NCBI RefSeq assembly: GCF_001425945.1
Contig: NZ_LMEB01000004.1
Coordinates: 358,537 to 422,536, forward strand
DNA length: 64,000 nucleotides
DNA from: Brevundimonas sp. Root1279
GTDB taxonomy: Bacteria; Pseudomonadota; Alphaproteobacteria; Caulobacterales; Caulobacteraceae
Direction: 5' to 3'
Below are positions 1 through 64,000 of this stretch, one piece after another. Made by a program: the position numbers and the translations under genes. Numbering within the stretch: the first letter of the stretch is position 1; every line of letters begins with the position of its first letter. Under the pieces are notes generated by a model, which was not told the origin of the DNA, made no database searches, and saw nothing but the letters and a program-made list of their open reading frames with translations.

Positions 1-16
1 CCGGCGCGAACCGGCC

Positions 17-640
17 TCAGCGCCAGTCAGCGTCCGGCGGGGGCGGAGGCGGAGGCTCACGCCACCGGTCAGACGCGACATCGCGACGCTCACGCTCGCG
101 GTCCTGCTCCCGCCGTTCGAGGGCGTCCATGCGCACGCGTCGCGCGTCACGCTCGGCCTGGTAGTCGCGACGCGGCAGGTCGAAGCCGAACCAGCGGTCC
201 CCGCGGTCGGGGCGGGCCTCGGGCTGAGGCGCCGAATAGACGACTGGCGCCTCGTCATAGCGTCGGCGAGGCGGCGCCGGCGCCAGGTCGGCGTCCCAGT
301 CCTCGTCGACATAGGCGTAGGACGCCGGGATCGGTTCAGGAGGGGCCGGCCGCGGAATCTCCGTCAGCCCGTTGACCAGGTCGCCGACCTCCATCACCGA
401 GCCGGGCGAGACCTTGGGTTCGATCGGGGCCACGACCTCGATACGCATCCGCTCACCGTCGCTGATCGGGGCGGGACCGGGCAGTTCAAACGAGCGCAGA
501 CCGACCAGGCCGAAAGCCGCGACCACGACCGAGACCAAGGCCACGCCGTGAACCGGTCGCGCCCGCGCGGCGGCCCGCCGGCAGGCTTCGCTGAAACATT
601 GGATCTGGGGCGGTTGATCGGACATGGCGTTTGACGCCAC
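17..640 (-). CDS. Hypothetical single-pass, proline-rich envelope protein
   Basis: This 207-residue protein matches no family I recognise. It has a short cytoplasmic N-terminus, one hydrophobic segment at about residues 31-50, and then a long Pro- and Arg-rich region ending in a run of prolines. That layout suggests an inner-membrane anchor with a disordered periplasmic tail. The chosen start is GTG at 640 because GGAGG lies about 6 bases upstream; the in-frame ATG at 625 has no ribosome-binding site at a useful distance. The function is unknown. Confidence 0.6.
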   Translation of the reverse strand: MASNAMSDQPPQIQCFSEACRRAAARARPVHGVALVSVVVAAFGLVGLRSFELPGPAPISDGERMRIEVVAPIEPKVSPGSVMEVGDLVNGLTEIPRPAPPEPIPASYAYVDEDWDADLAPAPPRRRYDEAPVVYSAPQPEARPDRGDRWFGFDLPRRDYQAERDARRVRMDALERREQDRERERRDVASDRWREPPPPPPPDADWR

Positions 641-816
641 TCCAATCCTCCAAAACCGATCCGGTTGCGGAACCCGGGTCGCCGTTAGTCCTGCGCCCGT
701 CTCCTTTCAGGCTTGGCGTTATACCGAAACCGTCTCAGGCCTTCGCCTGATGGCGAGGGCGGGGTGCAACCCGTAGCCTTCCCCGACGCGTCACACCGCG
801 AACGCCAGGGGCGCCA

Positions 817-2007
817 ATGGCCCGACCCACCGTTTCCGCTGCCGAGGACGACGACGTCGACCTCCGCTCCGTGCTCGAGGGCGCGCTCTTCGTTCGCAGG
901 AGCGGTCGCTTCAGCCAGTTCCCGCCCGAATGGTTCACGGTCCCCAGGCGCGCCTGGCTCGTGGCCCTGTTCGGCTGGGCGCCCTTGCCCCTGCTCGTCA
1001 TGCTGCAGGCGTCGCTCGCCGGCGGTGGCGACATCGCCTCTTTCGCACGCGAGGCCGGGGTTCACGTCCGCTGCCTCGTGGCCGCGCCCCTCCTCGTCCT
1101 GGCCGAGGCGACCTGCGCCCCACGCCTCAGCAACATCATCAACCAGTTCGACGACGGCGACCTCGTGCCGGCCGACGCTCGTGAGCGGTTCCGGGCCGCC
1201 CTCCTCTCCACCCGACAGCTGATGGCCTCGCATGTCGCCGAAATCCTGATCGTGGTCCTGGCCTATTCCGCGAGCGTCCTGGCGATCCGCACCCTGGAGC
1301 CCGCGGATCTCCCGGCCTGGCTCAACGGGCCGGACGGCTATTCGCTGGCCGCCTGGTGGTACCTGATGGCCAGCATGCCTCTGCTGCTGATCCTCATGCT
1401 CGGCTGGCTTTGGCGCCTGCTGCTTTGGGGACGGCTGCTTTGGCTTCTCGCCGGTCTGAAGCTCGCCTTGGCGGCTTCCCACCCCGACCGTGTCGGCGGC
1501 CTAGGCTTCGTCGGCCATTCAGTCCGCGCCTTCATCGTCCCCGGCATGGCCCTGTCGACCGTCGTCGCCGGCCGGGCGATGTACGACGTGATCAATACCG
1601 GGGCCATTTCACTGCCGCACCTGATCCTCAACGTCGGCCTGCTGGCGCTGGCGGTCGTCCTGCTGGTCGCGCCGCTCTTCACCTTCGTCCCGATCCTGGC
1701 GCGTCTGCGCCGCCAGGCGGTGATCGACTACGGGGCGCTCGGCCGGCGGGTCGGGCGCGGGTTCGAGGCCGATTGGCTCAGGAATAAAGCGACCATCGAA
1801 ACGCCCCCGGCCCCGCGGCAGGACATCTCCTACACCGCCGACCTCTACGCCATCGTCGCCAACGCCCAATCAATCCGCCTGTTGCCCGTCGAGCCGCGCG
1901 GCGTCGTCGCTCTCATCCTTGCCATGGCCCTGCCCTTCGCGCCCGTGGTCCTTATGCTCGTGCCCCTGGCCACCATCCTGAAGCTCGCCAAGGACCTCAT
2001 CCTCTGA
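817..2007 (+). CDS. Multipass integral membrane protein of unknown function
   Basis: This 396-residue protein has about six strongly hydrophobic segments, near residues 45-65, 88-103, 135-155, 180-210, 270-295 and 360-385, separated by Arg-rich loops. An AGGGG sequence just upstream of ATG 817 supports the start. No transporter signature, catalytic motif or metal-binding motif is visible. It stands alone between an envelope protein and a LuxR gene, so context does not suggest a role. It is best left as a conserved-type membrane protein of unknown function. Confidence 0.65.
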   Translation: MARPTVSAAEDDDVDLRSVLEGALFVRRSGRFSQFPPEWFTVPRRAWLVALFGWAPLPLLVMLQASLAGGGDIASFAREAGVHVRCLVAAPLLVLAEATCAPRLSNIINQFDDGDLVPADARERFRAALLSTRQLMASHVAEILIVVLAYSASVLAIRTLEPADLPAWLNGPDGYSLAAWWYLMASMPLLLILMLGWLWRLLLWGRLLWLLAGLKLALAASHPDRVGGLGFVGHSVRAFIVPGMALSTVVAGRAMYDVINTGAISLPHLILNVGLLALAVVLLVAPLFTFVPILARLRRQAVIDYGALGRRVGRGFEADWLRNKATIETPPAPRQDISYTADLYAIVANAQSIRLLPVEPRGVVALILAMALPFAPVVLMLVPLATILKLAKDLIL

Positions 2008-2084
2008 ACCGAGGCTGCTGAGGCGTTGGTCGCGCCACTGGGCGACGCGCAGCGCGCTGGCCATACCGGGTTTCCGGTATGGTT

Positions 2085-2819
2085 TCACAAGCGGAGCAGG
2101 CCTAGCTGCAGGGCTCGGACCGTCGAGTGGGTGTTGTTGCTCGTACCCAGTTTCCGGCGGGTGTTTTTCAGATGCTCCCCCACCGTATGGTCAGAGATGT
2201 TGAGGATCGTGGCGATGTCGAGGGTCGTCTTGCCGGCGGCGACCCAGGACAGGACGTCCAACTCGCGGACCGTCAGCACCTGCACGTCATTGGGCACGGG
2301 CGGCAGCGACTCCACGGCCTGCCCGACATGATAGGCCAACAGCCGCACGGCCCGCTTCAAGCCCGGCGCCCGCTCGAAATGCGAGGCGCTGAGCCACACG
2401 CTGCCCATTCCAAGCGCCGACGGCATCGGGACGCAGAGCCCCTCGCGCATGTTGAAGGCGGCGGCGTCATGAGACGCGACCGTGGTCTTGGGATCCTCAA
2501 GGTAATCTGGCGGCACTTCGTCCCAGGCGAAGACATCCTGGGCGACCAGGGCGTAGTCCGCGATCCCGTTATGTCGATAAAGTCCCTGCTCGCGGTAGTG
2601 GTCGGACCAGCCCTCCGGCCAGGCGTCGAGCAAGATGTCGGGCTTGGCGCCGGGCGTCCTCGGCCGACGGCTCATGCCGAAGGACGAGAAGCCGAACTCC
2701 CGCAGATAGGATGTGACCCCCGCGATCACCTGCTGCTGGGACCCCGCCGACTGAAGGGACTCCACCGCCAGCAAGGTCCGCTCCAGCAGGCCGTCTTCAG
2801 TTCCGGCAATCAACATCAC
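2085..2819 (-). CDS. LuxR-family regulator with autoinducer-binding domain (LuxR solo)
   Basis: The 244-residue protein has the two-domain plan of acyl-homoserine-lactone receptors: an N-terminal ligand-binding domain (about 20-165) and a C-terminal LuxR helix-turn-helix (about 180-240). Aligned by spacing to TraR/LuxR, the invariant W71, Y75, W99 and G127 are present, as are the DNA-binding E186, L190 and G196. The usual Asp that contacts the ligand amide is Asn84, and the following Pro is Gly85. No luxI-type synthase gene is present in the window. It may therefore sense a non-standard ligand or act without one. It is divergent from the regulator starting at 2974. Confidence 0.85.
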   Translation of the reverse strand: MMLIAGTEDGLLERTLLAVESLQSAGSQQQVIAGVTSYLREFGFSSFGMSRRPRTPGAKPDILLDAWPEGWSDHYREQGLYRHNGIADYALVAQDVFAWDEVPPDYLEDPKTTVASHDAAAFNMREGLCVPMPSALGMGSVWLSASHFERAPGLKRAVRLLAYHVGQAVESLPPVPNDVQVLTVRELDVLSWVAAGKTTLDIATILNISDHTVGEHLKNTRRKLGTSNNTHSTVRALQLGLLRL

Positions 2820-2973
2820 GCCCCATGTTCAAAGATGAGGCCCGCCGCGCGAAAGCGCCGGTCCGCGCCCTCATCCCTGGGTTCATCCGCCGCAGGCACG
2901 GTGAAGTACGCCCCGTCCCCCCGCTTCCTAACGTTGATCGTTGCAACTTCCGTCGCGGCGGTGTGAGGCCTTC

Positions 2974-3780
2974 ATGGACCAGCCGCACCGCACCCAGTTC
3001 AACGCCGCCAGATCGCGCCCCTGTCCGACGGACGGCGCCTGGCCCTCGCTGTCGCCCGATGCGGCCAGGGTCGCGATCGTCAGCCCCTCAAGCCCGGACC
3101 GCCGTCGCCTCGCCACGCTGTTCGCCGACGCGGGCTTTACCGTGTTGCAGGCCTCGAAGCTGGACGTCGCCCGAGCGCTGATCGAGTCGGAAGACGTCGA
3201 TCTGGTCTTGCTCAACTGCGCGACCCTGGCCCGCGAAACCCTGGCCTTCTGCCGCACCCTGGCTTCGGATGCGGGAGGACCGCTTCTGCTCGTCATGGCG
3301 GGTCAGGCCGATCTGGTGGACGAGATCGTCGCGCTGGAACTCGGGGCGGATGACTTGTTGGTCGGACCCGTCGCCGACCGGCTCGTCGTTGCGCGCGCCA
3401 AGGCGCTGCTTCGCCGGGCCGCGCCGCGCAGACGCTCCGGCGACGGGCGCGAAGCGACCGGAGGCTGGCGCATGAACCCGACCACCCGAACGGCCATCAG
3501 CCCAGCCGGCCGCAGCGTCGTGCTGGCCCCTTCGGACGCTTCGGCCTTCCACCTGTTTCTGAGCAACCCCGACGTCGTCTTCACGAATGAAGCGGGCGCC
3601 CACGCCCTCGGCGCCGGACGGACCCATCCAGCGACCTTCCGAACCACCGTCTGCCGCCTGCGCAAGAAGCTGGCGGAGCTGGGGGACGGCGATCCCATCC
3701 AGACCATCCGCGGCGTGGGCTACGCCTATGCTCCGGGCGGCTCACGGACCAATCTGCTGCTGAGCAATCTCGCGGCCTAG
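2974..3780 (+). CDS. OmpR-like regulator with degenerate receiver domain
   Basis: The 268-residue protein has a receiver-like fold (about residues 32-150) followed by a winged-helix DNA-binding region (about 165-262) that ends in the family motif TIRGVGYAYAP. The receiver lacks its chemistry. The phospho-acceptor position in VDLVLLN is Asn81, the conserved Lys in the DDLLVGPV segment is Gly131, and the N-terminal acidic pair is replaced by VSPSS. Ordinary phosphorylation is therefore unlikely, and no histidine kinase gene is adjacent. The ATG at 2974 has GAGG 5 bases upstream and is preferred to an in-frame TTG at 2941. It shares a 154-bp divergent promoter region with the LuxR gene. Confidence 0.75.
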   Translation: MDQPHRTQFNAARSRPCPTDGAWPSLSPDAARVAIVSPSSPDRRRLATLFADAGFTVLQASKLDVARALIESEDVDLVLLNCATLARETLAFCRTLASDAGGPLLLVMAGQADLVDEIVALELGADDLLVGPVADRLVVARAKALLRRAAPRRRSGDGREATGGWRMNPTTRTAISPAGRSVVLAPSDASAFHLFLSNPDVVFTNEAGAHALGAGRTHPATFRTTVCRLRKKLAELGDGDPIQTIRGVGYAYAPGGSRTNLLLSNLAA

Positions 3781-3798
3781 GGCCGGCCTCGGCGCGAC

Positions 3799-5130
3799 CT
3801 AATGCTCGTCCTTGGCCCATTCCTTGTTGATGGCCAGGGCCACCAGGGTGCAGATCGCGCCCGACAGCAGATAGGCCCCGACCGCCCAGACGCCGAAGCG
3901 ATCGGCGAGGAACAGGGCGACCAGAGGCGCGAAGCCGGCCCCCACCAGCCAGGCGGTGTTGGCGACGATCGCCGCGCCGGTATAGCGATGCTCAGGGGGA
4001 AAGCGGTCGTTCACCAGGCCGGACGACTGGCCGAAGGCGACGCCCAGCAGGGTGAAGCCGAGGATCATATAGACCGTCTCGCCGATGGCGCCGGCGTTCA
4101 GCAACTGCGGCGCGAAGCCGCTGAAGGCGCCGATCAGGACCGCTCCCACCGCCAGGACCTGACGCCGGCCGAAGCGGTCGGCCAGCAGGCCGGAACCGAG
4201 CATGGCGATGACCCCGACCACCGCTCCGATCATCTCGATGCGCAGCGACGGCACCGGCTGATCCCGGCCGGTCAGCGTCACCCACGACAGGGGGAAGACG
4301 GTGACGATGTGGAACAGGGCGAAGGCCGACAGCGGCGCCAAGGCGCCCAGGGCGATGGTCCTCCATTCGCGGAACAGGGTGGCGAACGCCGGCGACGGCC
4401 GCAGCTCGCCCGCGGCGAACAGGTGCTCGAACTCAGGCGTGGCGACCAGGCGCAGGCGTGCGAACAGGGCCACGACGTTGATCGCCAGGGCGACGAAGAA
4501 GGGATAGCGCCAGCCCCAGGTCAGGAAGTCCTCGGGCGTCAGGATGACCAGGAAATAGGTGAACAGGGCTGCGGCGATGAGCAGGCCCAGCGGCGCGCCC
4601 AGTTGCGGAATCATGGCGTACCAGCCGCGCTTTTCCTTGGGCGCGTTGAGCGCCAGCAGCGACGGCATGCCGTCCCAGGCCCCGCCCAAGGCCAGCCCCT
4701 GACCAAAGCGGAAGGTGATGAGCAGAAGGGCCGACAGGGATCCTATCTGCTGGTGGCTGGGCAGCAGCGCGACGGCCATGGTCGAGCCGCCCAAGAGGAA
4801 CAAAGCGAGGGTCAGTTTGACGCCTTTGCCGTGGTTCCGGTCGATCCACATGAACAGCAGGGTGCCGAACGGCCGGGCGATGAAGGCCACGGAGAAGATG
4901 GCGAACGACAGAAGCGTCGCCGTCACAGGTTCGTGATGGGGAAAGACCACCGACGGGAAAACGATCACCGAGGCCAGGGCGTAGACGAAGAAGTCGAAGA
5001 ACTCGCTCGTCCTTCCGATGATGACTCCGATGGCGATCTCGCCCGGCTTGATCTCGTGCTGGTCTGCATTGACGACGCGCGCGTCACGCTCGAGCGGGGT
5101 CGAAGTCGAGGAGCCAGTCGGTGCGTTCAT
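3799..5130 (-). CDS. MFS transporter, metabolite:H+ symporter (MHS) type
   Basis: The 443-residue protein has about 12 membrane segments and the MFS signature between segments 2 and 3 (ARPFGTLLFMWIDRNHGK), repeated in weaker form as LADRFGRR in the second half. The N-terminal IIGRTSEFFDFFVYALAS is typical of the MHS branch (ShiA, ProP and KgtP relatives), which imports organic acids or osmolytes with protons. The substrate cannot be read from the sequence. The start is ATG 5130, which has GGAG about 8 bases upstream; an upstream in-frame start at 5175 looks less likely. It is divergent from cyoA. Confidence 0.8.
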   Translation of the reverse strand: MNAPTGSSTSTPLERDARVVNADQHEIKPGEIAIGVIIGRTSEFFDFFVYALASVIVFPSVVFPHHEPVTATLLSFAIFSVAFIARPFGTLLFMWIDRNHGKGVKLTLALFLLGGSTMAVALLPSHQQIGSLSALLLITFRFGQGLALGGAWDGMPSLLALNAPKEKRGWYAMIPQLGAPLGLLIAAALFTYFLVILTPEDFLTWGWRYPFFVALAINVVALFARLRLVATPEFEHLFAAGELRPSPAFATLFREWRTIALGALAPLSAFALFHIVTVFPLSWVTLTGRDQPVPSLRIEMIGAVVGVIAMLGSGLLADRFGRRQVLAVGAVLIGAFSGFAPQLLNAGAIGETVYMILGFTLLGVAFGQSSGLVNDRFPPEHRYTGAAIVANTAWLVGAGFAPLVALFLADRFGVWAVGAYLLSGAICTLVALAINKEWAKDEH

Positions 5131-5215
5131 CTTCCCACTCCGGGAGTTGGTCGCCTTCGCCGCAGCCGGGGCCACGGAGTCACTTGCCGCCCTACCCCTA
5201 TATGCTCAAAAGTTG

Positions 5216-5236
5216 TATCGGACAAAATGTCCAATA
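5216..5236. promoter_or_regulatory. Palindromic operator candidate upstream of cyoA
   Basis: TATCGGACA, then AAA, then TGTCCAATA forms a 21-bp inverted repeat with 8 of 9 arm positions paired. It lies between the divergent MFS gene and cyoA, 34 bp before the cyoA ATG. It could bind a dimeric regulator of either gene; the regulator is unknown. Confidence 0.4.
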
Positions 5237-5269
5237 TGGCCCGACGAGGGCAAAGCCTAAGGGCAAGTC

Positions 5270-6334
5270 ATGTGCGAACACGTGCCTCTGTCTAGGCGCC
5301 TGGGGTCTCTGGCGCTCCTTCCGCTGATCGGTCTGCTGTCCGGCTGTCAACGCGCGGTGTTGAACCCGGCGGGCGACATCGCCTTGCAACAGCGCGACCT
5401 GATCTACGCATCAACGGTCCTGATGCTGATCATCATCATTCCTGTGCTCGTGATGATCGTCGTCTTCGCCTGGCGCTATCGAGCGAGCAACAGCAAGGCG
5501 ACCTACGCCCCCGGCTTCCACCATTCGACGGCGCTCGAACTGGTCATCTGGTCGATCCCCCTGCTCATCATCATCTGCCTGGGCGCCCTGACCTGGTCGA
5601 GCACCCACCTGCTCGACCCCTTCCGCCGACTGGACAGAATCTCGGAGGGCCAACCCATCAACCGGGCCGAAGCCCCGATGGTGGTCCAGGTGGTGGCGAT
5701 GGATTGGAAGTGGCTGTTCATCTACCCGGAGCAGAACATCGCCACGGTCAATGAACTGGTCCTGCCGGTCGATCGCGAGGTTCGCTTCGACATCACCTCG
5801 ACCAATATGATGAACACCTTCTACGCGCCGACCCTGGCGGGGATGATCTACGCCATGCCCGGTATGCAGAGCCAACTGCACGCCGTCCTGAACCGGCCCG
5901 GCGAGTACGAAGGCTTCTCCGCCAACTACAGCGGCGCAGGCTTCTCGGACATGCGGTTCCGCCTCGTCGGCGTCGAGCCCGCCGCCTTCGATCAATGGGT
6001 CAGCCAGACCCAGGCGACCGGGACCAACCTGACCACCGAGAGCTACCTCCAGTTGGAGAAGCCGACCGAGAAGCATCCGGCCACCCTATTCAGCGCCGCG
6101 CCGGCGGGCCTGTTCAACCGTATCGTCAATCGCTGCGTGGCCCCCGGGACGACCTGCATCGCCGAACAGATGCGCCATCACAAGCCCGGCGTCCCGGCCG
6201 AAGCCGGCGAACGCGGCCCGCACGGCGCCGCCCACGGCCAGGCCCCGTCCGCGCAGGAGGGCGACGCCCTCCGCCCCGTCCCCCTCTCGAACGAGCCGCC
6301 CGCCGCGGGCGCCTCGGGCGTCGTCCAGCGCTAG
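5270..6334 (+). CDS. cyoA: Cytochrome bo3-type quinol oxidase subunit II
   Basis: This 354-residue lipoprotein subunit of the proton-pumping quinol oxidase begins with a signal peptide and lipobox LSGC (Cys26). Two membrane helices follow (about 45-68 and 88-108), then a cupredoxin domain (about 125-245). The cupredoxin lacks the Cys ligands of the CuA centre: the expected site reads SANYSGAGFSDM. That separates quinol oxidases from cytochrome c oxidases. The C-terminal tail of about 80 residues is His-, Pro- and Ala-rich. It is the first gene of the cyoABCD-SURF1 operon, with cyoB 15 bp downstream. Confidence 0.95.
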   Translation: MCEHVPLSRRLGSLALLPLIGLLSGCQRAVLNPAGDIALQQRDLIYASTVLMLIIIIPVLVMIVVFAWRYRASNSKATYAPGFHHSTALELVIWSIPLLIIICLGALTWSSTHLLDPFRRLDRISEGQPINRAEAPMVVQVVAMDWKWLFIYPEQNIATVNELVLPVDREVRFDITSTNMMNTFYAPTLAGMIYAMPGMQSQLHAVLNRPGEYEGFSANYSGAGFSDMRFRLVGVEPAAFDQWVSQTQATGTNLTTESYLQLEKPTEKHPATLFSAAPAGLFNRIVNRCVAPGTTCIAEQMRHHKPGVPAEAGERGPHGAAHGQAPSAQEGDALRPVPLSNEPPAAGASGVVQR

Positions 6335-6349
6335 GCCGACGGAGAACCC

Positions 6350-8356
6350 ATGTCCGAGCATCCCGCCGCCCCTGCCTTCAGCCCGATCTTCGGTCGCCTG
6401 AGCCTCGATTCCTTCCCGCTGCACGAACCGATCCTGGTCGGCACCTTCGCCGTGGTCGCCCTGCTGGGCGTCGCGGTCCTGGTCCTGGTCACCCGCTACA
6501 AGCTGTGGCTCTGGCTGTGGCGCGAGTGGCTGACCAGCGTCGACCACAAGAAGATCGGGATCATGTACCTGATCCTCGGCATCATCATGCTGCTGCGCGG
6601 CTTCGCCGACGCCTTGATGATGCGGCTGCAGCAGGCCATCGCCTTCGGCGGCAGCGAGGGCTACCTCAACGCCCACCACTACGATCAGGTCTTCTCCGCC
6701 CACGGCACGATCATGATCTTTTTCGTGGCCATTCCGCTGATCGTCGGCGTGGTCAATTTCGTCATGCCGCTCCAGATCGGCGCGCGCGACGTGGCCTTCC
6801 CCTTCCTCAACAGCCTCAGCCTGTGGCTGACGGTGGCGGGGGCCCTTCTGGTCATGGCCTCGCTGTTCATCGGCGAGTTCTCGACCGCCGGCTGGCTCAA
6901 CTACGTTCCGGTCGCCAACATCGAGAACAGTCCGGGGACAGGGCCTGACTACTATCTATGGGCCCTGCAGATCGCGGGGGTCGGCACGACTCTGTCCGCG
7001 ATCAACATGGTCACCACCATCTTCAAGATGCGCGCCCCGGGCATGACGCTGATGAAGATGCCGGTGTTCACCTGGACGGCGCTGTGCAGCAACATCCTGG
7101 CCATCGCCATCTTCCCGGTCCTGACCGCGGCTTTCGCCATGCTGATGCTGGACCGCTACATCGGGACCAACTTCTTCACCAACGATCTCGGCGGCAACGC
7201 CATGATGTACTGGAACCTGGTCTGGATCTGGGGCCACCCCGAGGTCTACGTCCTGGTCCTGCCGGTGTTCGGCATCTATTCCGAGATCACCTCGACCTTC
7301 TCGGGCAAGCGCCTCTTCGGCTATTCGTCGATGGTCTACGCCACGGTGGTCATCACCCTGCTCAGCTACCTGGTCTGGCTGCACCACTTCTTCACGATGG
7401 GGTCGGGCGCCAGCGTGAACTCGTTCTTCGGCATCGCGACGATGATCATCTCCATCCCGACCGGGGCGAAGATCTTCAACTGGCTGTTCACGATGTACCG
7501 CGGCCGCATCCGCTACGAGCTGCCGATGGCCTGGGTGGTCGCCTTCATGATCACCTTCGTCGTCGGAGGCATGACCGGCGTGCTGCTGGCCGTGCCGCCG
7601 GCAGACTTCGTGCTGCACAACTCGCTGTTCCTGGTCGCCCACTTCCACAACGTCATCATCGGCGGCGTCGTCTTCGGCCTGTTCGCCGGGATGACCTACT
7701 GGTTCCCCAAGGCCTTCGGCTTCAAGCTCGACGGCTTCTGGGGCTGGGTGTCGTTCTGGGGCTGGGTGATCGGCTACTGGGTCGCCTGGACGCCGATCTA
7801 CATCGTCGGCCTGATGGGCACGACGCGGCGCGTCCGCTACTTCGAAGACCCGACGCTGCAGCCGTGGTTCGTTATCGCCGGCGTCGGCGCCCTGATCATT
7901 CTCGTCGGCATTCTCGCCTTCGTCATCCAGATCGCGGTCAGCATCAAGAACCGCGACAGGCTGCGCGACACCACCGGCGACCCCTGGAACGGCCGCACGC
8001 TCGAGTGGTCGACCACCTCGCCGCCGCCCTACTACAACTTCGCCTTCACCCCGGTCGTCCATGACCTGGACGCCTGGTACGACATGAAGGACCGCGGCCA
8101 CGATCGCCCGGCCGGCGGCTTCCAGCCGATTCACATGCCCCGCAACACCGGCGCCGGGGTGATCATCTCCGCCATCGCCCTGGTGCTGGGCTTTGCGATG
8201 ATCTGGTACATCTGGTGGCTGGCTGCGCTCTCGTTCGTCGCCCTGATCGCCTATTCGATCTACTTCACCTTCGACTACGACCGCGCCTATTACGTCCCGG
8301 CCGAGGAACTCGCCGACGATGACCGGGCCCGTCGCGCCGTGGAGGCCCAGGCATGA
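6350..8356 (+). CDS. cyoB: Cytochrome bo3-type quinol oxidase subunit I
   Basis: The 668-residue catalytic subunit holds low-spin heme b, the high-spin heme and CuB. Visible signatures are the heme ligand in [10 protein letters not shown], the HPEVY motif with the His-Tyr pair at the binuclear centre, the paired His of WLHHFFTMG (CuB ligands), and HFHNVIIGG, which supplies the remaining heme ligands. About 14-15 membrane helices are expected and the length matches CyoB. GGAG lies upstream of the ATG. The last four bases overlap cyoC, which implies translational coupling. Confidence 0.97.
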
Positions 8357-8991
8357 CCGCCTTAGACCGCGAGGCCTCCGCCAACCCGACCTTCTACCTG
8401 GTCCAGGAAGAGGGCGAGCACCACGCCGAGACCCACGACAGCCCGACCCTGCTGGGCTTCTGGATCTACCTGATGAGCGACGCGCTGATCTTCGCGACGC
8501 TCTTCGCCACCTATGGCGTGTTGGCCACCGCCTACGCCGGCGGGCCGACCCCGAGCGACTTCTTCAACCTGCCGCTGGTGGCGCTGAACACCGCCTTCCT
8601 GCTGATCTCGTCGATCACCTACGGCATGGCGATGCTGGCCATGCAGGATGGAAAGAAAGGCGGGACCCAGGCCTGGCTCGCGATCACGGCCCTGTTCGGC
8701 ATCGCCTTCATCAGCGTCGAGCTCTACGAATTCGCGCACATGTTCCATGAGGGCGCCACGCCCCAGCGCAGCGCCTATCTGTCGGCCTTCTTCACCCTGG
8801 TCGCCACCCACGGCCTGCACGTGACCTTCGGCATCATCTGGATCGGCGTCATGCTGGTCCAGGTCGGGCAGCGCGGCCTCGGCGTCGAGAACCAGCGGCG
8901 GCTGACCTGCCTGGGCATGTTCTGGCACCTGCTGGACGTCGTCTGGATCGGCGTCTTCACCTTCGTCTACCTGCTGGGAGCGCTGTCGTGA
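8353..8991 (+). CDS. cyoC: Cytochrome bo3-type quinol oxidase subunit III
   Basis: This 212-residue protein has five membrane helices and the subunit III pattern, including [20 protein letters not shown] near the N-terminus and [15 protein letters not shown] in the fourth helix. It stabilises the oxidase core and binds no cofactor. It overlaps cyoB by 4 bp (ATGA) and cyoD by 4 bp (GTGA), so the order and coupling are those of a standard cyo operon. Confidence 0.96.
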
Positions 8992-9404
8992 CCCATCAAG
9001 ACGCCCCGCACGCGCATGAAGGTCACGAGGCCGGCCACAGCCATGGCTCGCGTCGCGGCTATCTGACCGGCTTCCTGCTGTCGGTAGTGCTGACCGCCAT
9101 CCCGTTCTGGCTGGTCATGGCCGGACCGCTCGGACCGCAGACGACGGCGATCATCGTCGTCCTGCTCGCCTTCGTGCAGATCATCGTCCACACGGTCTTC
9201 TTCCTCCACGTGAACACCAGGTCGGAGGGCGGCTGGACGTTGGTGACGCTGGTCTTCACGGCGATCATCGTGATCATCGTCATCGCGGGTTCGCTGTGGA
9301 TCATGTTCCACCTGCACGGCAACATGATGCCGACGCCGCCGGAGGCCCTGCCCCCATCGCTGAGCCCCTACCCCGCACCCGCGCCCGTACCGCCTGGAGC
9401 CTGA
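8988..9404 (+). CDS. cyoD: Cytochrome bo3-type quinol oxidase subunit IV
   Basis: The 138-residue small subunit has three membrane helices after a His-rich N-terminus. The segment QIIVHTVFFLHVNTRSEGGW is characteristic of CyoD. Translation begins at GTG 8988, overlapping the cyoC stop. A proline-rich tail of about 20 residues extends past the last helix. No cyoE (heme O synthase) follows; the next gene encodes a SURF1 protein instead. Confidence 0.93.
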   Translation: MTHQDAPHAHEGHEAGHSHGSRRGYLTGFLLSVVLTAIPFWLVMAGPLGPQTTAIIVVLLAFVQIIVHTVFFLHVNTRSEGGWTLVTLVFTAIIVIIVIAGSLWIMFHLHGNMMPTPPEALPPSLSPYPAPAPVPPGA

Positions 9405-10096
9405 TCGCTCTCTGCCTGGCGCTGGCGGTCGTCTTCGCAACCCTCGGCGCCTGGCAGTTGGAGCGCCTCGGCTGGAAGCGCGACTTGATCGACACCGTCG
9501 ACGCGCGGCTGGCCGCGCCGCCGGTCCCGCCTCCGACTGCGGCCGACTGGACGCCGGAGCAGGCCTACACCCGGGTGACGGTCGGCGGCGTCTTCCTGCA
9601 CGACCTCGAGACCCCGGTGCAGGCCGTCACAGATCTCGGCCCCGGCTGGTGGATCCTGACGCCGCTGCGGACCGATCGCGGGGTTGTTCTGGTCAATCGC
9701 GGCTTCGTGCCGACAGAGATGCGCCCGGCGGCGGCGAGGGCGTCAGGCCAGGTCTCCGGGCCGGTCCAGGTCACGGGCCTGTTGCGCGCCAGCGAGCCCG
9801 GCGGCGCCTTCCTGCGCGCCAACGCCCCGGCCGCCGGCCACTGGTACTCGCGCGACCTCCCCGCCATCGCCCGCGCCCGAGGCCTGAGCGAGCCTGTCGC
9901 CCCCTATTTCATCGACGCCGACGCTGCGCCCAACCCCGGCGGATATCCGACAGGCGGGCTGACGGTTGTCCGCTTCCGCAACAGCCACCTCGTCTACGCC
10001 CTGACCTGGTTTGGACTGTGCGTGCTGTCGCTGGTCGGAGCCGTCATCGTGTTCCGGAGCCGGCCTCCGAGAGCGACGGCCGGCGTCACGCGTTGA
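9296..10096 (+). CDS. SURF1-family oxidase assembly protein
   Basis: The product has the SURF1 layout: an N-terminal helix followed by GAWQLERLGWK, a periplasmic domain with TPLRTDRGVVLVNRGFVP, and a C-terminal helix near residues 235-258. SURF1 proteins help insert heme into terminal oxidases, which suits its place after cyoD. The start is uncertain. The GTG at 9296 makes 266 residues but lies 109 bp inside cyoD, and between it and the first helix there is no ATG or GTG in frame. A CTG near 9400 would make a protein that starts at the helix. Confidence 0.85.
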   Translation: MDHVPPARQHDADAAGGPAPIAEPLPRTRARTAWSLIALCLALAVVFATLGAWQLERLGWKRDLIDTVDARLAAPPVPPPTAADWTPEQAYTRVTVGGVFLHDLETPVQAVTDLGPGWWILTPLRTDRGVVLVNRGFVPTEMRPAAARASGQVSGPVQVTGLLRASEPGGAFLRANAPAAGHWYSRDLPAIARARGLSEPVAPYFIDADAAPNPGGYPTGGLTVVRFRNSHLVYALTWFGLCVLSLVGAVIVFRSRPPRATAGVTR

Positions 10097-10183
10097 TCTT
10101 AAGTCCTTCCGCCCCAGCTTGGCGGTTGCACCCCTAGAAGCGTCGGGTAAGGTCCGTCCGCCTCAGACAAGGACCGATTTCTC

Positions 10184-13021
10184 ATGCGTCTTCGCTCGAT
10201 CTCGCTCGCCGCCATCCTGGCTGTGATCGCCCCCGCCCCCGCCGTTCTCGCGCAGACCGCCGCCGCGCCCGCCGCAGCGGCGTCGCCCCAGGCTCCCGAA
10301 CTGCGCGCCGCGCCGGTTTCGGAGCTGGTGTCCGAGGTCAACATCCCGTGGAAGCGCTTCACCCTCGACAACGGCCTCACGGTCATCGTGCACGAGGACC
10401 GCAAGGCGCCGGTGGTGGCGGTGTCGGTCTGGTACAACGTCGGCTCCAAGGATGAGCCGGCCGGCTCGACCGGCTTCGCCCACCTGTTCGAGCACCTGAT
10501 GTTCGGCGGTTCGGAAAACGCCCCGGGCAGCTACCTGGGCCGCATGCGGAACCTGGGGCCGAGCAATCTGAACGGCACCACCTGGTTCGACCGCACCAAC
10601 TATTTCCAGACCGTCCCGACCCCCGCCCTGGAGCAGGCTCTGTTCCTTGAGAGCGACCGCATGGGCTATCTGCTCGGCGAGGTCGGCCAGGACGTGCTCG
10701 ATCTGCAACGCGGCGTGGTCCAGAACGAAAAGCGCCAGGGCGACAACCAACCCTACGGCCTGTTCGAATACGCCCAGCTGGAAGCGCTCTTCCCGGAAGG
10801 CCACCCCTACCGCCACTCGACCATCGGCTCGATGGCCGACCTCGACGCCGCCAGCCTCGAGACGGTGCGCAACTGGTTCCGCGACAACTACGGCCCGAAC
10901 AACGCCGTCGTCGTCCTGTCGGGCGACATCGATGAGGCGACCGCGCGGCCGCTGATGGAGCGCTATTTCGGCTCCATCCCGCGCGGTCCGGTGAACACTC
11001 CGGCCGAGGCCGACGTGCCGACGCTGGCGGCGCCGATCGTGGCCACCATGCATGACCGAGTGGCCAACACGCGCCTGACCCGCAGCTGGGCCGTGCCCGG
11101 CATGCTCAGCGATGACGCCATTCCGCTGTCGGTGGCGGCCTCGGTGCTGGGCGGCCTGGCCTCGTCGCGCCTCGACAACCAACTGGTGCGCGACGAGCAG
11201 ACGGCCGTGGCCGTGACGTCGTCGCTGTCGGAGTTCCACCGCATCAGCATCTTCGACATCTCGGTCGACGTGAAGCCGGGTCAAGACGCCGCCGAGGTGG
11301 GCCGTCGCCTGGACGCCATTGTCGCCGACTTCATCGCCAACGGGCCGACCGAGGAAGAGGTCGCCCGCGTCGCCACCCGCTATGTCTCGAGCCGCATCCA
11401 GAGCCTGGAGCAGGTCAACGGCAAGGCCAACGTCCTGGCCGAGGGCCAGCTCTATGCGGGCGATCCCGACCATTACAAGAAAGAGCTGGCCGAGTACGCC
11501 TCGGTCACCCCGGCCGAAGTCACGGCCGCCATGCAGCGCTGGCTGACCCGCCCGGTGTTCGACATGACCATCTCTCCGGGTGAGCGCGAAGCGTATGACG
11601 AGGCCGCCGCGGCCCCGTCGGGTGCGACCCCGGTCCCGGCCGCCGAGATCCAGCGCGTCGCCCGCGAGCCCATGCCGGCGATCGGCCAGGTTCCCGACCT
11701 GCAATTCCCGGCCGTCGAACGCGCCACCCTGTCGAACGGCGTCAAGGTCGTTTACGCCCAGGTCGACACCGTGCCGGTGACCCGCGTGGCCGTGGAGTTC
11801 AACGCCGGCTACGCCGCCGACCGCGCCGACCGTCTGGGCGCCCACGCCATGATGATCGACCTGCTGGACGAGGGCACCACCACGCGCAACGCCAACCAGC
11901 TGGCCGAGGAAGAAGAGCGCTTGGGCGCTTCGGTCAACGTCAGCGCCTCCATGGACCGGACCACCGCCGACCTGTCGACCGTGACCGCCAACCTGACGCC
12001 GGGCCTGACCCTGCTGTCGGACGTGGTGCGCAACCCGGCCTTCACCCCGTCGGAGATCGAGCGCATCCGGGCCCAGCGCCTGTCGGGCCTGGCCAGCGAG
12101 CGCACCAACCCGGGCGCCATCGCGGCCCGCGCCCTGCCGCCGCTGCTCTACGGCGCGGACAGCCCCTATGGCCGTTCGTTCACCGGCTCGGGCGACGACG
12201 CCACCCTGACCGCCCTGACCCGCGCCGACCTGGTCGCCGAGCACGACGCCTGGGTGCGCCCGGACAATGCGACCATCTTCGTCGTCTCCGACCTGCCGCT
12301 GTCGCAGGTGACGCCGCAACTGGAAGCCGCCTTCGGCGACTGGCGCGCGCCGTCGACGCCGAAGGGGGTCAAGGACTTCGCCGCCGCCATTCCGGCGCCG
12401 ACGAACCGGATCGTGCTGATTGACCGTCCGCAGTCGCCGCAATCGCTGATCTACGGCGGCGCGGTCCTGCCGGTCTCGGGCACGGACGACGTCCTGGCCC
12501 TCAACGCCGCGAACGTGACCCTCGGCTCGGACTTCCTGTCGCGCATCAACTCCGACCTGCGCGAGACCAAGGGCTGGTCGTACGGCGTGCGCGGCAACGT
12601 CAACCTGCTCGAGCACCGCGTGCCCTACATCGTCAACGCGCCGGTGCAGGCCAACCGCACGGGTGACTCGATCGCGGCCCTGATCGCCCAGTACGACCGC
12701 TTCCTGCAGACCGACGGCGTCGCGCCGCAGGAGCTGGAACGCACGATCAACGGCAACACCCGCTCGCTGGCCGGCGGCTACGAGACCTCGGCCCAGATCC
12801 TCGGCGCCCTGCGCTCGAACGCTCTGTACGGCCGTCCCGACGACTATCAGGCGACCCTGGCCAGCCGCACCCGCGCCCTGACCGCCGCCCAGATGGACGC
12901 CGCCGCCCGCCAGGTCATCCACCCCGACCAGTTCGTCTGGGTCGTCGTCGGCGACGCCTCGGTGGTCAAGCCGCAGCTGGAGGCCCTGGGCCTGCCGGTG
13001 GAAGTGCGTACGGCGCAGTAA
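10184..13021 (+). CDS. Secreted M16-family zinc metallopeptidase (two-domain)
   Basis: The 945-residue protein carries a cleavable signal peptide (about 1-23) and two M16 units. The N-terminal unit keeps the inverted zinc motif HLFEH (His100, Glu103, His104) with the downstream Glu in VVQNEKRQG. The C-terminal unit, from about residue 505, has the same fold pattern but reads GAHAMMIDLLDEG where the motif should be, so it is the non-catalytic half that completes the chamber. The expected site of action is the periplasm. It is a separate transcription unit after the cyo operon. Confidence 0.92.
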   Translation: MRLRSISLAAILAVIAPAPAVLAQTAAAPAAAASPQAPELRAAPVSELVSEVNIPWKRFTLDNGLTVIVHEDRKAPVVAVSVWYNVGSKDEPAGSTGFAHLFEHLMFGGSENAPGSYLGRMRNLGPSNLNGTTWFDRTNYFQTVPTPALEQALFLESDRMGYLLGEVGQDVLDLQRGVVQNEKRQGDNQPYGLFEYAQLEALFPEGHPYRHSTIGSMADLDAASLETVRNWFRDNYGPNNAVVVLSGDIDEATARPLMERYFGSIPRGPVNTPAEADVPTLAAPIVATMHDRVANTRLTRSWAVPGMLSDDAIPLSVAASVLGGLASSRLDNQLVRDEQTAVAVTSSLSEFHRISIFDISVDVKPGQDAAEVGRRLDAIVADFIANGPTEEEVARVATRYVSSRIQSLEQVNGKANVLAEGQLYAGDPDHYKKELAEYASVTPAEVTAAMQRWLTRPVFDMTISPGEREAYDEAAAAPSGATPVPAAEIQRVAREPMPAIGQVPDLQFPAVERATLSNGVKVVYAQVDTVPVTRVAVEFNAGYAADRADRLGAHAMMIDLLDEGTTTRNANQLAEEEERLGASVNVSASMDRTTADLSTVTANLTPGLTLLSDVVRNPAFTPSEIERIRAQRLSGLASERTNPGAIAARALPPLLYGADSPYGRSFTGSGDDATLTALTRADLVAEHDAWVRPDNATIFVVSDLPLSQVTPQLEAAFGDWRAPSTPKGVKDFAAAIPAPTNRIVLIDRPQSPQSLIYGGAVLPVSGTDDVLALNAANVTLGSDFLSRINSDLRETKGWSYGVRGNVNLLEHRVPYIVNAPVQANRTGDSIAALIAQYDRFLQTDGVAPQELERTINGNTRSLAGGYETSAQILGALRSNALYGRPDDYQATLASRTRALTAAQMDAAARQVIHPDQFVWVVVGDASVVKPQLEALGLPVEVRTAQ

Positions 13022-13050
13022 AGACGACCGACCGGCCGGGTCGCTCTCGA

Positions 13051-13082
13051 CCGTCATTCTCGGCCCCGCCCGAGGATGACGG
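13051..13082. repeat. REP-like hairpin downstream of the M16 gene
   Basis: Two 13-bp arms (CCGTCATTCTCGG and CCGAGGATGACGG) pair with one mismatch around a 6-bp loop. The GTCATNC core resembles the other palindromic intergenic repeats in this window. It has no T-run, so it is not a classical terminator. The rest of the 405-bp gap to hfsE holds only the tRNA. Confidence 0.55.
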
Positions 13083-13243
13083 CCAGGTCGACCCGGCGGG
13101 CCGACCTGACCGGCCGCCGAGAGCCTCAGGCGCGCAGCCTCAAGCCTGACCGACGGCCCGGCCTGCAGCGAGTGGTGTTTTGAAGTCTGGGACGCGGCGA
13201 TTTCAGCCGCTTGCCGCCACAGTCTCAATGAACTTGAGGGTGG

Positions 13244-13335
13244 TGGCGGAGACGCAGGGATTCGAACCCTGGGTACCCCTTACAGGGTACGACGATTTAG
13301 CAAACCGTTGCTTTAAGCCACTCAGCCACGTCTCC
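13244..13335 (-). tRNA. tRNA-Ser(GCU)
   Basis: Read on the minus strand, the acceptor arm GGAGACG pairs with CGTCTCC. The D-arm is GCTGAGTGGC, the anticodon loop is TTGCTAA (anticodon GCT), a long variable arm typical of serine tRNAs follows, and the T-arm is GGTTCGAATCC. The CCA end is encoded. The length is 92 nt. Confidence 0.96.
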
Positions 13336-13425
13336 GATAGCCGGGTGGATAGCGGAGCCTGCGGGCCGGTGCAACGGGTCTTGGAGACAGTTCCACCGTT
13401 AACGTGACAGTGAGGGCGGCTGTGC

Positions 13426-15063
13426 ATGCTGGCGGGACGTTTCCGCCGCACGAGCCGCATGACCGACGCCGCGAGCCGCCTTTCCTTCGACCTCCCGTCG
13501 GCCCCGGCCGGCGGCCTCGACGCGCCCGGGCTGCAGGCCCTGGCGACGGAGGCGCTCGGTGCAGAGGGTCTCGGCGCGGAAGCTCGGAGCAGCGAGCGGA
13601 GCAAGTCCGCCCACGCCGCTCGCCGCGGTCCCTTCCGTCCTGAGGTCTGGCTGAACGCGCGTCAGCGTCACGCCTCGCGCCTCGCCGCCCACTATTTTCG
13701 CGCCTTCGACGTGCTGACCGTGGTCGCCTTGACCCTGCTGTGCGCCTGGGCCTCGACGCCCGGGCCGCTGCTGCACGCCCAGGCGTCTCAGTTGATCCCG
13801 TTCGGCCTCGGGGCCGTGACCGTTCTGGCCCTGATGCGGTCACTGGGCCGCTACCGCTTCGCTCGCGGGCAGAAGACCCTGGTGCATCTTGCGGCGGTGG
13901 CCGCCGTCGTCTGCACCGGCGGCGCCGTCGCGATGGCGTCCGGCCTGGCCCTGCGCGGCGGCGACTTCGCCTGGACCGCCTGCCTGGTCTGGACCGGCTT
14001 GATGCTGATCAGCCTCAACGCCCTTCACACGGGCTGGAGCGATCTGGTCGGGCGCTGGCGAGTGTCGGGGGCCCTGACCCCGAACATCGTCCTGGTCGGC
14101 GCCACCCGCCACGCCGAGGCCCTCATTCGCGAGGCGCTGAAGCGCCGCGACCTGAATGTCCTGGGCATCTTCGACGACCGGCTGGCGCGCAGTCCGCGGG
14201 CCATCGAGGGCGTGCCGGTGCTCGGCACCGCCGACGACCTGCTGACCCACAAGGTCACCCCCTATGTCGACCGCGTCGTCCTGGCCATCGATCCCAAGGC
14301 CCAGGCCCGGGTGCGCGAGCTGAATGCCCGCCTGAACACCCTGCCCAACGAGATCACCCTGCTGGTCGAGCCCAACGGCGCGGCCGAGACCGCCTCGGCG
14401 CTGGATCGCCTCGCCGCCGCGCCCCTGGCCGACGTGCAGGGCCCGGTCGACGACGATCGCCGCGCCTTCAACAAGCGAATCCAGGACTTGGTGCTGGGCC
14501 TGATCGCCCTGGTGCTGCTGGCCCCGGTGATGGCCGTGATCGCCCTGGTCATCCGGCTGGACAGCCCCGGCCCGATCTTCTTCCGCCAGCGTCGCCACGG
14601 CTTCAACCACGAGGAGATCGTGGTGTGGAAATTCCGCTCGATGAAGCAAGAGGCCGCAGACGCCACGGCCAGCCGTCAGGTCACCCATGACGACGACCGC
14701 GTCACCCGCGTCGGCAAATTCATCCGCAAGACCAGCCTGGATGAGCTGCCCCAGCTGCTGAACGTCATCACCGGCGAGATGTCGCTGGTCGGACCCCGGC
14801 CGCACGCCATCGGCATGAAGACCGGCCATGTCGAGAGCGCCCGTCTGGTCGCCGAATACGCCCACCGCCACCGCATCAAGCCCGGCATGACCGGCTGGGC
14901 CGCGGTCAACGGCTCGCGCGGGCCGCTCCATACCGCCCAGGACGTGCGCCGCCGGGTCCATCTGGACATCGACTATGTCGAGCGCCAGTCGCTCTGGCTT
15001 GACCTCTGGATCATGGCCGTGACCATCCCGGTTCTGCTCGGCGACCGGGCCGCGGTGCGCTGA
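13426..15063 (+). CDS. hfsE: Polyprenyl glycosylphosphotransferase, holdfast initiating enzyme
   Basis: The 545-residue membrane enzyme transfers a sugar phosphate to undecaprenyl phosphate to start a polysaccharide repeat unit. It has about four N-terminal helices (about 85-190), a Rossmann-like middle domain, a fifth hydrophobic segment (about 352-372) and the C-terminal bacterial sugar transferase domain. That domain shows [42 protein letters not shown] and [12 protein letters not shown]. The name hfsE rests on position: a flippase and GT2 genes follow and hfsA/B/D homologues lie beyond. ATG 13459 is an alternative start; 13426 has GAGGG upstream. Confidence 0.85.
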
Positions 15064-16514
15064 TGTTCTGGCGCGGCGTCTGGGGCTATCTGCCCGCCAA
15101 CATCGTCCAGGGCGTGGTCGGCTTCCTGGCCATCGTCCTGTTCACGCGCATCCTGAGCCCTGAGGAGTTCGGCCGCTACGCCCTGGCCTTCTCGGTCATG
15201 ACCCTGGCCCATGTGGCCGTGTTCAGCTGGCTGGAGGCGGCCATGGCGCGCTTCTGGGCGGCTGAGACGCCGGGCCCCGGCATGAGCGCCCACTTCGCCG
15301 GCCTGTACCGCTCAGCCTTCGCCCTGTCGGCCGTGTTCCTCGTCGTCTGCGGCGCGGTCCTGGCGCTGTGGCCCGGCGACCCGCTGTTCCGCATCGCTCT
15401 GGCCGCCGGCCTCGCGGGCGCCCCGGCCCGCTGCCTCGTCAAACTGGCGCAGGAACGGTTCCGCGCCGCCGGAGAGATCGCCAAGGCCGCCGGCCTCGAC
15501 ATGGCGATCGCCGTCGGCGGCCTGGCCATCGGCGTCGGCTTCGCCTGGGCGGGTCTCGGCGGCGCCGCGCCCCTGCTCGGCCTCGGCCTGGCCCCGTTGG
15601 CGGCCCTGCCCTTCGTCCTGCCCGGCGAGCTGCGCCAGGCCGGCGGCGGGACCTTCGAGCACGCCCGGGTGCGCGGCTACGCCCTGTACGGCTATCCGAT
15701 CGCCGCCTCCCTGGCCCTGACCGTGGTGCTGGCCTCGACCGACCGCTTCCTGCTCGCCGCCTTCATGGATGAGGCCGCGGTGGGCGCCTATCACGCCGGC
15801 TATTCGATCGCGAACCGGACCCTGGACGTCCTGTTCCTGTGGCTCGGCTCGGCCGGCCAGCCGGCCCTGGTCATGGCGCTGGAGCGCGGCGGGGCCGACC
15901 GGCTCAAGGAGGCCGCCCGCGAACAGCTGTCGACCTTTATGCTCATCGGCCTGCCCGCCGCCGCCGGCGTCGCCCTCGTCGCCCGTCCGCTGGCCGAGGT
16001 GCTGATCGGCGAGGAGCTGCGCGTCGCCGCCGCCTCCATCACCCCGTGGATCGCCCTGTCCGCCCTGCTCTACGGCCTCACCGCCTACTATTTCGGCCAG
16101 GCCTTCACCCTCGGGCGCAAGACCAAACACCTGCTCGCGGCCATGGCCGTTCCGGCGGTGCTCAACGTCGTCCTCAACCTGATTCTCGTTCCGCGCTTCG
16201 GCCTCATCGGCGCGGCCTGGGCGACCGCCGCAAGCTTCGGCGTGGGGTTGTTCGCCACCATGATCCTGGGCCGCCGGATCATCGCCCTGCCTGTTCCGTG
16301 GGCGAATCTGGTACGCTGCTCCCTGGCGACCGGAGTGATGGCGCTGGTGGTTTCGGTCCTTCCGCCGATCGGGGGGATCGCCGAACTGGTGCTGGATTCC
16401 GTCACGGGGGCCGCGGTGTATGCGGCTGCTGCGCTGGCGTTGAATGCGTCCAGCGTACGCGATGTTACGGCGCGGCTTCTCGATCGTAAACGGATCGGAA
16501 AGGCCGCTGCATGA
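15063..16514 (+). CDS. hfsF: Polysaccharide flippase, Wzx/HfsF type
   Basis: The 483-residue protein has 12-14 membrane helices and the N-terminal pattern of polysaccharide exporters: GYLPANIVQGVVGFLAIVLF, then TRILSPEEFGRYALAFSV. It is expected to flip the lipid-linked repeat unit across the inner membrane. The ATG overlaps the hfsE stop by one base, and the end overlaps hfsG by 4 bp, so the genes are translated as a coupled unit. The hfsF name follows from gene order and family. Confidence 0.85.
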   Translation: MFWRGVWGYLPANIVQGVVGFLAIVLFTRILSPEEFGRYALAFSVMTLAHVAVFSWLEAAMARFWAAETPGPGMSAHFAGLYRSAFALSAVFLVVCGAVLALWPGDPLFRIALAAGLAGAPARCLVKLAQERFRAAGEIAKAAGLDMAIAVGGLAIGVGFAWAGLGGAAPLLGLGLAPLAALPFVLPGELRQAGGGTFEHARVRGYALYGYPIAASLALTVVLASTDRFLLAAFMDEAAVGAYHAGYSIANRTLDVLFLWLGSAGQPALVMALERGGADRLKEAAREQLSTFMLIGLPAAAGVALVARPLAEVLIGEELRVAAASITPWIALSALLYGLTAYYFGQAFTLGRKTKHLLAAMAVPAVLNVVLNLILVPRFGLIGAAWATAASFGVGLFATMILGRRIIALPVPWANLVRCSLATGVMALVVSVLPPIGGIAELVLDSVTGAAVYAAAALALNASSVRDVTARLLDRKRIGKAAA

Positions 16515-17449
16515 GTGAGCGGGCGCAGATCACGGACAACCCGGCACGCAAGGGGTCTCGCCCTGCCATGTCGGTGCTGGTCCCCTTCCTTCGTGACGAT
16601 CCGTCGGAGCTGCTCGCCCTGCTTGAAAGCGAGGCCGCCTCCGTAGACGGCGCGGTCGAGATCGTGATCCTGGACGACGGCACCGCCGACCCGGCCCTGA
16701 CCGAGCGGCTCATCTCCCAGATCACGACCATGGCCCTGCCCGCGCGGCTGATCACCCTGCCGTCCAACGAAGGTCGCGCCATCGGCCGCAACCGGCTGGC
16801 GGCGGCGGCGCGCGGCGCCAGCCTGCTGTTCCTCGACAGCGACATGCGCCCCGACCATCCGCATTTCCTGCGGGACTGGGCGGAATTGGTGGCGCGCGAC
16901 AATCCCGCCGTGGCCTTCGGCGGATTCTCGCTCAAACAGGCCTCGACCGACGCCCGCTTCTCGGTGCACCGCGCCATGGCCGCCAAGTCGGAATGCGTGC
17001 CCTTTGAGGCGCGCGCCAAACAGCCCGAGAAATACGTCTACACCTCCAACCTTCTGGTTCGCCGCGACGTGTTCGAAGCCGAGGCCTTCGACTCCGGCTT
17101 CACCGGCTGGGGCTGGGAGGACGTGGAGTGGGCCATGCGCGTGTCGCGCCGCTTCTCCGTCATCCACCTCGACAACGCCGCCACCCACATGGGCCTCGAC
17201 ACCGTCCCGGCCCTGGCCCGCAAGTACGAGCAGTCGGCGCCCAATTTCGCGCGCATGGCCGCGCGGCACCCCGAGATCGTCGCCGCCTACCCCAGCTACA
17301 AGGCGGCCAAGCTGCTGAAGTCCCTGCCGGGTCTGCCCTGGCTGCGCCATCGCCTGCGGGCGGCGGCCGAGTTCCCCTGGCTGCCCGTGGCGGCGCGAGC
17401 CTTCTCGCTCCGTCTCTATCGGGCCGCCCTGTATGCGGAGGCTGTGTGA
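16511..17449 (+). CDS. hfsG: Family 2 glycosyltransferase, HfsG type
   Basis: This 312-residue cytoplasmic GT-A enzyme has the nucleotide-sugar site VEIVILDDGTAD, the metal-binding motif FLDSDMRP and the acceptor-side motif GFTGWGWEDVEW. It should add a sugar to the lipid-linked holdfast precursor made by HfsE. It overlaps hfsF by 4 bp, and its stop codon shares one base with the ATG of the next glycosyltransferase. Acceptor and donor specificity cannot be read. Confidence 0.8.
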   Translation: MSERAQITDNPARKGSRPAMSVLVPFLRDDPSELLALLESEAASVDGAVEIVILDDGTADPALTERLISQITTMALPARLITLPSNEGRAIGRNRLAAAARGASLLFLDSDMRPDHPHFLRDWAELVARDNPAVAFGGFSLKQASTDARFSVHRAMAAKSECVPFEARAKQPEKYVYTSNLLVRRDVFEAEAFDSGFTGWGWEDVEWAMRVSRRFSVIHLDNAATHMGLDTVPALARKYEQSAPNFARMAARHPEIVAAYPSYKAAKLLKSLPGLPWLRHRLRAAAEFPWLPVAARAFSLRLYRAALYAEAV

Positions 17450-18396
17450 TGGGCGACGTCGCCGTCATCGTTCCGACCCTCAGGCGTCCCGAGAGCCTCG
17501 AACGAGCGCTCTGTTCGCTGTTCGAGCAGACCGGCGTAGGCGACCGCGTCGACGCCGTCGTCGTGGTCGACAACGACCCGGCGGCCTCCGCCGCGCCGGT
17601 GATCGAAGCCCTGCGCACCCTGTCCCCCTGGCCGCTGACCTATGTCCACGCGCCGCGCCCCGGCGTCGCCACCGCGCGCAACGCTGGCCTCGCCGCGACC
17701 CGCGCCCCGCTGATCGCCTTCCTGGACGATGACGAGGTGGCCCGGCCGCGCTGGCTCTCGGCCCTGCTTCAGGCCCAGGAAGAGACCGCCGCCGACGCCG
17801 TCTTCGGTCCCATCGAGGGCCGCGCCCCCGACGCCCAGCCCTGGCTCAAGCCCTATCTGGAACGGTTCTTCGGCCGCGTCGGGCCCGAGCGATCCGGCCT
17901 GGTGACCAACCCCTACGGCTGCGGCAACTCCCTGATGGTGCGCGCCACAGCCCTGCCCGGCTGCACGCCCTTCGATGTCGCCGCCGATCATATGGGCGGT
18001 GAGGACGACGCCCTGTTCGCGGCCATGCGCGGACGCGGCGCCAAATTCGGCTGGGCCGCCGACGCCTGGGTCGAGGAGTTCGCACCGCCGCACCGCGCCA
18101 CGCTGAGGTACGCCCTGGCCCGCGCCTTCGCCTACGGCCAAGGACCGAGCCAGACCGCCGCCGCCGAGCGCAACTGGCCAGCCGTCGCTCGTTGGATGAT
18201 GATCGGCGCCGCCCAGGCCGGGGTCTGGGGCCTCGTCTCCCTGGCCATGACCGTCAGCCTCAACGCCCGCCGCGCCCAGGCTTACGACAAGGCCGCGCGA
18301 GGCGCCGGCAAGGTGTTCTGGATGAAGGGCTTCGAGCCGCATTTCTACGGCTCTCGCGAACTGGCCCGCCTCGATCGGGCGGCCGCCGCCAGCTAG
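17449..18396 (+). CDS. Second family 2 glycosyltransferase of the holdfast-type operon
   Basis: The 315-residue GT-A protein starts VAVIVPTLRRPESLERAL and has the DXD-type motif FLDDDEVARPRW. The C-terminal part carries HMGGEDDALFAAM, the catalytic ED region, and one hydrophobic segment near 240-262. The ATG at 17449 overlaps the hfsG stop (TGATG). In Caulobacter crescentus I recall the deacetylase gene hfsH following hfsG, but this product is plainly a glycosyltransferase. It may correspond functionally to one of the unlinked Hfs glycosyltransferases there. Its stop shares a CTAG with the convergent hfsB stop. Confidence 0.8.
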   Translation: MGDVAVIVPTLRRPESLERALCSLFEQTGVGDRVDAVVVVDNDPAASAAPVIEALRTLSPWPLTYVHAPRPGVATARNAGLAATRAPLIAFLDDDEVARPRWLSALLQAQEETAADAVFGPIEGRAPDAQPWLKPYLERFFGRVGPERSGLVTNPYGCGNSLMVRATALPGCTPFDVAADHMGGEDDALFAAMRGRGAKFGWAADAWVEEFAPPHRATLRYALARAFAYGQGPSQTAAAERNWPAVARWMMIGAAQAGVWGLVSLAMTVSLNARRAQAYDKAARGAGKVFWMKGFEPHFYGSRELARLDRAAAAS

Positions 18397-19094
18397 CCGG
18401 CGAGCCGCCTCAGGAAAGCCGGCGGATTGTAGGTCGAGCGATTGACCACCACGCCGGCGATCCTGCCGCCGGCCGCCTCGATCTCGTCGCGCAGGATCAC
18501 CGGTTCACCGGCCGCCGTGCTCTCGGCCGCCACCACGATGACGGTCGCGTCGACGAAGGGCGCCAGGGCGATGGCCATCGGATTGCGGTCGGCCGCCGGG
18601 CTGTCGATCACCACGGTGTCGGCGTGCTTGCGCAACGCGTCCCAGTAGCGCGGATCGGCGACCGGCTCAGCGCGCTGGCCCGAGCGCAGGTGTTCCGCGG
18701 CGAAGCGCGTCACCCACAGCCGGCCGCCCAGGCAGGGACGCGCCGTCATCAGACGCGCCGGGTGCACCGGCTTGCCGGCGCGGTCCATCATGCGCGGCGT
18801 CACGGCGTAGAAGATCGAGCCGTCAGGCGTCACCGAGGCGGCGCGCCCCAGAGCGCCGAAGCGGTCCGGATAGGCGGCGATGGTTTCCTGCTGTCCCTGC
18901 TGGGCCAGGTCGGCGTCGACCAGCCAGACGGGCTTTCGGGCGCGCACTGCAGCCAGCCGGGCGTATTCGCGGGCCACGGTCGAGACGCCTTCGCCGCTGC
19001 TGGCCGACGCGATCTGAATCACACGGCCGCGGTGCGCGGGCGCTGGGCCCAGCGCCGCCCAAAGAGCCGCCATTTCAGTCGTTAGATCGACCAT
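18393..19094 (-). CDS. hfsB: HfsB-like P-loop protein of the CpsD/Wzc kinase family, altered Walker A
   Basis: The 233-residue protein resembles the cytoplasmic kinase half of Wzc-type polysaccharide co-polymerases. The Walker A region reads SASSGEGVSTVA, so Val37 replaces the nucleotide-binding Lys expected in GEGKST. The Walker A-prime motif VWLVDADL (Asp60, Asp62) and a Walker B-like VVIDSPAA are kept. There is no C-terminal tyrosine cluster for autophosphorylation. It is probably a regulatory or structural partner of HfsA rather than an active kinase. It follows hfsA on the same strand after 61 bp. Confidence 0.75.
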   Translation of the reverse strand: MVDLTTEMAALWAALGPAPAHRGRVIQIASASSGEGVSTVAREYARLAAVRARKPVWLVDADLAQQGQQETIAAYPDRFGALGRAASVTPDGSIFYAVTPRMMDRAGKPVHPARLMTARPCLGGRLWVTRFAAEHLRSGQRAEPVADPRYWDALRKHADTVVIDSPAADRNPMAIALAPFVDATVIVVAAESTAAGEPVILRDEIEAAGGRIAGVVVNRSTYNPPAFLRRLAG

Positions 19095-19138
19095 CGAATC
19101 GCTGAAAGCCCCGCCTACTGACCAAACGCTACCATGGG

Positions 19139-19146
19139 ATGGTTAA
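19139..19146 (-). promoter_or_regulatory. CtrA half-site-like sequence before hfsB
   Basis: On the minus strand the sequence reads TTAACCAT, the 8-bp CtrA half-site known from Caulobacter, 45-52 bp before the hfsB start. It could give hfsB a cell-cycle-controlled promoter separate from hfsA. A match of 8 bp can occur by chance. Confidence 0.35.
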
Positions 19147-19155
19147 CGGTCGGCA

Positions 19156-20604
19156 TCAGGTCCCCTTGATCGGGGCCACGGCGAGCACGGGCAGCTCGAG
19201 AGTCCGGCTGGTCGAGGCCGGGGTGACATAGCCCTTGCGCAGGAAGACGCGCAGCAGGCCGACGCACAGGGCGGTGAAGGCGGCGAACAGGAAGACGGCG
19301 GCCAGCAGCGGCGCCTTCAGGCTGGAGCCGCGGGTCGGCGCCTCGGCGCGCTCGATGACCGTGACGTTGTCGGCCCCGGCGGCGACCAGGGCGCCGTCGG
19401 CGCGGGCGGCGCTTTCGCGCTGCTGGAAGTCGCGGATGTTGGCGGTCAGGATTTCGCGGTTGCCGGCCAGGTTGGCGTTGGTCGACTCCAGCCGGGTCAG
19501 CTCCCCCTGCCGATCACGCAACTGCGACAGCTGGCCGTTCAGCACCGACAGCCGTGCGGCCAGGGCGTCGCGGTCGGCGGCGGCGTTGATGCGCGTGGTC
19601 TCGATCTCGGTGAAGATGACGCTCGGCCCGGTGCGGACCTCCTTGGCCCCCACAGCCGTGCCGGTGGCGACATAGGACTGCAGCTGGGCGATGCGCTGGT
19701 CGATGTCGCGGATCGGCTGGGCGTCCTCGGTATAGCGCGCCAAGAGGCTCTCGCGCTCGGTGCGCAGTTGCAGGATCTGGTCCTGGGCGGCGATGTTCAA
19801 GTCCTGCTGCAGCACCACCTCGGCCGGCTGCTCGGCCAGCTGGGCTTCCAGGGTGGCGAGCCGCTGGCTGGCCTGGTTCAGCTGGGCCCGCACCGACAGG
19901 GTCTCGGTGAAGACCGCCTGGTAGGTCGCCGCCAGGGTCGCCTTGGCGGTCGCGAAGTCGCCGATGTCGTTCGACTGCAGGAAGGCCTGATAGGCGGTGT
20001 CGGCTGCGGCCAGTTCGGTCTCGAAGGCTTGGCGCTGGGCGATGATGGCCGGGGTGGCGCGGTCGCGGAAGACCGCACGGCGCTGCACCAGATACTGGTC
20101 GACCACGGCGTTCAGAATGCGCGCCGCGCGCTGCGGGTCGTCGGACTGGAACGACACCGAGATGATGGCGCTGCCCGGCGTCACCCCAACGCCAAGGCCG
20201 TTGTCCAGCACCTTGAGGGCGGCCGCGGTTTTCTCCGCCGTCGTCCCGCGCGCCTTGGCGCCCAGGATCACATCGGCGCCGAGCGCCTGCACGGCGCGGC
20301 GCTTGACCTCGAGGCTGCCGAGGATGGCCGCTTCCGACTGGGCGACCGCGTCGGCCTCCAGCGGCTGGCCGCCGTTCTGGTCCTGGGTTCCGACCCGCGG
20401 CTGGTAGACGTACTCCTGCCCGACCCCGGCATAGACGCTCGACGTGGCCGTGTAGGTCTTGCGCAGGGTCAACACCGCGGCCGTGCCGAGGGCGAAGACG
20501 ACCAGGAAGATGATGATCATCAGCAACAGGTCGCGGAACAGCAGGCCGACGACGTCGACGAAGCCGTAGCGCGGCCGGACTGTCCTGTAGGCCGTCGTGC
20601 GCAT
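19156..20604 (-). CDS. hfsA: Polysaccharide chain-length/co-polymerase protein, HfsA (Wzz/Wzc type)
   Basis: This 482-residue protein has the Wzz topology: an N-terminal helix (about 22-48), a large periplasmic part rich in coiled coil (about 180-400) and a C-terminal helix (about 430-452) ending in a short cytoplasmic tail. The tail has no kinase domain, which is instead encoded by the next gene, hfsB. This split arrangement is typical of many alphaproteobacteria. It should link the polymerase to the outer-membrane exporter HfsD, whose gene is divergent 92 bp away. Confidence 0.85.
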   Translation of the reverse strand: MRTTAYRTVRPRYGFVDVVGLLFRDLLLMIIIFLVVFALGTAAVLTLRKTYTATSSVYAGVGQEYVYQPRVGTQDQNGGQPLEADAVAQSEAAILGSLEVKRRAVQALGADVILGAKARGTTAEKTAAALKVLDNGLGVGVTPGSAIISVSFQSDDPQRAARILNAVVDQYLVQRRAVFRDRATPAIIAQRQAFETELAAADTAYQAFLQSNDIGDFATAKATLAATYQAVFTETLSVRAQLNQASQRLATLEAQLAEQPAEVVLQQDLNIAAQDQILQLRTERESLLARYTEDAQPIRDIDQRIAQLQSYVATGTAVGAKEVRTGPSVIFTEIETTRINAAADRDALAARLSVLNGQLSQLRDRQGELTRLESTNANLAGNREILTANIRDFQQRESAARADGALVAAGADNVTVIERAEAPTRGSSLKAPLLAAVFLFAAFTALCVGLLRVFLRKGYVTPASTSRTLELPVLAVAPIKGT

Positions 20605-20661
20605 GCGCTCGGGCTGATTCCTGGAAATACTCTTCTGAGAGTGACCCTTGGGGCTTCCGCG

Positions 20662-20676
20662 TTAACCCATGGTTAC
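20662..20676. promoter_or_regulatory. CtrA-box-like sequence between hfsA and hfsD
   Basis: TTAA, 7 bases, then TTAC matches the full CtrA box TTAA-N7-TTAA with one mismatch. It lies in the 92-bp divergent region, 21 bp before the upstream hfsD ATG. Read on the other strand it contains GTAACCAT, close to the 8-bp half-site. Joint cell-cycle control of both genes is an inference. Confidence 0.4.
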
Positions 20677-20696
20677 CCTTAAGCAGCGAGGGTCCG

Positions 20697-21482
20697 ATGC
20701 GTGACCTTTCGGGGACGATTTCGCTCATGACCATCGACCGGCGCCTGATGCTGCTCGGCCTTGCCGGGCTCGGCGGAAGCCTGGCCGCCTGCGCCAACGG
20801 CGACGTCGCCGCGCGCCGTCCGCAGTACGGCGCGAGCGGCCCCAACCGGATCGAGACCGTCCCCGCCGGCTCCTTCCGCGACATCGGCTTCGCCGACTGG
20901 ACGGAGGCCGAGCCGGAATACGTCCTCTACCCGGGCGACGAGATCGAGATCGCCACCCCGACCGCCGCCGAGCTGACTCGCACCCAGAAGATCGGACCTG
21001 ACGGCCGCGTCTCCCTGCCCCTGGTCGGCCAGATCATGGCCGCCGACCGCACCATCGCCGAGCTCGAGGCCGACGCCTCCGACGCCTTCGCCTCGCAACT
21101 GCGTCGTCCGGTCGTCGAGGTGACGCTGAAGACGGCCGCCCCGCTCAAGGTCTGGGTCGATGGCGAGGTCCGGTTGCCGGGCGTCTACGACATGCCCGCC
21201 GACATCGACGCCTGGCAGGCCATCATCCAGGCTGGCGGCTTCCTGCCCTCGGCCAAGCGCGATCAGGTCGCCCTGGTCCGCCGGGGCCCGAACGGCACGC
21301 GCATGCTCCGCGCCGTCGACCTCAGCCCAAATGATCGCGAGATCATCGCCCTGCGCCGCGGCGACATCGTCTTCGTACCCCGGACCCTGCTGGGCGAAGT
21401 CGCCGACTTCGTCACCCAGTTCCGCTCGGCCCTGCCCATCGGCTTCAGCTACGCCATCGGCGGACAGTACCAGTCGTTCTGA
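20697..21482 (+). CDS. hfsD: Outer-membrane polysaccharide export lipoprotein, HfsD (Wza type)
   Basis: The 261-residue lipoprotein has a signal peptide with lipobox LAAC (Cys32 from this start, Cys22 from the in-frame ATG at 20727). A polysaccharide export domain follows, starting at YVLYPGDEIEI with RTQKIGPDGRVSLPLVGQI, and then a SLBB-type domain beginning VWVDGEVRLPGVYDMP. It forms the outer-membrane channel for the polysaccharide and works with HfsA. GAGGG upstream favours ATG 20697. Confidence 0.88.
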   Translation: MRDLSGTISLMTIDRRLMLLGLAGLGGSLAACANGDVAARRPQYGASGPNRIETVPAGSFRDIGFADWTEAEPEYVLYPGDEIEIATPTAAELTRTQKIGPDGRVSLPLVGQIMAADRTIAELEADASDAFASQLRRPVVEVTLKTAAPLKVWVDGEVRLPGVYDMPADIDAWQAIIQAGGFLPSAKRDQVALVRRGPNGTRMLRAVDLSPNDREIIALRRGDIVFVPRTLLGEVADFVTQFRSALPIGFSYAIGGQYQSF

Positions 21483-21525
21483 AGGACGAGCGCCGGCGGG
21501 CCGCTTAGAGGCGGCGCGGCTGCCA

Positions 21526-21553
21526 AGTGATTAGTGGTTAGTGATTAGTGTTT
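21526..21553 (+). repeat. Left terminal array, four AGTGNTT units
   Basis: The units are AGTGATT, AGTGGTT, AGTGATT and AGTGTTT in direct tandem. Inverted, the array matches 21968-21995 at 26 of 28 positions. It ends 30 bp before the four-helix-bundle gene. Confidence 0.85.
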
Positions 21554-21583
21554 GCTGCGGAGCCGGATTCGCGAGGCGAGCCA

Positions 21584-21976
21584 ATGACCGATGGCGTCAC
21601 CAACTACCGCGACCTTCAGGTCTGGCGAAAGTCCCTGGACTGGGCCGAGGGCATCTACGAAGCGTCAGCGCACTGGCCTCGCGACGAGCGGTTCGGGCTG
21701 ATTGGTCAAATCCGGCGCGCGGCCGTATCGGTCGCGTCCAACATCGCTGAAGGCGCGGCCCGTCGAAGCACCGGCGAATTCATCCAGTTTGTAGGTATGG
21801 CGCGCGGGTCGCTTGCCGAAGCCGAAACTCAACTCATCCTGGCGGAGCGGCTCGGCTACTTGCCGAATGTAGATGCCCGCGCTCTGCTGCTGGCGTCGGA
21901 AGACATCAGCCGGATGTTGGTGGCGCTCTCCAGCGCCTTGTCACGTCGCAAGGACGGCGGAGCCGGCAACCACTAA
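21584..21976 (+). CDS. Four-helix-bundle protein, S23/IVS family
   Basis: This 130-residue protein shows the family pattern YRDLQVWRKSLDWA, then RFGLIGQIRRAAVSVASNIAEGAAR, STGEFIQFVGMARGSLAEAE and a final helix. Members were first seen in intervening sequences of 23S rRNA genes, and relatives (Avd) serve diversity-generating retroelements; the role of free-standing copies is not known. ATG 21584 has GAGGCGAG upstream. The stop codon and the two preceding codons lie inside the right-hand repeat array, so repeat and gene are physically one unit. The codon composition is less GC-rich than in the neighbours. Confidence 0.85.
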   Translation: MTDGVTNYRDLQVWRKSLDWAEGIYEASAHWPRDERFGLIGQIRRAAVSVASNIAEGAARRSTGEFIQFVGMARGSLAEAETQLILAERLGYLPNVDARALLLASEDISRMLVALSSALSRRKDGGAGNH

Positions 21977-21995
21977 TCACCAACCACTAATCACT
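21968..21995 (-). repeat. Right terminal array, four AGTGNTT units, inverted
   Basis: Read on the minus strand the units are AGTGATT, AGTGGTT, GGTGATT and AGTGGTT. The array overlaps the last two codons and the stop of the four-helix-bundle gene. A lone forward GGTTAGTGACT follows at about 22013. Confidence 0.85.
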
Positions 21996-22025
21996 GGCCA
22001 GGCGCCGGCGGCGGTTAGTGACTGC

Positions 22026-22325
22026 TCAGGCAGCCAGCTGAACCACGCCAGCGTCGATCCAGCGACGCGCGGCCTTCTGCGCTTCGGCGATCTCTTCCCG
22101 CTCCATCTCGGCGCTCATCTCGCGGCGATAGACCCGAGCTTCAATCGAGCCCTTCATCGCCGCGAGATTGAAGATCATATGGGCCGAGACACGGTCCATG
22201 GGGCAGCCGCCTTGGCCCGTCGAATACATCATGCCCAGTTTGAACAGGTCGTCCCCGTTCATCTCGACGGTCGGCAGCGGCAGAGCCTCTTCGACCATGT
22301 CAGGCGCGGTTTCTTGCGCGATCAT
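22026..22325 (-). CDS. Small Sel1-repeat-like protein
   Basis: The 99-residue protein holds a segment LFKLGMMYSTGQG with downstream SAHMIFNLAAMKGSIEAR, matching a Sel1-like (TPR-related) repeat that usually mediates protein contacts. The remainder is acidic with a helical C-terminus. There is no signal peptide. The ATG at 22325 has GGGAGA about 7 bases upstream and is preferred to a longer form starting at 22373. It lies immediately beyond the repeat element and has no clear operon partner. Confidence 0.65.
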   Translation of the reverse strand: MIAQETAPDMVEEALPLPTVEMNGDDLFKLGMMYSTGQGGCPMDRVSAHMIFNLAAMKGSIEARVYRREMSAEMEREEIAEAQKAARRWIDAGVVQLAA

Positions 22326-22540
22326 CACCGTATCTCCCGGTACCGGAGCCTTTCTGGCCCCGCCCTCTGACACGAATGAAATACCCGCGGTTTGAAGTTA
22401 AAGTTAACAGCAGAGGGGTCGAAACGGCCCTTTCAGTAAAGCAGGAGTGAAGATCGCGCTTCTGTTCAGACCTCTGAAATAGTTCCGAAATCTCTCGGTC
22501 ACACCGAATAACGAACCCTCACCGAGACCCTTACGACCTC

Positions 22541-23260
22541 TTACCGGGACCGCTGTCCGAACAGCAGCTTGCGGGCCTCCTCCGCAGCCTTGCCCGATGC
22601 CGCGAGGTTCTTGCGCAGGTCTTCGCCGAGCGCTCGACCCTTGATCACCGCCGGCCGCGCGCCGACCCGCTCGTGCCAGGCCTTGAGATGCGGGAAGTCG
22701 TCCAGGTCCTGTCCCTGGTGCGACGGAAGCACCCAGGGCCAGGCCGCCATGTCGGCGATCGAATAGGCGCCGGCCAGGTACTCGCGATCCGCCAGGCGGC
22801 GGTCCATCACGCCATAGAGCCGGTTCACCTCGTTCGTGTAGCGGCGGACCCCATAGGCCAGGTGCCGCTGGTCGGGATCGATGGCGGGCGCATACTGACG
22901 GAAGTGGTGCGCCTGCCCGGCCATCGGCCCCAGGCCGCCGACCTGCCAGAACAGCCACTGGTCGACCTCCGCCTTGCCGCGGAGGTCGTGCGGGTAGAAC
23001 AGACCGGTCTTGGCGCCGAGGTACTGCAGGATCGCCCCGGATTCGAATATCGACAGCGGCAGACCGTCCGGCCCGTCCGGGTCTACGATGGCCGGCATCC
23101 GACCGTTCGGGCTGATGGCCTGAAAGGCCGGGGCGAACTGTTCTCCAGCGCCGATGTTCACCGGCTTCATCTCATACGAGAGCCCCATCTCCTCCAGCGC
23201 GATCGAGACCTTCCAGCCGTTCGGCGTGGGCCAGTACCAGAGTTCGATCGGGCGGGTCAT
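22541..23260 (-). CDS. Glutathione S-transferase, nu-class-like (YfcG/YghU type)
   Basis: This 239-residue protein has an N-terminal thioredoxin-like GST domain starting IELWYWPTPNGWKVSIALEE. TPNG in place of a Tyr/Ser/Cys active site is typical of the nu class, whose members act as disulfide-bond reductases. The ESGAILQYLG motif binds the gamma-glutamyl part of glutathione. A helical C-terminal domain follows. ATG 23260 has AGGAG 7 bases upstream, so the 18 residues before it are not included. Confidence 0.85.
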   Translation of the reverse strand: MTRPIELWYWPTPNGWKVSIALEEMGLSYEMKPVNIGAGEQFAPAFQAISPNGRMPAIVDPDGPDGLPLSIFESGAILQYLGAKTGLFYPHDLRGKAEVDQWLFWQVGGLGPMAGQAHHFRQYAPAIDPDQRHLAYGVRRYTNEVNRLYGVMDRRLADREYLAGAYSIADMAAWPWVLPSHQGQDLDDFPHLKAWHERVGARPAVIKGRALGEDLRKNLAASGKAAEEARKLLFGQRSR

Positions 23261-23422
23261 GAAGGCTCCTGCGACGCTTGGGTTCGAGGTGGGTGCCGCC
23301 TGTCGCACGCGCAACGGCGAACCTGACAGGAATGTTCAGCGGCAGTTCATCAGCAGAGGCAGAGCTTGGTCTTCGACAAGGGCGGATGAGGCGCAAGAAC
23401 GCCCGACGAGTTGGAGATCCCC

Positions 23423-24028
23423 ATGAACCGTTTCACTGCGGCGGCCGTCGTCGGCGTGATGCTCGCCGCCACCGCTGCGCCTCTCGCCGCCCAGGCCCAG
23501 GACCGCAGCGATCACGGGCGCGACCACCGCGATGAGCGTCGCGGCGATCGCGACTATCGCCAGGAGCGTCGCCACGACAACGACGGCGACCGGAACCGCG
23601 GCGATCGAGACCATCGCCAGGACGATCGCCGCGGCTATCGCAACGAGCGCCGTGATGATCATCGGGACTATCGCAACGATCGACGCGACGATCACCGTGA
23701 CTACCGAAGCGACCGCCGCTGGGACCGCAACAATCGCGACTGGTGGCGTGGGCGCTCGGACTTCAACGACTATCGCGGCGCGCGCAGCGGCTACTGGTAT
23801 GCGCCCAGCTACGGCTACTACCGCGTCGAGCCCCGCTACTACGGCTATCGCTGGACCCGCGGCGGCTACCTGCCGCCCGCCTACCGCAGCTATTACGTGG
23901 CTGATCCGTACGTTTACGGCCTTGGCCCGGCTCCGCGCGGCTATCGCTACGTCCACGCCGGCAACGACATCGTACTGATGGCCCTCGCCACCGGCCTGAT
24001 CGCGAGCGTGCTGTACGACGTCTTCTAG
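23423..24028 (+). CDS. Secreted RcnB-like protein with Asp/Arg/His repeats
   Basis: The 201-residue product has a signal peptide (about 1-24, ending AAQAQ). A low-complexity stretch built from DRDHR/RRDDHRDYRN-like units spans about residues 25-105, and a Tyr/Gly-rich domain ending in a hydrophobic segment follows. The C-terminal part resembles the RcnB family (periplasmic protein linked to nickel/cobalt homeostasis in E. coli). A metal role here is only inferred from the His/Asp content. GGAG lies 8 bases before ATG 23423. A strong terminator follows, so it is transcribed alone. Confidence 0.65.
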   Translation: MNRFTAAAVVGVMLAATAAPLAAQAQDRSDHGRDHRDERRGDRDYRQERRHDNDGDRNRGDRDHRQDDRRGYRNERRDDHRDYRNDRRDDHRDYRSDRRWDRNNRDWWRGRSDFNDYRGARSGYWYAPSYGYYRVEPRYYGYRWTRGGYLPPAYRSYYVADPYVYGLGPAPRGYRYVHAGNDIVLMALATGLIASVLYDVF

Positions 24029-24050
24029 GTCTCTCCCCGCCGCCCGAAGG

Positions 24051-24084
24051 ACGCCCCGCGGACAACGCTTCGCGGGGCGTTTTT
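24051..24084 (+). terminator. Rho-independent terminator after the first RcnB-like gene
   Basis: ACGCCCCGCG pairs perfectly with CGCGGGGCGT around a 10-base loop, and the stem is followed directly by a T-run. Confidence 0.85.
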
Positions 24085-24196
24085 CATGGCCTATAATTCA
24101 CGATCAAAGCACGTCGTTCGTTCAGTCACGGTTCATCGACGAAACGCGACGCTTCTCCCAAGCCGCCTGACAGGGGCGTGCAGGAAACAGACGAGA

Positions 24197-25261
24197 ATGA
24201 AACGCTCACTGATGGTCGCCGCTTCGATCGCGGCCTTCGTCATGCCTCTCGCGGCGCCGTTTGCGGCCCTGGCCCAGGATGCGGACGCGCCGCCGCCGCC
24301 GCGCCCGCGCACTGAACTGCGCGGAGAACGCCTCGCCGCGCGCGCCGAACGCGCCAACACGCCTCGGGCGGAGACCCCCGCCCCGCCGCCGAGCCGCCCC
24401 TCCGGTCCGGACCCGCGCCCCTCGCAACCGGATCGGCCGAGCCGTCCTGATCGCCCCAGCTCGGGCGGCGGCGGCGGCGAGTCCCGTCCTGATCGTCCGA
24501 GCTCCGGCGGCGAGTCCCGCCCTGATCGCCCGAGCTCCGGCGGCGGGGAGACGCGTCCGAACCGGCCGAACCGACCCGATCGGCCCGATCGTCCCAACGA
24601 GCCGAACCGTCCCGATCGCCCGGATCGTCCGGGCGAGCCCAACCGTCCGGATCGCCCAGATCGCCCGGATCGCCCGGATCGTCCCGGCGGCGACAACGCC
24701 GGCGGACCGAACCGTCCGAACCGTCCGGATCGGCCCCGCGAGGACGATGACTCCGGTCGTCCCGACCGTCCGCGCCCGGATCGCCCGGACCGTCCCGACC
24801 GCCCGGGTCGGCCCGGCGGCGAGACGCGCCCAGACAATCGGCCTGACCGCCCTGGCCGGCCCGACCGCGATCGGGATCGCGACAATCGCCACGAGTACCG
24901 AGACTTCCGGAACCGCTTCAACGGCGACTCGTGGCGGCGCAACTGGAGCCGGCGCCACGGCCACGACTGGTGGCGGCACGACCGGCGTTGGCGCGACTAT
25001 TCGGGCGTTCGGTACGGCTTCTACTTCGCCCCGGGCTACGGCTACTACAGCGTACCCCGCAGCTACTACGGTCAGCGCTGGTACGTCGGCGACTACCTGC
25101 CGTCGATCTTCTGGCGCTATCAGATGAACGACTGGCGCACCTACGGCCTAGGCTACCCGCCCGTCGGGACGCGCTGGGTGCTGGTCGACAACCAGATCTA
25201 TCTGATCGACGAGATCGACGGCTACATCATCGAGGTCATCTACGACGCCTGGAGCTGGTAG
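24197..25261 (+). CDS. Secreted RcnB-like protein with long Arg-Pro-Asp repeat region
   Basis: The 354-residue product has a signal peptide ending near ALAQDADA. A repeat region of about 180 residues dominated by RPDRPDRPN-type units follows, then a Tyr/Trp-rich domain (about 265-354) with YGYYSVPRSYYGQRWYVGDYLP. The C-terminal domain resembles that of the gene just upstream, so the two look like paralogues that differ in their linker. The repeat region should be extended and highly charged. The start at 24197 gives the signal peptide directly; a longer form from 24086 would not. It ends in its own terminator. Confidence 0.65.
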   Translation: MKRSLMVAASIAAFVMPLAAPFAALAQDADAPPPPRPRTELRGERLAARAERANTPRAETPAPPPSRPSGPDPRPSQPDRPSRPDRPSSGGGGGESRPDRPSSGGESRPDRPSSGGGETRPNRPNRPDRPDRPNEPNRPDRPDRPGEPNRPDRPDRPDRPDRPGGDNAGGPNRPNRPDRPREDDDSGRPDRPRPDRPDRPDRPGRPGGETRPDNRPDRPGRPDRDRDRDNRHEYRDFRNRFNGDSWRRNWSRRHGHDWWRHDRRWRDYSGVRYGFYFAPGYGYYSVPRSYYGQRWYVGDYLPSIFWRYQMNDWRTYGLGYPPVGTRWVLVDNQIYLIDEIDGYIIEVIYDAWSW

Positions 25262-25280
25262 TCCGTCCGATCACGGAGCA

Positions 25281-25317
25281 AACGCCGTCCGATCCTCGAT
25301 CGGGCGGCGTTTTTCTT
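25281..25317 (+). terminator. Rho-independent terminator before ppk
   Basis: A 14-bp stem (AACGCCGTCCGATC with GATCGGGCGGCGTT, one G-T pair) around a 3-base loop is followed by TTTCTTT. It ends the second RcnB-like transcript. Confidence 0.85.
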
Positions 25318-25367
25318 TGCCCTGAGCAAGGTTGCAGCGGTCGCCGACTGGGGCCAGAACCTTAGGC

Positions 25368-27590
25368 ATGACCGACGCGGCGATCCGAGACAGCTCCACC
25401 GGCGAGGAAGTCCCCTCCTCCCGCGCGCCTCAGCTGCATCTCTCCGAAGAGCTGATGGCCTCGCCCAGCCGGTTCTTCAACCGCGAAACCTCCTGGCTGG
25501 CCTTCAACAGCCGGGTGCTGGAAGAGGCCGCCAACCCGTCCCACCCGCTGCTCGAACGCCTGCGCTTCCTGTCGATCTCGGCCAACAACCTGGATGAGTT
25601 CTTCATGACGCGCGTCGCCGGCCTGAAGGGCCAGGTGCGCGAGCGGGTGCGCGTCCTCTCCGCCGACGGCCTGACCCCGGCGCAGCAGTTGGACAACATC
25701 AGCGTCGCCGCCGGCGCCCTGATGGCCGAGCAGCAGCGCCGCTGGCGCAAGCTGCGCAAGGAACTGGTCGGCGCCGGCATCGAGGTGGTCGACGCCGCCA
25801 AGATCACCAAGACCGAGCGCGATCGGCTGGAGCCCGAGTTCCTCAACCAGCTGTTCGCCGTGCTGACGCCGATGGCGATCGACCCGGCCCATCCGTTCCC
25901 CTTCCTGCCCAACCTCGGCTTTTCCCTGGCGCTGAAGCTGCGACGCAAGGCGGACAACCGCACCCTGTACGCCCTGGTGCCGGTGCCGACCCAGGTGAAG
26001 CGGTTCTGGCCCCTGGCAACGGACGGCCGCTCCAATCCCGGCCGCACGCGCTACGTCACGCTCGAAAGCCTGCTGACCCTGTTCATCGACCACCTGTTCC
26101 CTGGCTGCGACGTGCTGGAACAGGGCGTCTTCCGCCTGATCCGCGACAGCGACATCGAGATCGAGGAAGAGGCCGAGGACCTGGTCATGGAGTTCGAGGA
26201 GGCGCTCAAGCAGCGCCGTCTCGGCTCGGTCGTGCGCATCAAGATCCAGGCGTCCATGCCGGACGACCTGCGCGCCTTCATCACCGACCAGCTCGACGCC
26301 GCGCCTCAGGACGTGGTCCTGATCGACGGCATGCTCGGCCTGGCCCAGGTCTCGGACATCATCCCGTCGGGCCACCCCGACCTGAAATTCCCCGGCTACG
26401 AGCCGCGCTATCCCGAACGGGTCCGCGACAACGGCGGCGACATTTTCGCGGCGGTCCGCGAGAAGGACATGCTGATCCACCACCCGTTCGAGAGCTTCGA
26501 CGTGGTGGTCCAGTTCCTGCGCCAGGCCGCGCGCGACCCGAACGTCATCGCCATCAAGCAGACGCTCTACCGCACCTCCAAGGACAGCCCGATCGTCGCC
26601 GCCCTGATCGAGGCGGCCGAGAACGGCAAGAACGTCACCGCCCTGGTCGAGCTGAAGGCGCGCTTCGACGAGGAGGCGAACCTGCGCTGGGCGCGGGCCA
26701 TGGAGCGCGCCGGCGTCCACGTCGTCTTCGGATTCGTCGAGTACAAGACCCACGCCAAGCTCAGCGTGGTGGTCCGCCGCGAAGGCGACAGCCTGCGCAC
26801 CTACTGCCACTTCGGCACCGGCAACTACCACCCGGTCACGGCCAAGGTTTACACCGACCTGAGCCTGTTCACCTGCCATCCGGATCTCGGCCGCGACGCC
26901 ACCCGGGTGTTCAACTACATCACCGGCTACGCCACGCCAGACGAGCTCGAGGCCCTCGTCGTCTCGCCGCTGAACATGAAGGCGACCCTGATCGACCTGA
27001 TCGGCGCCGAAATGGCCGCCGCCGCCAAGGGCAAGCCCGCCGCCATCTGGGCCAAGCTCAATTCCTTGGTCGATCCCAACGTCATCGACGCCCTGTACCG
27101 CGCCAGCCAGTGGGGCGTGCGCATCGAGCTGGTGGTGCGCGGCATCTGCTGCCTGCGCCCGGGCGTGCCGGGACTGTCGGAGAACATCCGGGTCAAGTCG
27201 ATCGTCGGCCGCTTCCTCGAGCACGCCCGCATCGTCGCCTTCGCCAACGGCCGCGACCTGCCGCACGACAAGGCCCGGCTGTTCATCTCGTCCGCCGACT
27301 GGATGACCCGCAACCTCGAGCGCCGGGTGGAGTTGATGACCCCGGTGCTGAACGCGACGGTGCATGACCAGGTGCTGGACCAGATCATGGTCGCCAACCT
27401 AAAGGACGACGCTCAGAGCTGGGTGCTCGATCCCGACGGCGCCTATCGCCGGGTCAGCCCCGCCGACCCCGAGCGTCCTTTCTCCGCCCACAAGTATTTC
27501 ATGACCAACCCCAGCCTCTCCGGACGCGGCCGCAAGGTGAAGACCCTGCCCGGCCACCTCAGCTACGAACCCCTCCGAAAGAAGCGCTGA
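25368..27590 (+). CDS. ppk: Polyphosphate kinase 1
   Basis: This 740-residue enzyme polymerises the gamma phosphate of ATP into polyphosphate, reversibly. The N-terminal domain begins [21 protein letters not shown]. Two PLD-like catalytic halves follow, with the phosphorylated His in [11 protein letters not shown] and the second conserved His in [10 protein letters not shown], plus [19 protein letters not shown]. The length is normal for PPK1. ATG 25368 was chosen over a TTG at 25332. The stop overlaps the ppx ATG by one base, so synthesis and degradation enzymes are co-translated. Confidence 0.96.
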
Positions 27591-29107
27591 TGCCCGCGAC
27601 CCTGCTGTCCGCGATCGGCGAGCCTCGGGACGTCGCCGCGATCGACATCGGCTCCAACTCGGTGCGCTTGGTGCTCTACCGGCTCGAAGGCCGCGCCATC
27701 TGGACCGTGTTCAACGAGAAGGTCCTGGCCGGCCTCGGCCGCGACCTGGCCACGACAGGCAAGCTCTCCGTCGAGGGCTCGGCCCAGGCCCTCGTCGCGC
27801 TGAAACGGTTCGCCGCCGTCGTCGAGGGTGTCCGCCCCGCCCACACCTTCATCGCCGCCACGGCCGCCGTCCGCGAGGCCGAGGACGGCCAGGCCTTCTG
27901 CGATCAGGTCGCCGCCGAGACCGGGCTGCGCATCCGCATCCTGTCCGGCGAAGAGGAGGCCCGATACGCCGCTCTCGGGGTGCTGGCCGGCATTCCCGCA
28001 GCCCACGGCGTCGCCGCCGACCTGGGCGGCTCCAGCCTGGAGCTGATCCGCGTCGAGGACGGCGCGCTTGGTCGCGGCGTCACCCTGCCCCTCGGTCCGT
28101 TCGCGATGGGCGCGCAGGAAGGTCTGACCCCCGGCAAGCTTCGCGACGCCATCGCCACCCGCCTCAAGCCGGCCGCCGACTATCGCGCCGACACCCTCTA
28201 CGCCGTCGGCGGCGCCTGGCGGACCCTGGCCCAGATCCACATGGACATGGGAGCCTACCCCCTGCACGTCGTCCACCAGTACGAAATGACCGCCCAGGAG
28301 GCCCGCGACACCGCCCGCCTGATCGCGCGACAGTCGAAGTCGTCCCTCGAAAAATGGCCCGGCCTGTCTAAGAAGCGCGCCGAGACCCTTCCTCACGCCG
28401 CCCTCGTGCTTGAGGGCCTGATCGAACACCTGGGCTTGAAGCGGGTGGTCATCTCGGCCTGGGGCGTGCGCGAGGGCCTGCTCTATGAGGCGCTGGACGC
28501 CGAGACCGCCGCCACCGATCCGCTGCTGGCCGGCTGCACCGCCCTGGGCGCCCGCCAAGGCATTTCGCCCAGCCTGCCCAGCGCGCTGAAGGGCTGGATC
28601 GCCCCGCTCGTCGACGCCCTCCCCGTCGCCTTCGACAAGGGCCGCGACGCGGTCCTCGCCGACGCCGCCTGCCGTCTCGCCGACCTCGGCGCTCGCCTGC
28701 ATCCGGACCACCGCGTCGAGCTGGCCTTCGACCAGGTGTTGCGCGCCCCGGTGCCGGGCCAGACCCACGCTGAACGCGCCTTCCTCGCCGTCGCCGTCAA
28801 TGCCCGATACGGCGGCTCCAGCGGCACGCCTGAACGCAGCACGGTCGAGCGCCTGCTCAGCGAGGAACAGCGCCGCGCCGGCCGCGCCCTCGGCCTGGCC
28901 ATCCGCCTGGCCTGCGACCTCTCAGGCCGCGCTCCGCAACTGCTCGCCAACGCCCGCGCCCGCATCCAGGACGGCGCCCTGGTGATCACCGCCGCCGACG
29001 GCTACGCCGACGTCCTGCTGGGTGAGCAGACCCGCCGCCGGGGCAAGGCCCTGGCGGAGATTCTCGGCCTCAAGCTGGATCTTCGGAACGGCGCGGCGGC
29101 GGGCTGA
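27590..29107 (+). CDS. ppx: Exopolyphosphatase, Ppx/GppA family
   Basis: The 505-residue enzyme releases phosphate from polyphosphate ends or hydrolyses pppGpp. The ASKHA-fold signatures are AIDIGSNSVRLVLYRLEGR at the N-terminus, the catalytic Glu within AATAAVREAEDGQ, and ADLGGSSLELIRV. The C-terminal third, with LGLKRVVISAWGVREGLLYE, forms the helical domain. It overlaps ppk by one base. Ppx and GppA cannot be separated by eye, but pairing with ppk favours exopolyphosphatase. Confidence 0.93.
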   Translation: MPATLLSAIGEPRDVAAIDIGSNSVRLVLYRLEGRAIWTVFNEKVLAGLGRDLATTGKLSVEGSAQALVALKRFAAVVEGVRPAHTFIAATAAVREAEDGQAFCDQVAAETGLRIRILSGEEEARYAALGVLAGIPAAHGVAADLGGSSLELIRVEDGALGRGVTLPLGPFAMGAQEGLTPGKLRDAIATRLKPAADYRADTLYAVGGAWRTLAQIHMDMGAYPLHVVHQYEMTAQEARDTARLIARQSKSSLEKWPGLSKKRAETLPHAALVLEGLIEHLGLKRVVISAWGVREGLLYEALDAETAATDPLLAGCTALGARQGISPSLPSALKGWIAPLVDALPVAFDKGRDAVLADAACRLADLGARLHPDHRVELAFDQVLRAPVPGQTHAERAFLAVAVNARYGGSSGTPERSTVERLLSEEQRRAGRALGLAIRLACDLSGRAPQLLANARARIQDGALVITAADGYADVLLGEQTRRRGKALAEILGLKLDLRNGAAAG

Positions 29108-29110
29108 GAT

Positions 29111-29665
29111 TCAATCGCCGGCCCACCAGCGCAGGCGCACGCCGCGGACCGTCCGTCCGCCGACGATCAGGTCGCCGACCACCACCGCCCCCTCGTCGCC
29201 GAGGTTACGGCGCGCCGTGGCGAGCGCACCCGCATCCATTCGCCCGTCGAAGCTGACGCGCCCGAGTTCCGGCGAACGGCCCTCGAACTGCACCCGGGCG
29301 TCGGACACCGAATAGAAGCTCGGCAGCACCCGAGACGTGACGCTGCGCGCCTCGCCGATCTCGGTCTGCACCATCGGGCTGGCCAGATTGTCGAACTGCA
29401 GCATGACCGGCGCGAAGGTCTCGCTGCGCCGCCCGGCCTCCCAGGCGGTGAAGTCCGAGGCCTGGCCCAGGAACAGATGATCCAGCGCCCAGTCACCGAT
29501 GCGGACTTCGCTGAGCGGCATGTAGTAGCCGGACAGGTCCGAGGTCGTGGCGTGCTTGAAGGCCGCGCCCGGAACCGGCGGCCCCTTCGCCGGAGCCCCC
29601 TGGTCGCACGAGGCGGCGACCAGGCTGGCGGCAGCGACGAGAACGAGGGTCAGGACCTTGCGCAT
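29111..29665 (-). CDS. Putative lipoprotein of unknown function
   Basis: The 184-residue product has a short signal peptide with lipobox VAASC (Cys20), so it should be anchored in a membrane facing the periplasm. The rest is a mixed alpha/beta domain with no motif I recognise. The start at 29665 gives a standard lipoprotein signal, and longer forms do not. It lies 25 bp downstream of the M28 peptidase gene on the same strand and may be co-transcribed with it. Confidence 0.65.
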   Translation of the reverse strand: MRKVLTLVLVAAASLVAASCDQGAPAKGPPVPGAAFKHATTSDLSGYYMPLSEVRIGDWALDHLFLGQASDFTAWEAGRRSETFAPVMLQFDNLASPMVQTEIGEARSVTSRVLPSFYSVSDARVQFEGRSPELGRVSFDGRMDAGALATARRNLGDEGAVVVGDLIVGGRTVRGVRLRWWAGD

Positions 29666-29690
29666 GTCCCGACTCCTACGCCCGCCGGGC

Positions 29691-30647
29691 TTAGCGGTCC
29701 AGCGACCGATCCAGCGCCCGGAAGCCGGCGATCGACAGCTCGGTGGCGCTGATGAAGACCGACGGCGTGATCCGCTCGAAGTCATCCGACGGGCGGTGAT
29801 AGTCGGGGTGATAGTTCACGCCGAAATACAGGAACGGCACCTGCGCCTTGTAGAAGGCGGCGTGGTCCGAGGACTCGACCCAATTGTCCTCGCCCTTGTC
29901 CTCGGGCGTGTCCTTGCCAAAGGCCAGGGCCACCGCGCCGTTGGCCGGAATGGTCTCCAGGATCGGGCGGAAGGTGGGGTTCTGATAGGTGCCGGTGACC
30001 CACAGCTTGCCGTCCGTATCGGCGCGGGCGGTCATGTCGAAGTTGAGGTTCATGGCGATGGATTCGAGCGGCACCGGCGGGGCCTCGACGAAATGCTTCG
30101 CCCCCAGCAGGCCGCGCTCCTCGCCGTCGAGCGCCACGATCAGCACCGAGTGGTCGGGCGCCTGGCGCTTCAGGTCCTCAGCCAGGGCCAGCATGGTCGC
30201 GACGCCCGAGGCGTTGTCGTCGGCGCCGTTGAAGACCTGGCCGTCATTGACGCCGACGTGGTCGTAGTGGGCGGTGACGACGATGTAGCGATCGGTCACG
30301 CGGGTGCCCGGGATCACCCCGATGACATTGACGCCGTTGAACTCTTTTGGGCCCTCGCGGGTGCGGCCGACCGCACGCCACGGCTGCTCGCGGCCCATGG
30401 CCGGGGCGGCGACGCCGATCGCATCCAGGCGCCCGATGACATAGGCGCGCGCCGCCGCGCCGCCGGCCGCGCCCGTGTCCCGGCCCGCCATCTCGTCACT
30501 CGAGAGGATACGCACGTCCTCCAGCAGCTGCGCGTGACCCGCCGGCGCGGCCGGCGCGGCCGGCGCCTCTGCGATGGGGGTCGTGCAGGCGCCCAGCAGC
30601 AGGGCCGCCGCGACCGGCGAAAGGGCGGCGAGAGAGAGATGACGCAT
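29691..30647 (-). CDS. M28-family zinc aminopeptidase, lipoprotein
   Basis: The 318-residue protein carries lipobox LGAC (Cys21). The M28 metal ligands are visible in order: VTAHYDHVGV (His and Asp), FNGADDNASGVA (bridging Asp), LDGEERGLLGAKHF (catalytic Glu) and NYHPDYHRPSDD (late His ligand). It is expected to trim peptides in the periplasm using two zinc ions. It precedes the small lipoprotein gene in an apparent two-gene unit. Confidence 0.9.
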   Translation of the reverse strand: MRHLSLAALSPVAAALLLGACTTPIAEAPAAPAAPAGHAQLLEDVRILSSDEMAGRDTGAAGGAAARAYVIGRLDAIGVAAPAMGREQPWRAVGRTREGPKEFNGVNVIGVIPGTRVTDRYIVVTAHYDHVGVNDGQVFNGADDNASGVATMLALAEDLKRQAPDHSVLIVALDGEERGLLGAKHFVEAPPVPLESIAMNLNFDMTARADTDGKLWVTGTYQNPTFRPILETIPANGAVALAFGKDTPEDKGEDNWVESSDHAAFYKAQVPFLYFGVNYHPDYHRPSDDFERITPSVFISATELSIAGFRALDRSLDR

Positions 30648-30790
30648 CGGTGTTTCCTGACTTTTGCGGCGACGCTAGCAGGCCCCGACGCCCGCGTCAG
30701 ATTACGGTCTCGTCATGCACGGCTTGATCACCGCGGCGCCGCGGATACAGTTCCGCTGGAGAACGCAAACAGGTCGCCTGGGGGGAAGCC

Positions 30791-31369
30791 ATGCACCGCG
30801 GAATTCTGACTGCCGTCGCCGCCGCGGTGGCCATCGTCGCCACGCCGGTCGCCATGCCGGCGGCGGCCCAGTCCATGCTCGACAAGGCGGTCAACGCCGT
30901 CCACGTCACCAGCTGGAACGTCTACGGTCCGAACCAGACCAGCACCATCGTCGACTCGACGGTCCAGGGCGGCCACGCCTTCCGCGTCGACGTCACGGCG
31001 CCGGGGGCCAACCCGTGGGACGTCGGCGTCGGGTCGGTCTCGACCAAGCCGATCAAGTCCGGCGACGTCCTGCTGCTGGCCGTCTGGCTGCGCGCCGAGC
31101 GCCTGCCCGCCGGGGCCCAGACCGGAAAGGTCAACATCCGCATGCAGGGAAACGCCGCCCCCTATCCCGACATGGGCGGGGCGGCGGTGCAGCCGACCGG
31201 CGAATGGAAGCTCTATTTCGCCGATGGGATCGCCACCCGCGACTACGCCCCCGGCGAAATGGGCGCGACGGTCCAGCTCGCCGGGGCCGCACAGACCGTC
31301 GACCTGGGCCCGGTCTTCATCCTCGACATGGGTCCGGACTACGATCGGACGACCCTGCCGCGGAACTGA
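30791..31369 (+). CDS. Secreted beta-sandwich protein, carbohydrate-binding-like
   Basis: The 192-residue product has a signal peptide ending AAAQS. The mature part (about 30-185) alternates short strands, with VTSWNVYGPNQ, HAFRVDVTAPG, DVLLLAVWLRAE and a final VDLGPVFILDMG. This pattern is seen in CBM4/9-like jelly-roll modules attached to glycosidases. No catalytic domain is attached. Sugar binding is an inference from fold pattern only. The 213 bp after it contain no gene I can support. Confidence 0.6.
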   Translation: MHRGILTAVAAAVAIVATPVAMPAAAQSMLDKAVNAVHVTSWNVYGPNQTSTIVDSTVQGGHAFRVDVTAPGANPWDVGVGSVSTKPIKSGDVLLLAVWLRAERLPAGAQTGKVNIRMQGNAAPYPDMGGAAVQPTGEWKLYFADGIATRDYAPGEMGATVQLAGAAQTVDLGPVFILDMGPDYDRTTLPRN

Positions 31370-31552
31370 GCGTTGCGGCGGACGCTGGACCGGGGCGGAC
31401 CCGTCCCATGGCCGCGCAAAGAAGGCCCCGCCTGCGTACGGCGTATCCTGGCTGCGGTCGAAGGGCGGCGACAAACGGACATCGTGCTGCTCATTCCGCT
31501 CGCTATGCGTTCCTAGATGCTAAGAGGGGAATCGGCCCCCTCGCCGCACTGA

Positions 31553-33985
<2,433 letters not shown>

Positions 33986-34005
33986 CACCCTTCCGGAGTT
34001 TCAGC

Positions 34006-34428
34006 ATGCGTCCCGCCCTGTTCGCCGCCGTCGTCTCGGCGGTCGCCGCCCTCGCCGCCCCCGCCTTCGCCGGCGATCCGACCGGCCTGTGGCAGACCCC
34101 GACCAATGGCGGCCAGGTGCGCATCAGCCGCTGCGGCCAGGCCCTGTGCGGGGTGCTGGTGACCTCGGCCAGCATCCGCGCCAATCCGAGCCTGACGGAC
34201 GAGCACAATTCGGATCGCGCGCTGCGCAGCCGTCCGCTGCGCAACCTGCCGATGCTGCGGGGCTTCACCGGCGGGCCGACCGAATGGACCGGCGGCAGCG
34301 TCTACAATCCCGCCGACGGCCGCACCTATAGCGGTTCGATCACCATGCAGGGCGAAGACACGCTGCGCCTGCGCGGCTGCGTCGTCGCCCCGCTGTGCCG
34401 CACCCAGACCTGGACGCGGATCCAGTAG
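34006..34428 (+). CDS. Secreted DUF2147-family protein
   Basis: The 140-residue product has a signal peptide ending PAFAG. The DUF2147 pattern follows: GLWQTPTNGGQVRISRCG near the N-terminus, CGVLV, GGSVYNPADGRTYSGSI and a final RGCVVAPLCRTQTWTR. Members are small periplasmic or secreted proteins of unknown function. ATG 34006 has GGAG 9 bases upstream. It lies 20 bp after ligA and might be read through from it. Confidence 0.85.
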   Translation: MRPALFAAVVSAVAALAAPAFAGDPTGLWQTPTNGGQVRISRCGQALCGVLVTSASIRANPSLTDEHNSDRALRSRPLRNLPMLRGFTGGPTEWTGGSVYNPADGRTYSGSITMQGEDTLRLRGCVVAPLCRTQTWTRIQ

Positions 34429-34436
34429 GCGCGACG

Positions 34437-34799
34437 ATGGCGAAATCCGACTTTCGCACCGTCGAAGACTATTTCGCCTCACGCTCGCCCGAAGAACGCG
34501 AGGTTCTGCTGGCCATGCAGGCCGCCATTCTCGATGTCGTTCCCGAGGCCGAGCCCGTGATCAGCTATCAGATCCCGGCCTACCGCCATCACGGCTGGAT
34601 CTTCTATCTGTCGGCGCACACGAACCATTACACGCTGTCCTGCCCGCCGCCCTTCTTCGAGGGCTTCAAGGCCGAGCTCGCGCCCTGGAAGGTGTCCAAG
34701 TCGGCGGTGCAGTTCCCCAAGGACCGGCCCGTCCCCTACGCCCTGATCTCCGACATGGCGAAGGTCAGGGCGCGGGAGAATGAGGCCAGGACGGCCTAG
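34437..34799 (+). CDS. DUF1801 (YdhG-like) protein
   Basis: The 120-residue protein matches the DUF1801 pattern: an N-terminal helix, then [20 protein letters not shown], a central strand [16 protein letters not shown] and [17 protein letters not shown]. Some members are described as frataxin-like iron chaperones; the function here is not established. It starts 8 bp after the DUF2147 gene. Its stop lies in a CTAG shared with the convergent aldo/keto reductase gene. Confidence 0.8.
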
Positions 34800-35785
34800 C
34801 GGTTCAGCGCCGACCGCGCCGCCTCGGCGTAGCGATGCCCTGAGGCCGCGCCCTTGGGGAAGACCGCCTCGATCCGCGCCAGGTCTTCCGGCGTCAGCGA
34901 CAGCTCGGCCGCGGCGATATTGTCCTCCAGCGTCCGGATCCGCCGCGTCCCCGGAATCGGCACGAGGTGCTCGCCTTGCGCCAGCACCCAGGCCAGCGCC
35001 AACTGGGCGGCGGTGACGCCCTTGTCCTTGGCGATCTCCGTGACCGCGGCGACCAGGTCCAGGTTCTTCTGGAAATTCTCGCCCATGAAGCGCGGGTTCG
35101 AGCGGCGGAAGTCATCGGCGGCCAGATCCTCGATCGACGTGATCTCCCCCGACAGGAAGCCGCGGCCCAGCGGGCTGTAGGGCACGAAGCCGATGCCCAG
35201 CTCCTCGCAGGTCGCCAGCAGCTCGTCCTCGGGCTCGCGGCTCCAAAGGGAGTATTCGGTCTGCAGGGCCGTGATCGGATGGGTCGCATGGCCCTTGCGC
35301 AGGGTCTCGGGCCTGGCCTCGGACAGGCCGAGGAAGCGGACCTTGCCCTCGGTCACCAGCTCGGCCATCGCCCCCACCGTCTCCTCGATCGGCGTGTTCG
35401 GGTCGACGCGATGCAGGTAGTAGAGGTCGACGTGATCGACCCCGAGCCGCTTCAGGCTGCCCTCGATGGCGCGGCGCACGTTCGCCGGCGAGCCATCGAC
35501 AGACAGGGCGGTGCGGTCGGCGTTGTAGCCGATGCCGAATTTGGTGGCGATGAAGGCCTTGTCGCGCCGGTCCTTCAGGGCCTGGCCGACCTGGATCTCA
35601 TTGGTGTGCGGCCCGTACATCTCGGCCGTGTCGAAGAAGTTGAGGCCGAGGTCGAGCGCGCGATGGATCACCGCCGTCGCCTGCGCCTCGTCCGACGCCT
35701 GCCCATAGAAGGCGGCCATGCCCATGCATCCCAGGCCGATGGCCGAAACCTCGGGGCCCGAACGACCCAGCTTGCGCGTCTTCAT
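34796..35785 (-). CDS. Aldo/keto reductase
   Basis: The 329-residue TIM-barrel oxidoreductase has the catalytic tetrad: Asp and Tyr in FFDTAEMYG, Lys in FIATKFG and His in YYLHRVDP. The NADPH-binding end reads [13 protein letters not shown]. The N-terminus [23 protein letters not shown] is typical of the AKR13/YakC-like branch that reduces small aldehydes. It is monocistronic and convergent with the DUF1801 gene. Confidence 0.93.
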
Positions 35786-35857
35786 CTGCGCGTCTCCCGA
35801 ATGTGAGGAAGCCAGCGGGGCGTCCGCCGGCTCTCGGGAGTTGGGCGCCGTTCGGCC

Positions 35858-37672
35858 TTATTTCAAGGGCGCGCAGGCCTGCTCCAGCCACGCCTTGGCC
35901 TTGCCGTCCAGCAGCGGGCCGACCTTGGCCCAGGTCTCGGCGTGATAGGCGTCGACATAGGCCCGCTCGTCGGCGGTCAGCAGCGGAACGTCGATCAGCT
36001 TCTGATCCAGCGGCGCGAAGGTCAGCTGCTCGAAGCCGTGCATCGGTCGCTCGCCGCCCGGGATCGGGGTCGGCGCCGTGACCACCTGCAGCGTCTCGAT
36101 GCGGATGCCCCAGTGGCCCTCGCGGTAGTAGCCGGGCTCGTTGGACAGGATCATGCCGGTCAGCAGCGGCTGGGTGTTCACCGCCTTGGCGATGCGCTGC
36201 GGCCCCTCGTGGACGCCGAGATAGCTGCCGACGCCGTGGCCGGTGCCGTGGTCGTAGTCGAAGCCCTGCATCCACATCGGCAGACGCGCGAGGGCGTCCA
36301 GCTGGTGGCCGGTCGTGCCCGCCGGGAAGCGCACGGTCGCCATGGCGATGTGGCCCTTAAGAACGAGGGTGAACATGCGGCGCTGGTCGGCCGAGGGCTC
36401 GCCCACGGCCATGGTCCGCGTCACGTCCGTCGTGCCGTCCAGATACTGGCCGCCGCCGTCGACGAGCAGCAGGCTGCCCTTCTCGATGCGGCGGATGGTG
36501 CGGGTCACCGGCTTGTAGTGCGGCAGGGCGCCGTTCGGCCCCGCCCCGGCGATGGTGTCGAAGCTGAGGTCCTTCAGCGCGCCGGTCTCTTCGCGGAAGC
36601 CCTCCAGCGCCTCGGCCACCTCCCGCTCGGTCGGCAGCGCCTCCTGGGCGACGGTGTCGACCCAGTGCAGGAAGCGGCTCAGCGCGGCGCCGTCGCGGAT
36701 GTGCGCCTGACGCGTGCCCTCGATCTCGACCGGATTCTTGGCCGCCCGCGGCAGGGTGCACGGATCCATGGCCCGCACCACTTCGGCGCCCGCAGTCTCC
36801 AGCCGGTCGAAATACCAGGCCGACGACTGACCCGGATCGACCAGCACCTTCCGGCCGGCCAGCGCGTCCAGCGCGCCCTCCAGCGCCTCGGGCGCCTCCA
36901 GGGTCACGGCGTCGCCGAGCCAGGCGGGCAGCTCGTTGGTGACCTTGCGCGGGTCCATGAACAGCCGCGCCGAGCCGTCGGCCTTCACCACCGCCTGGGC
37001 CAGCGGCAGCGGGGTGCGGATCACGTCGCCGCCGCGGATGTTGAAGATCCAGGCGATCGAGGCCGGAGCGGTCAGCACGGCGGCGTCGGCGCCGAGCCCG
37101 GCGATCGCCTCGCCGATGCGGGCGCGCTTGGCGGCGCTGGTCTCGCCCGTATAGCGGTCTTCGTGCGGCACGACCGGCGCGGCCGGCTGGGCCGGTCGTT
37201 CCTCGGCCCAGGCCAGGTCGACCGGATTGCTCGCCACCGGCTTCAGCTCGGCGCCCGCCTTGTCGGCGGCGCGGCGCAGGGTCGCCAGGGCGTCCGGGCT
37301 GTGCAGCCGCGGGTCATAGCCGATCACCGCCCCCTTGGGCGCACGCTCCAGATAGGCAGCTACGCCGCCCTCGACGAGGTCGAGGATCTCGAACTGGCCG
37401 GCGTCGACCTGGGCTCGCACCTGCACGGTGTAGCGGCCATCAGCGAACACAGCGGCCTTGTCCTTCATCACCACCCCGGCGCCCGCCGAGCCGGTGAAGC
37501 CGCTTACCCAGGCCAGGCGGTCGTTGGCGGCCGGCAGGTATTCGTTCTGGTGCTCATCCTCATGCGGGACCAGCAGGCCGTCGAGGCCCTGCTCGGCCAT
37601 CTTGGCGCGGACGCGCGGCAGGTGCTTGGCCCCGAAGGACGGATCGGTGGTTTCGTCATAGGTCTGGCGCAT
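35858..37672 (-). CDS. pepP: Xaa-Pro aminopeptidase P, M24B family
   Basis: The 604-residue enzyme removes the N-terminal residue when proline is second. It has the three-domain plan of long aminopeptidase P: two creatinase-like N-terminal domains (about 1-300) and a pita-bread catalytic domain. The metal ligands are visible in VDGGGQYLDGTTDVTRT (two Asp), GHGVGSYLGVHEGP (His), LSNEPGYY (Glu) and the following IRIETL (Glu). ATG 37672 was chosen; the stretch upstream runs into intergenic sequence. The gene symbol is by family, not by orthology test. Confidence 0.92.
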   Translation of the reverse strand: MRQTYDETTDPSFGAKHLPRVRAKMAEQGLDGLLVPHEDEHQNEYLPAANDRLAWVSGFTGSAGAGVVMKDKAAVFADGRYTVQVRAQVDAGQFEILDLVEGGVAAYLERAPKGAVIGYDPRLHSPDALATLRRAADKAGAELKPVASNPVDLAWAEERPAQPAAPVVPHEDRYTGETSAAKRARIGEAIAGLGADAAVLTAPASIAWIFNIRGGDVIRTPLPLAQAVVKADGSARLFMDPRKVTNELPAWLGDAVTLEAPEALEGALDALAGRKVLVDPGQSSAWYFDRLETAGAEVVRAMDPCTLPRAAKNPVEIEGTRQAHIRDGAALSRFLHWVDTVAQEALPTEREVAEALEGFREETGALKDLSFDTIAGAGPNGALPHYKPVTRTIRRIEKGSLLLVDGGGQYLDGTTDVTRTMAVGEPSADQRRMFTLVLKGHIAMATVRFPAGTTGHQLDALARLPMWMQGFDYDHGTGHGVGSYLGVHEGPQRIAKAVNTQPLLTGMILSNEPGYYREGHWGIRIETLQVVTAPTPIPGGERPMHGFEQLTFAPLDQKLIDVPLLTADERAYVDAYHAETWAKVGPLLDGKAKAWLEQACAPLK

Positions 37673-37718
37673 GCCCGGGGGCATAGCACCTCTCGCTCCC
37701 CCGCTAGAAGCCCTGGCG

Positions 37719-37926
37719 CTTGTCATCCCCGACGAGCCGGCGAAGCCGGGGAGATCGGGGACGGGAATCGCAGAGAGACTGCCCTCCCGGAAATCGCCCC
37801 GCGATTATCCGGGAGACGGGCGGCGGCAGCCTGTCTCCCGGATCGCTGCTTGCGCATCGTCCGGGAGACCGTCTTCAAGCGGACCCGCGTCCCGGATCAC
37901 CACAGCGCGGTGTCCGGGATGACAAG
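37719..37926. repeat. Cluster of four palindromic repeats upstream of pepP
   Basis: The outer ends read CTTGTCATCCCCGAC and GTCCGGGATGACAAG, an imperfect inverted pair. Between them are successive hairpins with stems of the TCCCGGA/TCCGGGA type at about 37726-37761, 37784-37815, 37833-37869 and 37889-37920. There is no T-run and no coding potential. It resembles grouped REP elements. Confidence 0.65.
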
Positions 37927-37935
37927 CTCGACGGC

Positions 37936-38403
37936 TTAGTTCGCCGGATCCGGCGACACCACCTCGCCCGGCGCGGGCTGCGGCGGCGGCTGGACCTCGC
38001 GCTCGATCACGATCGGGCTGGGCGACACGGCGCGGGCTTCGGCGGCCCTCGCTTCGCTCTCCGCACGGGCGGCGTCGGCCTGCGAGCGCGCGGCGTCAGC
38101 GCGGGCGATCTCGACGCTGGCCTGGGCGCCGGCCACCTGACCCTGCACCAGGGCGGCGTCGGCCTGGGCCTGAGCCTCAGCGGCGTCGAGCTGGGCGTCC
38201 AGCAGCGCCTCGTCGGTCTGGGGCGCTTGACCGCGCGCGAACAGAATCCACAGCACCCCGATCACCACCAGGGCGCCGAGGATGCCGGCGATCCACCAGC
38301 CGGTGTTGGACTCACGAACCACCACCGTCTCGGTCGTCTCGGTGTAGACCGGGTCGACGGGCCGGGGACGCGTCGGGTCGGTGTTCGGATCGTACTGGGT
38401 CAC
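37936..38403 (-). CDS. Single-pass membrane protein with Ala-rich coiled coil
   Basis: This 155-residue protein of unknown function has a Pro/Thr-rich cytoplasmic N-terminus and one membrane helix at about 36-56. An alanine-rich helical stretch of about 65 residues with a regular Ala/Gln/Asp/Arg pattern follows, and then a proline-rich tail. The layout suggests an inner-membrane protein with a periplasmic coiled coil. It lies 52 bp downstream of prmA on the same strand. Confidence 0.65.
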   Translation of the reverse strand: MTQYDPNTDPTRPRPVDPVYTETTETVVVRESNTGWWIAGILGALVVIGVLWILFARGQAPQTDEALLDAQLDAAEAQAQADAALVQGQVAGAQASVEIARADAARSQADAARAESEARAAEARAVSPSPIVIEREVQPPPQPAPGEVVSPDPAN

Positions 38404-38455
38404 GCGGCAGTCCTCCTTGGGGATTGCCCAACGAGTCGGGACCCAGCGGCGTTCC

Positions 38456-39325
38456 CTACCCGACCCGCCGCAGCACCAGGGCGCTCCAGGCGTCGTTGCG
38501 GATGCGGCTCTCCAGCACGAAGCCGCGCGATAGATAGGCGGCGGTCACGCGCCGCTCCTGGGTGCGCAGCAGGCCCGACAGGATGGCGACCCCGCCGATG
38601 GCCAACGCCTCCTTGATCTCTTGCGCCAGGCTGACCAGCGGCGGCGCCAGGATGTTGGCGAAGACCAGGTCATACGGCCCGTGCGCCCGCACCTTGCGGT
38701 CGTTCAGCCCATAGGCGTGGACGAAGCGGGCGTCGGCCTGGTTCAGCTTGGCGTTCTCGTTGGCAATGCGCACCGAGGGGGCGTCGATGTCGGTGCCGAC
38801 CGCGACCTTCGAGCCGGTCTTGGCGGCCGCGATCGCGAGAATGCCCGTGCCGCAGCCGACGTCGAGCACCCGCTCGAACCGTTCGCGCTTCAGCAGGTCG
38901 TCATAGGCCTGCAGGCAGCCGACCGTTGTCCCGTGGTGGCCCGTGCCGAAAGCGGCGCCCGCGTCGATCTTCAGGTTCACCGTATTGCGCGGCACCCGGC
39001 CCTGGTCGTGAGCGCCGTAAACGAAGAAGCGCCCGGCGCGCACCGGCGGCAGGCCCGACAGCGACATGGCCAGCCAATCGGCGTCGGCCAGCTTCTCGAC
39101 GACGACCTTCAGTTCTGAGAAGGCCTTCAGGTGCTCCTCGATGCCGCGGACGTCGTCCTCGTCATTCGGGAAGGCGTCGATGCGCCAGATGCCCTTGTCC
39201 TCGTCTTCCTCGAGGATCGAATAGGTCGCGCCTTCCAGCAGCGGGTCCGAATCGAGGGCGGTCGCGGCGGCCTCGGCTACGGCCCGGGGGCCCCGCGCGA
39301 TAATTTGAACTGCAGACTCGGACAT
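38456..39325 (-). CDS. prmA: Ribosomal protein L11 methyltransferase
   Basis: The 289-residue enzyme trimethylates lysines of ribosomal protein L11 with S-adenosylmethionine. The PrmA signature [11 protein letters not shown] is present, followed by SAM motif [16 protein letters not shown], the acidic TDIDAPSV and the catalytic-loop [12 protein letters not shown]. The N-terminal about 95 residues form the L11-recognition domain. The length agrees with the family. Confidence 0.94.
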
Positions 39326-39419
39326 TTCTCAAACCTCGCTAAGATCGCGAGTCGAGACATGCGCTGGCGTGCTCTCTATCGCCAGCATCAACCAACTGAA
39401 CCGAGGGGTCGGGGAATCC

Positions 39420-40004
39420 ATGGCTAAAGCACCGTCCAAGTCGAGTACCGCGAAACCGAAGGCGGCGACCGCCGCTTCCAAGCCCAAACCGGCGGCAAAG
39501 TCGAGCGCCGCGCCGAAAGCGGCTGCGAAACCCGCCGCTAAAGCCGCCGCCCCGAAGGCCGCGGTGAAGCCCGCCGCCGTCAAGACTGTGGCCCCGGCCA
39601 AGGCCGCCGCTCCTAAGGCCGCCGCTCCGAAGAAGGCTGCCGCCCCGAAGGCCGCCGCTGCGAAGCCCGCCGTCAAGGCTGCTCCGAAGGCCGTCGCCAA
39701 GCCCGCCGTGAAGGCCGCCGCTCCGAAGGCCGCCGCGCCGAAGAAGGCTCCGGCCGCGAAAGCCCCCGCCAAGGCCGCTGCGCCGAAGCCCGCTGCTGCG
39801 CCGAAGCCCGCCGCCACTCCGAAGCCCGCTGCTCCGGCCGCCGCCGCGCCGGTCGCGCCGAAGCCGGCTCCGACTCCGGCGCCGACGCCCGCTCCGGCCG
39901 CCGCTGCGCCGAAGCCCGCTGTCGCTCCGGCGGCCGCGCCGAAGCCGGTCGAGAAGAAGGGCTTCCTGAGCGGCCTGCTGGACACGATCTTCGGCAAGCG
40001 CTGA
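39420..40004 (+). CDS. Ala/Lys/Pro-rich histone H1-like protein
   Basis: The 194-residue protein is almost entirely Ala, Lys and Pro in AAPKAA/KPAAKA-like units. It resembles eukaryotic H1 tails and bacterial AlgP or Hc-type DNA-binding proteins, and it is very basic and probably unstructured. The last 14 residues (GFLSGLLDTIFGKR) break the pattern and form a short amphipathic helix that could be a contact or membrane-touching segment. ATG 39420 has GGGGA upstream and follows prmA divergently. A strong terminator follows. Confidence 0.75.
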   Translation: MAKAPSKSSTAKPKAATAASKPKPAAKSSAAPKAAAKPAAKAAAPKAAVKPAAVKTVAPAKAAAPKAAAPKKAAAPKAAAAKPAVKAAPKAVAKPAVKAAAPKAAAPKKAPAAKAPAKAAAPKPAAAPKPAATPKPAAPAAAAPVAPKPAPTPAPTPAPAAAAPKPAVAPAAAPKPVEKKGFLSGLLDTIFGKR

Positions 40005-40025
40005 TCGCCCATCGACGCGAATGAG

Positions 40026-40061
40026 AAAGGCCCCGGGGATCGCTCCCCGGGGCCTTTTTCT
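40026..40061. terminator. Bidirectional terminator between the H1-like and DUF3126 genes
   Basis: AAAGGCCCCGGGGA pairs perfectly with TCCCCGGGGCCTTT around a 4-base loop. The forward end has a T-run. The gene on the other side converges on it, though its own A-run is short, so it may serve both genes. Confidence 0.85.
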
Positions 40062-40079
40062 TACGCGCTGTACGGTGGC

Positions 40080-40289
40080 TTATTCCGGCAGGTCTTCCGC
40101 CAGGATGGCCATTTCGAACATGAAGCTGCCGGCCTCGTCCTCATCCTCGAAAACGACGCCGATGAACTCGTCGCCGACATAGACCTCGGCCGAGTCGCTG
40201 GGCTTGCCGCGCGGCTTCAGGATGATCCCGCCGGTGTTGAAGGTGCGCTTCAGGTGCGTCTCGACGCGCTTCATGTCGGCGGTGTTCAT
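40080..40289 (-). CDS. DUF3126-family small protein
   Basis: The 69-residue protein reads MNTADMKRVETHLKRTFN at the start, with VYVGDEFIGVVFEDEDEAG later, the pattern of DUF3126. I know this family from alphaproteobacteria and its function is unknown. It is acidic and soluble. It lies 63 bp downstream of cysE on the same strand and is likely co-transcribed with it. Confidence 0.85.
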   Translation of the reverse strand: MNTADMKRVETHLKRTFNTGGIILKPRGKPSDSAEVYVGDEFIGVVFEDEDEAGSFMFEMAILAEDLPE

Positions 40290-40352
40290 TGGAATGCCTC
40301 GGTCTCTGAATTGGGGGCGGACCCTAGAGAAAGGGGCGCGCGAGGGGAAGGC

Positions 40353-41174
40353 TCAGATGACGAAGTCGTAGACGATGTCGGCCAGCGTATGGTCCATCGT
40401 CCGCGCCGGCGTCGCATCGGTCGGACAATTGACCAGGCGCGCCGGCACGCCGGCGACGGTGCAGCCCGCCGGAACCGCTTTCAGCACCACCGAGCCCGAG
40501 GCCACCTTGGCGTAGTCGCCGACCAGGATGTTCCCGAGCACCTTGGCGCCCGCGCCCAGCAGAACGCCCTTGCCGATCTTGGGATGGCGGTCGCCGCGCT
40601 CGGCGCCCGTGCCGCCCAGGGTCACGCCGTGCAGCATCGAGACCTCGTCGCCGACCACCGCCGTCTCGCCGATGACGATGCCGGTGCCGTGATCGAGGAA
40701 CAGCCCCGAGCCCATTCGCGCCGCCGGATGGATGTCGACCTGGAACAGCTCGGACATGCGGCTCTGGAAATGCAGCGCCAGGGTCTCGCGGCCGTGGGTC
40801 CACAGCCAGTGGGCCACGCGGTAGGCCTGCAGGGCCTGGAAGCCCTTGAAGTAGAGGAAGGGCTGCAGCACCGACTTGATGGCCGGATCGCGCTCGGCCA
40901 CCGCCTGCAGGTCGGCCTCGGCGGCGCGGACGATGCCCGGATCCGCCTCGAAGGCGCTGGCGCAAACCTCGCGCACGCTCATGGCGCCCAGCTCGGCGTC
41001 GCCCAGCTTGCGGGCGATCTGGAAGCTCAGGGCGCCGGCCAGGTCGGTGTGCGACAGGATGGTGGCGTTCATCAGCGAGCCGAGATGGGGCTCGCTGCGG
41101 GCCGCCTCGTCGGCCGCGGCGCGCAGCTGGGTCCAGACATCGGGCTGGGCGGCGACGACTTCGAGTTGCGGCAT
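40353..41174 (-). CDS. cysE: Serine O-acetyltransferase
   Basis: The 273-residue enzyme acetylates serine with acetyl-CoA, the first step of cysteine synthesis. The N-terminal helical domain (about 1-150) precedes a left-handed beta-helix with hexapeptide repeats. The catalytic region LDHGTGIVIGETAVVGD and MLHGVTLGGTG are intact. The C-terminal tail ends in YDFVI; CysE tails ending in Ile typically contact cysteine synthase CysK. AAGGAG precedes the ATG. Confidence 0.95.
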   Translation of the reverse strand: MPQLEVVAAQPDVWTQLRAAADEAARSEPHLGSLMNATILSHTDLAGALSFQIARKLGDAELGAMSVREVCASAFEADPGIVRAAEADLQAVAERDPAIKSVLQPFLYFKGFQALQAYRVAHWLWTHGRETLALHFQSRMSELFQVDIHPAARMGSGLFLDHGTGIVIGETAVVGDEVSMLHGVTLGGTGAERGDRHPKIGKGVLLGAGAKVLGNILVGDYAKVASGSVVLKAVPAGCTVAGVPARLVNCPTDATPARTMDHTLADIVYDFVI

Positions 41175-41195
41175 CAGGCGCTCCTTAGACGACGA

Positions 41196-41846
41196 TCATA
41201 CGCTGGCCAGCATGGCCTCGGCCAGTTCCGCCGGCAGTTCGCCCTCACGGGCCATATGGTAGGCCCTCAGCGCCGTCGCCAGCGTGAACATGTCCCGGAT
41301 CGCGCCGGTCCTGATCGCCTCCAGCAACTGGCCGAAGGGCACGCGCGTCACGCGGATGATCTCGGTCTCGTCCGGCGCGATCGGAACCTCGGTGAAGTCC
41401 CAGGCCAGCCAGGCCATCGCCCGCTCGTCGGTGATGGAGTTGGTCATCTCGGCCTTGTAGGCCTCGCGCCAGACCGCCGCCTGGAGCCCCGCCTCCTCGG
41501 CCAGTTCGCGCTTGGCCCCCTCGAGCGGATCCTCCCCGAACGGCGCCCCGCCCTCGGGCATCTCCCACGACCAGTTCATTAGGGCGAAGCGCTGCTGCCC
41601 GACCAGGGTCACCGTGCCGTCCGCATGCAGCGGCAGCACGCCCACCGACATGTTCTGCGGCCGCATCACCATGTAGTCGGCCTTGTGCCCCGTCGGCGCG
41701 GTCGCGTCGTGACGGGTCAGCCGCATCCACGGGCTCTCGAAGAAGACCGTATGACCCGCGTCCGTCCACGGCGGCGGGCGGTCGCTTCCGTCGTCCCAGG
41801 GGGCCAGCGGGCGGTCGGCGTCGAACATCTTGCGGGAGTCGGTCAT
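41196..41846 (-). CDS. Nudix hydrolase, ADP-ribose pyrophosphatase-like
   Basis: The 216-residue protein contains a complete Nudix box, GGAPFGEDPLEGAKRELAEE followed by AG, with the metal-binding Glu residues in place. The flanking strands (WSWEMPEG before the box) resemble those of ADP-sugar pyrophosphatases. The substrate is not certain. It lies 21 bp upstream of cysE on the same strand, so the three minus-strand genes here may form one transcript. It is divergent from the nitroreductase. Confidence 0.85.
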   Translation of the reverse strand: MTDSRKMFDADRPLAPWDDGSDRPPPWTDAGHTVFFESPWMRLTRHDATAPTGHKADYMVMRPQNMSVGVLPLHADGTVTLVGQQRFALMNWSWEMPEGGAPFGEDPLEGAKRELAEEAGLQAAVWREAYKAEMTNSITDERAMAWLAWDFTEVPIAPDETEIIRVTRVPFGQLLEAIRTGAIRDMFTLATALRAYHMAREGELPAELAEAMLASV

Positions 41847-41891
41847 TGTCCGGGTATGGCGCCCCGGGCCCGCCGCGCCTAGCTAGACGGC

Positions 41892-42494
41892 ATGACCGAC
41901 AGCGATCTCGGAGCCTCGCTCCCCCTCCCCGTCCCGTCCGCCGAACTGCAGGAGCGCCTGGCCAAGCGCCGCTCCGCCCCGGCCCAGGCCCTCACCGGCC
42001 CCGGCCCGTCCCGCGAGGAAGTCGAGCGTATCCTGTCGCTCGGCGCCCGGACGCCCGACCACGGCAAGCTCTTCCCCTGGCGGTTCGTCGTCCTGGGTCC
42101 GCAGTCGCGGGCCGACCTGGCCCGCCAGCTGGAGACCCTGGCCCGCCACCAGCCCGATCCCGGCAAGGCCGCCAAGGTGCTGGCCAAGCTGACAGCCGCC
42201 CCGGTCACCATCCTGGTGGTCTCGGCCCCGGTCCCCAGCCAGAAGGTGCCCAAATGGGAGCAGCGTCTCTCCGCCGGCGCCGTCTGCATGAACATCGAGC
42301 ACGCCGCCGACGCGCTCGGCTATTCCGCCAGCTGGATCACCGACTGGTACAGCTATGACGCCAAGGCCAAGGCCCTCTATGGCGTCAGTGAGGACGAGCG
42401 CGTCGCCGGCTTCATCCACCTGGGCGCCCTGGCCGAGGCCCCGCTGGAGCGGCCGCGTCCGGACGTCGCCGCCCTGACGGAGTGGCGGGACTAG
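41892..42494 (+). CDS. Nitroreductase family protein (YdjA-like)
   Basis: The 200-residue flavoprotein has the short nitroreductase pattern: an N-terminal LAKRRSAPAQALTGPGPS with the FMN-phosphate-binding Arg residues, GARTPDHGKLFPWRFVVL and SAGAVCMNIEHAADALGY. These resemble E. coli YdjA. Such enzymes reduce nitro compounds or quinones with NAD(P)H; the natural substrate is unknown. It stands alone and its end nearly meets hutI, which is on the other strand. Confidence 0.88.
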   Translation: MTDSDLGASLPLPVPSAELQERLAKRRSAPAQALTGPGPSREEVERILSLGARTPDHGKLFPWRFVVLGPQSRADLARQLETLARHQPDPGKAAKVLAKLTAAPVTILVVSAPVPSQKVPKWEQRLSAGAVCMNIEHAADALGYSASWITDWYSYDAKAKALYGVSEDERVAGFIHLGALAEAPLERPRPDVAALTEWRD

Positions 42495-42501
42495 AGCAAG
42501 C

Positions 42502-43716
42502 TCAGGACCACGCGCCGCCCAGCATCCGCCTCGCCAGCAGCGGCTTGCCCAGCCAGTAGGCCAGCTCCGCCGGCCGCGTGACGTCCCAGACGGCCAAGTC
42601 GGCGGCCTTGCCGGCCTCGATCGTGCCGATCTCGTCCGACAGCCCCAGCGCCTTGGCCGCATGCCGCGTCGCGCCGGCCAGCGCCTCCTCGGGCGTCAGG
42701 CGGAACTGCACGCAGGCCAGGTTGATCGCCGCCGTCATCGAGGCCACCGGCGAGGTGCCCGGATTGCAGTCCGTGGCCACCGCCATATCCACAGCGTGAC
42801 GACGGAACATATCCACAGGCGGCGGCGTCGTTTCGCGCAGCATCAGGAAGGCCCCCGGCAGCAGCACCGCGACCACGCCCGCCGCCGCCATCGCCTGCAC
42901 GCCCCCCTCGGACGTGTGCTCCACGTGGTCCGCCGAAAGCGCCCCGTATTTCGCCGCCAGCGCAGCCCCGCCGCCGTCCGACAGCTGGTCGGCGTGCAGC
43001 TTCACCGGCAGGCCCAGGGCCCGCGCCTTCTCGAACAGCCGCGACACCTCCTCGCCCGAGAAGGCGATCGGCTCGCAATAGGCGTCGACCGCATCGACCA
43101 GCCCCTCGGCCGCCGCCGCGGGCAGGAAGTCATCCACAGCCTTGTCCACATAGGCGGCCCGCTGCGGCCGGTGCTCCGGCGGCACCGCGTGCAGGCCCAG
43201 ATAGCTGGTCCGCACCCGCACTCCCGCCTCGCGCCCGATCCGCCGCGCCACGCGCAGCATCTTCAGTTCGCTGTCGTGATCGAGCCCGTAGCCCGACTTG
43301 ATCTCGACGGTCGTGACGCCGGTCGCCTTCAACCCCTCCAGCCGCGCCACGGCGCTGGCGTAGAGCTCATCCTCCGACGCCGCCCGCGTCGCCGCCATGG
43401 TCGAGACGATGCCGCCCCCGGCCCGCGCGATCTCCTCATAGGTCGCGCCGTTCAGCCGCTGCTCGAACTCGCCCGACCGGTCTCCGCCGAACACCAGATG
43501 GGTGTGGCAGTCGATGAGCCCCGGCGTGACCCAGCGGCCGCCGAGCTGCTCGGTCTCCGCCGCCTCATGCGCAGGAAGCTCGCTGCGCGGTCCCGCCCAG
43601 AGGATCTGGCCGTCGGCGATCAGAAGCGCTCCGTCCTCGATCGCGCCATAGGCCTCGCCGCCCGCGACCATGGTGGCCAGGCGGCAGTCAGTGAGCAGGA
43701 TGTCGGCCTTCAACAT
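42502..43716 (-). CDS. hutI: Imidazolonepropionase
   Basis: This 404-residue amidohydrolase opens the ring of 4-imidazolone-5-propionate, step three of histidine degradation. The metal-site motif is [11 protein letters not shown], with the substrate loop [17 protein letters not shown] and later LHADQLSD and [10 protein letters not shown]. The length fits the family. ATG 43716 was chosen because the longer reading frame runs into the palindromic repeat. It is on the same strand as hutG and hutC, 142 bp below hutG with a large hairpin between. Confidence 0.95.
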
Positions 43717-43727
43717 ATTCCACCGTG

Positions 43728-43842
43728 CATCCCGGCGAATGCCGGGATCCAGATCCAATAGCGCGGGACGCTAGCGTCACGACCGGTTCTCACGGAGCCA
43801 TCTTCCAGCCATCGCATCTGGATCCCGGCATTCGCCGGGATG
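43728..43842. repeat. Perfect 27-bp inverted repeat between hutG and hutI
   Basis: Positions 43728-43754 and 43816-43842 are exact inverted copies. Each arm also contains its own hairpin (CCCGGC with GCCGGG). Between the arms lies the palindrome GACGCTAGCGTC (43767-43778). The arms look like the common alphaproteobacterial repeat of the CATCCCGGC type. In an operon it may attenuate transcription or protect mRNA ends. Confidence 0.85.
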
Positions 43843-43858
43843 AGCGGATGAAAGGTGC

Positions 43859-44746
43859 TCATCGCGTCTCAAACCCCGCCAGCAGTTCGCAGAACCACCG
43901 CCCCGCCGTCAGCGAGCCGAGGTCGCCGATCTCCAGCGACGGGTCGTATTCGGTCAGGTCCACCGCCTTCACCTTCGGATGGGCGCCGATGACCCGCGTG
44001 GCGTCGAAGAAGTCCTGCGCCGAGACCCCGCCCGGGCGCGCGCCCGGCGAGGCCGGCCACTGGCTGCGGTCGATGACGTCGATGTCGAAGTCGACGTAGA
44101 TCACCTCCACCAGCGCCGACAGCCGCGCCAGCTCCTGCGCCACTACGGCGGCCAGCCCCTGCTCGCGGCATTCCCGCGCCGTCCGCACCGAGATCCCCGC
44201 GGCCTTCGCCTTGTCATGCGCCCGCTTGGTGTTGGCGAATGGCGCCAGCCCGACCTGACTGATGCGCGTCCCGTTCATGCCGTCGTCCAGCAGGGCCTGG
44301 ACCGGATTGCCATTGGTCAGGCCCTGGTCGGTGTCGCGCAGGTCGAAATGCGCATCCAGCGTCAGCAGCCCCGCCTTCTCCAGCCCCATCCCGTGTACGC
44401 CCGGCCGGGTTATGGCGTTGTTGCCGCCGATCAGCACCGTCAGCGCGCGCGCCGCTTGAGCCTGCACCGCATCGCGCACGGGCTCGAAGGCGTCGGCGGG
44501 CGACAGGGCCTTCACCGCCACATCGCCCGCGTCATGCACCCGCGTCGACAGCTCGGCGCCGGTCTCGACATCATAGGTCGAGAAGCGCGGCAGCACGCCC
44601 CGGAAAGACTTGGGCCCCAGGTCGCAACGGCCCGGCGTCAGCGAACGCTCGTTGACGCCCGCGCCGACGATGGCGACCGGCGCATCGGCGTGGCTGCCCA
44701 CCAGGTCGGCGATCGAGCGCCAAGACAGGGCTTCGGACTGGCTCAT
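43859..44746 (-). CDS. hutG: Formimidoylglutamase-like arginase-family protein
   Basis: The 295-residue ureohydrolase-fold protein sits between hutI and hutC, so it should cleave N-formimidoyl-glutamate to glutamate and formamide. The manganese motifs TLDAHFDLRD (Asp131, His133, Asp135) and YVDFDIDVIDRS are present. The first motif, usually GGDH, reads GGNN, so Asn110 replaces the first metal-binding His. Activity with one altered ligand, or with a single metal, is possible but not shown. ATG 44746 lies 2 bp after the hutC stop. Confidence 0.85.
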   Translation of the reverse strand: MSQSEALSWRSIADLVGSHADAPVAIVGAGVNERSLTPGRCDLGPKSFRGVLPRFSTYDVETGAELSTRVHDAGDVAVKALSPADAFEPVRDAVQAQAARALTVLIGGNNAITRPGVHGMGLEKAGLLTLDAHFDLRDTDQGLTNGNPVQALLDDGMNGTRISQVGLAPFANTKRAHDKAKAAGISVRTARECREQGLAAVVAQELARLSALVEVIYVDFDIDVIDRSQWPASPGARPGGVSAQDFFDATRVIGAHPKVKAVDLTEYDPSLEIGDLGSLTAGRWFCELLAGFETR

Positions 44747-44748
44747 GC

Positions 44749-45444
44749 TCAGGCTTTCGTCGGCTGGAATCGGGCGACCAGATCGTAGGCGTCGCCGGGG
44801 AAGGTCTGGAAGGCCCAGGTCACGCCCTGGCCGTCGCGCCAGGTCCGGCGCTCCAGCCTCAGGCATGCCGAGCCCGGCGGCAACAGCAGATGGCGGGCCA
44901 TGACCGTATCGGCGCCGACCGCCGAGATGCGGTGCTCGGCCTCGGTCCAGGGCGTGTGGGCCAGCAGCCAGCTGCCCGCCGGCTTGGCCGCAAAGTCCGC
45001 AGACTCCGCCTCGGGCGCCGCCGCCAGCGAAATCAGCCGCCGTTCGTGGGCGAAGGGCGCCCCGTCGGCCAGGTGCACCGTCTCCAGCTGGATCAGCTGC
45101 ACGCCGAGCCAGGCCTCCTCGGCTTCGGCGTCGCGGATCCGGCGGGTCAGCAGCCGGTGCGCATAGGCCAGGCCCCGCCCCTCGACCTCGCTCTGGATGT
45201 CCGGAATGGCCAGGGCCGCCGAGTGCACCGGCGGGTGCGCCACGATGGTTCCGGCCCGCCGCCGGCGCGTCACCAGACCGCGCGCCGCCAGGCCCGACAT
45301 GGCCTTGGAGGCCGTCATCCGGGCGCAGCCGTACTCCGCCATCAGCTCGCTCTCGGTCGGCAAGCGATGCCCCGGCCGCCACTCCCCGGAGAGGATGCGG
45401 CGCTCGATGTCGCTCTCGATCCGACGGTGGATGACCATGTCCAT
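44749..45444 (-). CDS. hutC: Histidine-utilisation repressor, GntR/HutC family
   Basis: The 231-residue regulator has a GntR winged helix (about 1-70; [22 protein letters not shown]) and a UTRA ligand domain (about 85-230). HutC proteins repress hut genes until urocanate binds. It is the first gene of the minus-strand hutC-G-I group and lies back to back with hutU. A 14-bp palindrome in the gap is the likely operator, so it probably represses both directions and itself. An internal ATG at residue 3 is an equally good start. Confidence 0.92.
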
Positions 45445-45471
45445 GGCCGAACTATCCGGCTTGCACCGGCA

Positions 45472-45485
45472 TATGTCTAGACATA
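45472..45485. promoter_or_regulatory. HutC operator candidate
   Basis: TATGTCTAGACATA is a perfect 14-bp palindrome, 27 bp from the hutC start and 39 bp from the hutU start. Its position between divergent hut units and its symmetry fit a GntR-family repressor dimer. Binding is inferred, not shown. Confidence 0.6.
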
Positions 45486-45524
45486 ATGATGCCCGCCATC
45501 GAGCCGCCCGCGCCGGAGGATTCC

Positions 45525-47189
45525 ATGAGCAGCACCCCCAACGCCCGTATCGTCCGTTCCCCGCGCGGGACCGAGATGACCGCCAAGACCTGGGCCGCCG
45601 AGGCCGCCCTGCGCATGCTGATGAACAACCTCGACCCGGAGGTCGCCGAGCGTCCGCAGGACCTCGTTGTCTACGGCGGCATCGGCAAAGCGGCCCGCGA
45701 CTGGGCCAGCTTCGACCGCATCGTCGACTCCCTGCGCACCCTCGAGGCCGACGAGACCCTGCTGGTCCAGTCGGGCAAGCCGGTCGGCGTCTTCCGCACC
45801 CACGCCGACGCCCCGCGGGTGCTGATCGCCAACTCCAACCTGGTGCCCAAATGGGCGACCTGGGAGCATTTCAACGAGCTCGATCGCAAGGGCCTGGCCA
45901 TGTACGGCCAGATGACGGCCGGCTCGTGGATCTACATCGGCACCCAGGGCATCGTTCAGGGCACCTATGAGACCTTCATGGAGGCCGGCCGCCAGCACTA
46001 CGGCGGCGATTGGTCCGGCAAATGGATCCTGACCGCCGGCCTCGGCGGCATGGGCGGCGCCCAGACCCTGGCGGCGACCATGGCGGGCGCCTCCTGCCTC
46101 GCCGTGGAGTGCCAGCGCAGCCGCATCGAGATGCGCCTGAAGACCCGCTACCTCGACGTCATGGCCGAGACACTCGACGAGGCTCTGGCCCTGATCGAGA
46201 AGGCCAACGCGGACGAAAAGCCGATTTCAGTCGGCCTCTTGGGCAATGCAGCAGATGTTCTGCCTGAACTGGTCAAGCGCGGCGTGCGGCCCGATCTGGT
46301 CACCGACCAGACCAGCGCCCACGACCTCGTCAACGGCTACCTGCCCCAGGGCTGGACCGTCGCCGAATGGGAGGACAAGCGCGTCTCCGACCCCGACGCC
46401 GTCGAGGCCGCCGCCCGCCGGTCGTGCGCCGTCCACGTCCAGGCCATGCTCGACTTCCAGAAGATGGGCGTCCCGGTCACCGACTACGGCAACAACATCC
46501 GTCAGGTCGCCTTCGACCAGGGCGTCGAAAACGCCTTCGACTTCCCCGGCTTCGTCCCGGCCTACATCCGCCCGCTGTTCTGCCGCGGAATCGGCCCGTT
46601 CCGCTGGGCCTCGCTGACCGGCGATCCGGAGGACATCCGCAAGACCGACGCGGCGATGAAAAAGCTCTTCCCCGACAACGCCGGCCTGCACCGCTGGCTG
46701 GACATGGCCGGCGAGCGCATCGCCTTCCAGGGCCTGCCCGCCCGCATCTGCTGGATCGGCCTGGGCGACCGCCACCGCGCCGGCCTGATGTTCAACGACA
46801 TGGTCGCCTCTGGCGAGCTGTCGGGCCCGATCGTCATCGGCCGCGACCACCTCGACTCCGGCTCGGTCGCCAGCCCCAACCGCGAGACCGAGGCCATGAT
46901 GGACGGCTCCGACGCCGTCTCCGACTGGCCCCTGCTCAACGCCCTGCTCAACACCGCCTCGGGCGCCAGCTGGGTGTCCCTGCACCACGGCGGCGGCGTC
47001 GGCATGGGCTACAGCCAGCACTCGGGCGTGGTCATCGTCGCCGACGGCGCCCCGGAAGCCGCCGAGCGCCTCAAGCGCGTCCTGTGGAACGACCCCGCCA
47101 CCGGCGTCATGCGCCACGCCGACGCGGGGTATGAGATCGCCCGAGAGGCCGCCCGCGAGCACGGCCTGAACCTGCCGTCGCTCAAATGA
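45525..47189 (+). CDS. hutU: Urocanate hydratase
   Basis: This 554-residue NAD+-dependent enzyme turns urocanate into imidazolonepropionate, step two of the pathway. Characteristic segments are [20 protein letters not shown], the catalytic [24 protein letters not shown] and [15 protein letters not shown]. The length is normal. ATG 45525 has GGAGG 6 bases upstream and is preferred to an ATG at 45486, which sits next to the operator. It is followed by hutH after a palindromic spacer. Confidence 0.97.
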
Positions 47190-47194
47190 CCTCT

Positions 47195-47341
47195 GCTTTC
47201 GTCATCCCGGCGAAGGCCGGGACCCAGCGGCGCCGCGACAGCGGCGAAACACTGCTGGTCGAGAGCATTTCCGCCGTTTCGCCCTCCGGGCGCCGCTGGG
47301 TTCCGGGGTCGCTCTGACGAGCGCCCCGGAATGACGAAAGC
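47195..47341. repeat. Large palindromic repeat between hutU and hutH
   Basis: The ends GCTTTCGTCATCCCGG and CCGGAATGACGAAAGC pair with one mismatch. An inner pair CCCAGCGGCGCC (47223-47234) and GGCGCCGCTGGG (47289-47300) is perfect. The whole could fold into one long hairpin of about 147 nt in the hutUH transcript. The right end overlaps an unlikely upstream ATG of hutH. Confidence 0.8.
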
Positions 47342-47357
47342 AAAAGACAAACTCACG

Positions 47358-48887
47358 ATGACCCAAATCCTTATCGGCTCCGCCCCCCTCGCCCTCGCCC
47401 AACTGCGCGCCGTCCTCGACGGACCGGTGACCGTCTCCCTGACCGACGCCGCCTGGGCCGACGTCGAAAAGAGCGCCGCCGTCGTCGCCGCCATCCTCGC
47501 CGAGGGCCGCACCGTCTACGGCATCAACACCGGCTTCGGCCTGCTGGCCAACACCAGCATCGCGCCGGAAGATCTTGAAACGCTTCAAAAGAACCTTGTG
47601 CTCAGCCACGCCTGCGGAGTCGGCCCCCTGCTGTCGGACGAGGTCGTCCGCCTGCTGATGGTGCTGAAGATCGCCAGCCTGTCGCGGGGCGCCTCGGGCG
47701 TCCGCCGCGAGACGCTTGAGACCCTGGTGGCCATGGTCAACGCCGGCGTCCTGCCCGGCATCCCGTCCAAGGGCTCGGTCGGCGCCTCGGGCGATCTGGC
47801 CCCGCTGGCCCACATGTCCTGCGTCCTGATCGGCGTCGGCGAGGCGCGCGTGAACGGCGAGGTCCTGCCCGCCGAGGCCGCGCTGGCGACGGCCGGCCTC
47901 AAGCCGATCACCCTGGGTCCCAAGGAAGGCCTGGCCCTGCTCAACGGCACCCAGTGCTCGACCGCCCTGGCCCTGGCCGGCCTGTTCGCCGCCGAGGCCT
48001 GTTTCGCCGCTGCGATCGCCGCCGGGGCCTTGTCGGTCGACGCCCTCAAGGGCTCGGACGCCCCGTTCGACCACCGCATCCACGCCCTGCGCGGCCAGCC
48101 CGGCCAAATCGACGTCGCCGACCGCCTGCGCGGCCTGATGGCCGGCTCGGCCATCCGCGACAGCCACCGCCACGACTGCGCCAAGGTGCAGGACCCCTAC
48201 TCCCTGCGCTGCCAGCCCCAGGTCATGGGCGCGACCCTCGACGTCCTGCGCAACGCGGCCGCCATGTTGGAGCGCGAAGCCAACGCCGTGACCGACAATC
48301 CGCTGGTCTTCATCGAGGACGGCGACGTCATCTCCGGCGGCAACTTCCACGCCGAACCCGTTGCTTACGCTGCAGATCAGATCGCGATGGCCCTTTGCGA
48401 GATCGGCAACATCTCCGAGCGCCGCACCGCTATCCTGGTCGACCCCAAGATGAGCGAACTGCCCGCCTTCCTGGTCAAGGAGAGCGGCCTGAACTCCGGC
48501 TTCATGATCGCCCAGGTCACCGCCGCAGCCCTGATCGCCGAGAACCGCATGGTCGCCCATCCCTGCGTCATCGACACCGTCCCGACCAGCGCCAACCAGG
48601 AAGACCACGTCTCCATGGCGACCCACGGCGCCCGCCGCCTGCTCGACATGGCCGAGAACACCGCCACCGTCGTCGGCATCGAGTTGCTGGCCGCCGCCCA
48701 GGGCATCGAGTTCCATCGCCCGATGACCACCTCTGAGCCGCTGGAGCAGGTCTACGCTATCGTCCGCGAGGCCGCCGCGCCCTATGCGTCCGACCACTAC
48801 TTCGCTCCGGACATCGAGCGCGCCACCGCCGGCGTGCGCGCGGGCTGCTACCGTCAGTTCGCCCAGGACCTGCTGCCCTCGGCCTGA
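47358..48887 (+). CDS. hutH: Histidine ammonia-lyase
   Basis: The 509-residue enzyme deaminates histidine to urocanate, the first step of the pathway. The Ala-Ser-Gly triplet that cyclises to the MIO cofactor is in [25 protein letters not shown] and the late [14 protein letters not shown] are also typical. ATG 47358 gives the usual length; the in-frame ATG at 47331 is part of the palindromic repeat. The 268 bp after the stop hold one repeat hairpin and no gene. Confidence 0.97.
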
Positions 48888-48932
48888 GGCGACACACCCA
48901 TCCCGCGCAGGGCGCCGCCTTCTCGCCCGGCC

Positions 48933-48967
48933 TTGTCATCCCCGACGCCGCGACGCGGCGATCGGGG
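48933..48967. repeat. REP-like hairpin downstream of hutH
   Basis: CTTGTCATCCCCGACGCCG is followed by CGGCGATCGGGGA, forming a stem (TCCCCGACGCCGCG region with CGCGGCGATCGGGGA) with a small bulge. The start is the same CTTGTCATCCCCGACG as at 37719. No T-run follows. Confidence 0.55.
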
Positions 48968-49154
48968 ACACCCGAGCGCTACGCTTCAAGCGCTTCCGAG
49001 GGCCGGCTCGCCGTTCCGCCGCCCTTGCCACGTCCGCTTCTGACGCAGCCGCATGCTCCCTTGCCGGCCGGGTCTTTGACAATCGAACGGTGATCGAGAG
49101 TATCGCCTTGGCAGCCGTCTAATTTCTCACGATGGCGCTACCATCGCGACACTC

Positions 49155-50177
49155 TCACACCTGCAGCGGCGCCCGCCTTAGAGCATTCAGGTTCGGCGAG
49201 CCGGTGCAGAAGCAGACCGTGCGCAGTTGGCGGATCACGGTCTGGAAATGCTCCACCACCGCCTCGGTCGAGACCGTCGCGGCCGCCAGCACGCCGGCCG
49301 CCTGACCGACCATGTCAGCGCCCAGCCGGATGGCCTTGGCTGCGTCGAGCCCGTCGCGGATCCCGCCCGAGCCGATGATCAGGGTGCGCGGACACGCCGC
49401 CCTCGCCTCGGCGATGGCCCGCGCCGTCGGAATGCCCCAGGCGGCGAAGGCCTCGGCATGGGCCTTGTCGCGCGGATCGGTCGCCCGCTCGCCCTCGACC
49501 GTGGCCCAGTTGGAGCCGCCGGCGCCCGATACGTCGATCCCCGCCACGCCCATGTCGACCAGCCGCCGCGCCGTCGCCGCCGAGATGCCCGCGCCGGTCT
49601 CCTTGACGACCACCGGCGCGTCCAACGACTTGACCAGAGACTCCAGCGCCGCGCCGACGCCCCACCAGTCGCGGTCGCCCTCGGGCTGGCAGGCCTCCTG
49701 CAGCGGGTTGAGGTGCACGATCAGGGCGTCGGCCGCGATCATCTCCAGGATGCGCCGCGCCTCGTCCGCCCCGAAGCCGCGGGTCAGCTGCGCCGCGCCG
49801 ATGTTGGCCAGGATGGGGGTGTCGGGCGCCCTGAGCCGCAGGGCCATGTCCAGGCCCGCGCTGGCTCCATCATTCTCCAGCGCCGCCCTCTGGGAGCCGA
49901 CCGCCAAGGCGATGCCCAACTGCTGCGCCGCCTCGGCCAGCCGGGCGTTTATCGCCTCGGCCCGCGCCGGTCCGCCGGTCATCGAGCTGATCAGAAGCGG
50001 GGCCTTCAGCCGACGCCCCATGAAGTCGGCGCCCAGGTCGATCTTGCCGTGATCAAGGTCCGGCAAGGCCTCGTGCACGAAGCGCACCGCGTCGAACCCG
50101 GTCTGGAGCCCGTGCCGCGCCTTGCCCGCCAGGATCACGTCCAGGTGCTGGTCCTTGCGGGAGGTGATGTCGTTCAC
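49155..50177 (-). CDS. fni: Isopentenyl-diphosphate delta-isomerase, type II
   Basis: This 340-residue FMN- and NADPH-dependent TIM-barrel enzyme interconverts IPP and DMAPP for isoprenoid synthesis. It begins with [13 protein letters not shown] and has [38 protein letters not shown] (substrate Gln and Glu), VKETGAGIS and [12 protein letters not shown]. The GTG at 50177 was chosen because it places the conserved N-terminus at the start and has GGAG about 9 bases upstream. It is transcribed in the same direction as the PPC protein gene 67 bp upstream. Confidence 0.93.
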
Positions 50178-50244
50178 GCGGGCGCACTCCAGGCTCCCCA
50201 CAACCTTAGCGGGGTCCGTGCGCCGTTGATACGCTCCGAAAGGC

Positions 50245-52089
50245 CTAGTGGCTCTCGGGCTTCTTCTCGACCGACAGGGCGTAGGAGCCCGTCTGCCCCT
50301 GCTGGTAGGCGCCGGCTCGGATTTCGTAGGTCCCGTCGTCCGGTGCGGTCCACTCCAGCTTGGCATGGGTGTCCGACAGTCCGTCGTCGTCCGACGCCAG
50401 CACTTCGAACGCCCCGTCGGGCTTCTCGCGGCCGATCATGATGATGCTGTCGACCTCGTTGGAGACCATGGTCACGAGCAGCTTCTCATCCTCCCGGACG
50501 GTGATCCGATAGGCGTCGTAGTGGCTGTTGTCCTCGGAGGTCGCGTCGTTCTCCGTCAGGGTTCCCCGCGCCGTCGAACCGACCAGGACGCTGCCGGCCT
50601 GCGGCTGCGGGCCACGATCGACCAGCTCGAGCGAGTACAACCCCTTCTCGTCGGAGCCCAGCGGGGAGACGCGCAGCACGTACTGGCCGTCCTCCGGCAC
50701 GGTGAAGGTCAGGCGCGAATCCGTGCCCTCGCGCAGGCCGTCGTCGTCCGAAGCCAGAGCCTCGAAGTCGCCGGCGGCCTTGCCGACCTGGACGTAGGTG
50801 TCGAAGTCGCCCGAGCGCATGATGGCCTGGATGCGCTGACCCTCGCGGCCCGTAAAGGTGAAGGCGTCGAAGCCGCGGTCGTCGTCGTCGCGAGAGTCCT
50901 CTTCGGTCACCTCGCCCTGAATCGTAGCCCCGAATTCCAGGGCCTCCGGCGCCCGGTCCGGCGGAACCTCCGTAATGGCCAGTTCGTAGTCGCCGGTGGC
51001 CTCCGAGAAGGCCCTGGCCTCGATGATGTAGTCGCCGTTGCGCGGCAAGGTGAAGGTCACGCGCGAGTTCGTCCCCTCCGGCCCGCCGTCGTCATCTTCG
51101 GACAAGCTCACCCGGTTGCCGTCGAACAGCTCGAGATAGGTGTCGAAGTCGCTCGAGGTCAGGTCGATGCGGACGCGCTGCCCTTCGCGGCCCTGGAAAC
51201 GATAGGCGTCCGCGCGGGCGTCGCCGGTGCTCTTGCCGTCGCTGGCCGTCAGCTGGCCCTGAACGGTGTCCCCGATGGCGATGCCCTGCGCCGCGATCGG
51301 CGGCGGCCCCTGCTCCATGTGCAGAGAATAGCCGCCGGTCCCGCTGACGTTCAGCGACGTCACCCGCACGAGGTAGTCGCCGTCGTCGGGGGCCGTGAAG
51401 ATCAGCCGCGAGTTCAGCCCGGCGTCCGGACCGTCGTCGTTCTCGGCCAGTTCTTCGAAGCCGCCGTCGGACGTCATGCGGCCGACTTTGATGACAGGAT
51501 CAAAGGCCTCGCTGTCCAGCGACAGGGCGAAGCGCTCGCCGCCTCGGCCGCGGAAGGCGAAGGCGTCATAGGGGTAGCCGGCGTCGCTCTCCGGGTCGCG
51601 CGTCGTCAGGTCGCCGCGCACGGTCTGGCCGAGCCGAATGCCGCCGGGCCGCGGAGCCCGCGGCGCCGCGGCCCGCTCCGCGAGACTGAGCGTGTAGGCG
51701 CCGCCTTCGGTCCCCGACAGGGTCCGCGCGCGCACCAGATAGGTCCCGGCCGTCGGGGCGGCGAAGCGCAGACGCGAATCGGTGCCTTCGCCGAACCCGT
51801 CATCGTCCACCGCCAGAGGCTCGTCCGTCACGCCCTGGAGGTAAACCTCGAGGTAGGTGTCGAAGTCGCCGGAGCGCATCACCGCCTCGAAGCGCTGGCC
51901 CGCCCGCGCCTCAACCGTGAACTCGTCATAGAGGTAGGCGTCGTCCGGCGCGGTCTGGTCGCCCTCGGCCAACGAACCGCTGACCGTGCTGCCCGCCGAC
52001 AGCGGCTCCACCGACTGCGCCGAGGCGAAACCGGCGACGCTCGCCAGGGCAAGGCTGCTGGCTGCGGCGAGGATGATATGACGACGCAT
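50245..52089 (-). CDS. Secreted protein of five PPC-type repeats
   Basis: The 614-residue product has a signal peptide ending ASAQS and then five tandem units of about 110-115 residues. Each unit has a GxTVxGxL opening, a DAYxFxGREGQR strand, a DFDTYLEV strand, a DDDG...TDSRLxF loop and a GxYxLxV ending. This is the pre-peptidase C-terminal (PPC) beta-sandwich normally appended to secreted proteases. Here no catalytic domain is present, so the protein is all PPC. The acidic DDDG loops could bind calcium. The function is unknown; an extracellular binding or scaffold role is an inference. Confidence 0.8.
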
Positions 52090-52183
52090 GCGGTCCCCCT
52101 GAATAAGGCAAGGATCATAGACGCCGAACCGCGCCGTCTGTAAATCGCGCTCACCGCACGATTCCTGACGACCGGAGCCGAAA

Positions 52184-53107
52184 ATGACGGCCGAAACCGC
52201 CCGCGCCACCCTCATCGACGGCAAGGCCTACGCCGCCGCCCTCGTGGACCGGGTCGCCGCCGCCTCCGCCCGCCTCGAAACCGCCCATGGCGTGAAGCCC
52301 GGTCTGGCCGTGGTCATCGTCGGGGAGGACCCCGCCAGCCAGATCTACGTCCGCAACAAGGGCGAGACCACGCAGCGCGCCGGAATGCGCTCCGACACCC
52401 ACCGCCTGGCCGACAGCACGAACCAGGAAGACCTGCTGGCCCTGATCGCCGCCTTGAACGCCGACGCCGGCATCCACGGCATCCTCGTCCAGCTGCCCCT
52501 GCCGGCGCACATCGATTCGGCGGCGGTGCTGGGCGCCATCGACCCCGACAAGGACGTCGACGGCTTCCACGTGGTCAACGTCGGCCGCCTCGCCGTCGGC
52601 CTGCCCGGCCTCGTCCCCTGCACCCCGCTCGGCTGTCTGATGCTGCTGAAGGACGCACTGGGCGACCTGTCCGGCCTCAACGCCGTCATCGTCGGCCGCT
52701 CGAACATCGTCGGCAAGCCGATGGCCCAGCTGCTGCTCGGCGAGAGCTGCACCGTCACCGTGGCCCATTCGCGGACCCGCGACCTGCCCGACCTTTGCCG
52801 CACCGCCGACATCCTCGTCGCCGCCGTCGGTCGCCCCGAGATGGTGCGCGGCGACTGGATCAAGCCTGGCGCGACCGTCATCGACGTGGGCATCAACCGC
52901 GTCCCCTCCCGCGACACGGTGAAGGCGCTAGAAGGCAAGACCCGCGTGGTCGGCGACGTGGCCTTCGACGAGGCGATCGAAGTGGCCGGCCGGATTACGC
53001 CCGTGCCCGGGGGCGTGGGCCCGATGACCATCGCTTGCCTGCTGGCCAACACCTACACCGCCGCCTGCCGCGCCGCCGGCGTCACGCCCGAAGAGCTGGG
53101 CGCTTGA
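52184..53107 (+). CDS. folD: Methylenetetrahydrofolate dehydrogenase/cyclohydrolase
   Basis: The 307-residue bifunctional enzyme interconverts methylene-, methenyl- and formyl-tetrahydrofolate using NADP+. The catalytic Lys is in [13 protein letters not shown]. The substrate-binding QLPLPAHI, the DKDVDGFH segment, the cofactor motif [15 protein letters not shown] and the C-terminal [12 protein letters not shown] are all intact. It is divergent from the PPC gene. Formamide or formate released by histidine breakdown and one-carbon metabolism are only loosely connected here. Confidence 0.96.
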
Positions 53108-53163
53108 ACGCCGGTCGTTAACCCTCGATAGTCCCCAGCCTGAGACTCAGACCGGAGACGACG

Positions 53164-53838
53164 ATGACGCCCTTCAACACTCGTATGGCGGCCGTCGCCG
53201 CCGTCGTGGTCCTCGCCCCCGCCGTCACGGGCTGCGGCATTAACGCCATCCCGACCAAGGAAGAGGCCGCCAAGGCCCGCTGGGCTGACGTCCAGTCGCA
53301 GTATCAGCGCCGCTCTGACCTGGTGCCGAACCTCGTCGCCACCGTGCAGGGCGCGGCCATCGCCGAGCGCACCACCCTGACCGAGGTCATCAACGCCCGC
53401 GCCCGCGCCACTGGCGCGACCGTGACGCCCGAGACGCTGAACGACCCGGCCGCCTTCCAGCGCTTCCAGGCGGCTCAGGACGGACTCACCCAGTCCCTGT
53501 CCCGCCTGATGCTGGTCGTCGAGCAGTACCCGCAGATCCAGTCGAACCAGAACTTCATCGCCCTGCAGTCGCAGCTCGAAGGCACTGAAAACCGCATCGC
53601 CGTGGCGCGCCGCGACTACAACGACGCCGTTCGCGACTACAACACCAGCCTGCGGACGTTCCCGACGGTGATCTGGGCGAAGACGCTCCACGGCGGCTCG
53701 CAACCGATGCAGCTGTTCTCGGCGTCCGAGGCTGCGCAGACCGCTCCGACCGTCAACTTCGACGCTGTGAACCCCGCCGCCCGTCCCGGCGGCGCAGCGC
53801 CCCAGACGACCCCAGGCGCGGCTCCGCCGGCCCAGTGA
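53164..53838 (+). CDS. LemA-family lipoprotein
   Basis: The 224-residue protein has lipobox VTGC (Cys24) and the LemA core WADVQSQYQRRSDLVPNLVATVQG, then NQNFIALQSQLEGTENRIAVARRDYNDAVRDYN and FPTVIWA. The core is a long helical bundle. LemA genes are commonly followed by TPM-domain genes, as here; the joint function is not established. The stop overlaps the next start (GTGA). Confidence 0.9.
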   Translation: MTPFNTRMAAVAAVVVLAPAVTGCGINAIPTKEEAAKARWADVQSQYQRRSDLVPNLVATVQGAAIAERTTLTEVINARARATGATVTPETLNDPAAFQRFQAAQDGLTQSLSRLMLVVEQYPQIQSNQNFIALQSQLEGTENRIAVARRDYNDAVRDYNTSLRTFPTVIWAKTLHGGSQPMQLFSASEAAQTAPTVNFDAVNPAARPGGAAPQTTPGAAPPAQ

Positions 53839-54668
53839 CCTCCTTGCCGGCCATCTTGAGGCTCCGAGCCCCGGCGCTGTTGTTCGTCTTGCTGGCGATC
53901 AGCTGGCTGGCGATGCTGTCGACGGCCTCGGCCCAGCCGACCTCCGACAATCTCGCCTTCCCGGCCCTGACTGGCCGGGTCGTCGACCAGGCCAATCTGC
54001 TGTCGCCTGAGACCGAGGCCGCCCTCACCCGCCGCCTTGAGACGCTCGAACAGGACACGACCGACCAGGTCGTGGTCGTGACGCTGACCAGCCTGCAGGG
54101 CCAGGAGATCGAGGAGTACGGCTATCGCCTTGGACGGCATTGGGCGATCGGCCAGACCGACAAGGACAACGGCCTTCTGCTGATCATCGCACCCGAGGAG
54201 CGGAAGGTGCGGATCGAGGTCGGCTACGGCCTCGAAGGGATCATGACGGACGCCATGTCCGCCCTGATCATCCACGATGACATTCTGCCGCCGTTCCGCG
54301 AGGGTCGGTTCGAAGAGGGCATCGTTCAAGGCGTCGACGCCATCGAGCGGCAACTCCGCCTTGACCCCGCTGAAGCGCAGGCCCGGGCCGCGGCCGCTGC
54401 GACTCCGCGAGCCGAGATCCCGCTCGGACCGGCGGTCGTCATCGGCGTTGTCTTCCTGCTGATCTTCATCGGCATGATCGGCGGCATCGCCCGGGGCGGA
54501 CGCCGTCATCGCGGCGGCGTTTCGCCGATCCTGATCTGGGCGGCGTCGGAGGCGCTGCGCAACCGGGGCGGCGGATCGTCATGGGGCGGGGGAGGCTTCG
54601 GCGGCGGCGGAGGCTTCGGCGGCGGCGGCGGCGGGTTCGGCGGCGGAGGCGCTTCAGGCGGATGGTGA
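53835..54668 (+). CDS. TPM-domain membrane protein (YgcG type)
   Basis: The 277-residue protein has a signal-like N-terminal helix and the TPM domain (about 40-165; [57 protein letters not shown]). A second membrane helix lies at about 200-222, and a very glycine-rich tail of GGGGFGG units ends the protein. TPM domains are also found in the thylakoid acid phosphatase TLP18.3. The start is GTG 53835, overlapping lemA by 4 bp. Confidence 0.88.
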
Positions 54669-55354
54669 TGAAGCTGACCCCCCACGCCCAGGAACGGATC
54701 GCAGCCGCCATCGCAGCGGCGGAGTCCCGCACCTCTGGCGAAATCTTCTGCGTCATGGCCCGACAGGTGTCGTCCTACCGCGACGTCTCGCTCGGCTGGG
54801 CGGCGGCGGCAGCGCTGATCCTGCCGTTGGCGCTGATCCCGCTCGGCTTCGAGCCCGGCTGGATCCCGGGTCTGGCCGACAACTGGCAGGCCGCGCACCT
54901 GGCGGCGCAGGAGGTGTCTGTCGGCCAGGCGCTGTCCGCCTACGCCATCGTCCAGGCCGCGGTCTTCGTCCTGGCCTACCTGATCGCCCGGATCCCGCCG
55001 ATCAGGCGTTGGCTCACCCCCGCCGCCATCCGCCGCGGGCGCGTCCGCAAGGCGGCCCTGCAGCAGTTCCTCGCCCACGGCCTGCACGTCACCGAGGCGC
55101 GCACCGGCGTCCTGATATTCGCGGCCTTTAGCGACCACCAGGTCGAGGTCATCGCCGATCAGGGCATCCACTCCCGCGTCGACGAGACCGTCTGGGCCGA
55201 AACCGTCGAGGCCCTGGCCCAGGGATTGCGCCGTGGCGAGCCCGCCGAAGGTTTCGAGGCCGCCATCGGCCTGTGCGGCGAGGTTCTGGCCCAGCATTTC
55301 CCGCCAGGCACGGCCAATCCCAACGAAGTCGCCGACCGCCTGGTGCTGATCTGA
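54668..55354 (+). CDS. TPM-domain protein with membrane helices
   Basis: The 228-residue protein opens with [29 protein letters not shown], the start of a TPM domain. Two membrane helices (about 40-60 and 95-115) interrupt it, and the domain resumes with [22 protein letters not shown]. This is the second TPM protein of the set. ATG 54668 overlaps the previous stop (TGATG); ATG 54662 and GTG 54665 are close alternatives. lemA, TPM and TPM form one coupled operon. Confidence 0.82.
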
Positions 55355-55385
55355 ACCCAACCGCCCCACCCGGGTCGCATTCCTC

Positions 55386-56156
55386 ATGGAAATGCCCGAG
55401 CCCGACCGCGTTCAGGACGTCATGCCCCGCCTGCTGACCTACAATGTCCACCGCTGCGTCGGCGTCGATCGCAAGCTCGACGTCGGCCGGATCGCGGCCG
55501 TGATCGCCGAGCATGAGCCCGATGTCGTCTGCCTGCAGGAGCTCGATGTCGGCCGGGCCCGCACCGGGCACGTCCACCAGGCCCAGACGATCGCCGAGCG
55601 GCTGGCGATGACCTTCCACTTCCACGCCGCCATGCAGGTCGAGAGCGAGCAGTATGGCGACGCCATCCTGACCTTGCGGCCGGAGCGGCTGATCAAATCG
55701 GGCCCGCTGCCCACAGTGCGCGGCGTTCCCGGCCTGGAGCCGCGCGGCGCCCTGTGGGTCGAGATCGACTTCGACGGCCAGCCGCTGAACGTCATCAACA
55801 CCCATCTGGGACTGGTGCCGCGCGAACAGCGCCTGCAGGCCGCCGCCCTGATCGGCGATGGTTGGTTGGGGCATCCGGATTGCAAGGGCGCGACCCTGCT
55901 GACCGGCGACTTCAACGCCACCTCGGTCACCCGCCCCTATCAGGCGCTGGCGTCAAAGCTCGCCGACTGCCAACGCACGCTGAAGCTGAAGCCTTCGGTG
56001 AAGACCTTCCCGTCCAGTTTCCCGGCGATCCGCATCGACCATTGCTTCACCAGCCCGGAAGTGGTGGTGACCCGCGTCACCGCCCCCTTCTCGCCGCTAG
56101 CCCGGATGGCGTCGGATCACCTCCCGCTGGTCGTGGACTTCGAACTCAGGACCTGA
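55386..56156 (+). CDS. Endonuclease/exonuclease/phosphatase-family protein
   Basis: The 256-residue protein has the EEP fold motifs: LLTYNVHRC, VCLQELDVGR (metal-binding Glu), NVINTHLGL, LLTGDFNATS and the catalytic SDHLPLVVDF. Members cut nucleic acids or phospho-esters. In E. coli a similar gene, ybhP, lies beside the phospholipase-D-type clsB; here the corresponding PLD gene is convergent and overlaps by 11 bp. A start at 55422 (MPRLLTYNVH) is also plausible. Confidence 0.85.
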   Translation: MEMPEPDRVQDVMPRLLTYNVHRCVGVDRKLDVGRIAAVIAEHEPDVVCLQELDVGRARTGHVHQAQTIAERLAMTFHFHAAMQVESEQYGDAILTLRPERLIKSGPLPTVRGVPGLEPRGALWVEIDFDGQPLNVINTHLGLVPREQRLQAAALIGDGWLGHPDCKGATLLTGDFNATSVTRPYQALASKLADCQRTLKLKPSVKTFPSSFPAIRIDHCFTSPEVVVTRVTAPFSPLARMASDHLPLVVDFELRT

Positions 56157-57633
56157 GGGCTTTTCTCTCGGCGGGGGGCGGCAGGTCGCGATGCGACCGG
56201 CTGCGCCGCTTCCATGGTCGAAAGGCGTCGCGCGTCGACACCGGATCCCCCAGCTGGAACTCTGCGATCAGCCGCTCCATCCGCGACGGCTGGGCCGTGC
56301 CGAGCAGCCGCATTCGGCCGGTGTCGAACTTGATGATCGCCTCGCCGACCGATCCCATCACGGCCTCTGCCGCCGCGAACTCCTCGGCGCTCTCGCCGAT
56401 CCAGTGGCCGATGGTGCGATGACGGAAGCGCCGGATGGCGGCCCGCCCCTCCTCCGTGCCGGGCGCGGCGGCCACGTCGCACTCGGTGTCGAAGCCGAAC
56501 GAACGATTGTTCAGATTGGTCGAGCCGATGCGCAGGACCTCATCGTCATAGATCGACACCTTGGCGTGGACGATAATCCGCTCGCCCCGCTTGGTGTGAG
56601 GCGTGAACGCGAAGAAGCGGTTGTGGCGGTCGGCCTGCTCGAGCCGGAACAACACCTCCGACCGCGCCGTATCCATGGTCATCTTGTCGAACCAGCTCGG
56701 GCTTTCGCCCGTCGAAACCAGGATGATTTCCGGACTGTCGTCCTCGACCAGCCGCTCAGCCAAGGCCGCGGCGATGCGCGGCGACGTGAAATACTGGTTC
56801 TCGAGATAGATCAGCTTGCGGGCGCGCCGGATCGCCTCGAGGTGCAGCGCTTCATTCTCGCGCACCTCTGAACGGCCGGAGCATTGGGGCTCGGTGCGGG
56901 CGATGGCGACCGGGGTGTCACGCAGATCCGGCTCCACGCCGTCGGGCCATGGATCGTCGACCGACTCCTCGGCGAGCGTCCGCTCCGAAGTCGCTCGATA
57001 CCAGCGCTCGCGGGCCAGGTCGCCAAGGGCGCGCGCCGCCGGGCCGTCCATGACGGCCATGACCTCGTGGCGCGGCGACGGGATCAGCCCCGAGGGCTGG
57101 CAGCGCCGCGGGTCATCGTCCAGGTGCTCGGCGGAGTCCCATCGGTCGGTCGAAACGTCCCCGCCCCCGCAGAAGGCCACCGCATCGTCGATGATGACGA
57201 CCTTCTGGTGATGACAGGCGCCCATCGGCCCGGGCGAATCCAGGCGGAACTCGACCATCCGCTTGCGGAACCAGGCGTGGGCGCGCTGGGGGAAGAAGCC
57301 CTGCGAAGCGGCGATCACCAGCGGCGACTTCCAGATCAGCAGGCGGACGTCCAGTTCGGGCTTGGACTTCACCAGCATCCGCAGCTGGTGACCGATCTCC
57401 GCCTGGTGGTTGGTCAGCGGCGACTCCGGATCGAGCCGCGTCCGCGGGTCGAACTGCCATCCCAGCATGACAATCGATCGCTGGGCCTTATGCAGGGCCG
57501 AGCGCAGGGCCTCGAAATAGGCCGCGTTCTCCATGAGCACGGCGTAGCGGTTGGCGGTTTCAACCCGCCAACAGGTCTCGCCAGGCTTGAACCAGGCGGA
57601 ATAATCGTGTTCGTCCGTCGCCGGGTTCATCAA
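56146..57633 (-). CDS. Phospholipase D-family protein (cardiolipin synthase-like)
   Basis: The 495-residue protein has two HKD motifs: HHQKVVIIDDAVAFCGGGDV in the first half and HAKVSIYDDEVLRIGSTNLNNRS in the second. Together these form the phosphatidyl-transfer site. It lacks N-terminal membrane helices, unlike ClsA, and is closer to ClsB-like or exported PLD proteins. It overlaps the convergent EEP gene by 11 bp. The lipid substrate is not determined by sequence. Confidence 0.87.
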   Translation of the reverse strand: MMNPATDEHDYSAWFKPGETCWRVETANRYAVLMENAAYFEALRSALHKAQRSIVMLGWQFDPRTRLDPESPLTNHQAEIGHQLRMLVKSKPELDVRLLIWKSPLVIAASQGFFPQRAHAWFRKRMVEFRLDSPGPMGACHHQKVVIIDDAVAFCGGGDVSTDRWDSAEHLDDDPRRCQPSGLIPSPRHEVMAVMDGPAARALGDLARERWYRATSERTLAEESVDDPWPDGVEPDLRDTPVAIARTEPQCSGRSEVRENEALHLEAIRRARKLIYLENQYFTSPRIAAALAERLVEDDSPEIILVSTGESPSWFDKMTMDTARSEVLFRLEQADRHNRFFAFTPHTKRGERIIVHAKVSIYDDEVLRIGSTNLNNRSFGFDTECDVAAAPGTEEGRAAIRRFRHRTIGHWIGESAEEFAAAEAVMGSVGEAIIKFDTGRMRLLGTAQPSRMERLIAEFQLGDPVSTRDAFRPWKRRSRSHRDLPPPAERKALRS

Positions 57634-57818
57634 GGGTAGGCCTGACCGATTCGTATGACGGGGCCATGTGCGCCGCCAAGCTTTACAGGACGCGCGCCGC
57701 GCCGTTCCGTTCCACCTTTGCGGGGATGCGTGACGCTTTGTTCATGTTCCGCCTCATTGTGGGCGCGCCAGTTTAGGCGCATAAGGAACCTTGTCATGTG
57801 GACAGGGGAGATCGGCGG

Positions 57819-57998
57819 ATGCAGGCGCTGGTCGAGTTGATCATCGGCTTCGTCGCCCTCGTGGCCGCCGCTGCGCTGTCGCAGTTCGGCCTGCAGCTCG
57901 ACGCCCCGGAAAAGCCTGAGCGTGAGATTCATCGCGTCCACGACGAGTGCGACGCCAAGCCCGCCGCAGCGCTGTTCTCGGCCTCCGACAAGGCCTGA
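57819..57998 (+). CDS. Small single-helix membrane protein
   Basis: The 59-residue peptide begins with one hydrophobic helix (about 3-25) and ends in a charged tail with one Cys. GGGGAG lies about 9 bases before ATG 57819, and the base composition at third positions is coding-like. I recognise no family. It lies 118 bp before tipN and could share its transcript. Confidence 0.6.
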   Translation: MQALVELIIGFVALVAAAALSQFGLQLDAPEKPEREIHRVHDECDAKPAAALFSASDKA

Positions 57999-58116
57999 GC
58001 CCCCGCACGGCTTTCGCGCGCACGCCTTTGCGCCCATCCGATTGAGCCGCTAGGGTCCCTGTCGGGTCGCGCGCCGTCGGCAGCGTGACGTCGCATCCTG
58101 TTGAGATCGCCGCCTC

Positions 58117-60705
58117 ATGAAGTCCCGCCAACGGCCGCCGCTGAATCTGACCGAGCCCGATCCGGAAACCGAGCTCGCCGAGTTTGAGGCCGCGGCTCCG
58201 GAACCGAAGGCCGAACTGGCGTCAGAGCCCGAGCCTGAACCCGAGCAGGCACCGCCCGAGATCGTCGCTGCGCCAGAACGTCCGATGTCGGAGCGCCGCC
58301 GTCGCCGACTGGCCGAAGAGCGCCGCCAGGCCGAAGAGCGCGCCCGCGCCGCGGCCGAGCCCGAGCGCGCCCTCGCGGACCCTGTCGCCGACCCGATCGC
58401 CAAGCCTGAGTTGGCCCAGTCAGCCGAGGCGCCGCCCGTCGCCTACGCCCCGCCGCCGACGCCGGCCGCCTCCGCGCCGGCTCCCGTCCAGCGCCGCCCG
58501 GCCAAGCCCCCTGGCGGCCAGGCCTATGTTCTCGCCGGCGTCGCCTCTGCGCTGTGGATCGGCGGCGTGGCCGCCTGGCTCGCGTATGAGATCGGATCGG
58601 GCGCCGTTGAGTTGGAGCCCCTGCGGCTCGCCGTCTACGCCCTGATCGCCTTGGCTCCGGCCGGCCTCGCCATCATGCTGGCCCATGCCGTGCGCCAGGG
58701 AGCCGGCCTGGCGGCGGAAACCCGCCGTGCGCGCGAGCTGTCCGAGGCGCTGGTCGCCCCGACCGCCCTAGCCGCCCAGCAGACCGGCGAGGTGCTGCAC
58801 TCGCTGCGCAACGACATCGACCAGGCGTCCCTCGCCGCCGAACGCGCCCGCAATGACATGACCCTGCTGCGCGAGGCTCTGGCGCAGGAAACCAACCGTC
58901 TCAACGAGGCGGCCGAGACCGCGGGTCGCACCGCGCGGCGCCTGGCCGACCAGCTTGGCCAAGAGCGTAGCCAGATGCAGACCCTGCATCAGCAGCTCGA
59001 AACCCAGGCCACTGAGGTCGTCGACACGGTTGAGCGCCAGTCACGCATGGTCGTGGACGCCTCCGACCTGGCCCAGACCCAGTTGCGCGAGGCCGAAGCC
59101 GCCTTGGCCGCCCGTGCCGCCGATCTCGCCGCCGCCGCGGGCGAGGCGCAGGACGCCGCCCGCGTCGCTGCTGACGATCTGGCCCGCCAGACCCTGCGTC
59201 TGGAGAACGCCGGCTCGGGCGTGGCCGAACAGATCCAGTCGGTCGAGGAAGGCCTCGGCCAGCAGCGCGCTGCCCTTGTGACGGCCGCCTACGCCCTGCG
59301 CACGGATCAGGAAGACTTCTCGGCCCAGGTCGAAAGCCAGCGCGCCCAACTGACGGAACAGCTCTCGGCCACGCGCGCCGCGGCTGGCGAACTTGGCGAT
59401 ACCTCGTCGCGCACGACCGAAAGCATCAAGGACGTCGTTGAGGCCGCGGGCGATCAGCTGCGCGCCCTTATCGAGATGTCCCAGCGCGAGGCCGACAGCT
59501 TCGACTCGGCCACCAAGGTCGCGCTCGACAAGTTCGAGAGCCTCGCGGCCGAGGCCCGCGACACCCTGGTTGAGGAAACCCGCCGCGCCCTGACGGCGCT
59601 GCAGGCCACAGCCGAGGAGTCCCGCATCGCCGCCGCCGAGGCCGCCGACCAGGCCCAGGTGCGCGCCGACCGGCTCGGCGAGGCCCTGTTCGAGGCGGCC
59701 CAGAAGGCCGATCAGGCTGCCGACGCCCGCGTCAGCAGCGCCCGCAAGATCGTCAACGAGACCGGTGATCTGGTCGACGAAGCCGGGGAACGGGCGGTTG
59801 AACGGCTCGAAGCGACGATGTCGAGGATCAACGCCGTCCTGCACGACGTTGACTCAGTCGTCGCCGATCTGGACGAACGCGCGGCCCGTCTCCCGGAAGA
59901 AGCGCAGGCACGGGTCGACGCGGTTCGCCGCTCGGTCGAGGAAGGGCTCGCCGCCCTCTCGGCCGCTTCCCAGAAGGCCGCAGCCGACACCGAAGTCCTG
60001 GACGCCGGCTTCCAGGAGCGGGTGCGCCGCAACTACGACATGCTGACCGAGGCTGTCCGGCTGATGGGCGTGGTCTCGGGCGACACCCCGTCGCCCCGTC
60101 GTCGCGAGAGCCCGCCGCTGCAAGTCTCCGAGCCCGAAACGCCGCGCGCTCGCAGCCAGCCGGCGCCGACCCCAGAGCCCCAACCGCGCGGGTTCGGCCT
60201 GCGCGGGCGACTGAAGCTGGAGCCCATGCCGGGCTCAAACAATCCGCGTCCCGCCGACAAGCCGGGCCTGGACTGGAACGACCTGGTCGACGACGGCGCG
60301 GCCGAGGCCCCGCTGGATCTCGACACGCCGGTCATGCCGGTCGCCGAGGGCGAAGCCTTGGGCGAGCGCATCACCGCCGCCATCCGCCGCATGGGGGTCG
60401 ACCCCAACGCCCTCCTGCCCCGCTCGCGGGTCGAGGAGGCGGCGCAGGCCGTCGCCGAGGGTGATCCCGACCGGGCCCGCCAGATCGTGCGGCGGGTCGC
60501 GCCGGCGGCCGTGCGCAGCGTGTCGCGACGGGTTCTCACCGATGCGGACCTGCGGGCCGACGCAGAGGCCTATGTCCGCGCCTTCTCGCGCGAGCTGAAC
60601 GGGCGGGCGGCGGCGGGCGACGCGCCGGCCGTGCTGGGGCGGCTGACCTCGGACGGCGGCCGGGCCTATATGCTGCTCGACGCGGCCATCGGCGATCTCG
60701 CCTGA
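58117..60705 (+). CDS. tipN: TipN-like cell-polarity protein
   Basis: The 862-residue protein has an acidic and proline-rich cytoplasmic N-terminus, two membrane helices (about 135-157 and 169-190) and a coiled coil of about 490 residues rich in Ala, Glu, Gln and Arg. A conserved-looking C-terminal helical domain follows from about 765. This architecture and size match Caulobacter TipN, which marks the new pole and positions the flagellum and division machinery. The call rests on layout and the family context. A generic coiled-coil membrane protein is the main alternative. Confidence 0.65.
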   Translation: MKSRQRPPLNLTEPDPETELAEFEAAAPEPKAELASEPEPEPEQAPPEIVAAPERPMSERRRRRLAEERRQAEERARAAAEPERALADPVADPIAKPELAQSAEAPPVAYAPPPTPAASAPAPVQRRPAKPPGGQAYVLAGVASALWIGGVAAWLAYEIGSGAVELEPLRLAVYALIALAPAGLAIMLAHAVRQGAGLAAETRRARELSEALVAPTALAAQQTGEVLHSLRNDIDQASLAAERARNDMTLLREALAQETNRLNEAAETAGRTARRLADQLGQERSQMQTLHQQLETQATEVVDTVERQSRMVVDASDLAQTQLREAEAALAARAADLAAAAGEAQDAARVAADDLARQTLRLENAGSGVAEQIQSVEEGLGQQRAALVTAAYALRTDQEDFSAQVESQRAQLTEQLSATRAAAGELGDTSSRTTESIKDVVEAAGDQLRALIEMSQREADSFDSATKVALDKFESLAAEARDTLVEETRRALTALQATAEESRIAAAEAADQAQVRADRLGEALFEAAQKADQAADARVSSARKIVNETGDLVDEAGERAVERLEATMSRINAVLHDVDSVVADLDERAARLPEEAQARVDAVRRSVEEGLAALSAASQKAAADTEVLDAGFQERVRRNYDMLTEAVRLMGVVSGDTPSPRRRESPPLQVSEPETPRARSQPAPTPEPQPRGFGLRGRLKLEPMPGSNNPRPADKPGLDWNDLVDDGAAEAPLDLDTPVMPVAEGEALGERITAAIRRMGVDPNALLPRSRVEEAAQAVAEGDPDRARQIVRRVAPAAVRSVSRRVLTDADLRADAEAYVRAFSRELNGRAAAGDAPAVLGRLTSDGGRAYMLLDAAIGDLA

Positions 60706-60798
60706 GGCGGGAAAAGGGCGATTTCGCCTTGACGGGCCTCGACCTATGGCGACACCGTCCGGGCCGGTCACGCATTCGTCACGAGTAACAGGGGCCTC

Positions 60799-61446
60799 AT
60801 GCTCGACACAGCCGCCGAGCCGACGTCGGATCCGCGCCCCGCGATCGTGATCTGCGCGTGGGACAAGGGCGAGCGCGCCTGGGATCCGGTCGAGGACCTG
60901 TCAGGCGTCCCGTGGAGCCCGCCCGGCGCGCGGACTGTGCCGGTCGCTGCGGCGGAGCCGGAAGCCCTGGCCGAGACCCTGTCCGCCCACCTCGCCGACA
61001 AACGGACCCGGGCCCTGCTGCTGATCGGTCGCAGCCAGCGCGGCGATGACTTTAGGCTGCAGCTGCGGGCGGAGAACCGGACCCTGGGCGGCGCAGCGCG
61101 GATGGATGAAGTCGGTCCCGGCGTGGCGCGGTCCACAGCGCCGGTCGCCGACATCGTCCGAGCGCTGAAAGACGCAGGCCTGGCGGCATCGGCCACTTCA
61201 GAAGCCGAAGACGACGCCGGCAGCTTCCTGCTCTACAGCGTCCTGGCTCATCTGGATGAGGTCGCGGACACGCCGGCGGTCGGCCTGCTGCGGCTACCGG
61301 CGGACGAGAGCCCCGCGGCGGTGACCAAGGCGGTCAAGGCGGCGGCCCAGGCCATGGCCCGCCACCTGTCCCCCGCTCGCGGGCCCGCTAACTTTCGAGA
61401 CGGCGACGTAGAGGCAGGGCGGCCAGCAGACCGGCCAGGGCCATGA
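60799..61446 (+). CDS. Peptidase C15-like protein, probably non-catalytic
   Basis: The 215-residue protein has a pattern reminiscent of pyroglutamyl-peptidase I: an early VICAWDKGERAWDPVEDLSG, a middle LLIGRSQRGDDFRLQLRAENR and a late AGSFLLYSVLAHLD followed by VGLLRLP. In true C15 enzymes the late motif holds the catalytic Cys (AGxFxCN); here that position is Leu. If the relationship is right, the protein is an inactive derivative. The last 59 bp overlap the convergent MFS gene. The family call is tentative. Confidence 0.5.
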   Translation: MLDTAAEPTSDPRPAIVICAWDKGERAWDPVEDLSGVPWSPPGARTVPVAAAEPEALAETLSAHLADKRTRALLLIGRSQRGDDFRLQLRAENRTLGGAARMDEVGPGVARSTAPVADIVRALKDAGLAASATSEAEDDAGSFLLYSVLAHLDEVADTPAVGLLRLPADESPAAVTKAVKAAAQAMARHLSPARGPANFRDGDVEAGRPADRPGP

Positions 61447-62545
61447 CCGCCATGGCGGCGTAGCCTCCGGCCCCGAACCGATCGTACAGCGGCCCCGAGG
61501 CGGCGGTGGCCAGGCCGATCAGCACCCCTGCGGACAGCACCGAGCTCAGCGTCTGGGCGGCCGTGTGGCTGTCGGGCGGCGACAGGCGCTCGACGATCTG
61601 GACTCCCGCCAGGAAGGTCGCGGCGAAGGTCAGGGCGTGCAGCGCCTGCAGCGGCCAGAGCAGCCACAAGGGCGGGGCGAAGGCCATGGCGGTCCAGCGC
61701 ACGACGGCGGCGATCGAGCCGACCACGAGCAGGCTCCACGGACCGATGCCGGCGCGGCGGCGCCACGGCTCGAACAGCCACATCAGGGCGATCTCGACGA
61801 CCACGCCGAAGGCCCAGAGCTGACCGGTCACGGCCTCGGTTATCCCCTGGGTTTTCCACAGGATGGCGGAGAAGCCGTACTGGAAGGCGTGCGCCGCCTG
61901 GACGGCCCCGACGGCGAAGATGGCAGTCATGAAGACCGGGTCGGCGAGCAGCCGGCCCAAGCCACGGAAGCGTTCGAGGCCCGGCACCCGCGCGCCCTCG
62001 ACCACAGGCTCGGGCGGCAGGACCAGGGCGGCGACTACGGCGCCGACCAGAGCAGCGACGGTTATCCACAGGATGACGACGTCGACCGAGGCGGTCAGCA
62101 GCCAGGCCCCCATGCCGATGTTGGCGGCGACGAAGGCGGCCGAGCCGCAGCCCCGAGGCAGGGAGAAGTTGAACCCGTCCCGCGCCGCCAGCTTCAGGGT
62201 CAGGACGTCGGTCAGGGGGATCAGGGCGGCGGCGGCGGTGGCCCCGACGAACCAGCACGCGGCCCAGGCCCAGAAGCCGTCGACCAAGCCGGCCCCGCCG
62301 TAGCCCAGCGCCATGGCCAGGCCCAGCAGGGCGATCGGGGTGCGGCGGGCGCGGAAGCCGTCGGCCCAGACCGCCAGCAGCGGTCCGGTGGCGATGCGGC
62401 CCAGCATGGGCGCGGCCAGCAGGACGCCGATCTGCGCCCCGCTGAGGTCCTGAGCCCGGAACCACAGGCCGGCGAACGGCAGGCTCACCCCGCTGGCGCC
62501 GAAGAGCAGGACGTACTGAAGGGCCATTCGATGGGCGGCGGTCAT
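61388..62545 (-). CDS. MFS transporter, MFS_1-like (HcaT/NupG-like branch)
   Basis: The 385-residue protein has about 12 helices and no large soluble domain. The N-terminus ALQYVLLFGASGVSLPFAGLWF with GVLLAAPMLGRIATGPLLAVWAD resembles the branch that includes the phenylpropionate transporter HcaT and MFS_1-like proteins. The substrate is unknown. ATG 62545 was chosen because the sequence upstream is not membrane-like. It overlaps the convergent gene before it by 59 bp. Confidence 0.8.
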   Translation of the reverse strand: MTAAHRMALQYVLLFGASGVSLPFAGLWFRAQDLSGAQIGVLLAAPMLGRIATGPLLAVWADGFRARRTPIALLGLAMALGYGGAGLVDGFWAWAACWFVGATAAAALIPLTDVLTLKLAARDGFNFSLPRGCGSAAFVAANIGMGAWLLTASVDVVILWITVAALVGAVVAALVLPPEPVVEGARVPGLERFRGLGRLLADPVFMTAIFAVGAVQAAHAFQYGFSAILWKTQGITEAVTGQLWAFGVVVEIALMWLFEPWRRRAGIGPWSLLVVGSIAAVVRWTAMAFAPPLWLLWPLQALHALTFAATFLAGVQIVERLSPPDSHTAAQTLSSVLSAGVLIGLATAASGPLYDRFGAGGYAAMAVMALAGLLAALPLRRRLES

Positions 62546-62593
62546 GGGCGGCGCATAGCAGACGGGCGGCTGTCTGTCGGCTAGCGTGACGGC

Positions 62594-62965
62594 ATGAAAG
62601 CGACTCGAAGCCTCGTCATCTTCGCCGCCCTGAACGGGGCTCTGGCCGTGGCGCTCGGCGCCTTCGCGGCTCACGGCGCCGGGCCGCAGGTGAAGACCCT
62701 GCTGACGACCGGCGCCCATTATCAGCTGGTTCACGCCGTGCTGGCCCTGGTCTGCGCCGTCTGGCCCGGGCGCGGGCGGCTGATCGTCGTGGCCGGCTGG
62801 CTGGCGGCGGTCGGAGGGCTGGTTTTCTCGCTGGCGTTGTCGGCCATCGCCCTGCTCAGCTTTAGGGCGATGGGGGCCGTGGCGCCGATCGGCGGGCTGC
62901 TGATGATCTTGGCTTGGCTTTTGGTCGCGGGCGCCGCATTGCGGTCCCAATCCGACGCCGCCTGA
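62594..62965 (+). CDS. DUF423-family membrane protein (YgdD-like)
   Basis: The 123-residue protein has four helices and the DUF423 pattern: an N-terminal LNGALAVALGAFAAHG, then TGAHYQLVHAVLALV and a C-terminal MGAVAPIGGLLMILAWL. The function of the family is not known. It begins 48 bp from the divergent MFS gene and 28 bp before pip, so it may be co-transcribed with pip. Confidence 0.9.
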   Translation: MKATRSLVIFAALNGALAVALGAFAAHGAGPQVKTLLTTGAHYQLVHAVLALVCAVWPGRGRLIVVAGWLAAVGGLVFSLALSAIALLSFRAMGAVAPIGGLLMILAWLLVAGAALRSQSDAA

Positions 62966-62993
62966 CGGCGTCACCCCAAGCTCGAGTACCCGC

Positions 62994-63968
62994 ATGGCCT
63001 TCCCAGCGCCCGACGCGCCCCTACGCGACCTGTTCCCGGAAATCGAGCCGTTCGCGAGCGGCTGGATGCCGACGGGCGGCGTCCACGAGATCTATTACGA
63101 AGAGTGCGGCAACCCGCAGGGCGTGCCGGTCGTGGTGCTGCATGGAGGTCCCGGCGGCGCGGTGAACCCGGGCATGCGGCGCTATTTCGATCCGGCCAAA
63201 TACCGCATCGTCCTGTTCGACCAGCGCGGCTGCGGCCTGAGCCGGCCCAACGCCTCGCTCGAAGAGAACACCACCTGGACGCTGATCGAGGACATCGAGC
63301 GCCTGCGTGAGACGCTCGGCATCGACCAGTGGGTGGTGTTCGGCGGCAGCTGGGGTTCGACCCTGTCGATGGCCTACGCCATCACCCATCCGGACCGCAC
63401 CAAGGCCCTCGTGCTGCGCGGGATCTTCCTGCTGACCAAGCCGGAACTGCACTGGTTCTACCAGGACGGGGCCTCGAACCTGTTCCCGGACGCCTGGGAC
63501 CGCTTCCTGGAGCCGATCCCGGAAGAAGAGCGCGGCGACCTGATGGGCGCCTACTACAAGCGGCTGACCGGCGAGGACCGCGCCGAGCGCGAACGCTGCG
63601 CCGTCGCCTGGTCGAGTTGGGAAGGCGAGACGGTCAGCGTCCAGGGCCCCGACGCCCGCCCGGACAAGTTCGCCGAGCCTGACTTCGCCGTGGCCTTCGC
63701 CCGCATCGAGTGCTGGTACTTCATGAACGGCGGCTTCTTCCCCGAAGAAGGCTGGCTGCTGAAGAACATCGGCCGCATCCGCCACATCCCGTGCTGGATC
63801 GCCCAGGGGCGCTTCGACGTGGTGACCCCGATGTCGGGCGCCTGGGCCCTGCACAAGGCCTGGCCCGAGGCCAAGCTGGATGTCGTCAAGGACGCCGGCC
63901 ACGCCTCGACTGAACCGGGCATCATCGACAGCCTGGTGCGTGCGACGGACTGGGCCGCCTCACAGTAG
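62994..63968 (+). CDS. pip: Proline iminopeptidase, S33 family
   Basis: This 324-residue alpha/beta-hydrolase removes N-terminal proline. The oxyanion-hole motif is LHGGPGGAVNPGM, followed by FDQRGCGLSRP and the nucleophile elbow FGGSWGSTLSMAYA (Ser). Asp in QGRFDVVTP and His in AGHAS complete the triad. The length matches Pip. It ends 2 bp before a tandem repeat at the window edge. Confidence 0.95.
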   Translation: MAFPAPDAPLRDLFPEIEPFASGWMPTGGVHEIYYEECGNPQGVPVVVLHGGPGGAVNPGMRRYFDPAKYRIVLFDQRGCGLSRPNASLEENTTWTLIEDIERLRETLGIDQWVVFGGSWGSTLSMAYAITHPDRTKALVLRGIFLLTKPELHWFYQDGASNLFPDAWDRFLEPIPEEERGDLMGAYYKRLTGEDRAERERCAVAWSSWEGETVSVQGPDARPDKFAEPDFAVAFARIECWYFMNGGFFPEEGWLLKNIGRIRHIPCWIAQGRFDVVTPMSGAWALHKAWPEAKLDVVKDAGHASTEPGIIDSLVRATDWAASQ

Positions 63969-63970
63969 GC

Positions 63971-63998
63971 GCTAGGTTTTAGGGGCTAGGTTCTAGGC
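63971..63998 (+). repeat. Two tandem 14-bp units at the window edge
   Basis: GCTAGGTTTTAGGG is followed directly by GCTAGGTTCTAGGC; the units differ at two positions. The array may continue beyond the window. It resembles in style, not in sequence, the AGTGNTT arrays around the gene at 21584. Confidence 0.75.
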
Positions 63999-64000
63999 AG

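Follow-up and report, generated by a model that had tools for sequence, protein, structure and literature searches.

The intervening sequence (IVS) in the 23S rRNA of Coxiella burnetii is described as an element of 428 nt that carries an S23-family open reading frame (ORF), with tandem GACAGAT heptamers preceding the ORF and terminal inverted repeats that give a 28-bp stem (PMC4990558). The same source terms the IVS a selfish element and cites older ideas that such sequences are remnants of transposition or of mobile elements; the portions of it consulted draw no link from the IVS to intergenic elements or to families of heptamer repeats. In REPIN/RAYT systems, a gene is linked to short inverted repeats that also occur as gene-less, extragenic doublets with predicted hairpins (Bertels and Rainey 2011, PMC3116915), and the REP sequence is described as a GTAG- or CGTC-tagged palindrome (PMC3733652). 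Heptamer repeats of the GGGAATC type have been reported from Xanthomonas, mostly as four units and in 70 to 75 convergent pairs per genome, GGGGATT heptamers from Nostoc 7120 (PMC4692102, Rehm et al. 2015), and TAACTGA arrays from Beggiatoaceae, cyanobacteria and Bacteroidetes (PMC4679880, MacGregor 2015). These repeats are treated in the excerpts consulted as G-quadruplex-forming or translational-regulatory sequences (PMC4692102, PMC4679880), and neither "S23" nor "four helix" occurs in the main texts of the two papers. A search of the open-access literature, with subscription papers and other preprints lying outside its scope, found no paper tying S23 to heptamer arrays.

The window analysed here is a stretch of 64,000 nucleotides (C4:358537-422536 of a 3.43-Mb assembly, the host genome G000). 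Within it, an S23 gene of 130 aa (21584-21976, + strand; ATG at 21584 and TAA at 21974-21976) was detected by the S23/four helix bundle profiles TIGR02436 (114.6 bits; cut-off, 24) and PF05635 (120.3 bits; cut-off, 33.8). This gene is enclosed by a left heptamer array (21526-21553, + strand), consisting of the four units AGTGATT, AGTGGTT, AGTGATT and AGTGTTT, and a right array (21968-21995, - strand) that is the reverse complement of the left one at 26 of 28 positions. The inverted four-by-7-bp arrays had been reported in a first-pass annotation of this DNA and proved to be real, as did the derivation of the TAA stop codon from the right array (CACTAA). The inverted repeat extends imperfectly to 40 nt at 88% identity (21516-21555 and 21966-22005), and the whole unit, which is without strand, spans 21516-22005 with these terminal repeats included. 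Sequences matching AGTGNTTAGTGNTT with at most one mismatch occurred six times in the window, against 0.02 expected. A lower GC content than the surroundings had also been noted and was found (0.617 for the unit versus 0.692 for the window, with 3.6% of 470-bp windows lower), and the absence of a transposase from the unit was borne out, as the S23 gene is the only one encoded between the arrays. The RNA fold of the 521-nt stretch 21500-22020 was better than those of 100 of 100 shuffles (z, -6.0), and its ends were paired.

An S23 ORF between complementary ends is a feature that the unit shares with the 23S rRNA IVS. Unlike the IVS, however, the unit lies outside any 23S rRNA gene, in the intergenic region 21483-22025 between two ORFs. 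The left neighbor (20697-21482, + strand) matched polysaccharide-export families in Pfam and NCBIfam. The right neighbor, a small ORF (22026-22340, - strand), had been called Sel1, a name that was not upheld, with zero Pfam or NCBIfam matches at an E value of 0.001. A search of the window with Rfam at the gathering threshold returned tRNA only. Outside the unit, a partial array of the AGGTTCT/AGGGGCT family (63966-63998, + strand), truncated by the window end, was of the same heptamer family as the array of another S23 gene in this genome.

Among relatives, 29 orthologous loci were read, and both flanks were found in 22 of them. Five genomes (G496, G517, G037, G507 and G553) had an intergenic region of 14 to 51 bp without the unit, which is the empty site that the first-pass annotation had proposed to look for. 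G533 and, from a separate search, G058 had an S23 unit at the window's site, oriented as in the host genome, and by coordinates the S23 genes of G524 and G539, which share this orientation, adjoin one of the two flanking genes. A reversed S23 gene was seen at the window's site in G567 (L101) and, by coordinates, in G557 (C152:14309-14629). In G024 (L102), the site held a solo four-unit array, AGTGGCTGGTGGCTAGTGGCTGGTGGC, with no partner and no gene, overlapping the stop codon of the upstream gene. As several relatives hold S23 in either orientation or a solo array there, the window's site is either old or has been used repeatedly; these site comparisons are of presence and absence, in which gain and loss are not told apart.

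Filled and empty sites were also found on plasmids, some of them in cas operons. An S23 gene with octamer-type ends lies between cas10 and cmr3 on a plasmid of Picosynechococcus PCC 7003 (L410:2989-3345), with none in PCC 7002, and in Anabaena 90 another lies between cas6 and cas4 (L404:2995-3363), with none in Dolichospermum. The L404-L412 alignment was muddled by another repeat and was used as evidence of S23 absence only. Aulosira plasmid2 holds an S23 gene, and the corresponding place is empty in Calothrix, Microchaete and Aulosira plasmid1. An S23 gene was likewise observed at the cas6-cas4 stretch of a Pseudanabaena galeata plasmid. At four plasmid sites without the unit, no array was present. 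One element was found at three plasmid sites, and its copies were alike up to the outer heptamers, while two plasmids with the same insertion had a difference of two heptamers. The S23 start was 34 to 73 bp past the end of the upstream gene in 6 of 8 independent annotated plasmid copies, and 7 of 8 independent plasmid copies were co-directional with both neighbors, an orientation that could stem from the mechanism but also from selection for transcriptional read-through. The proposal of the first-pass annotation that arrays and gene form one unit thus held up, given orthologous sites without the unit and copies whose similarity stops at the outer heptamers. Overall, these sequence comparisons provided good support for treating gene and arrays as one unit and supported the suggestion that this unit is mobile.

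The association of S23 genes with heptamer arrays was examined in a wider set of genomes. S23 was present in 17 of 149 genomes of the family sample, 55 of 349 of the phylum sample and 52 of 101 of the genus sample, and the named top relatives in the protein search were mostly from Brevundimonas; no match was found in 50,697 phage records. A set of 223 loci was assembled from the family, phylum and genus samples (n = 144), a second family (n = 49) and genomes with TAACTGA arrays (n = 30, taken among the matches listed). A few S23 fragments of the phylum and genus samples, some second-family matches and most lower-ranked matches of the TAACTGA genomes were left out of this set, and four loci were dropped because of short flanks, leaving 219. 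Period 7 was the strongest period in both flanks of 174 of the 219 genes, and clear inverted heptamer arrays were present on both sides of 133. Period 7 was found in only 8 of 219 shuffled flanks, 7 of 247 same-locus control segments and 2 of 151 segments of the window, and inverted arrays were found in none of these three controls (0/219, 0/247 and 0/151). When the first members of 80% protein clusters were counted, the values were 124 of 161 for period 7 and 92 of 161 for inverted arrays. Period 7 was not the top period in both flanks of the remaining 45 genes. The top period was 8 in the flanks of L076, L051, L181, L183, L195 and L410, and the flank units of L410 resembled AGGAGATA.

S23 genes with such arrays were found in Pseudomonadota, Cyanobacteria, Chloroflexi, Verrucomicrobia and Bacteroidota. 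For 149 clear-array loci, the median outer-to-outer length was 452 bp (interquartile range, 436 to 489), and G exceeded C in the 5' array of 138. The stop codon lay inside the 3' array in 43 of these loci, before it in 82 and after it in 23, and was not found in 1, so that a stop codon within the 3' array is common but is not the rule. The first-pass annotation had proposed to check whether AGTGNTT arrays flank other S23 genes. Inverted heptamer arrays were present at most of the 219 genes measured, but the AGTGNTT motif was not general, as the heptamer depended on the lineage. The finding is real, and it is much broader than had been written.

Heptamer similarity was compared with protein identity within the 149 clear-array loci. 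The two were correlated over 11,014 pairs (r = 0.54; permutation maximum, 0.10), and pairs from different host groups showed a correlation as well (r = 0.37, against at most 0.255 in permutations made within groups). Of 35 cross-group pairs with 60 to 70% identity, 66% had the same heptamer (similarity of ≥0.8), compared with 0 to 2% below 50% identity. TAGGCAG was shared with another family and GGGTGT with cyanobacteria, at protein identities of 53 to 64%. Among same-genome pairs (n = 34), the correlation of 0.35 was within the range of the permutations (maximum, 0.51), and one same-genome pair with 70 to 80% identity had unlike heptamers. The three S23 genes of the host genome had three heptamers, AGTG-type, GGGTTGA and AGGTTCT, each of them inverted. 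These results indicated that heptamers differ between S23 lineages and track the similarity of the protein.

Predictions set beforehand from the published repeats were borne out for the GGGAATC and TAACTGA types. The GGGAATC analysis was run in one family, which was reached through relatives of XCC0516, the solved S23 protein 2GSC from Xanthomonas campestris. The five S23 genes whose products are most similar to XCC0516 (L332, L327, L341, L371 and L368; 67.6 to 73.6% identity) had CGGGAAT units in their flanks, with a weak signal in L368, whose top period was 9. Other S23 genes of this family had CGGGATT, CGGGACC, GTGAATC or GAGGAAC. A scan for four tandem TAACTGA units detected at least 111 stretches, and an S23 gene was present in 3 of the 111 listed. 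S23 was found in 36 of the 38 genomes behind 40 of the listed stretches, a proportion that has no matched background because these genomes were picked for having TAACTGA arrays. TCAGTTA, the complement of TAACTGA, was located on at least one side of the S23 genes of L245, L377, L390, L392, L393, L395, L400 and L401, and the opposite side often carried a heptamer variant.

The same arrays were repeated many times in the host genome without a gene, beyond what the window alone reveals. A scan of the assembly with the array pattern returned 92 overlapping matches, which for the most part formed short inverted pairs with no gene between them. A reversed-pattern control matched shifted arrays and hence was not independent in the host genome; in the genus sample, this control gave 0 matches in most genomes and up to 10 in G497 and G533. 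Extraction, from the stretches retrieved, of inverted AGTGRYT pairs with cores of 20 to 250 bp, a range blind to pairs enclosing a gene, yielded 21 gene-less elements of 85 to 187 bp. The genome has three S23 genes in total, and on this basis none lies within any further AGTG pair. The arms matched better within an element (0.903) than between elements (0.860; permutation P = 0.0012, n = 21). Related cores of ∼55 bp were found in 5 of the 21 elements, two of them in reversed orientation, and the flanks of these five were unrelated except for one 19-bp match. This identical stretch was observed in the left flank of C1:275771 and the right flank of C1:532031, which are copies of the same gene-less element in G000. 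No excess of direct repeats that could be target-site duplications was detected at the 21 elements, and no inverted target was found at any of them. A conserved RNA core was considered and rejected, as 20 of the 21 cores had z values above -2 and one had a value of -3.0.

The relationship between arrays and S23 type was examined in 101 genomes of the genus, which share ancestry. A matching S23 gene was present in 6 of 11 genomes rich in AGTGRYT (≥20 hits) compared with 5 of 90 others (P = 1.3 × 10⁻⁴), and in 4 of 6 genomes rich in TAGGKKC (≥10 hits) compared with 3 of 95 (P = 1.2 × 10⁻⁴). These thresholds were used because one of 5 hits is partly circular, an S23 unit adding arrays of its own; at ≥5 hits, AGTGRYT arrays were found in 4 of 41 genomes with other S23 types only and in 4 of 49 without S23. 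Array-rich genomes without a matching S23 gene were G499, G510, G511, G551 and G565 for the AGTG type and G510 and G557 for the TAGG type, and the assemblies of G510 and G557 were 70% and 88% complete, respectively. Exceptions of the reverse kind, with a matching S23 gene and few arrays, were also present. The AGTGRYT arrays of G511, G551, G499 and G510 were possibly left behind after loss of S23. The first-pass annotation had held that arrays found mostly away from S23 genes would speak against its reading, and taken literally this is the situation in the host genome, where 21 AGTGRYT pairs lie elsewhere and one S23 gene is flanked by AGTG arrays. However, because five of the cores are related and array-rich genomes more often hold a matching S23 gene, the gene-less pairs are better read as non-autonomous derivatives than as a refutation. 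Its interpretation as a whole was thus partly supported.

The predicted fold of the S23 protein (pLDDT, 90) matched 2GSC and 2RLD. Avd chains gave weak matches (8UB7 chain B and 4DWL chain D, with TM scores of 0.75 and 0.72 by query and Foldseek E values of 0.058 and 0.18), at an identity of ∼9 to 10% and in a range of E values where unrelated four-helix bundles also appear. XCC0516 is assembled from five four-helix bundles, according to the title of a cited reference. Six residues, Q42, R45, S49, N53, E56 and E79, were near-invariant (213 to 217 of 217 S23 proteins), which suggests a degree of constraint exceeding the needs of a mere scaffold. The S23 protein resembles no known jumping enzyme, and candidate enzymes were searched for elsewhere in the genomes. 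Movement mediated by a reverse transcriptase was disfavored for the host because G000 had no match to RVT_1 (PF00078); of the 101 genomes of the genus, 26 had such matches (21 of them over the cut-off), including the array-rich G524. Mobilisation in trans by a RAYT/HUH enzyme was likewise set aside for most of the genus, as Y1_Tnp (PF01797) was detected in just 3 of 101 genomes (G000, G503 and G547); it may still apply in G000 and G503. The match in G000 was borderline (23.4 bits; cut-off, 23) and was located on contig C9, distant from the unit.

The explanation that we consider probable is that the unit is a widespread minimal mobile element in which inverted arrays of a lineage-specific heptamer enclose an S23 gene, with gene-less derivatives analogous to REPINs. 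An S23 assembly would bind its own heptamers, most likely as a hairpin formed by the inverted arrays in single-stranded DNA or RNA, and would direct the copying of the unit to targets at or near gene ends. Gene-less array pairs would be copied in trans, and such mobilisation of gene-less copies is likely. Host enzymes of replication or repair could supply the strand chemistry, or S23 may have a so far unrecognised activity. The host seemingly needs no reverse transcriptase, and most of its relatives seem to need no Y1 (RAYT-type) transposase. A bolder extension, which we offer tentatively and hold to be somewhat more doubtful than not, is that S23 proteins define a class of mobile element not recognised before. 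In this class, fivefold assemblies of a small four-helix-bundle protein would by themselves, without transposase or reverse transcriptase, move heptamer-array hairpins via host replication or via an unrecognised active site formed by the near-invariant residues. The products of this class would be the 23S rRNA IVSs as well as the heptamer repeats seen in Xanthomonas and cyanobacteria.

Three other explanations were weighed against a minimal mobile element. The arrays may be RNA-binding or autoregulatory sites, in which an RNase III-type hairpin is bound by S23 as in rRNA IVSs and movement is rare and incidental. The fold of the whole unit with paired ends (z, -6.0), the terminal 28-bp stem of the Coxiella IVS and the heptamers that precede its S23 ORF (PMC4990558), the weak resemblance to Avd as part of a reverse transcriptase ribonucleoprotein and the co-directional orientation of 7 of 8 plasmid copies are consistent with such sites. 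Gene-less pairs dispersed in the genome, sites without the unit and the presence of one element at several sites argue against them, and we regard this explanation as unlikely. It is rather less probable still that S23 is a passenger, perhaps a regulator or stabiliser, captured between arrays that an unrelated host enzyme mobilises. A passenger would account for the want of a recognised catalytic domain in S23, for the solo array in G024 and for the array-rich genomes with no matching S23 gene, and the borderline Y1_Tnp match in G000 also speaks for it. However, S23 protein and heptamer type go together even between host groups, RVT_1 is absent from G000, and Y1_Tnp occurs in only 3 of 101 genus genomes.

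The association could also be one of target-site preference, with S23 inserting into pre-existing heptamer repeats born of slippage. The two-heptamer variation at one plasmid site, the solo array that G024 carries at the orthologous site and the location of most listed TAACTGA arrays away from S23 genes are what such a preference would produce. Against it, the arrays are inverted and flank the gene on either side, the heptamers are specific to S23 lineages (TAGGCAG being shared with another family and GGGTGT with cyanobacteria), and four plasmid sites without the unit have no array. We consider target-site preference very improbable.

The sources consulted give no known function for the widespread family PF05635/TIGR02436, which would gain a role from a link to lineage-specific inverted heptamer arrays. 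If the minimal mobile element is the correct reading, dispersed heptamer repeats that have so far been seen as quadruplex-forming or regulatory would have one origin, the 23S rRNA IVS would be a visible example of an element of general occurrence, and a single protein with a single 28-bp sequence would suffice to test how the repeats spread. A 23S rRNA IVP domain is reported to be CRISPR-linked (PMC10910872), and the S23 copies inside cas operons (L410 and L404), which are absent from close relatives, may bear on such reports, although the Pseudanabaena galeata plasmid has an S23 gene at the cas6-cas4 stretch too.

Comparison with known systems indicated partial likeness to several. A classical transposon or MITE has a target-site duplication and a transposase, and neither was found here. 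In a diversity-generating retroelement, Avd, which is reported to be homologous to PF05635 (PMC10053308), works with a reverse transcriptase and with template and variable repeats, whereas the host has no RVT_1 match. The published heptamer families (PMC4692102, PMC4679880) resemble the unit in their period of 7, and arrays of the GGGAATC and TAACTGA types flank S23 genes in the genomes analysed here. The Coxiella IVS, as described in the text consulted, is like the unit in its S23 ORF, inverted ends and heptamers (PMC4990558) but lies inside the 23S rRNA, whereas the unit lies between genes and is accompanied by gene-less relatives elsewhere in the genome. REPIN/RAYT systems differ in that the RAYT is a Y1 transposase and the repeat is a REP palindrome, compared with a four-helix bundle without a recognised nuclease and a tandem heptamer array in the unit. 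The unit and these systems are alike in joining a specific gene to short inverted repeats and in having dispersed gene-less doublets (PMC3116915), and this hallmark of REPINs was present in the host genome in 21 elements.
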